From: Polytrichum commune
Lineage: Eukaryota; Streptophyta; Polytrichopsida; Polytrichales; Polytrichaceae
Assembly: GCA_950295325.1 (NCBI GenBank)
Contig: OX485806.1
Span: 41,478,001-41,542,000, forward strand
DNA: 64,000 nt
Direction of reading: 5' to 3'
The translations under genes were made by a program, and so were the position numbers. Every line of letters starts with the position of its first letter. Position 1 is the stretch's first letter. The notes under the pieces were generated by a model. That model was given only the letters and a program-made list of their open reading frames with translations, ran no database searches and was not told the DNA's origin. Of this stretch, positions 1 to 64,000 are shown piece by piece.

Positions 1-710
1 GGGAAATCTGCCACTCGCCGAAGGAGACTCTGAGGAACACCGGGGTTGGAGGGAATTGGCCAAGACAAGAGCAAGGCGCTTACGGGAGAGAGTTCATGAG
101 CTTAGATGAATTGAGTGACGAGTGAGCATCTGGGTGCGGCTAGCTCAGTAAGAAGCGACACTGTGAGGGTGTTCGAATCCACAGTCAGAAAGCAATAGGC
201 CACCTTGCACACTGAAATTGTGGACTTGGGTCGAAGGGCGAAGGAATCTAGCAAAGGAGGTTGGTGAGCAAAGGGGATGGTACAATGTGGAGGTTGGGTT
301 CAGTCTGTAATGTGGCTAGGTGAGAGTTGATGGGTGCTGTGGGATTTGATTCAACCAGGTCCACAACAATGAGGAGACAACCGGTGACCAGGGGGATTAA
401 GGTGATGGCCAGCAAGGTCGCAATGTGGGATCTGAAGCTGAAAGATGGAGAAGGTTGGAACTAGGCTGCCGAGGACCCCCCCTGGAGCGGCAGGGACGGG
501 GATGGCCTGGGCCGGGTCGAGATCGTGAAGGCAGAGGTTGCTGGAACCCAGTGACAAGTTGCTCAGTAGCTCGGATTAAGGAAGGCCTTTGGAGGTTGAG
601 CCCATGCCACTCTCGGGTTAGAGCACGTTAGATCCTTCAGAAGGGAATTAGTGAATCATGGGTGGTGCACATAACCTTGTGTGGTTGAACTTTTTAAGGG
701 GATGTGTAGG
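1..710. other. Unassigned sequence left of the first solo LTR
   Basis: No convincing coding region. Short open frames near 351-631 occur on both strands in GC-rich sequence and show no recognisable domain. The only suggestive structure is a tRNA-like pair of pol III boxes at 141-180, listed separately. The stretch ends at CTAAG (711-715), the target-site duplication of the neighbouring solo LTR. Confidence 0.4.
133..190 (+). other. tRNA-like A/B-box pair, possible SINE head
   Basis: TAGCTCAGTAAG at 141-152 resembles a pol III A box and GTTCGAATCC at 171-180 resembles a B box, about 30 bases apart as in tRNA genes. A complete cloverleaf with an acceptor stem was not evident, so a tRNA-derived SINE fragment or chance are both possible. 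Confidence 0.2.
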
Positions 711-715
711 CTAAG

Positions 716-3700
716 TGTGGTACTTTTGGGCCACCCCCTTTCGAGGGAGCCTAAAAGTATCACACAAGCCCTTTAGTGAAGGTGGCCTGCATTTGCAGGC
801 GCCCAAGCCGAACCCGGATGATAGGTGTATAACGTGAGTAGTTAGATTTTTAAGGGAGATTAAATATGCGTCGTAGTACCTCCGGAGGTTGGGCCTTAGT
901 TTTTTACTAGTGTGGCTTTAAACTCCACTAACCAATTTCATATCTAATTCTAACCTTAACCTACAACCTATTCTACGCACAGACGCACCAGCCTTGAAAC
1001 CAAGGCAATCCTAATTTGTGAATTAGGATGGTTCTGATACACACCAACCGGGTGTGACTCATACCACCCTAGCTCAATGAACGAAATAACGACAATTTGA
1101 TGGACCATTCAATTCTTCCTAGTTTTTTACTTAGTTCTATTTAGTTTTCTAAGCGGGGGAACTTGGCCTAAGTCCCACCCTTCACACAAATTCCTTCTTA
1201 ATTACTTACTTTCGTTTGCACCTCTTACTTCACTACATTAACATATTAGGCATCACCCCTTACCTGGTTGGTGCACCTCTTATCTCGGAACCTTCTAAGG
1301 CCTCGTGCAGGTCCTTTGAAGGTTGAGTGACATCTCAAACCCATTCGAACATCAATGGTTCGAAGGGTGGTATCACTTTACCGAGTTACGTTTCCGATTC
1401 GGGTCTCTTGCCAACAAGGGTTCACGATTTATTTTGTATGTTTTAATTCTAAGGTGTGTTTACACTGGATAGACCACGAAATGCAACTCAATGGGACCAG
1501 GGTTACGGGCAACCTGTTGCGCAATCTTCATAAATTGGGGCCATTACTCCCAATCTATGGGGCAACAACATAATAGTGGATTCGCGGGTCATTAACCCCA
1601 CCTTTCCACCAACAACATTCAGAGTGGTCGTGTCGGTGATTAACCCGACTTACCACACACGAAACTTGCTAATAAATGAAGCTACTACCACAAAACATAC
1701 CAAGGGCCCCGAAAACAATGGAGTTGGGTATTCCCTTGGCGGTTAAGTGGGCAAGCCACTTGACCTTACGAGATAGGTGAGTGGGTTGATAGATGCGTAT
1801 GTTAGCCGCGCTCCCTCCAACCCTCAATGGAAGGCTAGCGTTAGTAAATTTACCTCAATTCTCCTCGGTTGATTTGGGCTCGATGTAGGCCGAGCCGCTA
1901 CCTCCTTCCTTGCTCCACTTCCCTAGCGTCGACCTTGCCTCCTTTTTTGTAACTAGTTTGGTAGTAAGCGTACCTTAGTTAACAATTAAAATATAAAGTA
2001 TTTATTCTGCACTGTAATTTAATCCTAAGAATAATATTTATACTTAGTGCACCTAATTATCTTTCCAATGATCTAAAAATCACTTGAATCGGATAAGAAA
2101 TGCAAAAGTTATGAGGGTTGGAAGTGTGAGGTCGATTCAACCGACCCTTCCAACCCACCTATCTAACTTCTAACTTCAAAAATTCATAGCACATTCCTTA
2201 CTATTTGGGTCTAGGCTTTCCTTATACCATTGGAAAGCTATGAATATGTTCTAACTAGGAAAATTATGACATTAGCAGGTTAAGCTAATAGAAATTCAGC
2301 AGACTCTTTGTAACACAGCAGTCAATCAAGAAGGCTTAAACTATGTATCTTGCCTTCAACAATTCATATCTAATTCAAATCTTATTCAAATCAAACGTTT
2401 TATATGACCCTGGAGAGATATTAAAAATATGTATTTGATCAAAATATGTGATTAGAAAGGTAAGCCGAAGTGAACCTAGCAGATCCTTTGTAATGCAGCA
2501 GTCAACCAAAAGTTCTCAAACTATGTGTCCCATCTTGCACAATTCATATCTAATTCAAATCATGCTCAAATCAAATGTTCTAAGTCATTTTGGAAAGCTA
2601 CACAAAAGTTCTACTTGGGAAAATTATAACTTCTTGGAATCAAAATTCCTATTGGGCTTGCAGGTCTGATCCAGCAGCCGCTACCCACAAGACCACCCAG
2701 TTTTTCTACTCCATCTTTGAAAATCCATAACTAATTGTCATCTTAACCAAATCACAAATAGGAAACGGCTATGGATAGCTATAGGAAATCTCTCTAAGAG
2801 AAAAATGATAAGTATCTTGTTCTAGCTTTTGAACCAAGCCTTTTGGGCATTGGCAGATGAGGTCTACAATGCCTCCACAAAAAACTCTACCATCCAACCT
2901 ACCTCTACAAAAGAAGGAATAATTTTGTTGGTGTGTTAATAAACACACATTCTAACTAGGAGAGAGAGTAGAGGAGGTTCTCAAGCCTTTCTTTTAGGCC
3001 ATTGAGAATGCATACTGAAGAATTTTTTCCTAACTACATTGAAGCAGGGCTTCGCCCAAGCATTACAGGAAGAGAGAGTAGAGGAGTTTCTCAAGCCCTT
3101 GTCTTAAGCCATTGAGAATACATGCTAAAGGATTTTTTCCTAATTACATTGAAGCAGGGCTTCACCCAAAAACTAGAGAAAGAGAGAGAGCTACAAGGTG
3201 GAAAGAGGGGTTTTTAAACCCTCTCACAAAAAGGTTGGACCCCTCCTCCACCGGATCCATTTTTCAAACCCTTTCCCGAAATTTTGGCTCGGGGGTTTTT
3301 CTGGTTGAGGTTGCCACCCTCTCGCCGAGGTGGCTCCGACAAAAAACCTTTAGAAATCTTTCTAATTTTTCCGCCATCGAGTTGGCAAGGGGCAGGTGGG
3401 CAAGTAGCCCCCTTGCTCTCTTTCTAATTTTCTTCAAAAGTCTTCAAGCCGATTTTGTCTTCTTACGTAAAACACCTCCAATAGTCTTGTGTGCCTCACA
3501 CTAACTAATAAACTAACACTTGCTTAGCTAGCATTTACTAACATTTGCTTAATAGCTAGTATCTACTAATATTTGCTTAGCTAGTTGTTTTTACTAGCTA
3601 GCATATGTTCTCTACTTTGCTATCTTCTAGCACTACTCAGTTTCATTTTGACCTTCCTTCTTCTAGGCTAAATGCTAAATGAACTAATTTTCTCTAAATT

Positions 3701-3781
3701 CCCTATCAATTCTAACTTTTAATGCGAACATTCTAACTAAAAGTGATCCCGCAGAGTGGTGGACCACTCAAAGAGTTCACA
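716..3781 (+). mobile_element. Solo LTR of about 3 kb (family L3), plus orientation
   Basis: The 3066-bp unit starts TGTGGTAC and ends GTTCACA. It is flanked by perfect 5-bp duplications CTAAG (711-715 and 3782-3786), the signature of LTR retrotransposon integration. A second copy lies in inverse orientation at 31328-34166 with its own, different duplication. An AATAAA polyadenylation signal at 3507-3512 near the 3' end fits LTR anatomy and sets the orientation. A local duplication around 2950-3120 (repeated 'GAGAGAGTAGAGGAG' segments) explains most of the roughly 230-bp excess over the other copy. The 130-codon open frame at 3112-3504 is frame-broken in the other copy and is probably not coding. 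No internal region, primer site or pol is adjacent, so it is a solo LTR made by LTR-LTR recombination. Confidence 0.85.
3507..3512 (+). promoter_or_regulatory. Polyadenylation signal of the L3 LTR
   Basis: AATAAA lies about 270 bp before the LTR 3' end, the usual place for the R/U5 polyadenylation signal. Confidence 0.4.
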
Positions 3782-3786
3782 CTAAG

Positions 3787-5005
3787 CATTGGGATACCCT
3801 TAGTGTGGTGTGGAGTGTGACTAGTGTAGGAAAAAACATTTCTTAATGCTTGTAATAGGTTGATTTTGGATAAAAATTGAATAAAGAATAATCACTGTGA
3901 AGGCTCATTGGACTGAGTGTGGAGGCAAGGTCACTTCTATTGGTCATATGTGAGGCACTGACTTCCACCCGGATTACGACGCTTAAGGGTGGGGGTTTGT
4001 GTCTGACAGCAGCAGTGGGTTTTCCATGCCTAATAACCAACAACTTGCATTTGGCTTGCATGTGTTTTTGAATGGCGTGACATTGTACACCCTCCCAGGA
4101 AGATTAGGGAAGGAGGACTGAGGGGCCATGAAACCAAGTGCAGGAGAGTGCTAAAGGGCTGGGAAGCAGCGGATCACCAAAGGAGCGGCGACAGAGAGCG
4201 GCCGGGAAGCAACGGATCGCCGAAGGAGCGACGAGAGAGGGAGCGGGCCTGCAGCAGGCAGGTATCGGCGAGAGGGAGAACCGGCCACATGTGGATATGA
4301 GCAGGCAGCGGGAAGAAGGGACAGCTGGCGAACGAGGAGCACGCCAACAAGGGGGGGGCCGAGGACAGGTGAACGGCCGAGGACCGGCCTCCCGATTATG
4401 TAGCGGCCCGGGAACGATATCGGGAACGCACGGGAACGCACGGGAACGCACCAAGGCGGCTCGGGAACGCACCGGGAACTCACTGAGAGCCGAGAACACC
4501 GTCACCATACCCGAGAATGGACGAGCAACTAAGTAGGATAGATAGTTAGTTGCTAGTGAACACCTAAGCAAGGGTAGATGAAGGACATACCTAAAAGGGA
4601 TGAAAGTCCTTTTTAGATGAACATAAATTATTCCCTTTAAATGAATAGTTGCATTCCGGATGAAGGAGGCCCATGGATGATAACCGAACCACGAAGCACA
4701 TCTAGGTTAAGCCAAGAAATCCAACGAATGAACCTCATAAGTACATTTTACATTCGAGTATCATAACTACTGTAAATAGATCCGGACAAATTAAAATTAG
4801 ACTGTAACCGGATGTAGGGCTAAAAATAGCCAAAAATGAACATGTGGCATTAGGGGAAGTTAGGCCTAACCGCCACATCTAATTAAAGATAGATGTTGAA
4901 CACTATATAAGAAGCCAACTTAAGGCACATAATACACTTCATTTGAACACGCAAACTCTACATGAGTGTCAGAGCCTCTAGCACTCTCTCTCAAGCTAGT
5001 ATATT
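3787..5005. other. Non-coding stretch with small duplications and a TATA-like box
   Basis: No gene recognised. 3966-4003 holds (inverted) a roughly 40-bp motif also found at 36960-37002 and 41317-41360. A 44-bp direct duplication (AAGCAGCGGATCACCAAAGG-like) lies near 4165 and 4209. Three copies of the 10-mer CGGGAACGCA lie near 4421-4450. TATATAA at 4904-4910 is TATA-like and sits about 100 bp upstream of the 53-bp tandem repeat. This could be a decayed LTR promoter, but no boundary could be fixed. Confidence 0.4.
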
Positions 5006-5255
5006 TAGCCGAGGTTTTCGTGCCCTAACTCGGAGGGCATTAGAGCTAGCATTGCGATTAGCCGAGGTATTCGTGCCCTAACTCGGAGGGCAATCGAGCT
5101 AGCATTGCGATTAGCCGAGGTATACTCGAGCCCTAACTCGGAGGGCATTATAAAATAATGCGAGTAGCCGAGGCATGTACGAGCTCTAACTCGGAGAGCA
5201 ATATAAGTTAATGCGAGTAGCCGAGGTATAAATTATCCTAACTCGGGGGATATTG
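5006..5255 (+). repeat. 53-bp tandem repeat, about five copies
   Basis: Units begin TAGCCGAGG at 5006, 5059, 5112, 5165 and 5218, an exact 53-bp period. Each unit contains a small hairpin of the form GCCCTAACTCGGAGGGC. The first three units are more alike than the last two. Confidence 0.85.
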
Positions 5256-7330
5256 GAAATACATATACATCAAAGCAAAAATAGAAAGAGGACTTTGAAT
5301 TTGGCTTACCTCCGGTAACTAAAGGCTTCATCAAAAAGGAAACTAACCGAGCATCAAAGATCCGAATCAACATAAGGAAGGAGGAATTTGAGCCTAGAGG
5401 AATAAAGGACCCGAAGGGAGATAATTACAGAGGGGAGGTAAAGTTACCCTGGCGGTACACTCAAGTAAATCTCCGACCTCAAGCCGGCCAAGTAAGATAG
5501 ATCATTACAGTAAAAGCACAAGTCACTCCTATTTGAGGAAGGTAAGTTGCGGGCTTACCGGCTTACCATCACGTCATACCGGGTATGACTAGATACTTAA
5601 TTATTACACGGTGTCAAGGCCAAATCAAGGGAATTAGCACTTGGGAATTTTAAGACAACTAAGGGGAACACTTGGGAATTTAGGCAATGAGTTTAATACC
5701 TCATAAATGAGAGTGATATTAAACAAACATCTTTGAATGGGAATCGGTTTATCATAGACATTAGAAATCAACAAAGATTCTAATCCCTCAAATATTCTCA
5801 AGTGAATTTGGAATGTTGAAGGACCAAGGATACCATCAATACAATATAATCAAGGCTAAAGAGACACGAAGATTCTCAAGATTTTCATAATGTTAAAGAA
5901 TATGTTTTGAACTAGAAACTCTTTATGAAGACATTCTCGGAATATTCTTAGAAAGTAATGAAGATTAGATGCATTCAAACCATGAAAGATATTGGATGCA
6001 ACATTTAGAGTTTCCTTTGAAACACTTAACCTCGACATTAGGATTTCGGGGAACATAACCTTGAAAACCTAAGGCACTTTCTCCTTGGAGATTTATAAAA
6101 GGGATCTTAAAATACAATATTCCGGATTTGAAGAAATAAGATTATTTTGCGAGATCTTTCAAACCATGAAAGATGCAAGAGCGAATAGATGATTAAGAAC
6201 TAGGGAAAGTAGTTTCTTAGAGAGCACTTTAATATTAGATTTCGGGGAACATAAACTTGTGACCTCAGGTCAACGATTCCAAGAGGATTCAAGAGCAGTA
6301 AATTAAAAATTACAAGAATTAGTCAACAAAGAGTTAACAGACACCTTCACAAGTATTGGAATCCAAGAGGATCTAATTTTGGTGGGAGTAACTTCCATGT
6401 AAACCGGTCAGCAACGGGTTACACCGTCTAAGTTTGCTGAGGGTTTGAAGGTGACCTCGACAGACATCGTTTCTTTGATTTGTGTAAGATTCTTGCTATG
6501 TGCCATTCCGATGTATTGCGTTCTGTTTCCACCATAGTTTTAAGACCTTCATAATCATTGGATGATAACTCTATTAGAAGTTCTAGGGACTCACGTTTAA
6601 TACCTTGGAGATTGATGATCATCATATTATCAGAACGGGCATTGGATGGAGACTTCACTTGTACAGGACGTAACAATGGGTATTTAACACTAGACATATG
6701 AGAAACGGAAGTTAGTATTTTGGTCAAAGTTGCAAAGAGCTATGAGGAGATACCATAAAAACTATAGCATCATGCATGAAGAAGCAAGTAAAAGCCTTCA
6801 TGATCGTTTTATCTTGATTGGAAGATATATTCTTTGGGAACACCAGAGTGACCTGACACTTCATCCTCTACAACAATAGAAGGAGGAGAGAATCCAAAAT
6901 GAACATGAAAGACATGGGCATGCACATATACAAAGCCTCTGGCACCTAATGGTAAAACAAATGGGACCTCATGACCTATTGCAACAATAGTAACCCTAGG
7001 GAAAGGTTTAGAAGAGATAACAAAAAATAATGGACAAGCCACAAAAACACAAAGATATGAGAAGAAGCAAATGATAATATTGGCGAATGGAAAGGTTGTG
7101 AATATAAAGAATGAGAAATTAGAGGGGTTGAACTAAACAAAAGGAAATTATATAATATTATATAATATATAATATTTGGTATAGAAAATATTGTAATATC
7201 ATCTAGAAATAGAAGTTATGCAGCGTGAAGAGATATTAACAAAATATAATGGTTGTAATCAACACAGTATATAACCTTTTTATTTGCAAGTAATGGGCCA
7301 AACGAGGGGTGTGACATAATTCATATATTA
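5256..7330. other. AT-rich stretch without a supported gene
   Basis: Two minus-strand frames (7042-6809 and 6727-6428) have fairly protein-like composition, but they show no recognisable domain, no clear splice connection and no second copy in the window. I treat them as unproven exons of an unknown gene at best. Confidence 0.3.
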
Positions 7331-7640
7331 TGGTAGTTATTAATTTATGCAAGATTTACAATTGGCACTGACAACTATTATAAGTAGCATTACCTCAACT
7401 GCAAATATTGCAAATGGCAATATTACAACTAACGCCATTATAAATGGAAATATTATAAATGACACTATTAAAACGGGTACCATTAGAACTAACAACTAGC
7501 AATACTACAACTAGTAATATTAGGACTAATTTAATTAGAATTGGCACTATCACAATTGGCATTATTATAACTGGCAATATTAAAAGAAGCATTATTACAA
7601 CTTGTACTATTACAACTGGCACTAACAATCTATGATGCAC
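7330..7640 (+). repeat. Degenerate short tandem repeat (about 18-20 bp, 'actggcactattaca' type)
   Basis: Many imperfect copies of an AT-rich word (aactggca-atta-tac) follow each other. They create a long but low-complexity minus-strand frame that is not a gene. Confidence 0.6.
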
Positions 7641-8508
7641 ATTGACCCAATATGTACATGTATACATGCATGTAACTTAAGAATATTAAATAAAATAAGT
7701 GTAGCCCTTATCGGCTATATTTTTATAATTATTAATCATGCAATGAAGTGGGCTAGTGATGAAAACCATCATGTAATATAAAAGTTTACAAATGAAAGTA
7801 AAGTAGTATAGAGAAATGCACATTGTTGAAAATGGGCGATGTAGTGGAGACTCGGAGGGGTCACTCCCCCTTGTCGTGTAAATAGCGATCGTGTGTCAGT
7901 GCAGCTCGAGTACCAACCACCACTAACAAACAACACTAAAACATAGCAAAGTCACACATAAACAACACACCTCGACACAAAATGCTCTATTCCTGCCATT
8001 GTTGTGAGGAGAGATTCTTAGGTAGTGGTAGGAAAATGAGAGATGTGCATTTTATTTTATTTTCTTAAGCAACAGGGCCTCTTCATTTTGACCACCAACC
8101 GCAGGCGGGTGCCGGTTGGTCGCGGTTGCTTTCAATTTTTGTTTAAGTGTTGTTTTGGGGAAGAGGATCCAGTGTTGTTCTTGCATTGTTCCTTGTATTT
8201 TGTTTTGGTACCTTCCCCTGTGGCGGGCTGTAGTGCTGGAGTGTTCTAGCAATGCCCCATTTTGTATAGTCCTAGATTGTGATAGGGTACTGTGGAGGTA
8301 AGGTCGGATTAATAACCGACGGGACCTTTGTTTGTGCACCAAGTGGGCGGTGCTTGTTTTCACTTGTGGTGAGGCTGGGTTAATGACCAGCAGACCATAA
8401 GTTTTGGTGGTGGTTGCAGGTGCAGGTTGCCTTTGACCCTTTTTGTCTTTGTACCTCGATACTAATTCATTTGGGTTGTTGATTCGGTGACCATCCCATT
8501 GTGGGTTT

Positions 8509-10950
8509 ATGGTTACAACTCGTACTCAACACTATCGTTCTCCGTCCCCAGGAGCATCGGAAGGTCATCCCTCGGACCTCTCGGACGTTGAACCAGTGGT
8601 AGCACCCAACGAGGCTTTTCAACCTACTTCGGCGTGGGGGATTATCGCTCGGTCTCACGTCCTGTGGGTGGGAACCTTTGACGATATGGAGGAGGAGACT
8701 ATGGGAGGGATACGAGACCGGTTTTCCGGTCGAGCAGGGACCATTTCTCTGCAAGACTGGAAAACCCGGTTTCGTACGTGGATGCGAGAGAAACGCCAAC
8801 GCAATACCAATTTTAACGATTGGTATGTGTTCGAGCTTCTGCCTCAGCATTTGGAGCATGAAACTCTCCAAACTTATGAGCAGTGGACGGAGGCTCATTG
8901 GATGGACCTGCGCCAGGTGGAGCGATACTGGGAGACTCGGGTTGAGTTGGTATCCGCATTGAAGGAAGGCGCAACTTCCAGTTTCATGGCCGTCCCTGAG
9001 GTTAAGTCGGAGGTGCCGGAGGGAGTATTTGTGGTGGACGTGGAGGGAGCTTCTCCTGGTGAACCCAAGGATAAGGGTTCTGCTCCTGCTGTGGCGAGTA
9101 TGTCGAGCCCCATTCTTCCACTCTCCCATTATGCCCAGACTACACAGGCGGCTATTGCCTCTTTGGGGGCTCCGCCAGTTTTTGAGCCGTTGCGGGCATT
9201 TGAGCTGCATCTACATGAGGAGTACGGAGGTTTCCGTCGGGACCAGATGCAGCGGATACAAGATTTTAGACGGGAGAAGGACGATACACCTCGTACCATG
9301 TATACGAGGTTGGCGAGGTTTGCCAGAGAATCTGGAGGTGTGTTTGCGGAAAGTCAATTGGTGAAGGTGTTTTTGTCCAAGATTGACAAACGCCTCCTTG
9401 ATTTGGCACTGCCCAGGATCATCATGGATTATGGTGGTCGGGCGACAGTCGCAGAGGCATTCGCCGTGGTAGAGCAGTGTGATCGTGCATTATGTCAGCA
9501 CGATGCCACTGATTTGGTGTCCTTGCTAGTGGATTCTAACAAGTCCAGGAAGGCTCCAATCGCGACTGCGGGGTTGGCGGAGGCCGAGGTAGACAAGACC
9601 ATGTATTGTTGGTCTTGTGGGCAGGCTGGCCACGCTAAGAAGGACTATCCTTCAAAGGAAAAGCAAGCCCAGACTGTCACTACTCCGAAGCGGAAACCAT
9701 TTGTTCCCACAAAGGGCTCGGCGAAGGGGACGACGGGTAATCAGTTACCCAAGCAGTTGAAGTGTTCCCATTGTGGGCGGAACAATCACGCGGTAGAGAA
9801 CTGCTTTGCTCTCCATCCTGAGAAACGTCCTTCTTCCGACCGGGAAAAGACGTTGGAGGCGAAGATTGGAGCCATGGAGGAGAGGTTCAAAAGCTTGGCG
9901 TCATCCGGCCAAATTTTGGCCAGACCGTCTTCCTCCGGAGCTCAGGCTAGTTCTTCCACTCCGGATTACTATATGTTCGGAGCCTCGGGCGAGGTGGTGA
10001 GTTTCGCGGCCGTGACACGTGCTCAAGCTGTATCACAATCCATACCTTCGATCACAAATGAATATGTGGCAAGCTCGCGAGCTCGGGACAATGCACCCGC
10101 GGACCAAATTGGTCAGGCACGACTACCATTATCTTTTGGATTGGCCGATGCCGTCCAATCTGTCAGTGGTCGTCATCCGAACGATGAGGTTTCACATTCA
10201 GCGACCAATGTGGCGCACACGTTGGCATCCAAGGTGTTGCACACACCTTTGTTTACGGCCATGGAGTGGTCATCGCCAAAGTTCCAACCTGCTAAGGTTT
10301 TTCACTTAGTAGGTAGGATTTTGGAAGGGAAGGCATCCTTACCTTCTTTGACCGTGGTTCAAGCCACTACGGACATCCCTGCTTTTGAAGATCCTGAGGA
10401 TGTGGCCAAACGGCGAGCGAGACTTGCGGCAGAGACCATTGCGTCTTTTGACGCACACGCCTCAGATGACAAGGCACCGACCACGTTTTATGACTCACCA
10501 GTATCCTCGGGTGCAGCCTATCTGTCTGATGTCGCTGCTAGACCTGTCCGCGAGCGCCGCGGTATTCGACCCGGCGTTGTGCGTATGGTGAATGATACTG
10601 GAATTTTGGTGGTCAGTCGCACTGGGAGCAATGCTACTCGGGTTGCTCCCCGTTGTGTGATGATGGATTCAGGGGCACAGCCAGTTATGATCGGCAAGAG
10701 GCTTGCCCAAGAGTTGAGATTGACGGCCGAGGATTTGGCTCCCTGTCCATTCACCATTGTCACATCCATTGGTCACGTGGAGCGGGCCATGGGTTATACT
10801 CGAGAGCCATTACAGCTTAGCTTCCGTGTGAAGCCTGGAGATTCATCCGCACCTCTTCTTCTTAGGTGTGCGGTGACGGATGCGACCAACTATGACATTT
10901 TAGTTGGTCAGCAAGCACTTTACCCTCTTGGTTTTGGTTTGGACAACTAG
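8509..10950 (+). pseudogene. Gag-protease part of the methyltransferase retrotransposon
   Basis: The frame has 813 codons from an ATG. Residues about 220-345 look like a retrotransposon Gag capsid (FEPLRAFELHL ... LVKVFLSKID ... VAEAFAVVEQCDRAL). Two CCHC knuckles follow. The first (9607-9648) reads CWSCGQAGHAKKDY and has Tyr where the last Cys belongs. The second (9763-9804) reads CSHCGRNNHAVENC and is intact. Near the C-terminus, MDSGAQPVMIG (Asp-Ser-Gly at 10666-10674) followed by YDILVGQQALYPLGF is a pepsin-like retroviral protease. The frame ends in TAG at 10948-10950, but the same frame stays open into the methyltransferase. The stop therefore looks like a point mutation in a Trp (TGG) or Gln codon rather than a true terminus; programmed read-through is the alternative. 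Confidence 0.85.
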
Positions 10951-12273
10951 ACTGAGGAGGCGTGGATCCAACCAGGTTGGTCGGCTGGGGATGGCCGCAG
11001 GGAACTTATTCCCGTGGCTTTCGCGGTGGCCGCGACCATAGCACCATTATCTATGGTTTTTGGATGTGGTGCTATGGTGGACACATTGCCTTATGGTTCC
11101 GCACTGTTGGAGGAGTCATTGGCATTCATGGAAAGTACAGACGATCAACGGGATATGGCACCTAAGGGTGCATTGGTGCGCCATCCCAAGGATCCCCTTC
11201 CTCCTTGGCGTGATTCCACCGAGCTATTTCGGAGGTGCGAGGATATTGCTCACTCTCTCACTCCTAGGACACCGGTCATACCGGGTGTCCTCTCGGCATT
11301 GGCACATCCCATTTTATGGCAGCCGCCAGAGGTGGGGATTACTTTGGTGGAACTGTTTGGGGGCATCGGCACAGGCTTAGCGGCCGTATTGGAGGTTGGC
11401 CTCACGGTTAGACGGTATGTCTATGTGGACAACTCTCAAGTGTCCACCCGTGTGGCTCGTCACCATCTTCACCAATTGATGGTATTGTATCCCCAGCAGT
11501 TACCTCCAACTACCATTCGTGGGTGTTTTTCACGTCTCCCTTGTGATGTCACACTCATCAGTGAGGCCGACTTACGACACTTAGGTCCGGTGGATATGGT
11601 GATTGCGGGATGGCCATGCCAGGGCCATTCACGTGCTGGAGCAGGCGGAGGACTAGAGGATCCCAGGTCTACTCTATTTTGGGACCTCATCCGCCTCATG
11701 CAGTGGTGGTATTCCCACCAACCTTTCCCTCCAGGGTATATTTTTGAGAATGTACCTTTGTTGGGAGACTCTCGGGACAAGGTGTTGGAAGGCGATTATT
11801 ATGTTTGTCAACACCTTGGAAATCCCATTTTTGTGGATGCCGCGAGCATTGGTTCTTATGCCCACCGGCCTCGGTGGATTTGGATCAACCTCGCACCGTC
11901 ATCTACTTTAGCTGTAGCATTTTCTGCAGTGCCTCCACCTTTTGATCAAAAGGTGGATGACATCTTGGATCCAAACCGGACTTCTATGCCAGTTGTTCGA
12001 GATGATTTACCCCCGTTGGCATTGGTCAACAAAATGAGGGCACCACGGAGAGCCTTTCCCACGTTTATGACGTTTCCACAATCATTCGCTTTCCACGATA
12101 GGGGGCCGGGTATGGTGTGGGATGTTCACACCAAAACCCACACCGAACCATTGGCTGACGAATGGGAGCGTGCCATGGGATTCCTCACTGGCACCACCGC
12201 AGCTCCCGGCCTTTCTGAGGGCCAACGACGTTTCGTGTTGGGCCAAGCTATGGATCTTCATACTATGGTGTGA
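10951..12273 (+). pseudogene. C5-cytosine DNA methyltransferase domain inside the retrotransposon polyprotein
   Basis: It lies in the same frame as gag-protease. C5-methyltransferase motifs appear in canonical order: motif I LVELFGGIGTGLAA (from 11344); motif II-like YVDNSQVSTRVARHH; motif IV IAGWPCQGHSRAG with the catalytic Cys at 11617-11619; motif VI IFENV (Glu-Asn-Val at 11746-11754); motif VIII AHRPRWIWINL; and a motif X-like C-terminus ERAMGF ... GQRRFVLGQAMDL. No catalytic motif is visibly damaged, although the domain is enclosed by stop codons (TAG 10948-10950, TGA 12271-12273). It would transfer methyl from S-adenosylmethionine to C5 of cytosine, plausibly on the element's own DNA. 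It sits between protease and RT, where host-gene capture does not disturb the retroviral enzymes. Related retrotransposon-borne enzymes are known from charophytes and dinoflagellates; whether this belongs to the charophyte clade needs a tree. Confidence 0.88.
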
Positions 12274-12594
12274 ACTGTTGCTTTATGCCTTTCATTGCAA
12301 AGGCATCGTGGTGACCAGTGGTTGTCTCTGGGGGCAGAGGACTCTGGTCAGGGGGCACAGCGGTCCACACCCATGGAAGAGGGAATTCACGCCATGGTTG
12401 GAGAAGCCGAACGAATTTTTCAATTCGAGCAGCATGTAATGGAGGAGCTTCGAGCTCAACATTTTTACACTGCTTCGGTTTCTTCGCCTCCGGTGGTGGC
12501 TTCATCATCACATATAGGTGGTGATGAAGAAATGTCAGACTCTAGTACTAGCACCGAGACTGGGGGCATGGTTAATGCCCCCTCCTTTCATTAG
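12274..12594 (+). pseudogene. Linker between methyltransferase and reverse transcriptase
   Basis: About 106 codons stay open in the polyprotein frame between TGA (12271-12273) and TAG (12592-12594). The sequence is Ser/Thr-rich and acidic towards the end (DEEMSDSSTSTETGG), typical of an unstructured linker. A short segment (MEEGIHAMVGEAERIFQFEQ) could be helical. No domain recognised. Its openness between two stops supports a formerly continuous polyprotein. Confidence 0.6.
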
Positions 12595-13250
12595 CAATTA
12601 GAGTCTGTGCCAACATCAGGTGGTTCTCCTTTGGTGGAGAGGGAGACTACAGAGTTTGATGATTGGCCACTTGAATTAGGCCCTCGTCTCACTGGTGCTG
12701 AGGCACGGAAGGTACGAGCATTTATTCGCTCGTACCGTAGATGTTTTGCTTTTAGCCTTCAAGATCTTGAAGGTTATAAAGGAAAACCCATCCACATTCA
12801 GTTGGAGGACGACCATCCCATTTTTCGGAGACCTTACAGGCTCAGTGTTTCCGAGCGGATTGGCGTTCAGGCTCGTTGCCGAGAGCTCTTGGCAGCAGGG
12901 CTAATCGAACTTTCCAACGGGGAGTATGCTTGTGCTACGGTTATGCCATCGAAGAAGGATATCTTTGGCAATTGGACGGAGAAGCGGATGTGTGGGGATT
13001 ACCGTCCAGTTAATCGGAAGACCAAGTCGGATCGATATCCCATGCCAATCCCGGAGGAGTTGTTCGATGCCCTCGGATTTGCTCGAGTCTTTAGCACGTT
13101 GGACTTGAGATCCGGCTATCACCAACTCCCATTACTTGTGGGAGACCGAGTGAAAACCGCATTCTGGGGAGTTGATCAAGATGGGAAGGATCAACTTTAC
13201 CATTGGAAGTTTCTTCCATTTGGCCTGAAAAATGCACCCGCTGAAAAATG
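12595..13250 (+). pseudogene. Reverse transcriptase, palm active site deleted
   Basis: Ty3/gypsy RT fingers and palm are clear: PIHIQLEDDHPIFRRPYRL, then CGDYRPVNRKTKSDRYPMP, then FSTLDLRSGYHQLPL with the first catalytic Asp at 13102-13104, then WKFLPFGLKNAPA. Directly after NAPA the sequence jumps to the segment that normally follows the palm (LRLHHGKCKFFHDRLAYLG, now in another frame from 13263). The YxDD box and its surroundings, roughly 40 residues by family expectation, are missing and the frame shifts. The word CTGAAAAATGCA occurs twice at the junction (about 13226-13250), suggesting a repair or slippage scar. The enzyme cannot be active. Confidence 0.85.
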
Positions 13251-13262
13251 CAGCGGTGAGGA

Positions 13263-14825
13263 TTGCGCTTGCACCACGGCAAGTGCAAGTTTTTCCATGA
13301 CCGGTTGGCATATTTGGGGCATATGATTGTTCCAGGAGGTCTTGGGGTACAACAAGCTAAGGTGGACGCATTGCAGAAGATTCCGGCACCGGTAGATGTG
13401 CCGAGACTTCGTGCTTTCTTGGGCTTGGCGAATTACTATCGGCAATTCGTCAAGAACTTTAGCTTGATTGCCAAGCCGCTCACCATTCTCACGAGCAAGG
13501 ACCAACCTTGGACTTGGGGTCGTGAGCAGCAACAGGCATTTGAGACATTGAAGCAGAAACTGGGTACGGCTCCAGTGCTTCGACGTCCAGATGTCTCCAA
13601 ATCTTTCCAGTTGCATACAGACTGGAGCTCATTGGGTTTGGGAGCAGTTCTTACTCAGAAAGATGATGTTGGCCGGGAGTATGTTGTTGCTTATGTGTCG
13701 CAAAGCAACAACACGGCGGAGGCCAATTATTCGTCCTATGAGGGAGAAGCATTGGCGGCGGTGTGGGCTATTGCCCATTTCCGGCCATATCTTTATGGTC
13801 AACACTTTACTTTGGTGACTGACCATCAGCCGTTACGGTGGTTCATGGAGTCGGATAAGCTTACTGGCAAGCTTGCCAGGTGGGCTTTGTTGCTCCAGGA
13901 GTATGACTTTGAGGTGGTACACCGTGTTGGGATTACCAACATGGATGCAGATGGACTCTCACGCAATCCAAGTCCTTCAGATGAGGACTTGACCGGGGCC
14001 AGGTGGCATGGAGATTGTGATCGAGAGGCGGTTCCAGGTTGGCACGCCACTGCCTACCTCACTTTATTTTCTGGTGCATCTGTTGAGATTCCGATACAGG
14101 GCTTGGATGATGAGACTAAGCGGCCTCAAGCTATTGCAGATATATGGGAGGATCTTCCTGTATTGCATAAGCTTCAACAGGGTACATTTCCTTTGTCTAT
14201 TTCGGCAATGGAAAGGGATAGGATTGGACATCGAATAACAAGGTTCCGTTGGGAGAACGGTTTGTTATTTCGATTGTGGCCGGATGGGACAAGGCGTATT
14301 GTTCCTAGGCCGGATCAGAGGGCCTCCTTGGTGCGACAAATGCACGAGGAACTTGGCCATTTTGGTATACGCAGGACACATTCGATGTTGCGTGGCCAAT
14401 ATTGGTGGACTGGCATGTATCAGCAGGTGGCTGCATATGTCGGGAGGTGTGAAGTTTGTGACCGGGTCAGGTCTAGCTTTAACACCTTATCACCTCAGTT
14501 ACAGCCCTTACCTATCATGGGATTAGGCTACCGTTGGTCGCTGGACTTTGCAGGGCCGTTGGTGGTTACACCACGTGGAGCAAAGTACGTTTTGGTGATG
14601 GTGGAGCATTTTAGCAAATGGATTGAGCTTGTTGCTCTACCCCAGAACTCTGCAGAGTTGGCCGCGGCCGCCTTTTTGGATCGTGTGTTAGCACGTTTTG
14701 GAGCACCAGCTGAGGTGTTGACGGACCAAGGGAGGGAGTTCCTTGGTGTTTTTGAGGAGTTGTACACTAAGGCTCTCATAGATCACCGCACCACCTCTCG
14801 GGATCATCCGGAGGCAGATGGCTAG
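13263..14825 (+). pseudogene. RT connection, RNase H and integrase of the gypsy element
   Basis: The frame opens in the RT thumb (YLGHMIVPGGLGV, FLGLANYYRQFVKNFS). RNase H follows: LHTDWSSLGLGAVLTQ, YEGEALAAVWA and VTDHQPLRWF supply the usual acidic residues. Integrase then shows the HHCC zinc motif (HEELGHFGIRRTH ... CEVCDRV) and the catalytic core with Asp at 14544-14546 (SLDFAGPL) and Asp at 14724-14726 (LTDQGREF). The frame stops at TAG 14823-14825, where gypsy integrases usually have Gln in DGQxE. Two codons later the expected catalytic Glu is Lys (AAA, 14829-14831). Integrase is therefore both truncated and catalytically altered. Confidence 0.88.
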
Positions 14826-15143
14826 GCTAAACGGGTTGTTCAGACAACCAAGCGTGGCTTGAGGAAGTATGGATTGCTTCGGAGAAGCCACCGGGATTGG
14901 GACCTTATGTTGCCATGGATTGCTATGGGTTATCGATTTAGTATGCAGGCCTCTTTGGCATCCTACAGCCCGTATCAATTATTGTATGGACGTGAGCCTA
15001 TACTCCCGAGTTCTATTCGGGAAAAACTAGCTCCTGTTGTGAACTTGGATGACCCAGACCTTTGGGCAGAGTGTTTACAGGAGCGGGCTCAATTTTTCCA
15101 GAGGGCCATGCCTATGGCCATGGAGAATTTGTCCATTGCTCAG
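14826..15143 (+). pseudogene. Integrase C-terminal remnant
   Basis: It continues in frame after TAG 14823-14825 with RVVQTTKRGLRKYG, LPWIAMGYRFSMQAS and SPYQLLYGREPILP, the typical integrase core end, up to FFQRAMPMAMENLSIAQ. It then runs into unrelated AT-rich sequence at about 15143. The expected chromodomain or C-terminal barrel and the 3' LTR are absent, so the element is truncated here by deletion or by a later insertion. Confidence 0.75.
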
Positions 15144-15480
15144 TGGATATCTATTGTCTCATTGGCCATTGATAGAATTTGGATATCTATCCATTTAGAT
15201 ATCCAAATGCACACAACTAGTCAAGCTATCTTTCACTCCACCAAGGGAGAATCCAAGAGTGTAAATAGGGGAAGAAGAACTCAAGATTTATTGCAAAATC
15301 ATGCAATCTACACCTCACACAAGCTCTCTCCACACACTAACTCACAAAACTTGACTTGGCAAGAATGCCAAGCCAAGGAGGAGGCTCCTCACTTAGGAGC
15401 CTTCCTCTCCACATCTAGATTCATCCATCCAAATCTAGATGGATGAAACCCAACGGATAAGGTGCGGCCGTCGACGCCGC
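15144..15480. other. Hairpin-rich sequence abutting the truncated integrase
   Basis: It contains a perfect inverted repeat ATTTGGATATCTA (15177-15189) / TAGATATCCAAAT (15196-15208), a second TTCATCCATC (15420-15429) / GATGGATGAA (15438-15447), and a third GGCTCCT / AGGAGCC near 15383-15401. The origin is unknown. It may be an end of the element that truncated the integrase. Confidence 0.45.
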
Positions 15481-16426
15481 ATACCGTGACACCCTTGTGT
15501 TATGTAACCACGTGCGTACAAAGGATATTTTTATGGGGGCTATTTACCTCCTCATTTGGATTTTTTGGAATTCTTTAAGTAGAAAAAAATCTACTTCACC
15601 AAAGAGATATTGGTGATACAAAAAGGTAATTGTATCACCCTATATGTAATTATAAAGGAAAACCCAAACTATTTCAAGTGATGCTAAATTACTTATAAAA
15701 TTTTGATTTACTCGTTCCATATGAAGGCAAATTCAAAACTCCAATATGGCATGGTGTACATTCACGTTGTTATATATTGGTGAAAGAAAAGTCTACACAT
15801 CATAACTAAAGCATGCCATGCATCTAAGTTAAATGTCAGTTTAGGAATTTGTAATCTAAAAGTGAAATCTACAATCAATACAGTTGAAATGAAACCAATG
15901 ACATGAACAAGAACATAATCAATGAATGTGGCATAAAAACAACACACGCCAAGAAAACCGAGCCAAAAGTTCAATTGCAAAGCTGGATTTTTAGAAAACA
16001 CAAAGAAAAAATGCATTCCACTAAATTTTTAGCAACCCCATACTAGAATGCGAACTTCATGAGATTTAGATGCCAACTTCATAAGACTCAAAATTGAAGA
16101 ACAAGATGGAGCTCCTGTAGCCAAACATAACCACGTACAAGGGTCAAAATTGCAAAGGCCAACAACAAGTCTAGGTGCCAAGTGAGACAAAGGCACAGAG
16201 GCCAACAATAAACTTGCCAAATAAAGGTTTCAAATCATATGCAAGGGAATTACCTTGAACGAGAAGGAATTTGGGTTGTTGCACTGACGCACTAGAGATT
16301 TGAAGCTTGAGCTAGAAGAAGGTAACTACAACGAGCAATGATCTAGACACTCACAATGGTACAAATGAAGTTAAATCAAGTAACTCATTCTTCCCACACC
16401 TTCCCAAGTTCTCAATTTCGTGTACT
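15481..16426. other. AT-rich intergenic sequence
   Basis: No coding region or repeat that I can support. The short minus-strand frames at 15762-16220 have intron-like or random composition. Confidence 0.4.
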
Positions 16427-17311
16427 AATAAATTTTGGGATTCAACATCGACAAAAGTAAAGTGTATACATTATGCGTAGGATTATATGACATAGTTACA
16501 GTCAAGATAATTGTATCCACATCTATCCACTTGCAATCTGCATGGTCATATTTAAATTTGAATTACCTAGGGACCTTTCTAAACCATTGCATGAACACCA
16601 TGAAGGAAGGAATGGAATTCTTCCGTGAATTCACTTGTCGGTTTTGAAGATCAACGGGTTGATGAGACGAACCCCACTTTGTACCCACTTTTCTTTTAAT
16701 TTTTTGCACTCTACCCACCCACCATGTTCCTTCATCCACACCATTTAGCACACAAGTGGCAGTGCCATTCTTTGAAGGCTGCCCCCTTTTCCGCTTTGCT
16801 ACAACTTTCACCGTGGATGAAATTGTTGTATTGCTCTACTCCAAAAAATAAACACCTGCATCCGAACCAAGACTCAAAAACATGGTAGAGGATGAAGAAG
16901 TAGCACAGAGGTATGCCTCACTATTATTAAAATAAATTGATTTTTTTTACTCTAATTAGTCTATCCTTGAACACAAAAATATTACCATTTAATTGAAAGA
17001 CTAAGGTTGACTTGAAGATTTGGTTCCCTTCATACTCTACATAAATAAGTATTTGGCTCAAAGTGGTCTTCCACTCCATTTAGAATCTCTGAGAACGCAT
17101 CTCAAGTTTCAATTTCTAAGAAAGGGAAGGAGTCCAAAATATCATCATCCATGATTTCATCTTCTAGCAAAGTAGAAGCATTTACATAACCTGTTGGATT
17201 GGCATCAATTACGGTAATAGTGGAATCCAGTAAGTGCTTGCGAAGGACCTCAACATTACCATTTTTGCGTGCAATTGGACGTTTACCTACAACAAATGCC
17301 AGATGCTTCAA
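16427..17311 (-). pseudogene. C-terminal exons of an uncharacterised decayed gene
   Basis: On the minus strand, 17311-17102 encodes KHLAFVVGKRPIARKNGN ... DDDILDSFPFLEIET. 16811-16563 encodes a basic segment (VAKRKRGQPSKNG), then WWVGRVQKIKRKVGTKWG and QPVDLQNR. The same frame continues through one in-frame TAA (near 16561) into FKFKYDHADCKWIDVDTII and ends near 16427. These look like successive parts of one C-terminus that follows the 18309-17323 exon. The in-frame stop and a frame change at about 17320 suggest a pseudogene. No known domain recognised; the Lys/Arg-rich part could bind nucleic acid. Confidence 0.5.
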
Positions 17312-17322
17312 ATTTGCCTTCT

Positions 17323-18309
17323 CTAGGATCTACGGAGTATGGAACCAAACTTTTGAACATGATGGAGCCATGCTAAGAATACGGAGTACTTTCTATGCCT
17401 CTTTGAAGCCTTAAGGGTTGAGACCACGTCATCGTTGGTAGAGACCAAATTAAAATCTCCTAAATCACACCTAACCTCTCCCAGTGCCAAAGGGTGCAAA
17501 GATTCCCACACGCACTCCATTTTATTATGGACACGCCCAAAGTTCAATCCATTCTCTTCATACTTGAGATCAGCTAAGCAATTTATAATATTCGTTGCAT
17601 TGACTAGTTCATGGGAGTCATAGGCACGTTCAAGCCCCACCATACCACCAATTTTTGCAATGAAGTTTTCACATGCATCAATCCTTGTTAGATGCAAGGG
17701 AACTGGAAGATTGGCATATTGGTCCCTAAAATGATAAATCAAAAGGACCACGAAGTGACACGAAAGTTGCACATCCACAAAACATTTTTGGCTCACAAAA
17801 TTCTCGGCTAGTGTCGGTTTCTTGGAATTTCCATCAATTGCATGGTTATTGTGTTCAAACTTGAGACGCCACAATCGAAAGGAAAAAAAGACCTTCAAAG
17901 CCAAAATAAACCTAGACCTTAGATCATGCTTGGGAAACAAGAAAATATCAATAGAATCTTCGCAAATTTGCAAATACATCTCGGTCCCAAGGGTACATTC
18001 CTGATGTACCTTAGGAGCGACTCGAAGAAGTGCCAAAGTGTTTCTCGTCTTTTGTTGACAAATTCTCTGTGCCAAAGCCCAATTTTGACAATCTAATCTT
18101 TGTACATGCTCAAGCTTAAGGCCATGTTGATCATACGTATACTTAGTATATATGAGTCCAAGGTGCTCCAAAGCACATATATCACCGCCTAATTGCAATA
18201 CACGTACAAGTGAATCAAGAGGATTTACAAGCTTCTTCCCATTATGGATGAAGTTTTGGTCGTGAAGGCCCGACGCATCTCCAACTTTATCCAGCCTCGC
18301 AGTCAACAA
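17323..18309 (-). pseudogene. Uncharacterised gene, main exon (328 codons)
   Basis: A long minus-strand open frame with strongly protein-like composition, in marked contrast to the surrounding sequence. Visible features are SLVRVLQLGGDICALEHLG near the N-terminus, CQNWALAQRICQQKTRNTL, FRLWRLKFEHNN, LAENFVSQKCFVDVQLSC, LPVPLHLTRIDACENFIAK and YEENGLNFGRVHNKMECVW. Conserved-looking His, Cys, Asp and Glu residues cluster in the last third. I do not recognise a named family. The style (Trp/His/Asp/Glu islands in a large single exon, next to TEs) is compatible with a transposase or TE accessory protein, but that is a guess. Its start is unclear because the frame has no good ATG context; an upstream exon may exist beyond 18310. 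Confidence 0.55.
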
Positions 18310-18739
18310 CCAACCTGATCACTCAACTGAAAGCCTCCGGGAAACTTAGTATTGCGAGCGGAGAGCGGAGAGCGGAGAGCGGAAAATTCAAATTATGGTG
18401 GGTGATTTTCATAGAAGGAGTGCGTATGACCGTGGATTTTGGAGGTACTTTAAATTCAATTTGCTGAAAAGGTACCCCATTCCCGTGGACTTTATAACAC
18501 AATGGAATTTGAGAAACAAATAGAACGTGAAGGAGTGGAAGAACGTATTTGTTATCAAGGATCTTGTAGTGTAGTTTTCAAAAGGTTAAGGGTTAAATTA
18601 GGGCTGACGCCAGCAATTGAAATCAAACAACAACATAAGATGAAGAAGGAGTTGAATGGGGTTTGCAAAAGGTACATGGAAATTCAACAAAATGAACTTA
18701 TAAAAAACTTAAACAAAAATAATACATATGAGATGGAGG
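18310..18739. other. Sequence between the uncharacterised gene and the hAT element
   Basis: It includes a short GGAGAGC microsatellite at 18352-18385. A 92-codon plus-strand frame (18502-18780) runs into the hAT terminus and shows no domain, so I do not call it a gene. Confidence 0.35.
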
Positions 18740-18747
18740 TTCCAAAC

Positions 18748-19546
18748 CAGGGTTGTCTATTGTGTCGTGACGGAGGGTAATCCCGACATAATGTCGTGCC
18801 GTCACGACACGTATCCGTCACGACATTATGCCGGATGATGTCTTTATCCTGCCGGACTTGAATTTTACCGAATTTTTTGTGTATTTACATTACCCCATTG
18901 CGGACACGTAGGAGTTACGATGTCCACGTGTGATGACATGTCAGCAAAGTAGAGGTAAAGTGGGGAATAAAATTACTAGCGCCCGTCCGCCCTCCCGTCC
19001 GCCCCCGTTCCCCTCGTTCCCCGTACCCTAACCCCGCTCCTTTAGCCCATTAACATGTTCCCTAACCCGTTCCCTACGTTCCCTCCCGTTCGACCCCTCC
19101 CGTCCGACCTTTTCCCGTCCTCCTTTTTCCCGTCCGACCCTCCCACCCGACCCTCCCTCACACCCGACCCTCCCCCCGTCCGCCCCCCCCCCCCCCGCCC
19201 GATCCTCACCCCCGTCCGACCCCACGTTCCCCCGCGTTCCCACACGTCCGCCCGCGCTCCCCACCCGTTCCCCCCGTCCGACCCTCCCGTTCGACCTTCT
19301 CCCCCGTCCGACCTACACCCTCCTTAGTAATATTTTATTACTTTAACAAAATGATAAACACAATGGCAAAATGGTTTACATGCCAAGGGAAATATGCACA
19401 TCCACGTTGGCAAGAAGGTAAGTATTTTACCCACCCTACTAGGTTGACCCTACGAGGAGCCTATTGTGTCGTGATGGAGGGGTCCGACCCGACACGACGC
19501 GTCATGACGGCACGACCCCGTCATGACGTCGCGATAGACAACCCTG
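18748..19546. mobile_element. Non-autonomous hAT element with 8-bp TSD
   Basis: The ends are inverted repeats of CAGGGTTGTCTAT type, typical of hAT elements. They are flanked by perfect 8-bp duplications TTCCAAAC (18740-18747 and 19547-19554). At 799 bp it has no transposase frame. The subterminal regions are rich in GTCGTGACG/CGTCACGAC palindromes. The centre (about 18979-19320) is an extremely C-rich array of CCCGTCCGACC-like words. Confidence 0.85.
18979..19320 (+). repeat. C-rich degenerate minisatellite inside the hAT element
   Basis: The plus strand is almost entirely pyrimidine plus G words such as CCCGTCCGACC, CCCGTTCCC and CCCACCC. Frames opened on either strand are low-complexity Pro or Gly/Arg tracts and are not genes. 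Confidence 0.75.
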
Positions 19547-19567
19547 TTCCAAACGCACGAGGCGTAG

Positions 19568-19849
19568 TCAAAAACTTGGACTACCATGTCTATCACTATC
19601 CTCGCCCTGCTCGGCCTCTATGTTTAGGAAATCCAATACTAGTTTGTTGAAAGGACGGGTGCGACTAGGAGGTGGGGACGGTGCTTCCGCCAAAAGATGG
19701 GCAAAGTCAGCAGCATACGAAGAATGCTCGAACGTCGTCGAAGGGGTTGTAAACATGTCCGCATTAAGGATACGAATCGGGCTCTCATTTTGAACTTTGA
19801 ACATAGAGGACGAGAAAACAAAAAAAATGAGCACATGCCAAAAATTCTG
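19568..19849 (-). pseudogene. 3' exon of the ParB/methyltransferase gene beyond the LTR insertion
   Basis: TTCTCGGATCAG at about 19850 is a plausible acceptor. The open minus-strand frame that follows includes QNESPIRILNADMFTTPSTT, HSSYAADFAHLLAEA and LVLDFLNIEAEQGEDSD and ends at 19568. It pairs with the donor at about 25850 (TGTAC/GTAAGT), so the whole 19887-25830 insertion would lie within an intron. Acidic tail, no domain. Assignment to this gene rests on strand, spacing and splice signals only. Confidence 0.4.
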
Positions 19850-20421
19850 ATCCGAGAAGATAGAAATGCAAGCAAGCAAGTTACAATGTCGCAACCCTTG
19901 CTAGCCCTCCCCCCTTGACCATGTTCTCAATTTCCTTTTCTAGCAAAGGCTACGAACGCTAACCCTTCGCATACCGCCATGCTAATGGTTAGCTCCTCCT
20001 ACCCCAGACCTTATAGTTCATAGGAGGGAACCAACCTTCCTACTTTGCTATCGGGACCCAACCCTTAATCGGTAACCCATTCCTAGATGTGAACTTCCAT
20101 CCATGGAAGTCCAATCCCATGTTGATCATCGCATTGCCGGAGCAACACTACAACAACCCAAAGTGTGGGAGCCAAATATTCTACGGAAATACGGAAATAC
20201 GGATCCATTTTCCGTATTTGACCCTGCTCATATAGGGATAATAGGGTCTCTTAGGTTAAAATTAAATATACTAGGAAATAAGGCGTTCTAAATCTGCCTC
20301 GCACGATAAAAATGACAAAAAAGGGTATTATTACCGGTCCGGCAAATTGGACTAGGGGGGACCGTTTGATCAATGGTCCGGACCTAGTAACGGTTACGCC
20401 AAGATTAACCAACGGTCCGGA

Positions 20422-21396
20422 TGTCGCAACCCTTGATAGCCCCCCCTTGACCATCTTGCCAATTTTCAATCCTAGCAAAGGTTACGAGTGGCTAACCCTT
20501 CGCATACCGCCATGCTAATGGTTAGCTCCTCTAACCCCGGACCAATAGTTCATAGGAGGGAACCAACCCTCCTACTCTGCTTTCGGGACTCACCCCTTAA
20601 TCGGTAACCCATTTCCCAAATGTGGACTTCCATCCATGGAAGTCCAATCCTATGTTGATCATCGCGTTGCCGGAGCAACACTACAACAACCCGAACCATA
20701 CTAGGCAACTATGGCCTCACAATAGGCCAAAGCCCATGGAGGCCTTGCCGTTCGGCCTCGGGTGGGTGAGGCCACACCACCTCACCCATATAAGCCTCTA
20801 GGACTTCACACGGGGCCCCTACCCCACCCTCAACCAACCTCTTGTCTCTCTACCAAGAGTTGGGGCCAAGTGGACATTTTCCTTTAGCTGCTGGGCCTAG
20901 AACCCCCCAGCAGCTTCAGACCATCATAACTTCCTTGTATGATGTCTGATCATAACAACCAACAACTCCATCTTCATCTACGTTTCACGTAGATGCCGAT
21001 GGACTCCTCACTTGCCCCATTTGGGCAAGTTATGAGGACGTTATGCCTCTTTGAACCTTGGCAGTCCCGGGAGTCACTCCCAGGCACTGCTGCACCAGGG
21101 CGCTGTCCCGGGACAGCGCCCCACTCAAATGGCCATAACTCCTAGCTCACACCTCCGATTGAGGTGTTCTTGAGCATTCTAGAATCACCACGCTATGAGC
21201 TACGCATAGCTCATGGCCTTACCCTCATGCTTCCTAGTCTCAGTGGGTGGGAGGCGTTCCCAACGCCCGGGGCCCTCACCCACACTAGGATCACTTGGGC
21301 CCTCTCACCAATGGCGCCACAAGTCCCGGGTGTCACTCCGGGGTCCCCCTTGTGCCCATGGTGTTTCGGGCACTCCTCATGGAGAGGTGCGCGACA
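20422..21396 (-). mobile_element. Solo LTR of the L976 family
   Basis: It begins TGTCGCAACCC and ends GTGCGCGACA (975 bp), flanked by perfect 5-bp TSD CCGGA (20417-20421 and 21397-21401). It sits in the 5' leader of the C4 element and is therefore the youngest insertion in this stack. Compared with the complete element's LTR it is in minus orientation. Confidence 0.9.
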
Positions 21397-21739
21397 CCGG
21401 AAGTGGCGGTTACAACAGACTTATGACGGTTGGGGGAAAACCGTCGAAAAACGGTTGGCAACCGTTTTCCGTTAAACACTAACGGTAACAGGGGGAAGGA
21501 TATTTAAGGGTCCCTTCCTTCTCCTCCCCACTTTTTGCAAGAAGAAAAAAATTGTTGAGAGAACGAGTGGTGAGGCTGTTTTTTTTTTCGAGCCGCTAGC
21601 AGTTGGATTGCTGGGATTCCATAATTTCCAGTCACCGGCAGTTGGCTTGCCGGGACTCCGTAGCAGTTGAGCGGAAGAGAGGGAATCTGGAGGGGAGAGA
21701 ATTTCCGTGGTTGAGACCGAAGTTGGGAGAAGTAGGAAA

Positions 21740-23377
21740 ATGCCGGAAGCACGGGAAGAGGATCGGAGGGAACCCATCCCGGTTCCGCTTAAAGCCCTCA
21801 TCCCTACAATTCCGAGGGAGGACGGGGAGCTGCAGGAGCTAGTGGAGGATCTCCGGGTTATGGGTTGCGTGGGGTTGCTCGCCAAACCCTGGAACCTCCG
21901 AGCGGAAAATACCCTCTGGGAGTTCAAGTTCGAGAGAGGTAATCAGTGGCTAGGGACCAAGAGGAGGGATCCGGATAGTTGGACTCCGGATGTTTGGAAT
22001 AGGGTCTACGAGTTTCCGAGGGGAATTGCAGAGGGATGGGCCGGCCATCGCGATGGCCTGTTCGCCGGAAAGTTTAGAAGGGACGCGGACCCGAAGGACG
22101 GCTTCCACCCCGGGAACTGCCGGAACCTTAGAGAGCGGAGAGTATTAGAGTTCTTCCTGCCCATCCTTAACCCGGACAAGCCTAAGCGGATTAGCCTTAC
22201 CATGGCTAACACCCTGTTTGGTGGTATGTCCGGAGTCCGGCCCGTGAATTGGGGGCTGATAATTCAAGAAATAGTAGGGCGGGCCCTCCCCCATATAGGC
22301 CGGAAACCCTCCTTCCTCTCCCCCTTCATTCTGCACCTCTATCAGCACTTTGACTGCATCACGGTCAAGGAGGAGGACCTGCTGACGATCGCGGCAGATG
22401 AGGTCACCTACAAGCTCCATCCGGAAGCCGGAGACCTCAAGACGGAAACTTCCAGCGACCCCATCATTCCGGAAGCACCTCCCTCTTCACCCGGAAGCCC
22501 GCCGCCGACCCTCCAGAGGCCAATCTCTCCTCCCCCTCATCATCATCCGGAACCCGGACCCAGCCGGGAGACCACTTGGCAGAATGTGGATCTTTTCGCT
22601 TGGGACTTTCCGGAAAATCCCTTCAAGCGGGTCCAGGAGGGGTTGGAGGATGTGCAGAACCAGTACTACCGGCTGGAACACATCGTCCGAGGAGCAAACC
22701 AGGCCCTGGACGACTGCGGACCCGGAAATATTCTCCGGGAGTTGGCAAAGAGGGCGGACAGGAAGGAGCTCGAGCAAGCCAAGACGGAGAATGCTCACCT
22801 CACCGCGCAGGTAGCGGCCATGACTCAAGAGTTGAGTAAAAAGAGCGAGGAGATCCGGAAGTACCACGCGGAGCAGGTAGTGGTCTTCAGTCGGATCCGG
22901 GAGCTGGTGGGGCATCCGGCAGAGATCGTCAACAAGGCGCATCTCTACGACCGGATGATGGCGTCCGGAGAACCCGCTTTTGCTAGGCAGACCCTCCCCA
23001 TCCTCGTGAAATACTCACGGACGATGAAGGATCTCCTGGCGGAAATCCAGAAGGTGGTTCCGCCAAGCGGAACACCCCGGCGGGTACTCTATCCAGGTCC
23101 GCCTGGGTCACCAACTGGAACCCTCTACGAGGTGGTTGGTGAAGTCGCCCTGGTCCAGAATCCGCCAATGTCTGCAGGACCCAGCCAGCAGGGAGGCGGC
23201 TCTCGGCCTGCTAGTTCCGAAAGAGCTTCGGAAAGGATCCGCTTTCCCCAGGTGAGGCGGAAGAGCACCGGGTCTGTTAAATCTGGACGAGGCCAGTCCC
23301 CTGTCCCGCGGACCTCGGATCGGTCCCGGACTCCGGACAGAGCTAGGACGCCGATAAGGCACCAGACTTCGGATTAA
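21740..23377 (+). CDS. C4-family ORF, N-terminal and central part (uncharacterised mobile-element protein)
   Basis: The start is placed at ATG 21740 (MPEAREED), which is conserved in the two other copies, rather than at an upstream GTG. There are 545 codons. The N-terminal third is globular with many Trp/Arg/Gly (LLAKPWNLRAENTLWEF, DPKDGFHPGNCRNLRERR, MANTLFGGMSGVRPVNW, HIGRKPSFLSP). Next comes a Pro/Ser-rich linker, then a coiled-coil-like segment (RKELEQAKTENAHLTAQVAA and following), then a Ser/Arg-Pro tail (RTSDRSRTPDRARTP). It lacks zinc knuckles and enzymatic motifs. It resembles, in layout only, Gag-like or plant transposon-associated proteins. The other copies show that the family protein continued past this stop to a conserved tail. 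Confidence 0.7.
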   Translation: MPEAREEDRREPIPVPLKALIPTIPREDGELQELVEDLRVMGCVGLLAKPWNLRAENTLWEFKFERGNQWLGTKRRDPDSWTPDVWNRVYEFPRGIAEGWAGHRDGLFAGKFRRDADPKDGFHPGNCRNLRERRVLEFFLPILNPDKPKRISLTMANTLFGGMSGVRPVNWGLIIQEIVGRALPHIGRKPSFLSPFILHLYQHFDCITVKEEDLLTIAADEVTYKLHPEAGDLKTETSSDPIIPEAPPSSPGSPPPTLQRPISPPPHHHPEPGPSRETTWQNVDLFAWDFPENPFKRVQEGLEDVQNQYYRLEHIVRGANQALDDCGPGNILRELAKRADRKELEQAKTENAHLTAQVAAMTQELSKKSEEIRKYHAEQVVVFSRIRELVGHPAEIVNKAHLYDRMMASGEPAFARQTLPILVKYSRTMKDLLAEIQKVVPPSGTPRRVLYPGPPGSPTGTLYEVVGEVALVQNPPMSAGPSQQGGGSRPASSERASERIRFPQVRRKSTGSVKSGRGQSPVPRTSDRSRTPDRARTPIRHQTSD

Positions 23378-23776
23378 GAGGCAACTCCGAGTAGGGGTAA
23401 GGCCCCTATGACCCAAGCCTCGCCGTCGTCTCCTCCGGACTGCCAAATGGTTAGCCCATTCCCTCCGCCACCCTCGAGGGCGGCTTCCAATAGGAATCCA
23501 CGAACTGCCTCGATCTAGGGCGGACAAAATCCGGAACAGCGCACCGGAAGCGATCCTTCCCCGATCTGGAGCGTCCGGAAGGGAAGTACACTTTCCGGAA
23601 CACCAGGTTCCGGAACACCGCGGACTCGGAGGATGAGATCGCCCCTTCTCCAAACATGAGGAGGATGTTTACACGGCTACACAAGGCCTCGCTGGGAGGG
23701 GGTTCATCTGCCGTTAGTGGACTCGGCAGCCATTCGAAGGAGGGAGCAGCTCAGAAGAAGCACCACTCTTCTTAGC
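23378..23776 (+). pseudogene. Conserved C-terminal tail of the C4 protein, now out of frame
   Basis: After the TAA at 23375-23377 the sequence still matches the other copies: GKAPMTQASPS, RTGSDPSPIWS, and then (in shifted frames) EIAPSPNMRRMFTRLH, GGGSSAVSG and a final KKHHSS before TAG at about 23776. Copy 2 has SPNMRRVFTKLQ ... SKDGTASKKHRTT and copy 3 has SPSMRKIFTRLQ ... TAPKKHQTT. The ancestral protein was therefore about 680 residues, ending in a Lys-Lys-His tail. Confidence 0.6.
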
Positions 23777-24056
23777 TTAGGATGGTAGTTAGATTAGTTA
23801 GGCAGAATAGAGGTAGGAAGATAGGACTTAGGAGTTTTTGAAGATGAGGAATAAAACTCTCCCTTAGGTTTTGTCAGCGGAAAATCCGGATCTTGATCCA
23901 GGAAATCCGGGAGGTCGGAAGCAGTTAGGGTTTTCTTAGCGGCGGCCGCCTGGGCCGCCGCCCTCAGGTTATGGATTTTGGGCCTCTACTTAAGGCTGAA
24001 TAAGGAGTTGGGGAAGGGTTCCTTCTCCATTGTTGTATTTTGATTGCTCCTACTCT

Positions 24057-24062
24057 AATAAA
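24057..24062 (+). promoter_or_regulatory. Polyadenylation signal of the C4 transcription unit
   Basis: AATAAA in a segment conserved in all three C4 copies (CATTGTTGTATTTTG...CTCAATAAA). It lies about 280 bp after the ORF tail, with roughly 1 kb of element sequence still downstream. Confidence 0.5.
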
Positions 24063-25848
24063 CTCTTTGATCTCTCACTCCTTGATTGTCCTTGCTTGAT
24101 TTTGCGTACGAATGATTCTGAGATTGTTAACGGAGGAGAGAGAGCATGAGGGGATAGGAGTTCCGGATAGGGCATAGGAGAGGAAACGCGGATCAGAACT
24201 AGTTATTGCCTTGCGGATCCTCTCTGTGTGTAGTGGAAGGGAAACCTCACTATTCCGGATGGTTGAGTAACGTCTGGGTGGGATAGCCGCTGGGAGGATT
24301 GGGTGAGATCCGGACTTACGCCAATCTGATGTTCTGGAGAGGTCCCACCGCCCTTAGACGGACCAATCCGGAAAGTGGTACGGATCGCCCAGTTAGCTCA
24401 GATTGGGTAGAGTCCAAGGGAGTGGTAGCCGGATCGATCCGTCGGAAGGAGGCGGGAAGGATCGGAACAGCTAGGATTCCGGGTCGGAGGCCATCTCCGG
24501 AGAGTAGTGGGGAGGAGACCTCATTGTTCCGGATGTCTGGGTAACGTCTAGGTGAGATAGCCGTGGTAAGGACTGGGTAAAGATCCGGAAGGGATCCGAA
24601 CTTACGCCAATCTGATCTTCTGAAGAGGTCTCACCGCTTGTGGACGGGACAATCCGGAAAGTGGTACGGATCACCCACTTATCCCCTCGAGTCAGATCTC
24701 CGGGTGGAATCTGGAATACTCCGATCGTTGTAGCCCTAAGACATAACCCGGATCTCCCTATGTGACCTGCCAAAACGGATTTGGCCATCCGGATTGGTTG
24801 TGAAGGAATATCCGGATCCTAACCTTATAAGGAACGCCTTCACCGGAAGAAACCACCTATTCTAGAGGGTAGAACGTAGAGGGATAAATCTGGATCATAG
24901 GGGTGAGTAAATATTATAATTAGGACCTAGAGATACAATCCGGAAAGGAAAATTCCGGGGGTTTCCGGAAATTCGGCTAAGGAGTGGGAAATAAGTGAGT
25001 ACGGGGAGTTCCCAACCTCCTACACTTCACAGAATCCCTGGACGACACTAGGTTCATCCGGGCAAAACCGGATTAGGCACTGAAAAACACCAATCCGGAT
25101 ATTTTGGTGTTCGTGTGTCCCCACACAAAGCATACTAGGCAAGTATGGCCTGACATTGGGCCAATGGCCATTGAGGCCGTGCCGTTCGGCCTCGGGTGGG
25201 TGAGGCCACACCACCTCACCCATATAAGCCTCTAGGACTCTACGCAGGGCCCCTACCCCACCGTCAAGAGACCTCTTGTCTTTCTACCAAGAGTTGGGGC
25301 CAAGTAGACATTTTCCCATAGTTGCTGGGCCTAGAATCCCCCAGCAGCTTCAGACCATCATAACTTCCTTGTATGGTATCTGATGCTAACAACCGACCAC
25401 TCCATCTTCATCTACGCTTCACGTAGATGCCGATGGACTCCTTACTTGCCCCATTCAGGCAAGTATTGAGGAAGTTATGCCTGTTTGAACCTTGGCAGTC
25501 CCGGGAATGATTCCCAGGCTTTGCTGTACCAGGGTGCTGTCCCAGGACAGCGCCCCACTCAAATGGCCATAACTCGTAGCTCACACCTCTGATTGAGGTG
25601 TTCTTGAGCGTTCTAGAATCACCACGCCATGAGCTACGCATAGCTCTTGGCTTTACCCTCATGCCTCCTAATCTCCGTGGGTGGGAGGCGTTCCCAACGC
25701 TCGGGGCCCTCACCCACACTAGGATCACTTGGGCCCTCTCACCAACGGCGCCACAAGTCTCGGGTGTCAATCCGGGGTCCTCCCTGTGACCATGGTGTTT
25801 CGGGCATTCCTCATGGAGAGGTGCGCGACATAGAAGCCAAGAACAAAC

Positions 25849-26848
25849 TTACGTACACAACAAATCAAAATTGTGCCTCGCCATCTTCCGGGGAGGAGGA
25901 GCAAAAACCGACCCTCGTTGTGGGGCAACATGCTGAGAAGTGTGTTCTTGTTCAGGCTCCCGCATGGGAAGGAGGATGGACTTGAAGATGTTGATGTCCG
26001 ATTCAAGCGCCACAATATGGCGTTGAATGGAGCGGCATGCAATGACGGAACCTCCTAGAACAACGAAATTCGAGAAGGTGAGCAAAAGGAAAGGAACGGG
26101 AAATGAAACAAGTATAAAAGAAAGTAAAATATTAAAAAATAAAGACATGAAAAACAAACCAACGCCACATTGCCAATCCATGATAATGTCGTCTTTTTCT
26201 GTGAGGGCGGAAAAAAAATGGAGAAAAACTCGGGGCGCTTTTCACGAGACCCTCTCCAAGGCACCCCATCGTCCCTCATCAACTGGTTCATCGCATCGGT
26301 AAAGCTGTTGAGCCAAACATCTCTCTTGAGATTGTAATCCATGTCTTTGAAATCCGAGGTTCGGACATTCAAAACGGATTCATTACGCAAGAGCACCTCG
26401 ATGAAGAACTTACGAGTCTGTACGAATATGAATGGTAGAATTAGGAATCCAGAAATGAAAGGAAAAAAATGTAAGAATAAAAATGGATGAGGACACAAGG
26501 AATTTACCAACTTAGAAGGATTAGTGGACGGAGATCGAGGTCATTCATGCCAAACTAGTTTTCGGCAACGTAGAATTCCTCAGTGTGTGCATAGTTGTGA
26601 ATTGATCTAGAGACATCAGGATCAGTGGCGTGTGCGAAGACGAGGATGCCATCGTCATGGAGGTTGGCATTTGCGAAGGCAAACAAAACCTCAAAGTATG
26701 TGGAATATCGCTTGTTCCACTAAGGAACATCCAAGGATGAGGCCGAGATGCTCGGTACACGTAGGTTCTCGGGCATATCTGTAAAGAGTAGATCAATGGC
26801 CGTGTGAACCTTATGCTTGGTATTTGGACGAGTACGGCCCGCTCCAAC
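25849..26848 (-). pseudogene. N4/N6 (beta-order) DNA methyltransferase exons
   Basis: The first exon (26848-26508) has AIDLLFTDMPENLR where class-beta enzymes have TDPPY (motif IV), then YFEVLFAFANANLHDDGILVF-type sequence as expected after motif IV. A later exon reads REKRPEFF. After a frame change in a T-run it reads DDIIMDWQCGVG, spliced exactly (intron 26159-26055) to GSVIACRSIQRHIVALESD. The join gives the motif I pattern D-x-x-C-G-x-G-G-S followed by R-x-I-x-x-x-E-x-D. Motif IV before motif I is the order of beta-class amino-methyltransferases. DMPE in place of DPPY and two in-frame stops make this copy inactive. It would have methylated exocyclic amino groups of adenine or cytosine. 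Confidence 0.55.
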
Positions 26849-26943
26849 CTAAAAAGCAAAAATGCAAAGAATTTTTTTAAAATAAAAACAATTCTTAAAC
26901 TCCATGAAATAAATGGATAAAACAATAGAATGGCATATAAACC

Positions 26944-28791
26944 TTTGTTAGGAATTCTTGTATGTGGCGGTAGGCCGGAGGGGGAACCTTGGTCTTCATG
27001 AGATCCTCAATGAATTCTCTCATGTCCACATTCTCAATAAATAAAAAAACTAGATGACTTCTCTGAGGAAGTCGCAAATGTATCCGGTGCAACAACCTTC
27101 CTCTTGCGAGGCACCGATGGTATGGTTGCACCGCTATGAAAAGGAGCAACAACAGGATCGGGGGCGGGAGCAGAAGGGATGGCAATTGGACTTCCAACCA
27201 CGGTGGTGGCTGGAGCAACATTGCGTTGAACGGAGGCCTTCGTGAAAGAACGAGTAGATACTTGAGAAGAAGCATGGGCGACAACCTTTCTACCCTTGCC
27301 CTTACCTTGGACCGAAACAACCTCCTTCTTAGTGGATGGAGCATGATTATCTTCTTCCGGCTCTTCTTCTAATTGAACCACCTTAAGGGCACAGCTTACA
27401 AGGGTGTTGTAAAGCTCTGCTTCCACCTCGAGCACGAATCCACGAGAGCAATCCAAGTACCAACCACCAGCCACCAAGTGCACGTGTGGAAACTTTGCAA
27501 CTTGAATGTCCGTATAGACACAGAGATTGGAGTTGACATCGACCCAATCTAAGAGGAAAGTGGGCAAGGACAAAAAAGGCAGAGCATTCTTCACAACAAG
27601 CTCACGGTGAATGTACCTGAAAAATGTTAAACATGAGAGAAGGTGGTGGAAAGAAAATGAAGATAGCATAGACCAAATGTGAACTCAAAATATTAACGGT
27701 AAGCGACGCGTTTGATTGCTATGGGGCCTTCTTCAAACTCCAAGAAATCAAAGCCTTTAACAAATTTCAAATCTTCTTTGTCGTCAAAATACACCCGGAA
27801 AAACACTGTCCCACAAAATGAGCCTCCAATGCTCAACATAATTGGATGGTTGCAAAATATCCTATGTAGAAATCCAGTCGATGTCGACGGAACACTCGTT
27901 TCCAAATGATGCGATCTCAACCTCAACCCCCTTCTCCAACTATGTCAAGAGAGAGCACGAGTTAGGAATGTCAAAGAATAAAAAAAAACAAATGAAAAAA
28001 AAAACTTAAAGATGTAGTTGTGCCCAGAAAGAAGCTTTGTTGAGCCAGTCGTAAAGGACTATCTCACAGACATGAAGAGCAGAGGGGAAATTGTTGCTGA
28101 TTTTGACATCGGTGAGAGAGTTCCACCACTGAAGCCACTTGGCTTTGAAGGAGGCATCGACATGTGAGGTTGCCACCTTTTGGAGTTTCTCTATTGTCAT
28201 ATCCGTAACGAGGAAGGTGGAAAAATAACGGTCAATTTGCAACATAGAATAATGTAATGTAAGAATTTATACATAAAGAACAAATGGAACATGTGGGTAT
28301 AAAGAAGAAGAAAAAACAGAGAGAAAAGAGCTGCACCTCGAGGAAGAAATCTTCGCCGTTATCCTTATGGGCGACGGAAATGAACTTTTCAAATTTGCGA
28401 GTTCGAATACTTTTGATCAGTCTATCTTGGGTATTTGTCATAGAGCAGATCTTAGTGCCTCGGGTGTGGCCTCACGGTACAACCTTGCTACAGTATCTGT
28501 TGCGCTGGATAACTCTGTCTAATACAAAGAAAACGGAATATAAGCGAATGGAAAAAAATGAGAAGAAAAAAACATAAGTATAAAGAAAGGGAGAATTACC
28601 TTATACAAGAATTTGACAAAGACGTCCAAGATAAGGGGATACCGAGTAGGATTTCTCTCCATTTTGGACTCGCACATCTTATAGTCAGCGACGGAAATGA
28701 GGTCTTTGAACTCCTCAAGCTTTATTTTCCCAAATGTTTGAATGCAAAGCAACTTGGTTGGGAGGTTGTCCTTGACATGGTCGTGCTCCGT
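26944..28791 (-). pseudogene. Middle exons of the decayed methyltransferase gene
   Basis: Successive coding blocks are separated by AT-rich introns: STEHDHVKDNLPTKLLC to FLYK (28791-28601); KSIRTRKFEKFISVAHKD (about 28420-28330); TIEKLQKVATSHVDASFK to LHVCEIVLYDWLNK (28245-28012); FFRVYFDDKEDLKFVKGF (about 27870-27700); NALPFLSLPTFLLDWVDV and GWYLDCSRGFVLEVEAEL (about 27617-27400), followed by a long Pro/Ala/Ser and Lys-rich linker; and DMREFIEDLMKTKVPPPAY to EFLTK (ends 26944). Frame changes near 28440 and 27860 show decay. No domain recognised apart from the linker, which probably separates the ParB-like and methyltransferase halves. Confidence 0.45.
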
Positions 28792-28878
28792 GGACCTAAA
28801 AAGAAAAAAGTAAGACCAAAACAAATAAAAAACAACATAGCAAAAAAATAAAAAACAAAACACGAAAATAAAATTCAC

Positions 28879-29460
28879 CAGTTGATGTCATTCATGGTAT
28901 TAAGAAAGATGGCGCGCGATGCAATTTCTCTGGTCAACGACAATATAGTTAACCAAGATATGCCAATCTTTGTCCAAGGAATGATGCTTGTTAATGTGCC
29001 TCCACCAAGCTGTCAACCGATGGTTTCCCTTCCAGACGAAGAACATCTTGCCAGCAAGATGAGCAAGGTCAGAGTCATTTCAGAGCATGGAATCAAACTC
29101 ATCATTGGTCTCTTGCGATAATGAACTCCAGGAAGCCCGAATGTCGTCGCACACATGCAGCACCTCGTCAAGGTTGTTATAAGAAGAGACATACATAGCT
29201 CGGTCACCGTCACGGTAACCCATGACGAACTCATTTTGCAACCGAGCGACATCAACCTCGCTGATGGGCCAAACAAGAGGAAGACATCGCAAACGGCACA
29301 AAGGAATTGAGAAACGCGACTTAATTAGAGGTTTGATTCGAACCAAGTGAATCACAATATTGGAATCTTCTTTTTGCGATCTCAGAATTAAGAGCTCAGG
29401 CTCCTCTGGGCTGGACTCATCAAGAGGACGAAAGGAGTCGGGTGGAACATGTGCGTCATT
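28879..29460 (-). pseudogene. ParB-like exon of the decayed methyltransferase gene
   Basis: The exon starts after ...CCTTATAG at 29460 and ends at TG/GTGAAT (28879/28878). It encodes DSFRPLDESSPEEPELLIL, SRFSIPLCRLRCLPLVWP and NNLDEVLHVCDDIRASWSSL. After a frame change near 29080 it reads KMFFVWKGNHRLTAWWRHI and DKDWHILVNYIVVDQ. The block G-N-H-R-L-x-A with a preceding hydrophobic strand and a following 'ilV.yivVd' strand matches the ParB/sulfiredoxin-fold core (GxHRxxA). This is a motif-level assignment without a database search. Confidence 0.5.
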
Positions 29461-29714
29461 CTATAAGGATAAACATAAAACCATGAGATAGACCCCAAAA
29501 TAAAATGAAACACAAAGAACTCGAGGTGATGAATGAAAACCAAAAAAAAAGTTCCGTGAAAGCAATACCTCTCTCTGTAACACATCAACTAATGTCCCAA
29601 CTCCCACCAAGGGAAGCTCCAATTGAACATTCCAATCCTCCGTCGAGGGTTCCTCTGATAAAATAAGATCCATGGATTGAGATCCCTGCACAAATTCAAA
29701 ACAATTTAAAAAAA

Positions 29715-30004
29715 ACCCAACCTATGTACTCAATCAAATCTGGTCTTAACCCCGAATCCATGTCTTCAATCAAAATCTGGTATGAACCATGAACCTATGT
29801 ACTCAATCAAAATCTTGTATGAACTTGGAAGCTATGTACTCAGTCAAAATCTGGTGTGAACCCCGAACCCTTGACCCTCTCGGACCCGAGAGGCCCGTAC
29901 TTGTTCAACCGTACTTATCCAACATACCTTCTAAACTTAGAATATGGCGTAATACACCAACAAAGATTAAACACAACAAACAAACCCTTAATCACAACCT
30001 ATGT
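29715..30004 (+). repeat. Left edge of the ~213-bp satellite array
   Basis: Words such as CTATGTACTCAATCAAAATC, GAACCCCGAACC and CTTAGAATATGGCGTAATAC begin here and repeat as in the main array. The stretch is interrupted by the solo LTR at 30005. Confidence 0.75.
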
Positions 30005-30977
30005 TGTCGCGCACCTCTCCATGAGGAGTGCCCGAAACACCATGGGCACGAGGGGGACCCCGGAGTGACACCCGGGACTTGTGGCGCCATTGGTGAGAGG
30101 GCCCAAGTGATCCTAGTGTGGGTGAGGGCCCCGAGCGTTGGGAACGCCTCCCACCCACGGAGACTAGGAGGCATGAGGGCAAAGCCAAGAGCTACTCATA
30201 GCTCATGGCGTGGTGATTCTAGAACGCTCAAGAACACCTCAATCGGAGGTGTGAGCTAGGAGTTATGGCCATTTGAGTGGGTCGCTGTCCCGGGACATCG
30301 CCCTGGTACAGCAGTGCCTGGGTATGATTCCCGGGACTGCCAAGGTTCAAACAGGCATAACTTCCTCCATACTTGCCTGAAGGGGGCAAGTGAAGGGTGC
30401 ATTGGTATCAACATGAAGCGTAGATGAAGATGGAGTGGTCGCTTGTTAGCATCAGACATCATACAAGGAAGTTATGATGGTGTGAAGTTGCTGGGGGCTT
30501 CTAGGCCCAGCAGCTAAGGGAAAATGTCTACTTGGCCCCAGCTCTTGGTAGAGAGACAAGAGGTTGGTTGACGGTGGGGTAGGGGCCCCGCGTAGAGTCC
30601 TAGAGGCTTATATGGGTGAGGTGGTGTGGCCTCACCCACCCGAGGCCGAACGGCACGGCCTCCATGGGCTTTGGCCCATTGTGAGGCCATAGTTGCCTAG
30701 TATGCTTCGGGTTGTTGTAGTGTTGCTCCGGCAATGCGATGATCAACAAAGGTTTGGACTTCCATGGATGGAAGTCCACATGGAAGAAATGGGTTACCGA
30801 TTAAGGGGTGAGTCCCAAAAGCAAAGTAGGAGGGTTGGTTCCCTCCAATGAAGTATATGGTCCGGGGTAGGAGGAGCTAACCATTAGCATGGCGGTATGC
30901 GAAGGGTAAGCGCTCGTAACCTTTGCTAGAAAGGAAAATTGGCAAGATTGCTAAGGAGGCTAGCAAGGGTTGCGACA
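30005..30977 (+). mobile_element. Solo LTR of the L976 family in satellite
   Basis: TGTCGCGCACC to GGTTGCGACA, 973 bp, with perfect TSD TATGT (30000-30004 and 30978-30982). Removing it restores the satellite word CCTATGTACACAGTC. Plus orientation. Confidence 0.9.
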
Positions 30978-31327
30978 TATGTACACAGTCAAATCAAGTG
31001 TAAACTAGAACCTATAAATTCAATCAAAATCTGGTCTCAAACCCCAAACCCCTTGACCTTCTCGGAACCGAGAGGATCACTAGATTATCAACACTTGACT
31101 TCAAATTATCAAACCAACCTTACAACTTAGAATGTGGCCTAATACACCAACAAAGATTCAACACAACAAGCAACCCCTTAAACGCAACCTATGTATACAA
31201 TCAAAATTTGGTATGAACTCAACCCTATGTACACAATCAAAATTTGGTGTGGAACCCCGAACCCCATGACCCTCTCGGAATCGAGAGGGTCCCCACATTA
31301 TCAACCCTAAACTTCAAATTATCAAAC
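30978..31327 (+). repeat. Satellite monomers between the two solo LTRs
   Basis: About one and a half monomers of the ~213-bp family, including ACCTTCTCGG/CCGAGAGG and CCCTCTCGG/CGAGAGGG palindromes, end at CAAAC (31323-31327), the target site of the next insertion. Confidence 0.8.
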
Positions 31328-34166
31328 TGTGAACCCTTTGAGTGGTCCACCACTCTGCGGGATCACTTTTAGTTAGAATGTTAGCATTAAAAGTTAGAAT
31401 TGATAGGGAATTTAGGGAAAATTAGTTCATTTAGCATTTAGCCTAGAAGAAGGAAGGTCAAAATGAAACTAAGTAGTGCTAGAAGATAGCAAAGTAGAAA
31501 AAATATGCTAGCTAGTAAAAACAACTAGCTAAGCAAATATTAGTAGATGCTAGCTATTAAGCAAATGTTAGTAAATGCTAGCTAAGCAAGTGTTAGTTTA
31601 TTAGTTAGTGTGAGGCACACAAGACTATTAGAGGTGGTTTAGGTAAGAAGATAAAATCGGCTTGAAGACTTTTGAAGACAAAAAAGAAAGAGAGCAAGGG
31701 GGATACTTGCCCACTTGCCCCCTTGCCAACTCGATGGCGGAAAAATTAGAAAGATTTCTAAAGGTTTTTTTGTCGGAGCCACCTCGGCGAGAGGGTGGCA
31801 ACCTCAACCGGGAAAACCCCCGAGCCAAAATTTCGGGAAAGGGTTTGAAAAATGGATCCGGTGGAGGAGGGGTCCAACCCTTTTGTGAGAGGGTTTAAAA
31901 ACCCCTCCTTCCACCTTGTAGCTCTCGCTCTTTCTCTAGTTTTTGGGCGAAGCCCTGCTTCAATGTAGTTAGGAAAAAATCCTTTAGCATGTATTCTCAA
32001 TGGTCTAAAAGAAAGGCTTGAGAACCTCCTCTACTCTCTCTCTCCTAGTTAGGTTGTGTGTTTATTAACACACCAACAAAATTATTCCTTCTTTTGTAGA
32101 GGTAGGTTGGATGGTAGAGTTTTGAGTAGAGGCATTATAGACCTCATCTGCCAATGCCCTGAAGGCTTAGTTCAAAAGCTAGAACAAGATACTTATCATT
32201 TTTCTCTTAGAGAGATTTCATATAGCTATCCATAGCCGTTTCCCATTTGTGATTTGGTTGAGATGACAATTAGTTATGGATTTTCAAAGATGGAGTAGAA
32301 AAACTGGGTGGTCTTGTGGGTAGCGGCTGCTGGATCAGACCTGCGAGCCCAATAGGAATTTTAATTCCAAGAAATTATATTTTTCCCAAGTAGAACTTTT
32401 GTGTAGCTTTCCAAAATGGCTTAGAACATTTGATTTGAGCATGATTTGAATGAGATATGAATTGTGCAAGATGGGACACATAGTTTGAGAACTTTTGGTT
32501 GACTGCTGCATTACAGAGGACCTGCTGGGTTCACTTCGGCTTACCTTTCTAATCACATATTTTTATCAAATACATCTTTTTAATATCTCTCCAGGGTCAT
32601 ATAGAACGTTTGATTTGACTAAGATTTGAATTAGATATGAATTGTTGAAGGCAAGATACATAGTTTAAGCCTTCTTGATTGACTGTTGTGTTACAAGGAG
32701 TCCGCTGAATTTCTATTAGCTTAACCTGTTGATGTCATAATTTTTCTAGTTAGAGCTTGTTCATAGCTTTCCAATGGTATAAGGAAAGCCTAGATCCAAG
32801 TAGTAAGGAATGTGCTATGAATTGTTGAAGTTAGAAGGTAGATAGGTGGGTTGGAAGGGTCGGTTGAATCGACCTCACACTTCCAACCCTCATAACTTTT
32901 GCATTTCTTATCCGATTAGAGTGATTTTTAGATCATTGGAAAGATAATTTGGTGCACTAAGTATAAATATTATGCTTAGGATTAAATTACAGGGCAGAAT
33001 AACACTTTATATTTTAATTGTTAACTAAGGTACGCTTACTACCAAACTAGTTACAAAGAAGGAGGCAAGGTCGACGCTCGGAAAGTGGAGCAAGGAAGGA
33101 GGTAGCGGCTCGGCCTACATCAAGCCCAAATCAACCGAGGAGAATTGAGGTAAATTTACTAACGCTAACCTTCCATTTAGGGTTGGAGGGAGCGCGGCTA
33201 AGGTACGCATCTCTAAACCCACTCACCTATCTCGTAAGGTCAAGTGGCTTGACCACTTGACCGCCAAGGGAGTACCCAATTCCATTGTTTTCGGGGCCCT
33301 TGGTATGTTTTGTGGTAGTAGCTTCATTTATTAGCAAGTTTCGTGTGTGGTAAGTCGGGTTAATCACCGACACGACCACTCTGAATGTTGTTGGTGGAAA
33401 GGTGGGGTTAATGACCCGCGAATCCACTATTATGTTGTTGGCCCCATAGATTGGGAGTAATGGCCCCAATTTATGAAGATTGCGCAACAGGTTGAACCTA
33501 CAGGTCGCCCGTCACCCTGGTCCCATTGAGTTGCATTTCGTGGTCTATCCAGTGTAAACACATTTAACAATCAAAACATACCAAATAAATCGTAAACCCT
33601 TGTTGGCAAGAGACCCGAGGTAAGGGGTAATGCCTAATATGTTAATGTAGTAAGTTAGGACGTGCAAACAAAAGTAAGTAATTAAGAAGGAATTTGTGTG
33701 AAGGGTGGGACTTAGGCCAAGTTTCCCCGCTTAGAAAACTAAATAGAACTAAATAAAGAAATAGGAAGAATTGAATGGTCCATCAAATTGTCGTTATTCC
33801 GTTCGTTGAGTTGGGGTGGTATCAGTCACACCCGGTTGGGTGTATCAGAACCATCCCAATTCACAAATTAGGATTGCCTTGGTTTCAAGGCTGGTGCGTC
33901 TGCGCGTAGAATAGGTTGTAGGTTAAGGTTAGAACTAGATATGAAATTGGTTAGTGGAGTTTAAAGCCACACTAGTAAAAAACTAAGGCCTAACCTCCGG
34001 AGGTACTACGACGCATATTTAATCTCCCTTAAAAATCTAACTACTCACGTTATACACCTATCATCCGGGTTCGGCTTGGGCGCCTGCAAATGCAGGCCAC
34101 CTTCACCGAAGGGCTTGTGTGATACTTTTAGGCTCCCTCGAAAGGGGGTGGCCCAAAAGTACCACA
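31328..34166 (-). mobile_element. Solo LTR of the 3-kb family (L3), minus orientation
   Basis: It is the reverse complement of 716-3781 over its whole length (2839 bp), starting TGTGAACC and ending GTACCACA on the plus strand. Perfect TSD CAAAC (31323-31327 and 34167-34171) lies in the satellite word ATCAAACCAACC. The independent TSD shows it is a separate insertion, not the other terminus of a giant inverted-repeat element. Confidence 0.88.
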
Positions 34167-36960
34167 CAAACCAACCTTTCAACTTAGAATTTGGCCTAAT
34201 ACACCAACAGAGATTAAATACAACATGCAACCCCAAGACCTCGAACCTATGTACACAATCAAAATCTTGTGTGAACTTGACCCTATGTATACAATCAAAA
34301 TTTGTTGTGGAACCCCGAACCCCTTGACCCTCTTGGAATCGAGAGGATCCCCACATTATCAACCCTTGACTTCAAATTCTCAAACCAACCTTACAACTTA
34401 GAATGTGGCCTAATACACCAACAAACATTAAACACAACAAGCAACCCCTTAAACGCAACCTATATATACAATCAAATCAGGTGTGAACTCGCCCCTATGT
34501 ACATAGTCAAAATTTGGTGTGGAACCCCGAATCCGATGACCCTCTTGGAACCGAGAGGGTCCCCACATTATCAACCCTTGACTTCAAATTATCAAACCAA
34601 CCTTAAAACTTAGAATGTGGCCTAATACACCAACAAAGATTAAACACAACAAACAACCCCTTGACCCCGAACCTATATATACAATCAAATCTGGTGTGAA
34701 CTCGCCCCTATGTACACAATCAAAATCAGGTGTGGAACCCCGAACCCCTTGACCCTCTTGGAACCGAGAGGATCCCCACATTATCAACCCTTAACTTCAA
34801 ATTATCAAACCAACCTTACAATCTTAGAATCTGGCCTAATACACCAACAAAGATTAAACACAACAAGCAACCCCTTAAACGCAACCTATGTACACTATCA
34901 ACCCCTTAAACTCAAACCTATGTACAAAGGGTTCAGTTGGTGTGAACTCAACCCTATGTACACAATCAAAATTTGGTGTGGAACCCCGAACCCCATGACC
35001 CTCTCGGAACCGAGAGGGTCCCCACATTATCAACCCTTGACTTCAAATTATCAAACCAACCTTAAAACTTAAAATCTGGCCTAATACACTGACAAAGATT
35101 AAACACAACAAGCAACCCCTTGACCCCGAACCTATATATACAATCAAATCTAGTGGGAACTCGCCCCTATGTACACAATCAAAATCTGGTCTCAAACCCC
35201 AAACCCCTTGACCTTCTCGGAACCGAGAGGATCACTAGATTATCGACTTCAAATTATCAAACCAACCTTACAACTTAGAATGTGGCCTAATACACCAACA
35301 AAGATTAAACACAACAAGCAACCCCTTAAACGCAACCTATGTATACAATCAAAATTTGGTGTGAACTCAACCCTATGTACACAATCAAAATTTGGTGTGG
35401 AACCCCGAACCCCATGACCCTCTCGGAATCGAAAGGGTCCCCACATTATCAACCCTTGACTTCAAATTATCAAACCAACCTTAAAACTTAGAATGTGGCC
35501 TAATACACCAACAAAGATTAAACACAACAAACAACCCCTTGACCCCGAACCTATATATACAATCAAATCTGGTGTGAACTCGCCCCTATGTACACAATCA
35601 AAATCAGGTGTGGAACCCCGAACCCCTTGACCCTCTTGGAACCGAGAGGATCCCCACATTATCAACCCTTAACTTCAAATTATCAAACCAACCTTACAAT
35701 CTTAGAATCTGGCCTAATACACCAACAAAGATTAAACACAACAAGCAACCCCTTAAACGCAACCTATGTACACTATCAACCCCTTAAACTCAAACCTATG
35801 TACAAAGGGTTCAGTTGGTGTGAACTCAACCCTATGTACACAATCAAAATTTGGTGTGGAACCCCGAACCCCATGACCCTCTCGGAACCGAGAGGGTCCC
35901 CACATTATCAACCCTTGACTTCAAATTATCAAACCAACCTTAAAACTTAAAATCTGGCCTAATACACTGACAAAGATTAAACACAACAAGCAACCCCTTG
36001 ACCCCGAACCTATATATACAATCAAATCTAGTGGGAACTCGCCCCTATGTACACAATCAAAATCTGGTCTCAAACCCCAAACCCCTTGACCTTCTCGAAA
36101 CCGAGAGGATCACTAGATTATCGACTTCAAATTATCAAACCAACCTTACAACTTAGAATGTGGCCTAATACACCAACAAAGATTAAACACAACAAGCAAC
36201 CCCTTAAACGCAACCTATGTATACAATCAAAATTTGGTGTGAACTCAACCCTATGTACACAATCAAAATTTGGTGTGGAACCCCGAACCCCATGACCCTC
36301 TCGGAATCGAAAGGGTCCCCACATTATCAACCCTTGACTTCAAATTATCAAACCAACCTTTCAACTTAGAATCTGGCCTAATACACCAACAGAGATTAAA
36401 CACAACATGCAACCCCAAGACCCCGAACCTATGTACAGAATCAAAATCTTGTGTGAACTCGACCCAATGTATACAATCAAAATCTAGTGTGAATTTGACT
36501 CAATGTACACAATAAAGATTTGGTGTGGAACCCCGAATGCCTTGATCCTCTCGGAACCGAGAGGGTCCCCACATTATCAACACTTGACTTCAAATTATGA
36601 AACCAACCTTACAATCTTAGAATCTGGCCTCATACACCAACAAACATTAAACACAACAAGCAACCCCTTAAACCCAACCTATGTACACAATCAAAATCTG
36701 GCGTGGAACCCCGAACTCCTTGACCCTCTCGGAACCGATAGGGTCCCCACATTATCAACCCTTGACTTCAAATTATGAAACCAACCTTACAATCTTTGAA
36801 TGTCGCCTAATGCACCAATAAAGATTAAACAAAACAAACAACCCCTTAAACCCAACCTATGTACACAATCAAAATCGGGTGTGAACTCAACCCAATGTAA
36901 ACAATCCAAATCTGGTGTGAAACCCCAAACCCCTTGACCCTCTCGACCCCGAGAGGGTCT
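34167..36960 (+). repeat. ~213-bp satellite with 878-bp higher-order repeat
   Basis: The anchor word CAAACCAACCTT recurs at 34593, 34806, 35052, 35258, 35471, 35684, 35930, 36136 and 36349. The spacing pattern is 213, 246, 206, 213 and then again 213, 246, 206, 213, giving an 878-bp unit of four monomers present twice (about 34570-35450 and 35450-36330) at near identity. Each monomer carries an 11-bp-arm palindrome (GACCCTCTCGG, 2-bp centre, CCGAGAGGGTC, e.g. 34997-35020) and repeated CCTATGTACACAATCAAAAT words. Frames opened by the array repeat identically and are not genes. Confidence 0.92.
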
Positions 36961-37317
36961 GTGAGGCCAAACCACCCACCCTTATGCGTCGTAGTCCGGG
37001 TGAGGGCATGGGGATCACATTCATGTTCACATAACTCCCTCTTCCCAACGCCAGTAAAATCCATTACATTTCCCATCAACTCTTGCACACCAGTTTATTC
37101 CATAATACGAGTACAAGCATTGAAAAATGCTCTTCTCTATTTATTCCCTTCTTCCTACACTAATTTACAACCAACCCTCAAATCCCTACAAAAAACTCAT
37201 CCCCTTAGGCCACCCTCTAATTTATATGAGGCCGAACCGCCCTAATTCACTAATGAGTTGAATTCCTAGTTTAATCTTCCTCCCCCCCTTTCCTAATTAG
37301 CTAGCCCACAATATGAG
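36961..37317. other. Non-satellite sequence right of the array
   Basis: It starts with the dispersed motif GTGAGGCCAAACC..CCCACCCTTA..GCGTCGTAGTCCGG (36960-37002), shared with 3966-4003 (inverted) and 41317-41360. The rest is AT-rich without a gene. Confidence 0.5.
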
Positions 37318-37412
37318 GTGACATTAGTAACCCTGGCCCTTCCCATAACCGGCCTGGGCTCATAACCGGTCCCATAACCGGTCCCTAACCGGTCACATAT
37401 CCGGTCCCATAA
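37318..37412 (+). repeat. CATAACCGGTCCC short tandem repeat
   Basis: About six imperfect copies of CCCATAACCGGT with a 13-16-bp period. Confidence 0.7.
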
Positions 37413-37429
37413 CCGGCAGCCCCCGAGCT

Positions 37430-38408
37430 CTCTTCACATCAGTAGCTCTTCATGCCGAACCCAAGCCTCAAACCAACAGCTCTTCATGCCGAGCCCAAAG
37501 CCTCAAATCAGTAGCTCCTAATGCCGAGCTCAAAATTTCAACCGCAACTCAATTCATGCCGAACCCAAGCCTCAAACCAGCAGCTCTTCATGCCGAGCTC
37601 AAAACTCAAATCAATAGTTTGAATGCCGAACCCAAAGCCTCAAATCAGTAGCTCCTAATGCCGAGCTCAAAACTCAAACCAGCAGCTCTTCATGCCGAGC
37701 CTAAGACTCAAATCAGTAGCTCCTAATGCCGAGTTCAAAACTCAAATCAGTAGCTCTGAATGCTGAACCCAAGCCTCAAACCGCAGCTCATCATGCCAAG
37801 CTCAAAACTCAAATCAGTAGCTCTGAAAGCCGAACCCAAGCCTCAAACCAGCAGTTCTTCATGCCAAGCCCAAAGCCTCAAATCAGTAGCTCCTAATGCC
37901 GAGTTCAAAACTCAAATCAGTAGCTCTGAATGCTGAACCCAAGCCTCAAACCGCAGCTCATCATGCCGAGCTCAAAACTCAAATCAGTAGCTCTGAAAGC
38001 CGAACCCAAGCCTCAAACCAGCAGTCCTTCATGCCAAGCCCAAAGCCTCAAATCAGTAGCTCCTAATGCCGAGTTCAAAACTCAAATCAGTAGCTCTGAA
38101 TGCTGAACCCAAGCCTCAAACCGCAGCTCATCATGCCGAGCTCAAAACTCAAATCAATAGCTCTGAATGCCGAACCCAAGCCTCAAACCAGCAGCTCTTC
38201 ATGCCAAGCCCAAAGCCTCAAATCAGTAGCTCCTAATGCCGAGTTCAAAAACTCAAATAAGTAGCTCTAAATGCCGAATCCAAGCCTCAAACCAGCAGCT
38301 CTTCATGTTGAGCCCAAAGCCTCAAATCAGTAGCTCCTAATGCCGAGTTCAAAACTCAAATCAGTAGCTCTGAATGCCGAACCCAAGCCTCAAACTGCAG
38401 CTCATCCC
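37430..38408 (+). repeat. Tandem array of ~28-bp monomers with 170-bp higher-order period
   Basis: Monomers have the form CTCAAATCAGTAGCTCCTAATGCCGAG / CTCAAACCAGCAGCTCTTCATGCCGAG. The variant TCCTAATGCCGAGTTC recurs at 37721, 37891, 38061, 38231 and 38335, giving three exact 170-bp periods (six monomers each) and one shortened by loss of about two monomers. Confidence 0.85.
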
Positions 38409-38800
38409 AGCTACTCGAGCTCCTCCCTCGCTTAACTCAAAAAAGAAGGACCACACACAAACACCCGAGAGGGCTTAACCCCTTACCCCTCTCCTACATA
38501 ATAGGACCTCATCCTATCCACTAAACCCTCACCCCTTAAACCAACACGATAGGTCCCAATTCAAACACTTAAACCCCGAGGCCCTTCCCTTACGTAACCC
38601 ACAACCACTATGTTTTAAATTTCAACCCTTACTCACACTAATCCTTTAATTAACCAAACTAAATAAGCCTAAGGCCTAAAACATAAATCCACACCAAGCC
38701 TCACTCTTTTTAATCCTTTTTTAGGTTCCAATAATGACTTCAAATGCAATTCTAAGTAAATTCTAAACATAAAACAAATATGAGCAACCATTTTGCCCTT
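38409..38800. other. Spacer between arrays
   Basis: AT- and C-rich sequence with no coding or repeat structure that I can support. Confidence 0.4.
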
Positions 38801-39098
38801 GATTTCAAATTATGAAACCAACCTTGCAATCTTAGAATGTGGCCTAATACACAAACAAAGATTAAACACAACAAGCAACCTTTTAAACCCAACCTATGTA
38901 CACAGTCAAAATTTGGTGTGAACTCGACCCTATGTATACAATCAAAATCTATTGTGGAACCCCGAACCCCTTGACCCTCTCGGAACCGAGAATGTCCCCA
39001 CATTATCAACCCTTGACTTTAAATTATCAAACCAACCTTACAATCTTAGAATGTGGCCTAATACACCAACAAAGATTAAACACAACAAGCAACCCCTT
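38801..39098 (+). repeat. Detached block of the ~213-bp satellite
   Basis: It contains the same anchor words (ATTATGAAACCAACCTTGCAATCTTAG, ACACAACAAGCAACC) and a palindrome copy (CCCTCTCGGAACCGAGAATG) as the main array 2 kb to the left. It ends inside the word AGCAACCCCTT where the next fragment starts. Confidence 0.75.
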
Positions 39099-39410
39099 TG
39101 TAGGAGTTTGAAAATGCACGGAAGTCCGGATTACCGGCCAAACCGGTCTTTAGTGGAGAAATAGGTTAGGTGTTTTGATTATGTTAAGGGACTTTAGTGT
39201 GGCTTAGCCGTTCTAGGAAATAACTTTTGGTGCGTCCAACCAAACGCAATAAAATGGCTAAAAGGGTCATTTTAACCGACCTGGAACCGATCCAAAAATA
39301 CCGTTAGATAACTGCCAACCCCGAAGCAACCGGGATGATGGCAGTTACCATAAACGGTTACCATAGGCGGTTACAAGGCCGAACTCCCGGCGGATGCACC
39401 AAAAATGTGG
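39099..39410 (+). mobile_element. 5'-end fragment of a C4-family element
   Basis: TGTAGGAGTTTGAAAATGCACGGAAGTCCGG resembles the starts of C4 copies 1 and 2 (TGTGGGAGCC..). AACGGTTACC/GGCGGTTACA words follow, as in their leaders. Similarity fades near 39410. It may be the detached 5' end of copy 3 (43441 onward) or an independent truncated copy. Confidence 0.45.
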
Positions 39411-39562
39411 TGACAATTATTACTCCAAGCGAAGTAACAACCCACAAGATTGGCCGGATGGGTGTACTACTCTAGTGCCTCCAAGTAATGACCTTCTAAT
39501 TCCTATAATGTAGGAGACCAATGTAGGGCCTGATACAGAGAATTAATTCCGAACAATATTGC

Positions 39563-40010
39563 ATGACACGCAGGACATTACTGCATGACACACATGACAT
39601 TACTACATGAAACGCAAGACATTACTGCATGATACGCATGACATTACTACATGAAACGCAGGACATTACTGCATGACACGTAGGACACTTGCGTGACACT
39701 ACTGCATGACATGCAGCATCACATAGCACGAATGCAAAATATTGATATAGAAGGCTAATGCCTAACACGAAACCTAATGCAGAGGAATAATACCGAACAT
39801 AATGCATAAGAGTAATGTAGAAGTTGATGCATGAAACTAATCCAGGGTCTAATGCAGAATCTACTGCATGGGACTAATATAGAGGGTTGATGCAGCGGAC
39901 TGATGTATAACGTAATACAAAAGTTTAATATAGGAGATTGATGCAGGAGACTAATACAAATTCCAATGCAAAACATAATGCATGAGACTAGGATAGAATA
40001 TTATTGCATC
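39563..40010 (+). repeat. ~25-bp tandem repeat (ACATTACTGCATGACACGCAGG) decaying rightward
   Basis: Units of GACATTACTGCATGACACGCAG type follow each other to about 39713. Looser AATGCAGAGG/CTAATGCA words then continue to about 40010. No gene. Confidence 0.75.
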
Positions 40011-43000
40011 TAGCAATAATGTAAAGGCTAACACATAAACTAGTGTATAGATTAAGGCAAAAACTACTGAAAAGAAGATTAAGTAACATCCAATAACTTT
40101 AGATATCAAGCTAATGTAACTAGAAAATAATACATATTTTCAATAAGATTCAAAACCATGTTATTCAACATTCATAGGGTTCAAAAACCCTGTTATTCAA
40201 CATTCATGGGGCTCATAAACCCCTTTGTCCATCATTCCTATTCCTATACTTCAACAACTAATTGCATCTACCTATATGGAGAGGGGGCAAGAAAAAAGTC
40301 GTGCTAACCACAAGAGTGTATGAGAGAGAGAGAGAAGTCTAGTCCTAACCACTAGAATGAGTGAGTGAGAATGAGCTTCCGCGCTCCCTTCGGGGGACTA
40401 CCCTTCCAACCACCAAGTCTTCTTGGCCATAGATGAGGTCATACCTACATCTAACGGTTGGCCTTCACGGCCGTCTTAACCCTAGCCGCCATTATCTAAA
40501 TCCCTACATCCAACAGTCTTGGTTTCCCATCCGGTTGATCCAACAGCCTTCATCCGCTCGCCATCTCATCCGTTGACGTCATCCTCCGTTCGTTGCTGTC
40601 ATACGTTTACACCTTCATCCGCTTGACTTCTCGTCCGTTTGATATCATACTTTGTTTGTTGATGTCGTACGTCCAATGTCGTCCTACGTTGTCATTCATC
40701 CCTTTGGCGTCGTCCTACGCTGTCCTTCATCCATTCGGTGTCGATCTATACTATCATCCATCCCTTTGACGTTGTCTTTCGCTGTTCTTCATCCATTGTC
40801 TAAATTTCTTCATACTAACTAATCAATCTAAATTTAATTTCTATGTACTGACTCCTTTCTATTTAGACCACGAATCTTAATCCAACCGCGAGCGATTTGA
40901 TTACTTCACGTGGATAGATAATAACATGTTTTTAAAAGATAAAACTACTTGAGAAGGTTCTACGCACACCCTTGTAGTAACATCTTCTTTGTATCCGCCT
41001 ATAGATTATTTCTGCTTTATCACTAGCTCAATTTGGAATAGCACCAGTCAATGTAATCAATCGGATTCGAACCCGGGTTGGTCCAGACTTAATACCAGTC
41101 TCTTACACAACTCGCATCCACAGGTCGATGTCTCGAAACCTAATAGCCACCCAAATATTGACTAACTCAAACCACTAACTTTTTTTTTTGTAGATTGTAG
41201 GCCTTAACTCAACCCGTGAGCGGTTTGAGTGGCTTACAAGGACACTTAAGGAAATTAACCCTCCCCTTGAGCCATTTGCATAGTGCAATAGTGCCGAGAG
41301 AAAAAATGGTGAGGTGTGTGAGGCCAAACCCCCCACCCTTAAGCGTCCGTAGTCCGAGTAGTGGGTTTGGGCTCACATTCCTCCGCGGTATTGGATTTGG
41401 ACTTGAATGAGTCCATAGTGCAAGGTTCACCCTTCAAGTGGTCTTGGATTTAACTGGAATTTCACTTTTAACAACTCAATGTACGATTTCAATACGTATG
41501 TGGAGAATGCACAAGTTAACTATGTTATTTTAACCTCCTTATGCTCGGGTGCTATTTTGTCTTTGTTTGCTTCTAACGTCCATCCGGCTGCTTTAGCTAC
41601 ACAAGCCCTTAAGGATATCCCTCTCCTAAATGGAGTCCGTGCCGTTGACTCTATACTACCACTTGAACTATCACTTGTGTATTCCGTATCGCTACTATAA
41701 GAGGTCTCACTTGGTGTCTCCATACCGTACATAAGCCTTTAAGTATTAAGAAATACTTATGTGACTTATGTCAATCTCTCCCTCGCACCTTTGGTCTTTG
41801 CTTCCTTTGTCTTGCCATCGCGAGAGTGCTCCACATTCTCCATTAAGTTGTGCACGTGGTTTATTTTTAAAGAGAGGATGCAAGTGTTAAAAAAAACACT
41901 ATTCTCTATAGTCAATCTCAAATACATTTACTTGTGAAAGCCACACATAACACTAACTAGCATAATGTAACTAACTACTTGTCTATGAGCTAATTAGGTA
42001 GGCTATCTACTAAGCTCCTTCATGAACCCATCTCTTTACTTTCTAATTACATAAACCTAGCTCCTTCATAAACCCAGCTCCTTCATAAACCCAGCTTCTT
42101 AGCTTCTAACTAAACAAACCCAGCTCCTTCATAAACCCAGCTCCTTCATGAACCCAGCTCCTTAGCTTCTAACTAAACAAACCCAGGTCCTTCATAAACC
42201 CAGCTCTTTACTTTCTAACTAAACAAACCCAGCTCCTTCATGAACCCACAACTTTGTAGTTGTAATCCCCAACTACCTCACTAATTATTCAAGCCCTTAA
42301 CTAATCTTCCTACCTAATTTCCCTAATTCTACTAACAACCCCTTTCTAATCACACAATTCTTCTCTAATCCTAAAATCCTAAAATCCTAGAGAGGAGAGG
42401 GGGAGAGACAATTCCCTAACTTCACTAAGACTAACTAATCCACACAAGTATATTTTTGCACTCATCACAACATCAAGTGCTCAACTCTTAAACATGGAAC
42501 TTGCAACCACGTGTATTCAAAACATGAACTTTAAGTACCACAAATTGGAATCATGAATTAACTTTAAAATCCTTCACGTCAACACTAATTCTACCAAGAG
42601 GTCAAGCCCTCTTCAAGGCTAACAAGCCTTGGCTCTCATACTAAAAACTAAGCACACACATGTGCTCCAATATGGCTTCCCACACCCACACTTATAACTC
42701 GTGGGGTGCCTTGGAGCACAAAGGAAAGAGAGGATGAGTGAGGGAAGAATGAGGAATTATATAGTAAGCTTGAGGGGGTGAGCACCCTCAAGGCTCACGA
42801 TAAGCCCTTGAGATTTCCTCCTACTTAGCAGGCGCCAATCCTATCTTCTAAGCCTTCCTCCCTCAAATGATCAACAAGGATCCTAATTCGAACATTTAAC
42901 TAGCCTTGGCTTTCTACCTACCACACTTTACCAAACTTGGGATGCTTCAACCCAAACTTAGCCTCCTTCGCTTTCCGCCGCCATAACTTTCTCCCCTTAC

Positions 43001-43440
43001 CTTCCCAAATCGTCGCTCACCACTTAATTCAAACCACGATGCTTAACTCGTGATTTGATTGGTGCTTTGAGAATTTGCTTATCCTCCACCTTGCATTCTT
43101 CCTTGGGCCTTCCCCATTAAGTGGCCATGATGAGGTGGTCCACTTGTGCGCTCCATGTGATCCTCCATTCATCCCAATTCGAATGCACTTGCCTCTTGAG
43201 TCACTTTGGTTGTCTCCATCCATTTGTACTAGCCTACTCACTAACTACTCAATCCAAGTTCTCCTTACCTATCCTCATTCACTCAAATCCTTCCGAAGGT
43301 AAAAACACAATAACAACTCACATCCTAGCCTCTTACAACATGGTACTTCTAAGACTAACATTTCACTCTTTTTATATTTTTGTGAAGTAACATGCTACTT
43401 CAAAGTGCATCAACTAACGTTTCAAGGGTCTAAGACTAAA
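40011..43440. other. Gene-free stretch with low-order repeats
   Basis: Seen here: degenerate CCTACGCTGTCCTTCATCC words (40550-40800); a possible B box GGATTCGAACC (41063-41073, minus orientation); the dispersed motif at 41317-41360; and a tandem array of CCCAGCTCCTTCATAAA words (42050-42250). Short frames near 41479-41732 and 43029-43390 have no recognisable domain. Confidence 0.45.
42050..42250 (+). repeat. CCCAGCTCCTTCATAAA tandem repeat
   Basis: A 17-bp word and a longer variant (CTTAGCTTCTAACTAAACAA) alternate, with about nine copies of the CCCAGCTCCTTCAT core. Confidence 0.75.
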
Positions 43441-43542
43441 TGTGGGCACCCTTTTGGGCTCACAAGGTGCTTTCTTTTTGTTGAATCATCAGCAGTTGGA
43501 TTGCTGAGATTCTGTTTTAAGACGGGCAGGGGTTAGTGCACA

Positions 43543-45116
43543 ATGCCGGAAATGCGATGATCTTGTTCCGATTCCCCTTAAGTATGTAGCGCCCGCCATT
43601 CCGAATCAGGAGTCGGAGTTGAAGGAGTTGATAGAGAACCTTACCCGGATGGGATAGGAGGGCCTCCTTGCGAAGCCCTGGAATTTACGAAGTGAGGCAA
43701 CATTGAGGGAGTTCCTGTCCAAAATAGAGAATCAGTGGGAGAGGACAATGCGGCAGGTTCCGGAATAATGGACCGCGGAGGTATGGGCAAATGTTTATGG
43801 GTTTGCTCCAAGGAGAGGCGAAGGGTGGGCGAACCGGAAGGACACCTATTCCGTAGGGAAATTCCGAACCGAGCACGATCCGAAGGATGGGTTCCATCCG
43901 GGTGATTGCAGGAACCCTAGGGAGTGTAGGGTAATAGAAATTCTCCTCCCCATTCTCTACCCGGAGAAACCCAAAAGGTTAAACATTACAATGGCCAATA
44001 CCATCTTCGGAGCCCTGTCCGAAACGCGGCCGGTCAATTGGGGGCGACTCATCCAGGAATTGGTGGAGAAGTCGATCCCCCACATCGGAAAGAAACCCTC
44101 TCCTCTCTCCCCCTACCTTCTTCATCTCTATCAACGGAATGGGTGTGTTAAGGAAGAGGAGGAGGATGCCTTAACAATTGCAGAGGACGAGGTCGTTTAC
44201 AAATTCGGGCTGGAGGTTGAGTTAACACAGGCCGGAACGGAAGAGTCACTGGTCGACCCCGCCGTCCCTAAGCCGCCTCCTACCGCACCCACTCCCGACT
44301 CAAGAAGAGCGGCCACTCCTCAGCCCCGAAACGAAGCCGGCCCAAGCAGAGAGCCGCACTGGAGGGACATTGACCTGTCCTCCTTCGAGTATCCGGAAAC
44401 CCTTTTCAAGCGAGTTCGGGAGGAGCTGACCCACCTCCAAAATCATTACTTCCGGATGGAGCATATCACCTGGGGAGTAAGCAAAACACTGGACAATTGA
44501 GGACTCGGAAACATTCTCCGAGAACTGGCCAAGAAGACGGACCCGGGTAAAAATGGACGCACTAGAGACCGAGAAGGTACAATTGGCCACGCAAGTAGCA
44601 GCAATGACCCTGGAGCTTGCACATAAGAGTGAGGAGGCCCGCCGTTATCAGGCCGAGCAGACAGTGGTACTAAACCGAGTCCGGGAACTGGTCGGACATC
44701 CGGGAGAGATTGTCAACAAAGCTGATCTGTATGACAAGCTCATAAAAACAACGGATCCCTCCTCAGCCCGGCAGACCCTACAGATCTTGGTTAAGTACTC
44801 CAGGTCAATGAAAGACCTGTTGAAAGAAATTCAGAAGCTCCTGCCCCCGCGCGGACCCCCAAGGCGGATGACAAATTCAAGCTTGCCCAGATCGCCCACG
44901 GCCGGGATTTACGAAGTAATAGGGGAGGTGGACCTTGCCCCAACTGCCCAGGCCATTGCCGGGCCCAGCCAAGCTGCAAGGACATCAAGTAGCAGGAATC
45001 CGGTAGAGTTCCGGATCGCGAGAAGACTCAAGAGCCGGAAAAAGCCTGGTCACCTTCGATTTGAAGGAATAGCACAAAGCGTTCGGCGAGGTCAGGGCGG
45101 GTCCAATCCCTAATGA
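43543..45116 (+). pseudogene. C4 protein pseudogene, copy 3 (5' part)
   Basis: Similarity begins with an MPE-type start (ATG 43543) and continues as LAKPWNLRSEATLREF, DPKDGFHPGDCRNPRECR, MANTIFGALSETRPVNW, PHIGKKPSPLSPYLLHLYQ and the coiled-coil LETEKVQLATQVAAMTLEL. In-frame stops and a frame change near 44500-44560 break it. Its tail continues at 48903-49330 after the nested copy. Confidence 0.7.
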
Positions 45117-45213
45117 CGGAGAGGGCCAAGACGCCGGAAAGGGCTAAGACTCCAGTTAGGGCTCGGATTCCGAAACGACCAAAGACATTGGATTGGGGTA
45201 AAGCCCCTACGGT

Positions 45214-48200
45214 TGTGGGAGCACACAAACACAAAAAGTTTTCGGATAGGCGTTTCTCAATGCCTAATCCGGTTTGTCCGGATGATCCGAGTATCGTCCA
45301 AGGATTCTATGAAGTGTAGGATATCAAAGACCCTCTTTTCCTGCTTGAAAATCGATCACCGGCCGAATCGGCTTTCCGGATCCGGATGGTCCTTTGGAAG
45401 CCCTTGTTCCGGGACTTGCCTTCCGGATTGAACCTGTATATTTAAGTCTTACTCCTACGTGCATCTTTCCTCAATACCTACCTATCTATATCCTACCTCC
45501 AATGATGATTTGGTTCATCCGGTGAAGACGTCCCTGTATGGTCAGAATCCGGATTTCTCTCACAACCAGTCCAGATTGGCCTAATCTTTCATGGCAGGTC
45601 ACACAGAGAATCCAGATGGTTCCCTGGAACTACAACGACAAAAAGGTCAAAATTCGTCCGAAGATCTATTAATCCGGGATAACTGGGCGATTTGTGCAAC
45701 TTTCCGGATTGCCCCGTCCAAGGGCTGTGAGACCTCTTCAGAAGGTCGGATGGCGTAAGTCCGGCACCTCCCTGATCTTACCCAGTCCTAACGACGGCTA
45801 TCTCACATGGACGTTACCCAGACATTTGGAATAATGAGGTTTCCTTCCCACTACACTCAGAAAGGATCCATAGTACTGCAGTCGGATCCGATCCGGGTTT
45901 CCTCTCCTTTGTCCTATCCGTACTTCCTGCTCATTCATTCCCTCTAGAGCTGCAACATTCTCCTAACAGTCCGTGCACCAAACAAATTAGAATAGATTGA
46001 GAACTAGAGTTTTATTGAGTGGGGAGCGACAAAATACAACAATGGAGAAGAGAACCCTTCTCCTGCTCCTTATTCAGCTTTAAGTAGAGACTGTAATCCC
46101 TAACTACGGGTGGCGGCCCAGTTGGCCGCCCAGAAAACCCTAGCATCGAGAAATCCGGAAACTCGCCCTTCGCGGAATTTCTGGATCTCGATCCGCTTTT
46201 TGCGCTGACAAAAAAATTGAATTTACAGTTTTGCCAAAAACTCAAAAGTATCCTAAACCATGCCTGCCTAATTTTGATCTACTTACAGCCGCATGCTTAA
46301 GTCTAAACTAAGTGGTGCGATGCTTCTTCGAAGCCGTCCCGTCCTTGGAGTGACTCGTGGGCCCACTAATGGCAGAGGAGCCTCCTCCGAGGGTCAAAAG
46401 CTGACGCTCCTGCAGCTTTGTAAATACCCTCCTCATGTTTGGGGAGGGGGCGATTTCTTCCTCGGAGTCGCCGGCAACGGACGGATCCTCTCCAGGTCTG
46501 TCACCCGATCCGGACCGCGATGTTCCGGAAGCTTTTTTTTTTCCGGGAGCTCTGGATGGGTGAAGGGTCACTCCCAGTGGTCCGCTCCCTGTTTCGGCCA
46601 CAAGAAACTGAAGTCGCCCGAGGATCCCTAGCTGACATCGCGTGTGAGGGTGGGGGCGCCCATTGCTCCAATATCATACAATCCGGAGCAGGAGCTGGCG
46701 AGGCGTGCGACATCGGCGCCTTACCCCGATCTGGAGTCTTCGTCCGATCCTGTGTCCTCATCTTTTCCGGAGTTCTGTCCCTCTCCGGTGTTCTGGACGG
46801 CTCTGATGCCCTGCCCCGATCCGGATTTGGTGATTGCCCACGTCCGGCTCTGGCTGACCACTCTGTGCTCTTCCGTCGAACTTGGGATGAGCGGGTCCGT
46901 TCCGGGACATGAGTCTTCTCCCGATCCGGAAATCTTTCGGATTCCAGTGGCTTGGAAGTTCCTGCTAGCTGACTGGGCCCCGCACCCGCCTGAGAGGCCG
47001 GTACTAGTTCAACCTCCCCTATAACCTCCTACAGCGTGCCCATTGGAGATCCGGGTGGATTCGGATATAGCATCCGTCTGGGGGTACCACTCGGAGGCAG
47101 AAACTTTTGGATTTCCTTGAGCAGATCCTTCATTGAGCGGGAGTACTTCACCAGGATCTGGAGCGTTTGTCGGGCGGAAGACGGATTTGCTGACTCCATC
47201 AATTGGTCATAGAGGTGCGCCTTGTTGACGACTTCTCCCGGATGGCCCACTAATTCTCGGACCCGGCTTAGGACTACAGTTTGTTCCGCCTGGTACTTCC
47301 AGATCTCCTCGCTCTTTTGGGTGAGCTCCTGTGTCATAGCGGCCACCTGCACGGCGAGGTGCGCCTTCTCCGTCTCTAGGGTCTCTACCTGCTTCCGGTC
47401 CGTCCGCTTGGCCAACTCCCGGAGGATATTTCCGGGTCCACAGTTGTCTAAGGCCTGGTTCACCACGCGAGTGATATGTTCCATCCGGAAATATTGGTTC
47501 TGGAGTTCCGTCAACTCCTCCCGGACGCGCTTAAAAGGGGCTTCCGGAAACTCAAACGTCGATAGGTCGATGTCCCTCCAGGGAACTTCCCGATTGGTTC
47601 TGACTTCATGTCGTGGTGGTGGTGGTGAGGCTGGTTTCCGGACTTTCGGAGGGGACGGAGCGGGAGGTGGTTCCGGAATTGCGGTGTCACTAGAGTCTTC
47701 ACATCCGGTTTCCGCAGTCTCGACTTCCGGACCGAGCTTGTACACCACCTCGCCTTCCGCTATCGTCAGCATATCCTCTTCCGCTTCATTGATGCAGCCG
47801 TGGTGCTGGTAGAAATGGAGGATGTAGGGAGAGAGGTAGGAGGGTTTCCGACCAATGTGGGGGAGAGATTTCTCCACATACTCTTGAATTAACCTTCTCC
47901 AATTGACAGGCCGGACTCTGGACATCGCTCCGAACAGGGTGTTGGCCATGGTAATGCTAAGCCGCTTGAGGAGGATGAATTCTATTACCCTCCGTTCTCT
48001 AGGGTTCCGGCAATTCCCGGGATGGAATCCGTCTTTTTGATAAGGATCCGTTCGGAATTTTTCTACATAAAAATTAATCCCAGCGGCTAGCCCAGCCCTC
48101 GCCCTTTCTTCACGGAAATCCGTAAACTCCAACCCATACCTCTGCTGTCCATTTTTCCGGATCCTACCTAATCGTCCTAAACCACTGATTGCCTCTCTCG

Positions 48201-48902
48201 AATAGAAATTCGTGTAATGTGGCCTCCGCCCGGAGATTCCAGGGTTTGGCGAGTACTCCCTCGCAACCCATCCGGCTAAGATCCTCTATGAGCTCCTTCA
48301 ACTCAGATTCTCTCTTTGGGATGGCAGGCGATACGGGTTTCACTGGAATCGGGACCTGTTCTGTCTCATCTTCCTCTCGCGCTTCTGGCATTTTACTTCG
48401 CGACCTCAAACCTTCAACAACACCCGGATTCTCTCCTCCGTAATTTTACCCATTAATCACTACGGAATCCCAGCAAACCAACTGCTGGTGACTCGAAAAA
48501 ACAACTCACCACTCGTTCTCTCAACAATGCCGCTCGTGCAAATGGCTCGGAGAAGAGGAAAAATTCCCTTAAGTACTATCTCCCTCTTTCTTTCTCTCTT
48601 CTAACGGGTCTGGTTCTGTAACCGTTCCCCTGCAACCGTTCGGAATCCGTTGTAACCGTCTCCCGGTCCGGACGCTCCGGACCGGACCGATCCTAAACGG
48701 TCTTACTCGGTTAATATCTGGTCCGGCCAAAGTATCCGTTTTAACCATTTTAACGCGTAAGGCGGATGCCTAGAACCTTATTTCCTAAAACAACTAAATT
48801 ACCCTAGGAAATCCTACTTTAATAACAATCTCAGGGTATTATCCGGGTACTAATCTGGTTCGGATGTCAATCCAGACTTCCATGGATTTTTGGGCTCCCA
48901 CA
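45214..48902 (-). mobile_element. C4-family element copy 2, minus strand, inserted in copy 3
   Basis: On the minus strand it starts TGTGGGAGCCC (48902) and ends TGCTCCCACA (45214), a 9-bp terminal inverted repeat. Flanks ACGGT/ATGGG may be a degraded 5-bp TSD (3 of 5 match). At 3689 bp it is the best estimate of an unexpanded C4 element. Order on the minus strand: TTAAGGG promoter-like word (about 48575), ORF from 48391, conserved tail, AATAAA near 46015, then 0.8 kb to the end. Both halves of copy 3 abut it directly. Confidence 0.8.
46300..48391 (-). pseudogene. C4 protein pseudogene, copy 2
   Basis: It starts MPEAREEDETEQVPIPVKP at 48391. The first frame stops at 48164. The main frame 48132-47029 contains YQKDGFHPGNCRNPRERR, MANTLFGAMSRVRPVNW, HIGRKPSYLSPYILHFYQ, a Pro-rich linker, then the coiled coil LETEKAHLAVQVAAMTQEL and WKYQAEQTVVLSRVRELV. 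It ends at TAG in the conserved GTLYEV position. The remainder carries RTKTPDRGKAPM, SPSPNMRRVFTKLQ-type sequence and SKDGTASKKHRTT near 46310. One frame change and one nonsense change separate it from a continuous ORF of the family. Confidence 0.75.
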
Positions 48903-49331
48903 ATGGGACAGGTTTTGCTGCCACCCGCACCCGACTGCATGATCGTGAAGCCTTGGGGACAGCCATCCCCTCTGGCGGTTAGGGAGCAAAGGATTATTCC
49001 AACCCCGAGTGGCCGGAACAAGGAACGGACAGCGGAGAGCGAGCATTCACCGCAGGTGAATTCCAGGAAGAAGAAGAAGAAGAAGAAGAAGGTTCCGACC
49101 CCGGAGCGTTCCGACTTGAACGACGGATCGTGGGAACAGACAGGTCCTTCAGCAGCAGAAGAGTCCAAAAAAGAGGTCACCCCTTCTCCCAGTATGCGCA
49201 AGATCTTCACCCGACTCCAAGAGAAGAGGCTCTTGACCCCATGTGGAAGGGCGTCCGGAATCAGTAGGCCAACAGGGACAGCCAGCTAGTCCAAGACAGG
49301 GACAGCACCGAAGAAGCACCAAACCACCTAA
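48903..49331 (+). pseudogene. C4 protein pseudogene, copy 3 (3' tail)
   Basis: It continues copy 3 after the nested insertion: APDCMIVKPWGQPSP, SGRNKERTAESEHSP, an expanded lysine run (AAG repeats at 49067-49090), SPSMRKIFTRLQEKRLL and the terminal TAPKKHQTT-like end near 49331. Confidence 0.7.
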
Positions 49332-50114
49332 GATATGTAGTTAGACAGTTGGGTAGTCACGAGTAGGAGGTCGTGCAGGGACGTGATACTTCAAATTTTG
49401 TATCAGCGTAAAAGTAGGATCTGATATCCTGAATTTCCGCAAAGGCGTCAATTCCAGGGCACTCTTAGTTAGGGTAGGGTAAAGCGGCCAACGGCACCGC
49501 CCCTTCAGTTTGGGGTCAAAGACCACTATTTAGGAGGCTTGGAAGTTTGGAAAGGGGTATTTTTTTCCCTTTGTATTGTTTTGTGTTTTCTAACTCAATA
49601 AACATGTGATTTTCTATAGCCCTGGTGTGTTTATGCATGAGCAGTCCGGAGTGTGTCGAAGGATCAAGGAGAATAGGAGGCTAAGGAAGTCAGGATAGCA
49701 TGAGAGGGAAAGGCCTGGATCAGTTCCGGTTACAGGATTGGGTTGACCAATTCTGTGGTGTGGTGGGAGGTGAAGCCTCGCTGTTCCGTTTGCCTGTATA
49801 ATTTCTATGTGGGATAACCGCTCTTAGGAATGGATAAGGGGTGCGAGGGGTACTCGAACTTACGCCATCCGACCTTCTGATGAGGTCCCACAATACCTGG
49901 GAGGGGTAGTACAAAAAACGGTATGGGTTGCGCAATTATCCCGAATATATTGGACCCCAGTCACTTGTAGCCGGAAAGGTCTGTCGGAAGAGGGAGAGAA
50001 ACCGGATAGGTTAGGATGCCGGATCGGGTTGATCACTTCTGAGGTGTAGTGGGAGTGAAGCCTGGCTGGTTCGTTTGCCTGTATAACTTCTATGAGCCCA
50101 ATATGGTGCCCACA

Positions 50115-51320
50115 TGTGTTTTTAACACCAAAAAATTAGAGAAGACCTCAGTGTTGTGGTTACTTGTGTTGTCAAAGTGATAACAAACGTGAGGCATTAG
50201 AATTTGGACGTGATTTCAAGTTGTTGGATTTAGTTAAGTTAAGTGTAGGATCGAGGCATTCAAATTGAAAAGATAAAGAAAGAACAACTGATTAGTTAGT
50301 TAAGTTTTAGTTAGCATTTAAGCTTGAGTGATTTTGACTTGAATTATGGTTGGTTGTGAGTTGAGATATGGGTTGTTTTAGGCTTAGGAATTGTTTATTT
50401 TAGGGTGTGTTCACGGGCAGTGTGGGTTGCCTCCGTCTGGAGATGAAGGAGGGCTCCCGGCCTCACCGGGAACTTAGAGATTTCCGGGAGGAGGAGAGGC
50501 GGCACCAGAGGGGTCTGGGCAAGGGGGCTCTGCTTTTGACAGAGGCGGGCACTCTGGATATGGCAAAGAAGGGAGCGTGTCGGGCGGTGAAGCCCTGCGG
50601 GGATTTTTGGGCATGGGTGCAGCTCGAATGGACCTTGGGTTTCTAATTCGAAGTCAGCTCCTAGCAGCTGAATGAACCGCAGTCACAAGCAGGAATTATA
50701 TGGCCAGTGACACAAACAACCATTGAATTGGTTGCGGCGGTAGAAGAAGTAACCATGTTGGCCGAGGCTGCTTGGATTGCACACAGGGAGCACATAAAGG
50801 GGAAGCTGCAAAGATGTGCGAACTGGAAGTGGTTGCTCGCCCAGTGAGGGAGGGACGTTGAGCGTCAGGGGCCTGAAGAGGGAGAGGCATTTGGACAACG
50901 ACATGCCGAATCCAAAGGTGAATCCTGGCTATGACCTAGCAGCATTGCGGTGCTACTGAACGCTCTGTCCATTGAACACTGAGGTTGCAAGGATCACGAC
51001 TGGTTCCACTGCCATTTAGGGGAGAGTCAGGGAATGCGGGAGGATTGGAGGTGGTGGTGTGACGGAAGCATCTGAATGCCGACCGGTGAGAGCAACATGA
51101 GCATCAAAAGGCCATGCTGGGCGTTCAGGATGAATGTTGGTTTTTTTCATCCGGTGTTGAGAATTCCAGAGCATGAATGCAGAAGGGACTTACAATCGTG
51201 CAGGTCAAACCAGCACGGTGTCACCGAGGAGGCCTGAGGAGGAGGCAACACAAAATTAAGCTTGGGTGGCCGAAGGAAGACGACTGAGGCATCTGAAGTT
51301 GGAGAGCTTTCAGGGCGCAA
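50115..51320. other. Unassigned sequence
   Basis: The 79-codon frame at 50407-50646 and weak frames on the minus strand show no domain. No repeat structure seen. It ends at the L976 LTR of the next element (flank CGCAA, 51316-51320). Confidence 0.4.
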
Positions 51321-52295
51321 TGTCGCAACCCTTGCTAGCCCCCCTTGACAATCTTGCCAATTTTCAATTCTAGCAAAGGTTACGAGCACTAACCATTCGC
51401 ATTCCGCCATGCTAATGATTAGCTCCTCCTACCCCGGACCTTATAGTTCATAGGAGGGAACCAACCCTCCTACTTTGCTTTCGGGACTCACCCCTTAATC
51501 GGTAACCCATTCCTAGATGTGGACTTCCATCCATGGAAGTCCAATCCCATGTTGATCATCGCGTTGCCGGAGCAACACTACAACAACCCGTACCATACTA
51601 GGCAACTATGGCCTCACATTGGGCCAATGCCCATGGAGGCCGTGCCGTTCGGCATCGGGTGGGTGAGGCCACACCACCTCACCCATATAAGCCTCTAGGA
51701 CTTTACACGGGGCCCCTTCCCCACCGTCAACCAACCTCTTGTCTCTCCACCAAGAGTTGGGGCCAAGTGGACATTCTCCCTTAGCCGCTGGGCCTAGAAC
51801 CCTCTAGCAGCTTCAGACCATCACAACTTCCTTTTATGATGTTTGATGCTAGCAACCAACCACTCCAACTTCATCTACGTTTCACATAGATGCCGATGGA
51901 CTCCTCACTTGCCCCATTCAGGCAAGTATTGAGGAAGTTATGCCTCTTTTGAATCTTGGCAGTCCCGGGAGTCACTCCCAGGGCACTGATGTACCAGGAC
52001 GCTGTCCCGGGACAGCACCCCACTCAAATGGCCATAACTCCTAGCTCACACCTCCGATTGAGGTGTTCTTGAGCATTCTAGAATCACCACGCCATGAGCT
52101 ACGCATAGCTGATGGCCTTACCCTCATGCCTCCTAGTTTTCGTGGGTGGGAGGCGTTCCCAACGCCCGGGGCCCTCACCCACACTAGGATCACTTGGGCC
52201 CTCTCCCCAACGGCGCCACAAGTCCCGGGTGTCACTCTGGGGCTACCCTTGTGCCCATGGTGTCTTAGGCACTCCTCATGGAGAGGTGCGCGACA
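51321..52295 (-). repeat. 3' LTR of element 2 (L976 family)
   Basis: TGTCGCAACCC to GTGCGCGACA, 975 bp. A purine-rich tract (TTTGGTGCGGGTGAG on the minus strand) immediately upstream is the likely polypurine tract. Confidence 0.88.
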
Positions 52296-53307
52296 CTCAC
52301 CCGCACCAAATGGAGTTGATGCCCTCATCGAGTATACTCGTAGTCGGCACACCAATTCTCAAGTTGCCATCCTCTATGGTGCGGCATTGTGTTTACCTTA
52401 AGGCGCGACCCCTACAATGCATCTTCAAATTTGGCATAGTCCCAAAGGTGTCGTTCCTAGGTGGTCCGTTAGCGACCTTGGATCTCTCCTCCAAGGACCT
52501 AACCTACACTAGACCCACCTACTTTGGGACTCACTTGGGTTGCCCCTCCTTTGGGGCCTCCCCCGTTAGGCTCCACTAGCCTAACATGACACATCTAGGC
52601 GAGACCTCAACACTTCCACTAAGTTGTCTCGGTTGCAACTCCAAGATGGCTTTCCATTGTTAAGCCACGCCTCGATCGCACGGGGGTGATGCCAAGTCCC
52701 GCCCGACTCGGTTCCCACTTTGCTCTTTCAAGACATGGATTCATGACTCCCATGTGCCAACTCTCGTTAGCTCGCGGGTAGCACTTTTATGAGCACGCGC
52801 CATCACCTTGCCCCCGCCCGGACAAGCCCATGGCTAAGAGGTTTCTTGGTTTTATCCAAGGCCCGTCCAAGCCATGGCCCCCACTTACTCGGCTTACCCA
52901 ACCTAGTTTGGCATATCTATTCCTCCTCTTCCATTAACCAAGCACAAGTACAAGACTAGGACCTCATCTCATACTTTTCTCTTCGCACCACTAAAGTTTG
53001 GACTTTATTCCCTCAAGCCAAAGAACAAGTTAATGTTGTGGAGCAATTAGCCTCGAAGCTAAGTGTGTTACTGCGTCTCTCCCCCACTAAAGGAGATTGA
53101 TGTCCTCATCAATGCCTACGCTTCATTTTATTGGAATGTCTAGCCTTAGTTTCTTCAAAGTGCTTTACCAATTCCTTGGCGTTCATCATGTCTCTTGCCG
53201 CTACCCAAACGGCTTCTTTCTCATGGTATCCTCACCATTTCACCAAGTACTCCTTTGTACATTTTCTTTCCTTTTCATTTGGGCTTCCTACACTAGAGGA
53301 TGCCCTC

Positions 53308-54066
53308 CTACCTCATGTTCCAAATGACGTCCACAAGGTCGGGACGTGGCCTAATCACTTGCTTGTGATCGGGCCACAAGGTGTCGTCCTTAAATGGCTT
53401 TAGGAATGAGACATGAAATGTCGGATGCACTTTGATCTCGGGCGGTAATTCCAACTTATACATGTCCTTGAACACTTGTTCCACAATGGAAAACGAAGCT
53501 CCAATTTTAGACATGAACTTTGGAGTGAGGCCTTCCGGCTAAGTGAAGTTGTTCACATTCAACAACACCTTTTGGCCCACCTCATTCTCCACTTCGCGTC
53601 TTCCGGCATTGACTTGCACTTCGTAGCACCTTCGGGCTTTCTCCACCAACAACTTGGTCATCTCCAAGACTTGTTTACCATCCTTGGCCAAGTCCTCACC
53701 ATCTTGGTTGAACTCTAGTGTTGAATGTGCCCCCTTGAGAGCTAGGTTAATAGGTTGGAGCGCATCCACTCCATAAGCCACCACGAAAGACCACCCCTTG
53801 GTAGCCAAGTGCGTGGCTACATTGCAATTACACTCCGCTCGACCCACATAGTCCACCCAATCTCCTTGGTCCGCCCCCACCAAGTTCCTCAAGCATTGCT
53901 TCAAGACTCCATTCACACGCTCCGCTTTCCCATCAATTTGGGAATGTAAGGCCGTGCTAAACCTTAGTTTCATTCCGACCTCCTTAGATAAATGCATTGA
54001 AAATGCACTTGTGAACTTTGAATCTTGATCCGACACAATCACTCTCGGCAACCCGTAGTGCCTCAA
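53308..54066 (-). pseudogene. Integrase of element 2
   Basis: The minus-strand frame 54066-53539 has MRHYGLPRVIVSDQDSKFTS with the second catalytic Asp, HSQIDGKAERVNGVLKQCL with the Glu, DYVGRAECNCNVATH, and a linker. A second frame, 53514-53308, has IVEQVFKDMYKLELPPEI and HPTFHVSFLKPF, the Ty3/gypsy integrase C-terminal module. The frame break near 53530 and loss of a continuous upstream pol make it non-functional. Confidence 0.8.
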
Positions 54067-54408
54067 CCATGCTTTGAGAAAAGGCTATGCAGTCTCCAAC
54101 GGGGTGGCGGTTCCCATAATCGGCACCATGTGTGCCAACTTGGCAAACCGCTCTACCATCAACAAGATGGCATCATACCCATGTGACTCCCGCAAACTTG
54201 TGATCCAGTCCATGCACATACTATGTCATGGTCCCGGCGGGATAGGCAACGGTTGCAAGTAACCGCTTTGCTTTTGGTAAGAGGCTCAGGTCACTTGGCA
54301 CTTCATCCAAGCCTTCACAAAGTGGGTTATATCTTCCTTTATGCACCGCCAATGGTACCTCCTTGACACCATTCTACGGCGGTTTTTTCTTTCTCCTCTA
54401 TGGCCGGC

Positions 54409-55384
54409 TGTCGCGCACCTCTCCATGAGGAGTGGCCGAAACACCATGGGCACAAGGGGGACCCCGGAGTGACACCCGGGACTTGTGGCGCCATTGGTGA
54501 GAGGGCCCAAGTGATCCTAGTGTGGATGAGGTCCCCGGGCGTTGGGAACGCCTCCCATCCACGAAGACTAGGAGGCACAAGGCTAAGGCCATGAGCTATG
54601 CGTAGCTCATGGCGTGGTGATTCTAGAATGCTCAAGAACACCTCAATCGGAGGTGTGAGCTAGGAGTTATGGCCATTTGAGTGGGGCGCTGTCCCGGGAC
54701 AGCGCCCTGGTACAGCAGTGCCTGGGAGTGATTCCCGGGACTGCCAAGGTTCAAACAGGCATAACTTCCTCACCACTTGCCCGAATGGGGCAAGTGAGGA
54801 GTCCATCGGCATCTACGTGAAGCGTAGATGAAGATGAAGTGGTTGGTTGCTGGAATCAGACATCATACAAGGAAGTTATGATGGTCTGAAGCTGCAGGGG
54901 GGGTTCTAGGCCCAGCAGCTAAGGGAAAATGTCCACTTGGCCCCAACTCTTGGTAGAGAGACAAGAGGTTGGTTGACGGTGGGGTAGGGGCCCCGCGTAG
55001 AGTCCTAGAGGCTTATATGGGTGAGGTGGTGTGGCCTCACCCACCCGAGGCCGAACGGCAAGGCCTCCATGGGCTTTGGCCTATTGTGAGGCCATAGTTG
55101 CCTAGTATGCTTCGGGTTTTTGTAGTGTTGCTCCGGCAACGCGATGATCAACATAGGATTGGACTTCCATGGATGCAAGTCCACATTGGGGAAATGGGTT
55201 ACCGATTAAGGGGTGAGTCCCGAAAGCAAAGTAGGAGGGTTGGTTCCCTCCTATGAACTATTGGTCCGGGGTTAGAGGAGCTAACCATTAGCATGGCGGT
55301 ATGCGAAGGGTTAGCCACTCGTAACCTTTGCTAGAATTGAAAATTGGCAAGATGGTCAAGGGGGGGCTAGCAAGGGTTGCGACA
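54409..55384 (+). repeat. 5' LTR of element 1
   Basis: TGTCGCGCACC to GGTTGCGACA. It contains a conserved TTATATGGGTGAGG TATA-like word near 55012 and several internal palindromes (e.g. CTGTCCCGGGACAG near 54689). Confidence 0.92.
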
Positions 55385-55386
55385 CT

Positions 55387-55398
55387 TGGTATCAGAGC
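55387..55398 (+). promoter_or_regulatory. Primer binding site of element 1
   Basis: TGGTATCAGAGC two bases after the LTR is complementary to the 3' end of plant initiator tRNA-Met, the usual primer for plant LTR retrotransposons. Confidence 0.85.
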
Positions 55399-55429
55399 AG
55401 GGTTCCAAGTTTTGAGCTCGCACTTTGAG

Positions 55430-57030
55430 GGAAACATGGGTATCAAAAATGCGGGTTATGATGGTGAGCCTGGGGTTTCCAAAAGGTTGTGAGGCTCAAA
55501 TTGGAAAAATGATCATGTGCAAATGGAGTTTGACCATACCATTGATTTTAATGGTAATGGTGGGCATGAGGGTGGATTCGGTGAGGAAAATGGAGGTGTC
55601 CTTTGAAAGGGCTCCCGCAAACCTCAAATAGTATTTGGGGCCTAGAATACCGAATGCACCCAAAACCTTGGAGGGTATTAATGTTGGATTGAAATTTCAA
55701 TTTGAGATGCTTCGAAGGTTCGGATGTTGAAATGAACTTGGTGCTAATGAGGCACCCGGGGCCTCTTAAGGCCTATGTGCGCTATTCAAACGCACAAATG
55801 AAGGATACACCTAAAACGGACGAGCTGTCTAAGAAATGCATCGTTTTAGGTGGGGTTTTAAAAGCGGGTGGTGGATGCCTTGTTTAAGTCCCCAAGGCTT
55901 CTTGAGGACATGGTGGGGATCATCAAGTTTGCAAGATCATTGAATCCGATGGTCCCGAAGAAAAGTTTGGCGGCGCATCACCACAAGTGGCTTTAGCCAA
56001 AGTTGGTCCCAAAGAAATGAGTGCAAATTGTTTGGTTCATTTTACTTAGGCAAAATATGTTGGTGCCGCTAACGGAATGTTGAAAGGTGGCTTTATGCTT
56101 CCAAAGCAAATCATACTTGTGCCACGGACGGAATGTTGGGAGGTGGGTTTGTCCTACCAAGGCAATTCATGTTCGTGCCGCGGACGGAGTGTGGGAATGT
56201 GGCTTTGTGCTACCAAGGCAAAACATGTTTGTTTTGTGGACAAACTATTAGAAATTGGTTTTGTGGCACCAAACCAATTTGTTCCGCGGACGAAATGTTT
56301 AAAGTTGGCTTTGCGGACCAAGCCAAGCCAAGTTGCCGAGGACCGAATGTAAGACGATGGCATTGTGGCCAAGGCTAGTAGCCTTAAGCCAAGGCCAAAT
56401 CTTTTGTACCTTGAGGCTCAATGAATGGGAGAAATGTCTCATGTGTTGACAAAGAGGCTACCACTCCTTCTTGAGCCCAAAATTCACAAGGGAGTTGGGG
56501 CTTGCCGATTGATAGAGAAAACAAGCCCACCAAGGTGCGGTTTGGAAAGGGCGAACCGCATGAGACAAAGGAGGTCGTGATGCATGTAACCTTTTGATGT
56601 GGGACATTAGATTTTTGTCAACATTTCACTCTATGTGAAATAAATGAGGTGCATGTCATTGGAAAGGTCACCTTCTTTGAAATTCACATGAGAGATGTGA
56701 GGTGCAAGCCGGTGTGCTTGCAGTGCATTATGATGTGTCATAATGGCAAAGAGATGAAGTTCAAATTGATAAGGACTCCTATGGTAGGAGGACCCAAGTT
56801 GAATTTGGTCTTAATGGACCAAATGAAAAATGGCCAACATAATAGTCGTGGTTCAATTGGAGCAACTCGATAGAACTTATGGGGAGGCTAGGAAAGATGG
56901 GCCTCCCCTAAACCACTTTGGTGGGATGTTGGGGAGATACAATGATGTATTCACCAATGTGTTGCCCAAAAATTACCGCCAAGAAATGAAAATAACTTTG
57001 CTCAACAAGATATTGAGTTCTAGAGGTATG
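55430..57030 (+). pseudogene. gag/protease region of element 1, decayed, with internal repeats
   Basis: Only short frames remain. 56050-56345 holds about five imperfect ~60-bp repeats, which encode variants of MLGGGFVLPRQFMFVPRTEC in the best frame. The segment 56649-56880 has VIGKVTFFEIHMRDVRCKP and KLNLVLMDQMK. No zinc knuckle or protease DSG/DTG motif could be identified, so assignment to gag rests on position between the primer site and RT. Confidence 0.5.
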
Positions 57031-58190
57031 TGGTGACAAAGGAAGTTGGTGACAAACATGAAGAATATCAAGGCCATCCAAAAGGAGAATTGGTCCTTGA
57101 CTCAAGAAAATGGCTTAGGTCATTTGTTGGCCTAGCCAACTACTACCACCACTTCATTCGAGGTTTTTCTAAGGTTGCTAGGACCTTAGTCAATTTGTTG
57201 AAAAAATGGCTATCCCAAGAGTGGGATGAGCCTTGTCACCAAGCCTTTGGGAAGCTCAAGAGCAAGTTCCCTTCACAAGATGTGGTTAAGTTTCCGGGTT
57301 TTCACAAGCATTTTGAGGTGCACATGGAGACGAAGGACTTTACCATTGGCGGATGTTGAGGCAAAATGGATGGCCATTGCATATAAGAGCATGAAGCTCG
57401 ATGGTTGTCCGACCTCGTCCAACTTGTGCAAGAAATGGCTATCCCAAGAGTGGGATGAGCCTTCCCACCAAGTCTTTGAGGAGCTTAAGACCAAGTTCTC
57501 TTCGCCGCCCGTGCTCAAGTTCGCGTAGCTTGACTATCCTTTTGAGGTCAATATGGGGGCGAGTAACTTTACCATTGGCAGATGCGATCCAAGATGGATG
57601 CCCATTGCATATGGGAGCATTAAGCTTAACGGTTGTCGAACCTTGTGCGACTTGTGAAAGAAAAGGCTATCCGAAGAGTGGGATGAGCCTTTTCACCAAG
57701 TCTTTGGGGAGCTTAAGAGCAAGTTCTCTTTGCCGCCCGTGCTCAAGTTCGTGGAGTTTGAGAAACCTTTTGAAGTGCATACGGGGGCGAGTGACTTTGC
57801 CAATGGTGGATTATGTGTAAGATGGATGGCCATTGCATATGGGAGCATGAAGCTCGATGGTTGTCAAAGAAGACAACCAACTCATGACAAAGAACTTCTT
57901 TGCCGTAGTGCATTGTTTGAAGATGTGGCGACACTATTTGGGGTCGCACAAAGCAAAAGTCTACATGGACAATGTGTCCTAAAAGTATTTTGACATACAA
58001 GCGCAAGTGAGCGCCAAGTCATTGCGGTGGCATGATAGTTTGGCGCTTATGAAGGTGGATTTGATCCACAAACCGGACCGTGGAAATGTGGTGCCGGATG
58101 CGCGAAGTAGACCGGAAGAGTTCCAAGCAATGAGAACCATCCAAACTTTGTGGCTAATGTGTGCCGGCGAAGGAAACTTGTGATGCAAGA
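57030..58190 (+). pseudogene. RT end/RNase H region of element 1 with a triplicated segment
   Basis: SFVGLANYYHHFIRGFSKVA (57115-57185) is the RT thumb/connection. WDEPCHQAFGKLKSKF and FEVHMETKDFTIGG start RNase H. A ~228-bp block beginning AAATGGCTATCCCAAGAG is present three times (about 57203, 57431, 57657, to about 57875), each with similar but separately mutated coding sequence. Further on, QPTHDKELLC is RNase H-like and DSLALMKVDLIHKPDRGNVV resembles the RNase H end (DxLSR region replaced). Element 2 has a single copy of the block. Confidence 0.7.
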
Positions 58191-58199
58191 TACGGGAGG

Positions 58200-59477
58200 G
58201 GTAAATTCACTACCCCAAAGCACAAAAGCTTTTAGGTGAGCTTCACAAGAGCAAGGTGCTCAAAGAGGTTAAGTTGGTGGACGGATTGTTCAAGTGCAAG
58301 CAAAGTTGGGTATATGTGCCACAAGGCAAGTTGAGGCTATCGGTTTTGAAGAAGGAATATGATAGCCACATTGCCGGCCTTAGAGGAGAAAGAAAAAACC
58401 GCCATAGAATGGTGTCTTGGAGGTACCATTGGCGGTGCATAAAGGAGGATATAGCCCACTTTGTGAAGGTTTGGATGAAGTGCCAAGTGAACCGAGCCTC
58501 TAACCAAAACTAAGGTGGTTTCTTGCAACCGTTGCCTATCCCGTTGGCGCCATGGCATGGTATGTGCATGGACTTGATCACAAGTTTGCCGGAGTCACAT
58601 GGGTATGATGCCATCTTGTTGATGGTAGAGTGGTTTGCCAAGTGGGCACACATGGTGCCGATTGTGGGAACCGCCACCGCGTTGGAGACCGCATAGCCTT
58701 TTCTCAAAGGATGGTTGAGGCACCACGGGTTGCCAAGACTGATTGTGTGGGATCAAGATCCAAAGTTCACAAGTGCATTTTCAATGCATTTCTCTAAGGA
58801 GGTCGGAATGAAACTAAGGTTTAGCATGACCTTGCATTCCCAAATGGATGGGGAAGCGGAGCGTATGAATGGAGTCTTGAAGCAATACTTGAGGAACTTG
58901 GTGGGGGCGGACCAAGGAAATTGGGCGGACTATGTGGGTCGAGCGGAGTGTAATTGCAATGTAGCCACGCACTTGGCTACCATGGGGTGGTCTTTCGTGG
59001 TGGCTTATGGAGTGGATGCGCTCCAACCTATTAACCTAGCTCTCGAGGAGGCACATTCAACACTAGAGTTCAACCAAGATGGTGAGGACTTGGCCAAGGA
59101 GCAAAAAAAAACAAATCTTGGAGATGACCAAGTTGTTGGTGGAGAAAGCCCGAAGGTGGTACGAAGTGCGAATCAATGCCGGAAGACGCAAAGTGGAGAA
59201 TGAGGTGGGCCAAAAGGTGTTGTTGAATGTGAACAACTTCACTTACCCGAAAGGCCTCACTCCAAAGTTTATGTCCAAAATTGGAGCTCCGTTTTCCATT
59301 GTGGAACAAGTGTTCAGGGACATATATAAGTTGGAATTACCGCCCAAGATCAAAGTGCATCCGACATTTCATGTCTTATTCCTAAAACCATTTAAGGACG
59401 ACACCTTGTGGCCCGATCACAAACAAGTGATTAGGCCACCTCCCCACCTTGTGGACGTCATTTGGAACATGAGGTAG
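58200..59477 (+). pseudogene. Integrase of element 1
   Basis: A degenerate zinc-binding region (EYDSHIAGL ... WRYHWRCIKEDIAHFVKVW, CQ) is followed by the core: MCMDLITSLPESHGYDAIL with the first Asp; a stop near 58694; LRHHGLPRLIVWDQDPKF with the second Asp; and HSQMDGEAERMNGVLKQYL with the Glu. Then NVNNFTYPKGLTPKF and KLELPPKIKVHPTFHVLFL, the C-terminal module, in another frame (to 59477). The three catalytic positions are conserved but the frame is broken at least twice. Confidence 0.78.
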
Positions 59478-60484
59478 GAGGGCATCCTCAAGTGTAGGAA
59501 GCCCAAGTAAAAATGAAAGAAAATGTACAAATGACTACTTGGAGAAATGGTGAGGATAGAATGAAGCCGTTTGGGTAGCAGCAAGAGACATGATGAACGC
59601 CAAGGAATTGGTGAAGCACTTTGAAGAAAGTAAGGCTAGACATTCCAATAAAATGAAGCGTAGGCATTGATGAGGACATCAATCTCCTTTAGTGGGGGAG
59701 AGACGCTAGTAGCACACTTAGCTTCGAGGCTAATTACTCCACAACATGAACTTGTTCTTTGGCTTGAGGGAATAAAGTCCAAACTTTAGTGGTGCAAAGA
59801 GAAAAGTATGAGATGAGGTCCTAGTCTTGTACTTGTGCTTGGTTAGTGGAAGAGGGGGAATAGACATGCCAAACTAGGTTGGGTAAGCCGAGTAATTGGG
59901 GGCCATGGCTTGGAGGGGCCTTGGATAAAACCAAGAAACTTCTTAGTTGTGGGCTTGTCCGGGCGGGGACAAGGTGATGGTGCGTGCTCATAAAAGTGCT
60001 ACCCGCGAGCTAACGAGAGTTGGCGCATGGGAGTCATGAACCCATGTCTCGAAAGAGCAAAGTGGGAACCGAGTCAGGCGGGACTTGGCATCACCCCCGT
60101 GCGATCGAGGCGTGGCTTAACAATGGAAAGCCATCTCGGAGTTGCAACCGAGACAACTTAGTGGAAGCGTTGAGGTCTCGCCTAGATGTGTCACGTTAGG
60201 CTAGTGGAGCCTAACGGGGGAGGCCCCAAAGGAGGGGCAACCCAAGTGAGTCCCAAAGTAGGTTGGTCTAGTATAGGTTAGGTCCTTGGATGAAAGATCC
60301 AAGGTCGCTAACGGACCACCTAGGAACGACACCTTTGGGACTATGCCAAATTTGAAGATGCATTGTGGGGGTCGCGCCCTAAGGTAAACACAATGCCGCA
60401 CCATAGAGGATGGCAACTTGAGAATTGGTGTGCCGACTACGAGTATAGTCGATGAGGGCATCGACTCCGTTTGGTGGGGGTGAG
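59478..60484 (+). other. 3' untranslated region and polypurine tract of element 1
   Basis: It is collinear (inverted) with 52296-53300 of element 2. There is no coding potential beyond shadow frames. GGTGGGGGTGAG at 60473-60484 abuts the 3' LTR. Confidence 0.65.
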
Positions 60485-61460
60485 TGTCGCGCACCTCTCC
60501 ATGAGGAGTGGCCGAAACACCATGGGCACAAGGGGGACCCCGGAGTGACACCCGGGACTTGTGGCGCCATTGGTGAGAGGGCCCAAGTGATCCTAGTGTG
60601 GATGAGGTCCCCGGGCGTTGGGAACGCCTCCCATCCACGAAGACTAGGAGGCACAAGGGTAGGGCCATGAGCTATGCGTAGCTCATGGCGTGGTGATTCT
60701 AGAATGCTCAAGAACACCTCAATCGGAGGTGTGAGCTAGGAGTTATGGCCATTTGAGTGGGGCGCTGTCCCGGGACAGCGCCCTGGTACAGCAGTGCCTG
60801 GGAGTGATTCCCGGGACTGCCAAGGTTCAAACAGGCATTACTTCCTCACCACTTGCCCGAATGGGGCAAGTGAGGAGTCCATCGGCATCTACGTGAAGCG
60901 TAGATGAAGATGGAGTGGTTGGTTGCTGGAATCAGACATCATACAAGGAAGTTATGATGGTCTGAAGCTGCAGGGGGGGTTCTAGGCCCAGCAGCTAAGG
61001 GAAAATGTCCACTTGGCCCCAACTCTTGGTAGAGAGACAAGAGGTTGGTTGACGGTGGGGTAGGGGCCCCGCGTAGAGTCCTAGAGGCTTATATGGGTGA
61101 GGTGGTGTGGCCTCACCCACCCGAGGCCGAACGGCAAGGCCTCCATGGGCTTTGGCCTATTGTGAGGCCATAGTTGCCTAGTATGCTTCGGGTTTTTGTA
61201 GTGTTGCTCCGGCAACGCGATGATCAACATAGGATTGGACTTCCATGGATGCAAGTCCACATTGGGGAAATGGGTTACCGATTAAGGGGTGAGTCCCGAA
61301 AGCAAAGTAGGAGGGTTGGTTCCCTCCTATGAACTATTGGTCCGGGGTTAGAGGAGCTAACCATTAGCATGGCGGTATGCGAAGGGTTAGCCACTCGTAA
61401 CCTTTGCTAGAATTGAAAATTGGCAAGATGGTCAAGGGGGGGCTAGCAAGGGTTGCGACA
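60485..61460 (+). repeat. 3' LTR of element 1
   Basis: It is the same length as the 5' LTR and nearly identical. Differences noticed are GGTAGGGCC for GCTAAGGCC, CATTACTTCC for CATAACTTCC, and GATGGAGTGG for GATGAAGTGG. Confidence 0.92.
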
Positions 61461-61465
61461 CCGGC

Positions 61466-63915
61466 AATAGGACTATCATATTCCTCCTTCAAAACCGATA
61501 GCCTCAACTTGCTTTGTGGCACATATACCCGACTTTGCTTGCACTTGAACAATCCGTCCACCAACTTAACCTCTTTGAGCACCTTGTTCTTGCCAAGCTC
61601 ACCTAAAAGCATTTGTGCTTTGGGGTAGTAAATTTACCCCTCCCATATCTTGCATCACAAGTTTCCTTCACCGGCACACATTAGCCACAAGGTTTGGATG
61701 GTTCTCATTGCTTGGAACTCTTCCGGTCTACTTTGCGCATCCGGCACCACATTTCCACGGTCCGGTTTGTGGATCAGATCCACCTTCATAAGCGCCAAGC
61801 TATCATGCCAACGCAATGACTTGGCGCTCACTTGCACTTGTATGTCAAAATACTTTTAGGACACATTGTCCTTGTAGACCTTTACTTTGTGCGACTCCAA
61901 CTAGTGTCGCCACATCTTCAAGCAATGCACTACCGCAAAGAAGTTCTTTGTCATGAGTTGGTTGTCTTCTTTGACAACCATCGAGCTTCATGCTCGCATA
62001 TGCAATGGTCATCCATCTTACATGACCAATCCACCATTGGCTAAGTCACTCACTCCCCAAAGGCTTGGTTGCAAGGCTCATCCCACTCTTCGGATAGCCA
62101 TTTTTTTCAACAAGTTGACTAAGGTCCTAGCAACCTTAGAAAAATCTCGAATGAAGTGGTTAATGTAGTTGGCTAGGCCATCCGATGAACTAAGTTTTTT
62201 TTTGAGTCAAGGGCCAATTCTCCTCTTGGATTGCCTTGACATTTTTCATGTTCGTCCACCAACTTCATTTGTCACCACATACCTCAAGAACTCAATATCT
62301 CATTGAGCGAAGTTGCTTTCCACTCCTTGGCGGTAACATTTTGAGCAACACATTGGTGAATACCTCCTTGTATCTCACCAACATCCCATTAAAGTGGTTT
62401 GGGGGAGGCCCATCTTTCCTAGCCTCCCCATACATTCCTTGGAGTTGTTCCAATTGAACCACGACCATTATGTTTTTTATTTTTCATTTGCTCCATTAAG
62501 ACCAAATTCAACTTGGGTCCTCCTACCATAGGAGTCCTTGTCAATTTGAACTTCAATTCTTTGCCATTTTGACACGTCATAATGCACCGCAAGCACACCG
62601 TCTTGCACCTCACATCTATCATGTGAGTTTCAAAGAAGGCGACCTTCACAATGACATGCATTTCATCTATTTCACATGATGTGAAATTTTGAAAAAAAAT
62701 CTAATGTTCCACATTGAAAGATTACATGCATCACAGCCTCCTTTGTCTCATGCGGTTCGCCCTTTCCAAACCGCACCTTGGTGGGCTTCACCACTCTACC
62801 AATCGGCAAGCCCCAACTCCCTTGTGAGCTTTGGGGTCATGAAAGAATGCCTTAACTCTTTGTCAACCCATGAGACAAGTCTCCCATTCATTTGAGCCTC
62901 AAGGTACAAAATACTTGGCCTCGGCTTAAGGCTACTAGCCTTGGCCACAAAGCCATCGTCCAACATTTGGTCCTCGGCAACTTGGCTTGGCTTGGTCCGC
63001 AAAGCCAACTTTAAACATTTCGTCCGCGGGAGAAATTGGTTTGGTGCCACAAAACCAATTTCTCATAGTTTGTCTGCAAAACAAACATGTTTTGCCTTGG
63101 TAGCACAAAGCCACCTTCCCACACTCCGTCCACGGCACGAACATGAATTGCCTTGGTAGGACAAATCCACCTCCCAACATTCTGTCCGCGGCACAAGTAT
63201 GATTTGCTTTGGAAGCATAAAGCCACCTTTCAACGTTCCGTCCGCGGCACCAACATGTTTTGCCTAAGTAAAATGGACCAAACAATTTGCACTCATTTCT
63301 TTGGGACCTACTTTGGCTAAAGCCACTTGTGGTGATGCACTGCCAAACTTCTCTTTGGGACCATCGGCTTCAATGCTCTTGCAAACTTGATGGTCCCCAC
63401 CATGTCCTCAAGAAGCCTTGGGGACTTAAACAAGGCATCCACCACCTGCTTTTAAAACCCCACCTAAAAGGATGCATTTCTTAGAAAGCTCGTCCGTTTT
63501 AGGTGTATCCTTCATTTGTGCGTTTGAATAGCGCACATAGGCCTTATGAGGCCCCGGGTGCCTCATTAGCACCAAATTCATTCCAACATCAATACCTTCC
63601 AAGCATTTCGAATTGGAATTTCAATCCAACATTAATGCCCTCCAAGGTTTTGGGTGCTTTCGGTATTCTAGGCCCCAAATGTTTTTTGAGGTTTGCGGGA
63701 GCCCTTTTCAAAGCACTCCTCCATTTTCCTTACCGAATCCACCCTCATGCCCACCATTGTCATTAGAACCAATGGTATGGTCAAATTCAACTTGCACATG
63801 ATCCTTGTTCCAATTTGAGCCTCACAACCTTTTGGAAACCCCGGGCTCACCGTCATAACCCGCATTTTTGATAGCCATGTTTCCCTCAAAGTGGGAGCTC
63901 AAAACTTGGAACCCT
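61466..63915 (-). pseudogene. gag to integrase-start part of element 2
   Basis: It matches element 1 inverted. From right to left: leader; gag-like region with ~60-bp repeats (63270-62955); VIVKVAFFETHMIDVRCKT (62661-62600); traces of the RT thumb near 62180; RNase H region (62050-61900); DSLALMKVDLIHKPDRGNV (61837-61740); and NKVLKEVKLVDGLFKCKQS (61600-61540). It then stops at the CCGGC target site of element 1. Frames are broken throughout. Confidence 0.7.
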
Positions 63916-63927
63916 GCTCTGATACCA
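63916..63927 (-). promoter_or_regulatory. Primer binding site of element 2
   Basis: GCTCTGATACCA on the plus strand, i.e. TGGTATCAGAGC on the minus strand, lies two bases inside the 5' LTR that begins at 63930 and leaves the window. Confidence 0.85.
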
Positions 63928-63929
63928 CG

Positions 63930-64000
63930 TGTCGCAACCCTTGCTAGCCCCCCTTGACAATCTTGCCAATTTTCAATTCTAGCAAAGGTTACGAGCACTA
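63930..64000 (-). repeat. 5' LTR of element 2, truncated by the window edge
   Basis: TGTCGCAACCCTTGCTAGCC onward matches the inner end of the other L976 LTRs. Confidence 0.85.

What the first reader, a model, noticed from the sequence alone, without database searches (positions are those of the whole stretch)
8509..13326. C5-cytosine DNA methyltransferase fused in frame between protease and reverse transcriptase of a Ty3/gypsy polyprotein
Seen: one reading frame runs from gag (8509) through the protease, a methyltransferase with motifs I, IV (PCQ), VI (ENV), VIII and X-like in canonical order, and into RT, interrupted only by three stops. Known: retrotransposon-borne C5 methyltransferases have been described in dinoflagellates and charophytes. 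Inference: this is such an element, and here the enzyme is part of the main polyprotein rather than a separate accessory ORF. It would let the element methylate its own new DNA copy, perhaps to hide or to regulate itself.
Basis: partly seen in the sequence, partly recalled or inferred. Interest (0 to 1): 0.88.

Follow-up and report, generated by a model that had tools for sequence, protein, structure and literature searches.

The report
Retrotransposon with built-in DNA methyltransferase
A jumping gene in a plant-like genome carries its own DNA-methylating enzyme fused to its coat-and-protease protein, and a virus-style leaky stop codon separates that fusion from the copying machinery; the combination is a new twist on a rare known kind of element.

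Summary
One frame runs gag (8509), protease, C5 methyltransferase (10951-12270), reverse transcriptase, with stops at 10948, 12271 and 12592. The first two are damage of this copy. The third is conserved: a UAG followed by CAATTA, the tobamovirus-type leaky context (UAG CAR YYA). UAG is kept in 88 of 90 alignable copies in the genome and the full motif in 82 of 90; a distant relative has it too. Less damaged copies read Gag-PR-MT, leaky UAG, RT-RNaseH-integrase-PHD finger. The methyltransferase is under purifying selection (dN/dS 0.23), keeps its catalytic cysteine in 37 of 37 rows compared, and is nearest DNMT3 among solved structures. The ends are split direct repeats, DIRS-like, yet 11 of 11 copies checked have 4-bp target duplications. 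The window copy is broken: interior inverted relative to its ends, RT damaged, integrase tail with the PHD finger lost. The closest known element is KnitGypsy-Dnmt3 of Klebsormidium (2018), so a methyltransferase inside a Gypsy polyprotein is not new; I did not find the leaky-stop layout or the PHD-tipped Gypsy integrase in print in my searches. Methylation and readthrough are untested.

The parts
7868..7871 (.). 4-bp target-site duplication, left (CCCT), matching 15492-15495
   Evidence: read by eye; 11 of 11 copies checked have a 4-bp duplication at these ends
7872..7977 (-). terminal repeat B (106 bp), minus orientation
   Evidence: 98% to B1 and B2 of L016
7988..8508 (+). leader of the element interior before the gag ATG
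   Evidence: homologous to the leader of L018 and L014
8509..10590 (+). gag with two CCHC-like knuckles (one degenerate) and a spacer
   Evidence: open frame; zf-CCHC E 5e-4 in related copy L016
10591..10947 (+). aspartic protease region (DSGA motif) up to the private stop
   Evidence: weak PF13650 and PF13975 matches in L016; boundary set by me from the alignment register
10948..10950 (+). TAG, found in this copy only among 21 read at this site
10951..12270 (+). C5-cytosine methyltransferase; catalytic part about 11335-12270, cysteine in GWPCQ
   Evidence: PF00145 E 2.1e-12; DNMT3A best in PDB
12271..12273 (+). TGA, found in this copy only among 25 read at this site
12274..12591 (+). weakly constrained linker to the conserved stop
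   Evidence: dN/dS 0.81 within 20 copies; 33% aa identity between L016 and L118
12592..12600 (+). TAG CAA TTA: conserved stop in tobamovirus-type leaky context
12595..13244 (+). start of the RT open frame, in register with gag
   Evidence: RVT_1; alignment ends 13244
13245..13248 (+). 4 nt in place of about 128 nt of RT; frame shift
13249..15143 (+). rest of RT, RNaseH and integrase, decayed; homology ends before the PHD finger
15204..15491 (-). terminal repeat A (288 of about 333 bp), minus orientation
   Evidence: 97.6% to A1 and A2 of L016
15492..15495 (.). 4-bp target-site duplication, right (CCCT)

Best explanation
This is a decayed, internally inverted copy of a Ty3/gypsy retrotransposon family of a plant-like genome. 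In less damaged copies the RNA is translated by default into Gag-protease-methyltransferase, ending at a UAG. A minority of ribosomes read the UAG through because of the CAR YYA context and add RT-RNaseH-integrase-PHD. The methyltransferase is thus expected at Gag-like amounts in the particle, where it most likely methylates the new cDNA (or host DNA near the insertion), while the PHD finger on the integrase probably binds a histone H3 tail and guides insertion. The integrase inserts a split-repeat unit A-interior-B-A-B and makes a 4-bp duplication. Shown by sequence: domain order, conserved stop and context, purifying selection, split repeats, 4-bp duplications, PHD finger. Inferred: readthrough in vivo, stoichiometry, methylation of cDNA, histone reading.
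For: UAG in 88 of 90 and UAG CAR YYA in 82 of 90 alignable copies, out of 96 places examined. CAR YYA follows the conserved stop in 25 of 25 copies but 0 of 78 other in-register stops in the same copies; in the whole window, both strands, it follows 4 of 1811 TAGs, the conserved one included. A relative from another organism, L118, has TAG CAA TCA between the same two ORFs in the same frame, a different codon inside the same motif, although synonymous sites are saturated or nearly so (pS 0.60-0.81). No ATG in the first 40 codons after the stop in 76 of 82 copies that have the motif; first Met at residue 117 in the 6 sequences looked at. The first 85 codons after the stop are conserved between L016 and L118 (78% aa identity, dN 0.14). 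dN/dS of the MT catalytic part 0.23 within 20 copies, against gag 0.21 and RT 0.15. Catalytic Cys in 37 of 37 MT rows. PHD PF00628 E 1.4e-11 in L016, 1.3e-10 in L118. 4-bp duplications 11 of 11, being the window and the 10 copies whose two ends I fetched. A1/A2 identity 97.3-100% in those 10 copies, which points to recent insertions. CAR YYA drives readthrough in plants, 32% for the TMV site in a reporter test (PMC2754532, passages).
Against: No transcript, ribosome or protein data. Eight of 90 copies lack the exact motif, 6 of them with UAG kept and 2 without. CpG observed/expected of 20 copies is 0.74-0.79, not below the window's 0.65, so there is no footprint of heavy CpG methylation. The related KnitGypsy enzyme showed no activity in yeast. 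Some relatives have no stop between MT and RT (P0146-P0150, P0166), so the leaky stop is not essential to this kind of element. Motif IV is PCQ, not the PCN seen in DNMT3A. Two of 19 copies that hold the PHD region, both otherwise with open ORF2, have lost one zinc ligand.
Confidence: 0.75

Rival explanations
1. RT-IN is made by re-initiation or from a separate RNA, and the UAG is an ordinary terminator that merely happens to sit in frame.
For: 3 of 82 copies have ATG as fifth codon after the stop. Several database ORF2 records begin with M soon after the stop, though gene callers may write M for GTG as well (recalled).
Against: 76 of 82 copies have GTG at that codon, and 76 of 82 have no ATG in 40 codons; same register on both sides of the stop in 18 of 20 copies read at length; the leaky hexamer is kept across near-saturation.
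Confidence: 0.1
2. The methyltransferase does not methylate the cDNA but acts on RNA, on a host DNA target, or as a non-enzymatic nucleic-acid binder.
For: No CpG depletion; KnitGypsy enzyme inactive in yeast, called inconclusive by its authors; PCQ instead of PCN.
Against: Catalytic motifs kept, Cys in 37 of 37 rows, purifying selection. Two SymbioDIRS-Dnmt3 enzymes do methylate CG in yeast (section read).
Confidence: 0.25
3. The methyltransferase is a passenger captured recently, without function for the element.
For: Relatives exist in which it sits elsewhere in the polyprotein (RH-MT-IN).
Against: dN/dS 0.23 within and 0.24 between subfamilies; present in a relative at near-saturated synonymous distance.
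Confidence: 0.04
4. Assembly artefact or bacterial contamination.
For: One relative is annotated as a bacterial MAG protein (P0008) and one lies in a cyanobacterial MAG contig (L118).
Against: 96 places spread over seven chromosome-size contigs, 4-bp duplications, retroelement domains on the same ORFs; the two bacterial labels are better read as plant contamination of MAGs.
Confidence: 0.01

Closest known systems
KnitGypsy-Dnmt3 of Klebsormidium nitens (de Mendoza et al. 2018, PMC5890265)
   Same: Gypsy domains, Dnmt3-related MT inside the polyprotein, repeats with DIRS-like arrangement, MT under purifying selection (paper passages). A partial Klebsormidium protein P0166 has PR-MT-RT-RH-IN and 43% identity over 55% of the MT query; that P0166 is a KnitGypsy copy is my inference.
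   Different: Here MT lies with Gag-PR before a conserved leaky-type UAG, and RT-IN follows; a PHD finger ends the integrase ORF (no PHD hit in P0166, a partial record). The words PHD and readthrough do not occur in that paper's main text; its figures were not seen.
SymbioDIRS-Dnmt3 and SymbioLINE-Dnmt of Symbiodinium (same paper, parts 1-2 read)
   Same: Retroelement-borne C5 methyltransferases; split repeats in the DIRS type.
   Different: Tyrosine recombinase or LINE machinery there; DDE integrase with 4-bp duplications here.
Gag-pol readthrough of MuLV; type I readthrough of tobamoviruses
   Same: In-frame UAG between two coding parts; here the tobamovirus hexamer CAR YYA (PMC11166343 and PMC2194720 passages).
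   Different: In MuLV the stop divides Gag from the rest (protease side recalled) and needs a pseudoknot; here protease and methyltransferase lie before it.
SIRE1 of soybean (Havecker and Voytas 2003; seen only as cited in PMC2194720 and PMC2829016)
   Same: Plant retroelement said to use stop-codon suppression.
   Different: A Sirevirus of the Copia superfamily; the stop lies between pol and an envelope-like gene.
Chromoviruses and Ginger1 transposases (PMC2836005 passages; chromodomain role recalled)
   Same: An extra domain at the C-terminus of a Gypsy-like integrase; one Ginger1 is listed with a PHD finger, and Ginger1 makes 4-bp duplications.
   Different: Ginger1 is a DNA transposon; chromoviruses carry a chromodomain instead.

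Membership tests
Ty3/gypsy retrotransposon | RT-RNaseH before a DDE integrase with H2C2 finger | tested here: met
Ty3/gypsy retrotransposon | one LTR at each end as plain direct repeats | tested here: not met
   B-A-B at the 3' end in 7 of 7 copies given that comparison; A repeat at both ends in 10 of 10
Ty3/gypsy retrotransposon | short target-site duplication and TG...CA ends | tested here: met
   4 bp, 11 of 11, TGTCACGG ... ACGACA
DIRS elements | split direct repeats | tested here: met
DIRS elements | tyrosine recombinase; no target-site duplication (second part recalled) | tested here: not met
   rve and H2C2 found, no PF00589 in the seven L016 pieces scanned; duplications present
KnitGypsy-Dnmt3 kind | Gypsy element with DNMT in its polyprotein and DIRS-like repeats | tested here: met
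   description
KnitGypsy-Dnmt3 kind | MT in the same ORF as RT | tested here: not met
   conserved UAG between them
DNMT3 methyltransferases | closest to DNMT3 among known C5 methyltransferases | tested here: inconclusive
   profile against PDB: DNMT3A 4e-27, DRM2 3e-8 (and 4onj, DRM by recall, 7e-11), HhaI 1e-7, DNMT2 3e-6, no chain named DNMT1 or CMT among 59 at E<=0.1; no tree with host DNMTs could be made
DNMT3 methyltransferases | motif IV PCN as in the DNMT3A row | tested here: not met
   Q after the Cys in 36 of 37 MT rows, K in one
Type I stop-codon readthrough | UAG followed by CAR YYA, downstream ORF in the same frame | tested here: met
Type I stop-codon readthrough | measured readthrough | not testable with these tools
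   needs a reporter or proteomics

The most novel reading that the evidence does not exclude
A green-lineage-wide group of Gypsy elements carries a two-part epigenetic kit: a DNMT3-like enzyme that marks the new cDNA and a PHD-tipped integrase that reads histones. The enzyme has occupied two places in the polyprotein (PR|MT|RT and RH|MT|IN), and in the window's branch a tobamovirus-type leaky stop makes it a Gag-level particle component rather than a rare Pol product.
Probability: 0.35. Interest if true: 0.8.

Novelty: new variant of a known kind. Interest (0 to 1): 0.62.

Why it matters
Why transposons would carry an enzyme that hosts use to silence them is open. If the enzyme is made at coat-protein levels, it belongs in the particle and its target is probably the new cDNA, which is testable with simple reporter and enzyme assays on single parts. 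The leaky stop also gives a clear case of a tobamovirus-type readthrough signal kept by selection in a retrotransposon.

Tried and rejected
Ordinary LTRs: none found around the window copy; the split, inverted arrangement explains why. All three stops as decay: rejected for 12592. Bacterial origin: rejected, though no tree with bacterial enzymes was built. CpG depletion as a footprint of self-methylation: not seen. RNA structure after the stop: a hairpin 25 nt downstream recurs, with three of its pairs showing changes on both sides in 13 sequences (covariation term only -0.39), and single-sequence z-scores are weak in two of three; kept as a lead only. Viral contigs: one search found nothing, the other gave 28 loci that match stretches of up to about 200 residues and were not followed. 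A tree with the host's own DNMT genes, a search for MT-less relatives in the same genome, and naming of the host could not be done because the whole-genome search answered once only. Structure prediction was busy and then switched off. In one search my PHD query was out of frame, so PHD statements rest on Pfam scans and precomputed Pfam columns. Type I labels in the tree include records that may simply be partial (P0136, P0140, P0143).
Full report
What is in the window. The + strand carries one register from an ATG at 8509 to RT: 8491-10950, 10951-12273, 12274-12594, 12595-13326. Pfam recognises DNA_methylase in 10951-12270 (E 2.1e-12), RVT_1 in 12595-13326, and RNaseH, integrase zinc finger and rve in 13260-14822; the gag and protease pieces gave no hit here but weak, sub-threshold zinc-knuckle and retropepsin matches in copy L016. 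The window lies in a 408-Mb genome of 64 contigs; seven contigs of 42-78 Mb, whose lengths are printed, add up to 406 Mb. Named proteins related to this methyltransferase come from liverworts (Calypogeia, Marchantia), Closterium and Klebsormidium, so a bryophyte-like host is my inference.

Copies in the genome. A whole-genome search with the methyltransferase gave 97 rows, two of them pieces of one copy, hence 96 places including the window; the tool calls such counts lower bounds. Twenty copies, chosen for long open frames, were read as 10-kb stretches. In 18 of 20 the open frames on the two sides of the junction (gag-PR-MT, up to 1372 aa; RT-RH-IN, up to 1048 aa) are in the same register; L019 and L023 show a shift. 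In 5 of 20 both ORFs are unbroken.

The conserved stop. At the site of 12592-12594 the 75 remaining places were read as 251-base stretches and added to the 20 and the window. Ninety of 96 could be aligned (at least 180 of 251 columns, over 65% identity; six were dropped). Of the 90, 88 have TAG; TAGCAATTA 62, TAGCAGTTA 19, TAGCAATCA 1, which makes UAG CAR YYA 82 of 90. The remaining eight: TAGTAGTTA 3, and one each of TAGAAGTTA, TAGCATTTA, TAGCGATTA, TACCAATTA, AAGCAGTTA. In 25 copies compared codon by codon (20, the window, and 4 of the second subfamily read from the MT onward) the hexamer follows this stop in 25 of 25, and follows none of 78 other in-register stops. No stop lies at the site of 10948 in 20 other copies nor at that of 12271 in 24 other copies: those two are damage of the window copy.

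An independent relative. A 9.3-kb contig filed under a cyanobacterial MAG (L118) is a relative of the element, most likely plant contamination. It has gag-PR-MT, then TAG CAA TCA, then a 1047-aa RT-RH-IN-PHD ORF in the same frame. Against L016 its synonymous sites are saturated or nearly so (proportion different 0.60-0.81 by segment); amino-acid identity is 0.66 in the MT catalytic part, 0.90 in RT, 0.83 and 0.94 in two halves of the integrase and 0.33 in the linker before the stop. The codon after CAA is TCA instead of TTA, a different residue inside the same CAR YYA. Among database relatives, records 59-69% identical in the MT (P0001, P0003, P0006, P0008, P0009, P0015, P0016, P0026) end 105-123 residues after it, with recurring C-terminal sequences. 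One pair of records (P0131, P0172) shares source and contig length, consistent with ORF1 and ORF2 on one contig (inferred from the tables only).

Why readthrough. UAG CAR YYA is the type I leaky signal (PMC11166343, passages); the TMV site gave 32% readthrough in a plant reporter test (PMC2754532, passages). After the stop, 76 of the 82 copies with the motif have no ATG within 40 codons, and the first Met in the 6 sequences looked at is residue 117, beyond a stretch conserved with L118. Re-initiation is therefore unlikely for most copies; three copies do have ATG at codon 5.

The methyltransferase. A single-sequence search of the PDB ranks DNMT3A first (7e-11). A profile of 50 relatives, which also includes some RT sequence, gives DNMT3A 4e-27, DRM2 3e-8 (4onj, which I recall as a DRM, 7e-11), HhaI 1e-7, DNMT2 3e-6, and no chain named DNMT1 or CMT among 59 at E up to 0.1. 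The catalytic Cys is present in 37 of 37 aligned MT rows, the Glu of motif VI in 36 of 37; the exception, L107, is a copy with a further stop. The residues before the Cys vary (WPC, WEC, PEC), and PCQ differs from PCN of DNMT3A, so I call it DNMT3-like, not a proven DNMT3. dN/dS (my Nei-Gojobori script) within 20 copies: MT catalytic part 0.23, its N-terminal part 0.43, protease 0.44, gag 0.21, RT 0.15, RNaseH 0.12, integrase 0.26, tail with PHD 0.34, linker 0.81. Against four copies of the second subfamily the MT catalytic part has 0.24 and RT 0.14, while integrase and tail rise to 0.62 and 0.76; all four of those copies carry further stops.

PHD finger and relatives. The integrase tail of L016 has a PHD finger (E 1.4e-11) and so has L118 (1.3e-10). 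Of 19 long copies that hold the region (L022 lacks it), 17 keep all eight zinc ligands as I read them; L011 and L018 have lost one each. A search with the tail found 261 proteins, 120 listed, and the listed rows carry a precomputed PHD domain; named sources include Marchantia, Haematococcus, Volvox and Tetrabaena, and one EukProt record appears to be Chromochloris. By local comparison 40 of the 120 also carry a related MT. Long relatives fall into three layouts: gag-PR-MT ending after MT; MT followed directly by RT in one ORF (P0146-P0150 with gag, PR, MT, RT and RH, four of the five with IN; partial records of Klebsormidium P0166, Marchantia P0138, Closterium P0167); and RT-RH-MT-IN, mostly with PHD. 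The third layout is one clade in the MT tree (13 of 37 rows, 100/99) and in the RT tree (10 of 20 rows, 100/99); in the IN tree support is weak (11 of 18 rows, 75/74). No MT-less outgroup was included, so one capture followed by a shift is not separated from two captures.

Ends of the element. Complete copies run A1 (333 bp), interior, B1 (106 bp), A2, B2: the B-A-B arrangement was seen in 7 of 7 copies given that comparison, and A1/A2 identity is 97.3-100% in 10 of 10. With TGTCACGG and ACGACA as ends, a perfect 4-bp duplication flanks 11 of 11 copies, the window and the 10 of 20 whose two ends I fetched; I read these by eye. The window copy is unusual: A (15204-15491) and B (7872-7977) are on the minus strand while the interior (7988-15143) is on the plus strand, so the interior is inverted between the ends; B1-A2, the integrase tail and the PHD finger are missing and RT has lost about 128 nt.

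Known and new. PMC5890265 (parts 1 and 2, section 10, and passages read) describes KnitGypsy-Dnmt3: a Gypsy element with a Dnmt3-related enzyme in its Pol polyprotein ORF and DIRS-like repeats. I found no description of a leaky stop after the methyltransferase (searches; listings only, capped, apart from the papers named here) nor of a PHD finger on a Gypsy integrase in the held library, which lacks most subscription papers; a Ginger1 DNA transposase with a PHD finger is described in PMC2836005 (passages).

What stays open. No expression or activity data exist here. The elements show CpG observed/expected of 0.74-0.79 against 0.65 for the window, which gives no support for strong CpG self-methylation, and the tested Klebsormidium enzyme was inactive in yeast, inconclusively.

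Noticed in passing
7868-15495: The interior of the window copy is inverted relative to its terminal repeats although the 4-bp target duplication is intact; an inversion before or after insertion.
   Followed up: partly
L016:8401-9285 and L118:5400-6629: PHD finger at the C-terminus of the Gypsy integrase ORF; related proteins in Volvox, Haematococcus and Marchantia.
   Followed up: partly
P0145, P0151, P0152, P0154, P0155, P0158, P0160, P0163, P0165 (protein records): Relatives carry the methyltransferase between RNaseH and integrase, one clade in both MT and RT trees.
   Followed up: partly
L118 and protein record P0008: Plant-like retrotransposon sequence filed under bacterial MAGs, which makes a false bacterial cytosine methyltransferase record likely.
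   Followed up: partly
12620-12650: Hairpin 25 nt after the leaky stop that recurs in 13 aligned sequences, with three doubly changed pairs; a possible stimulator.
   Followed up: partly
34167-36959 and 37434-38406: Arrays of repeated units roughly 78-90% alike, from the self-comparison.
   Followed up: no
51321-54408 and 58373-61460: 3.1-kb inverted repeat pair, 94% identical, with repeats of about 977 bp at 20421, 30005, 51320, 54409 and 60485; probably another LTR element family.
   Followed up: no
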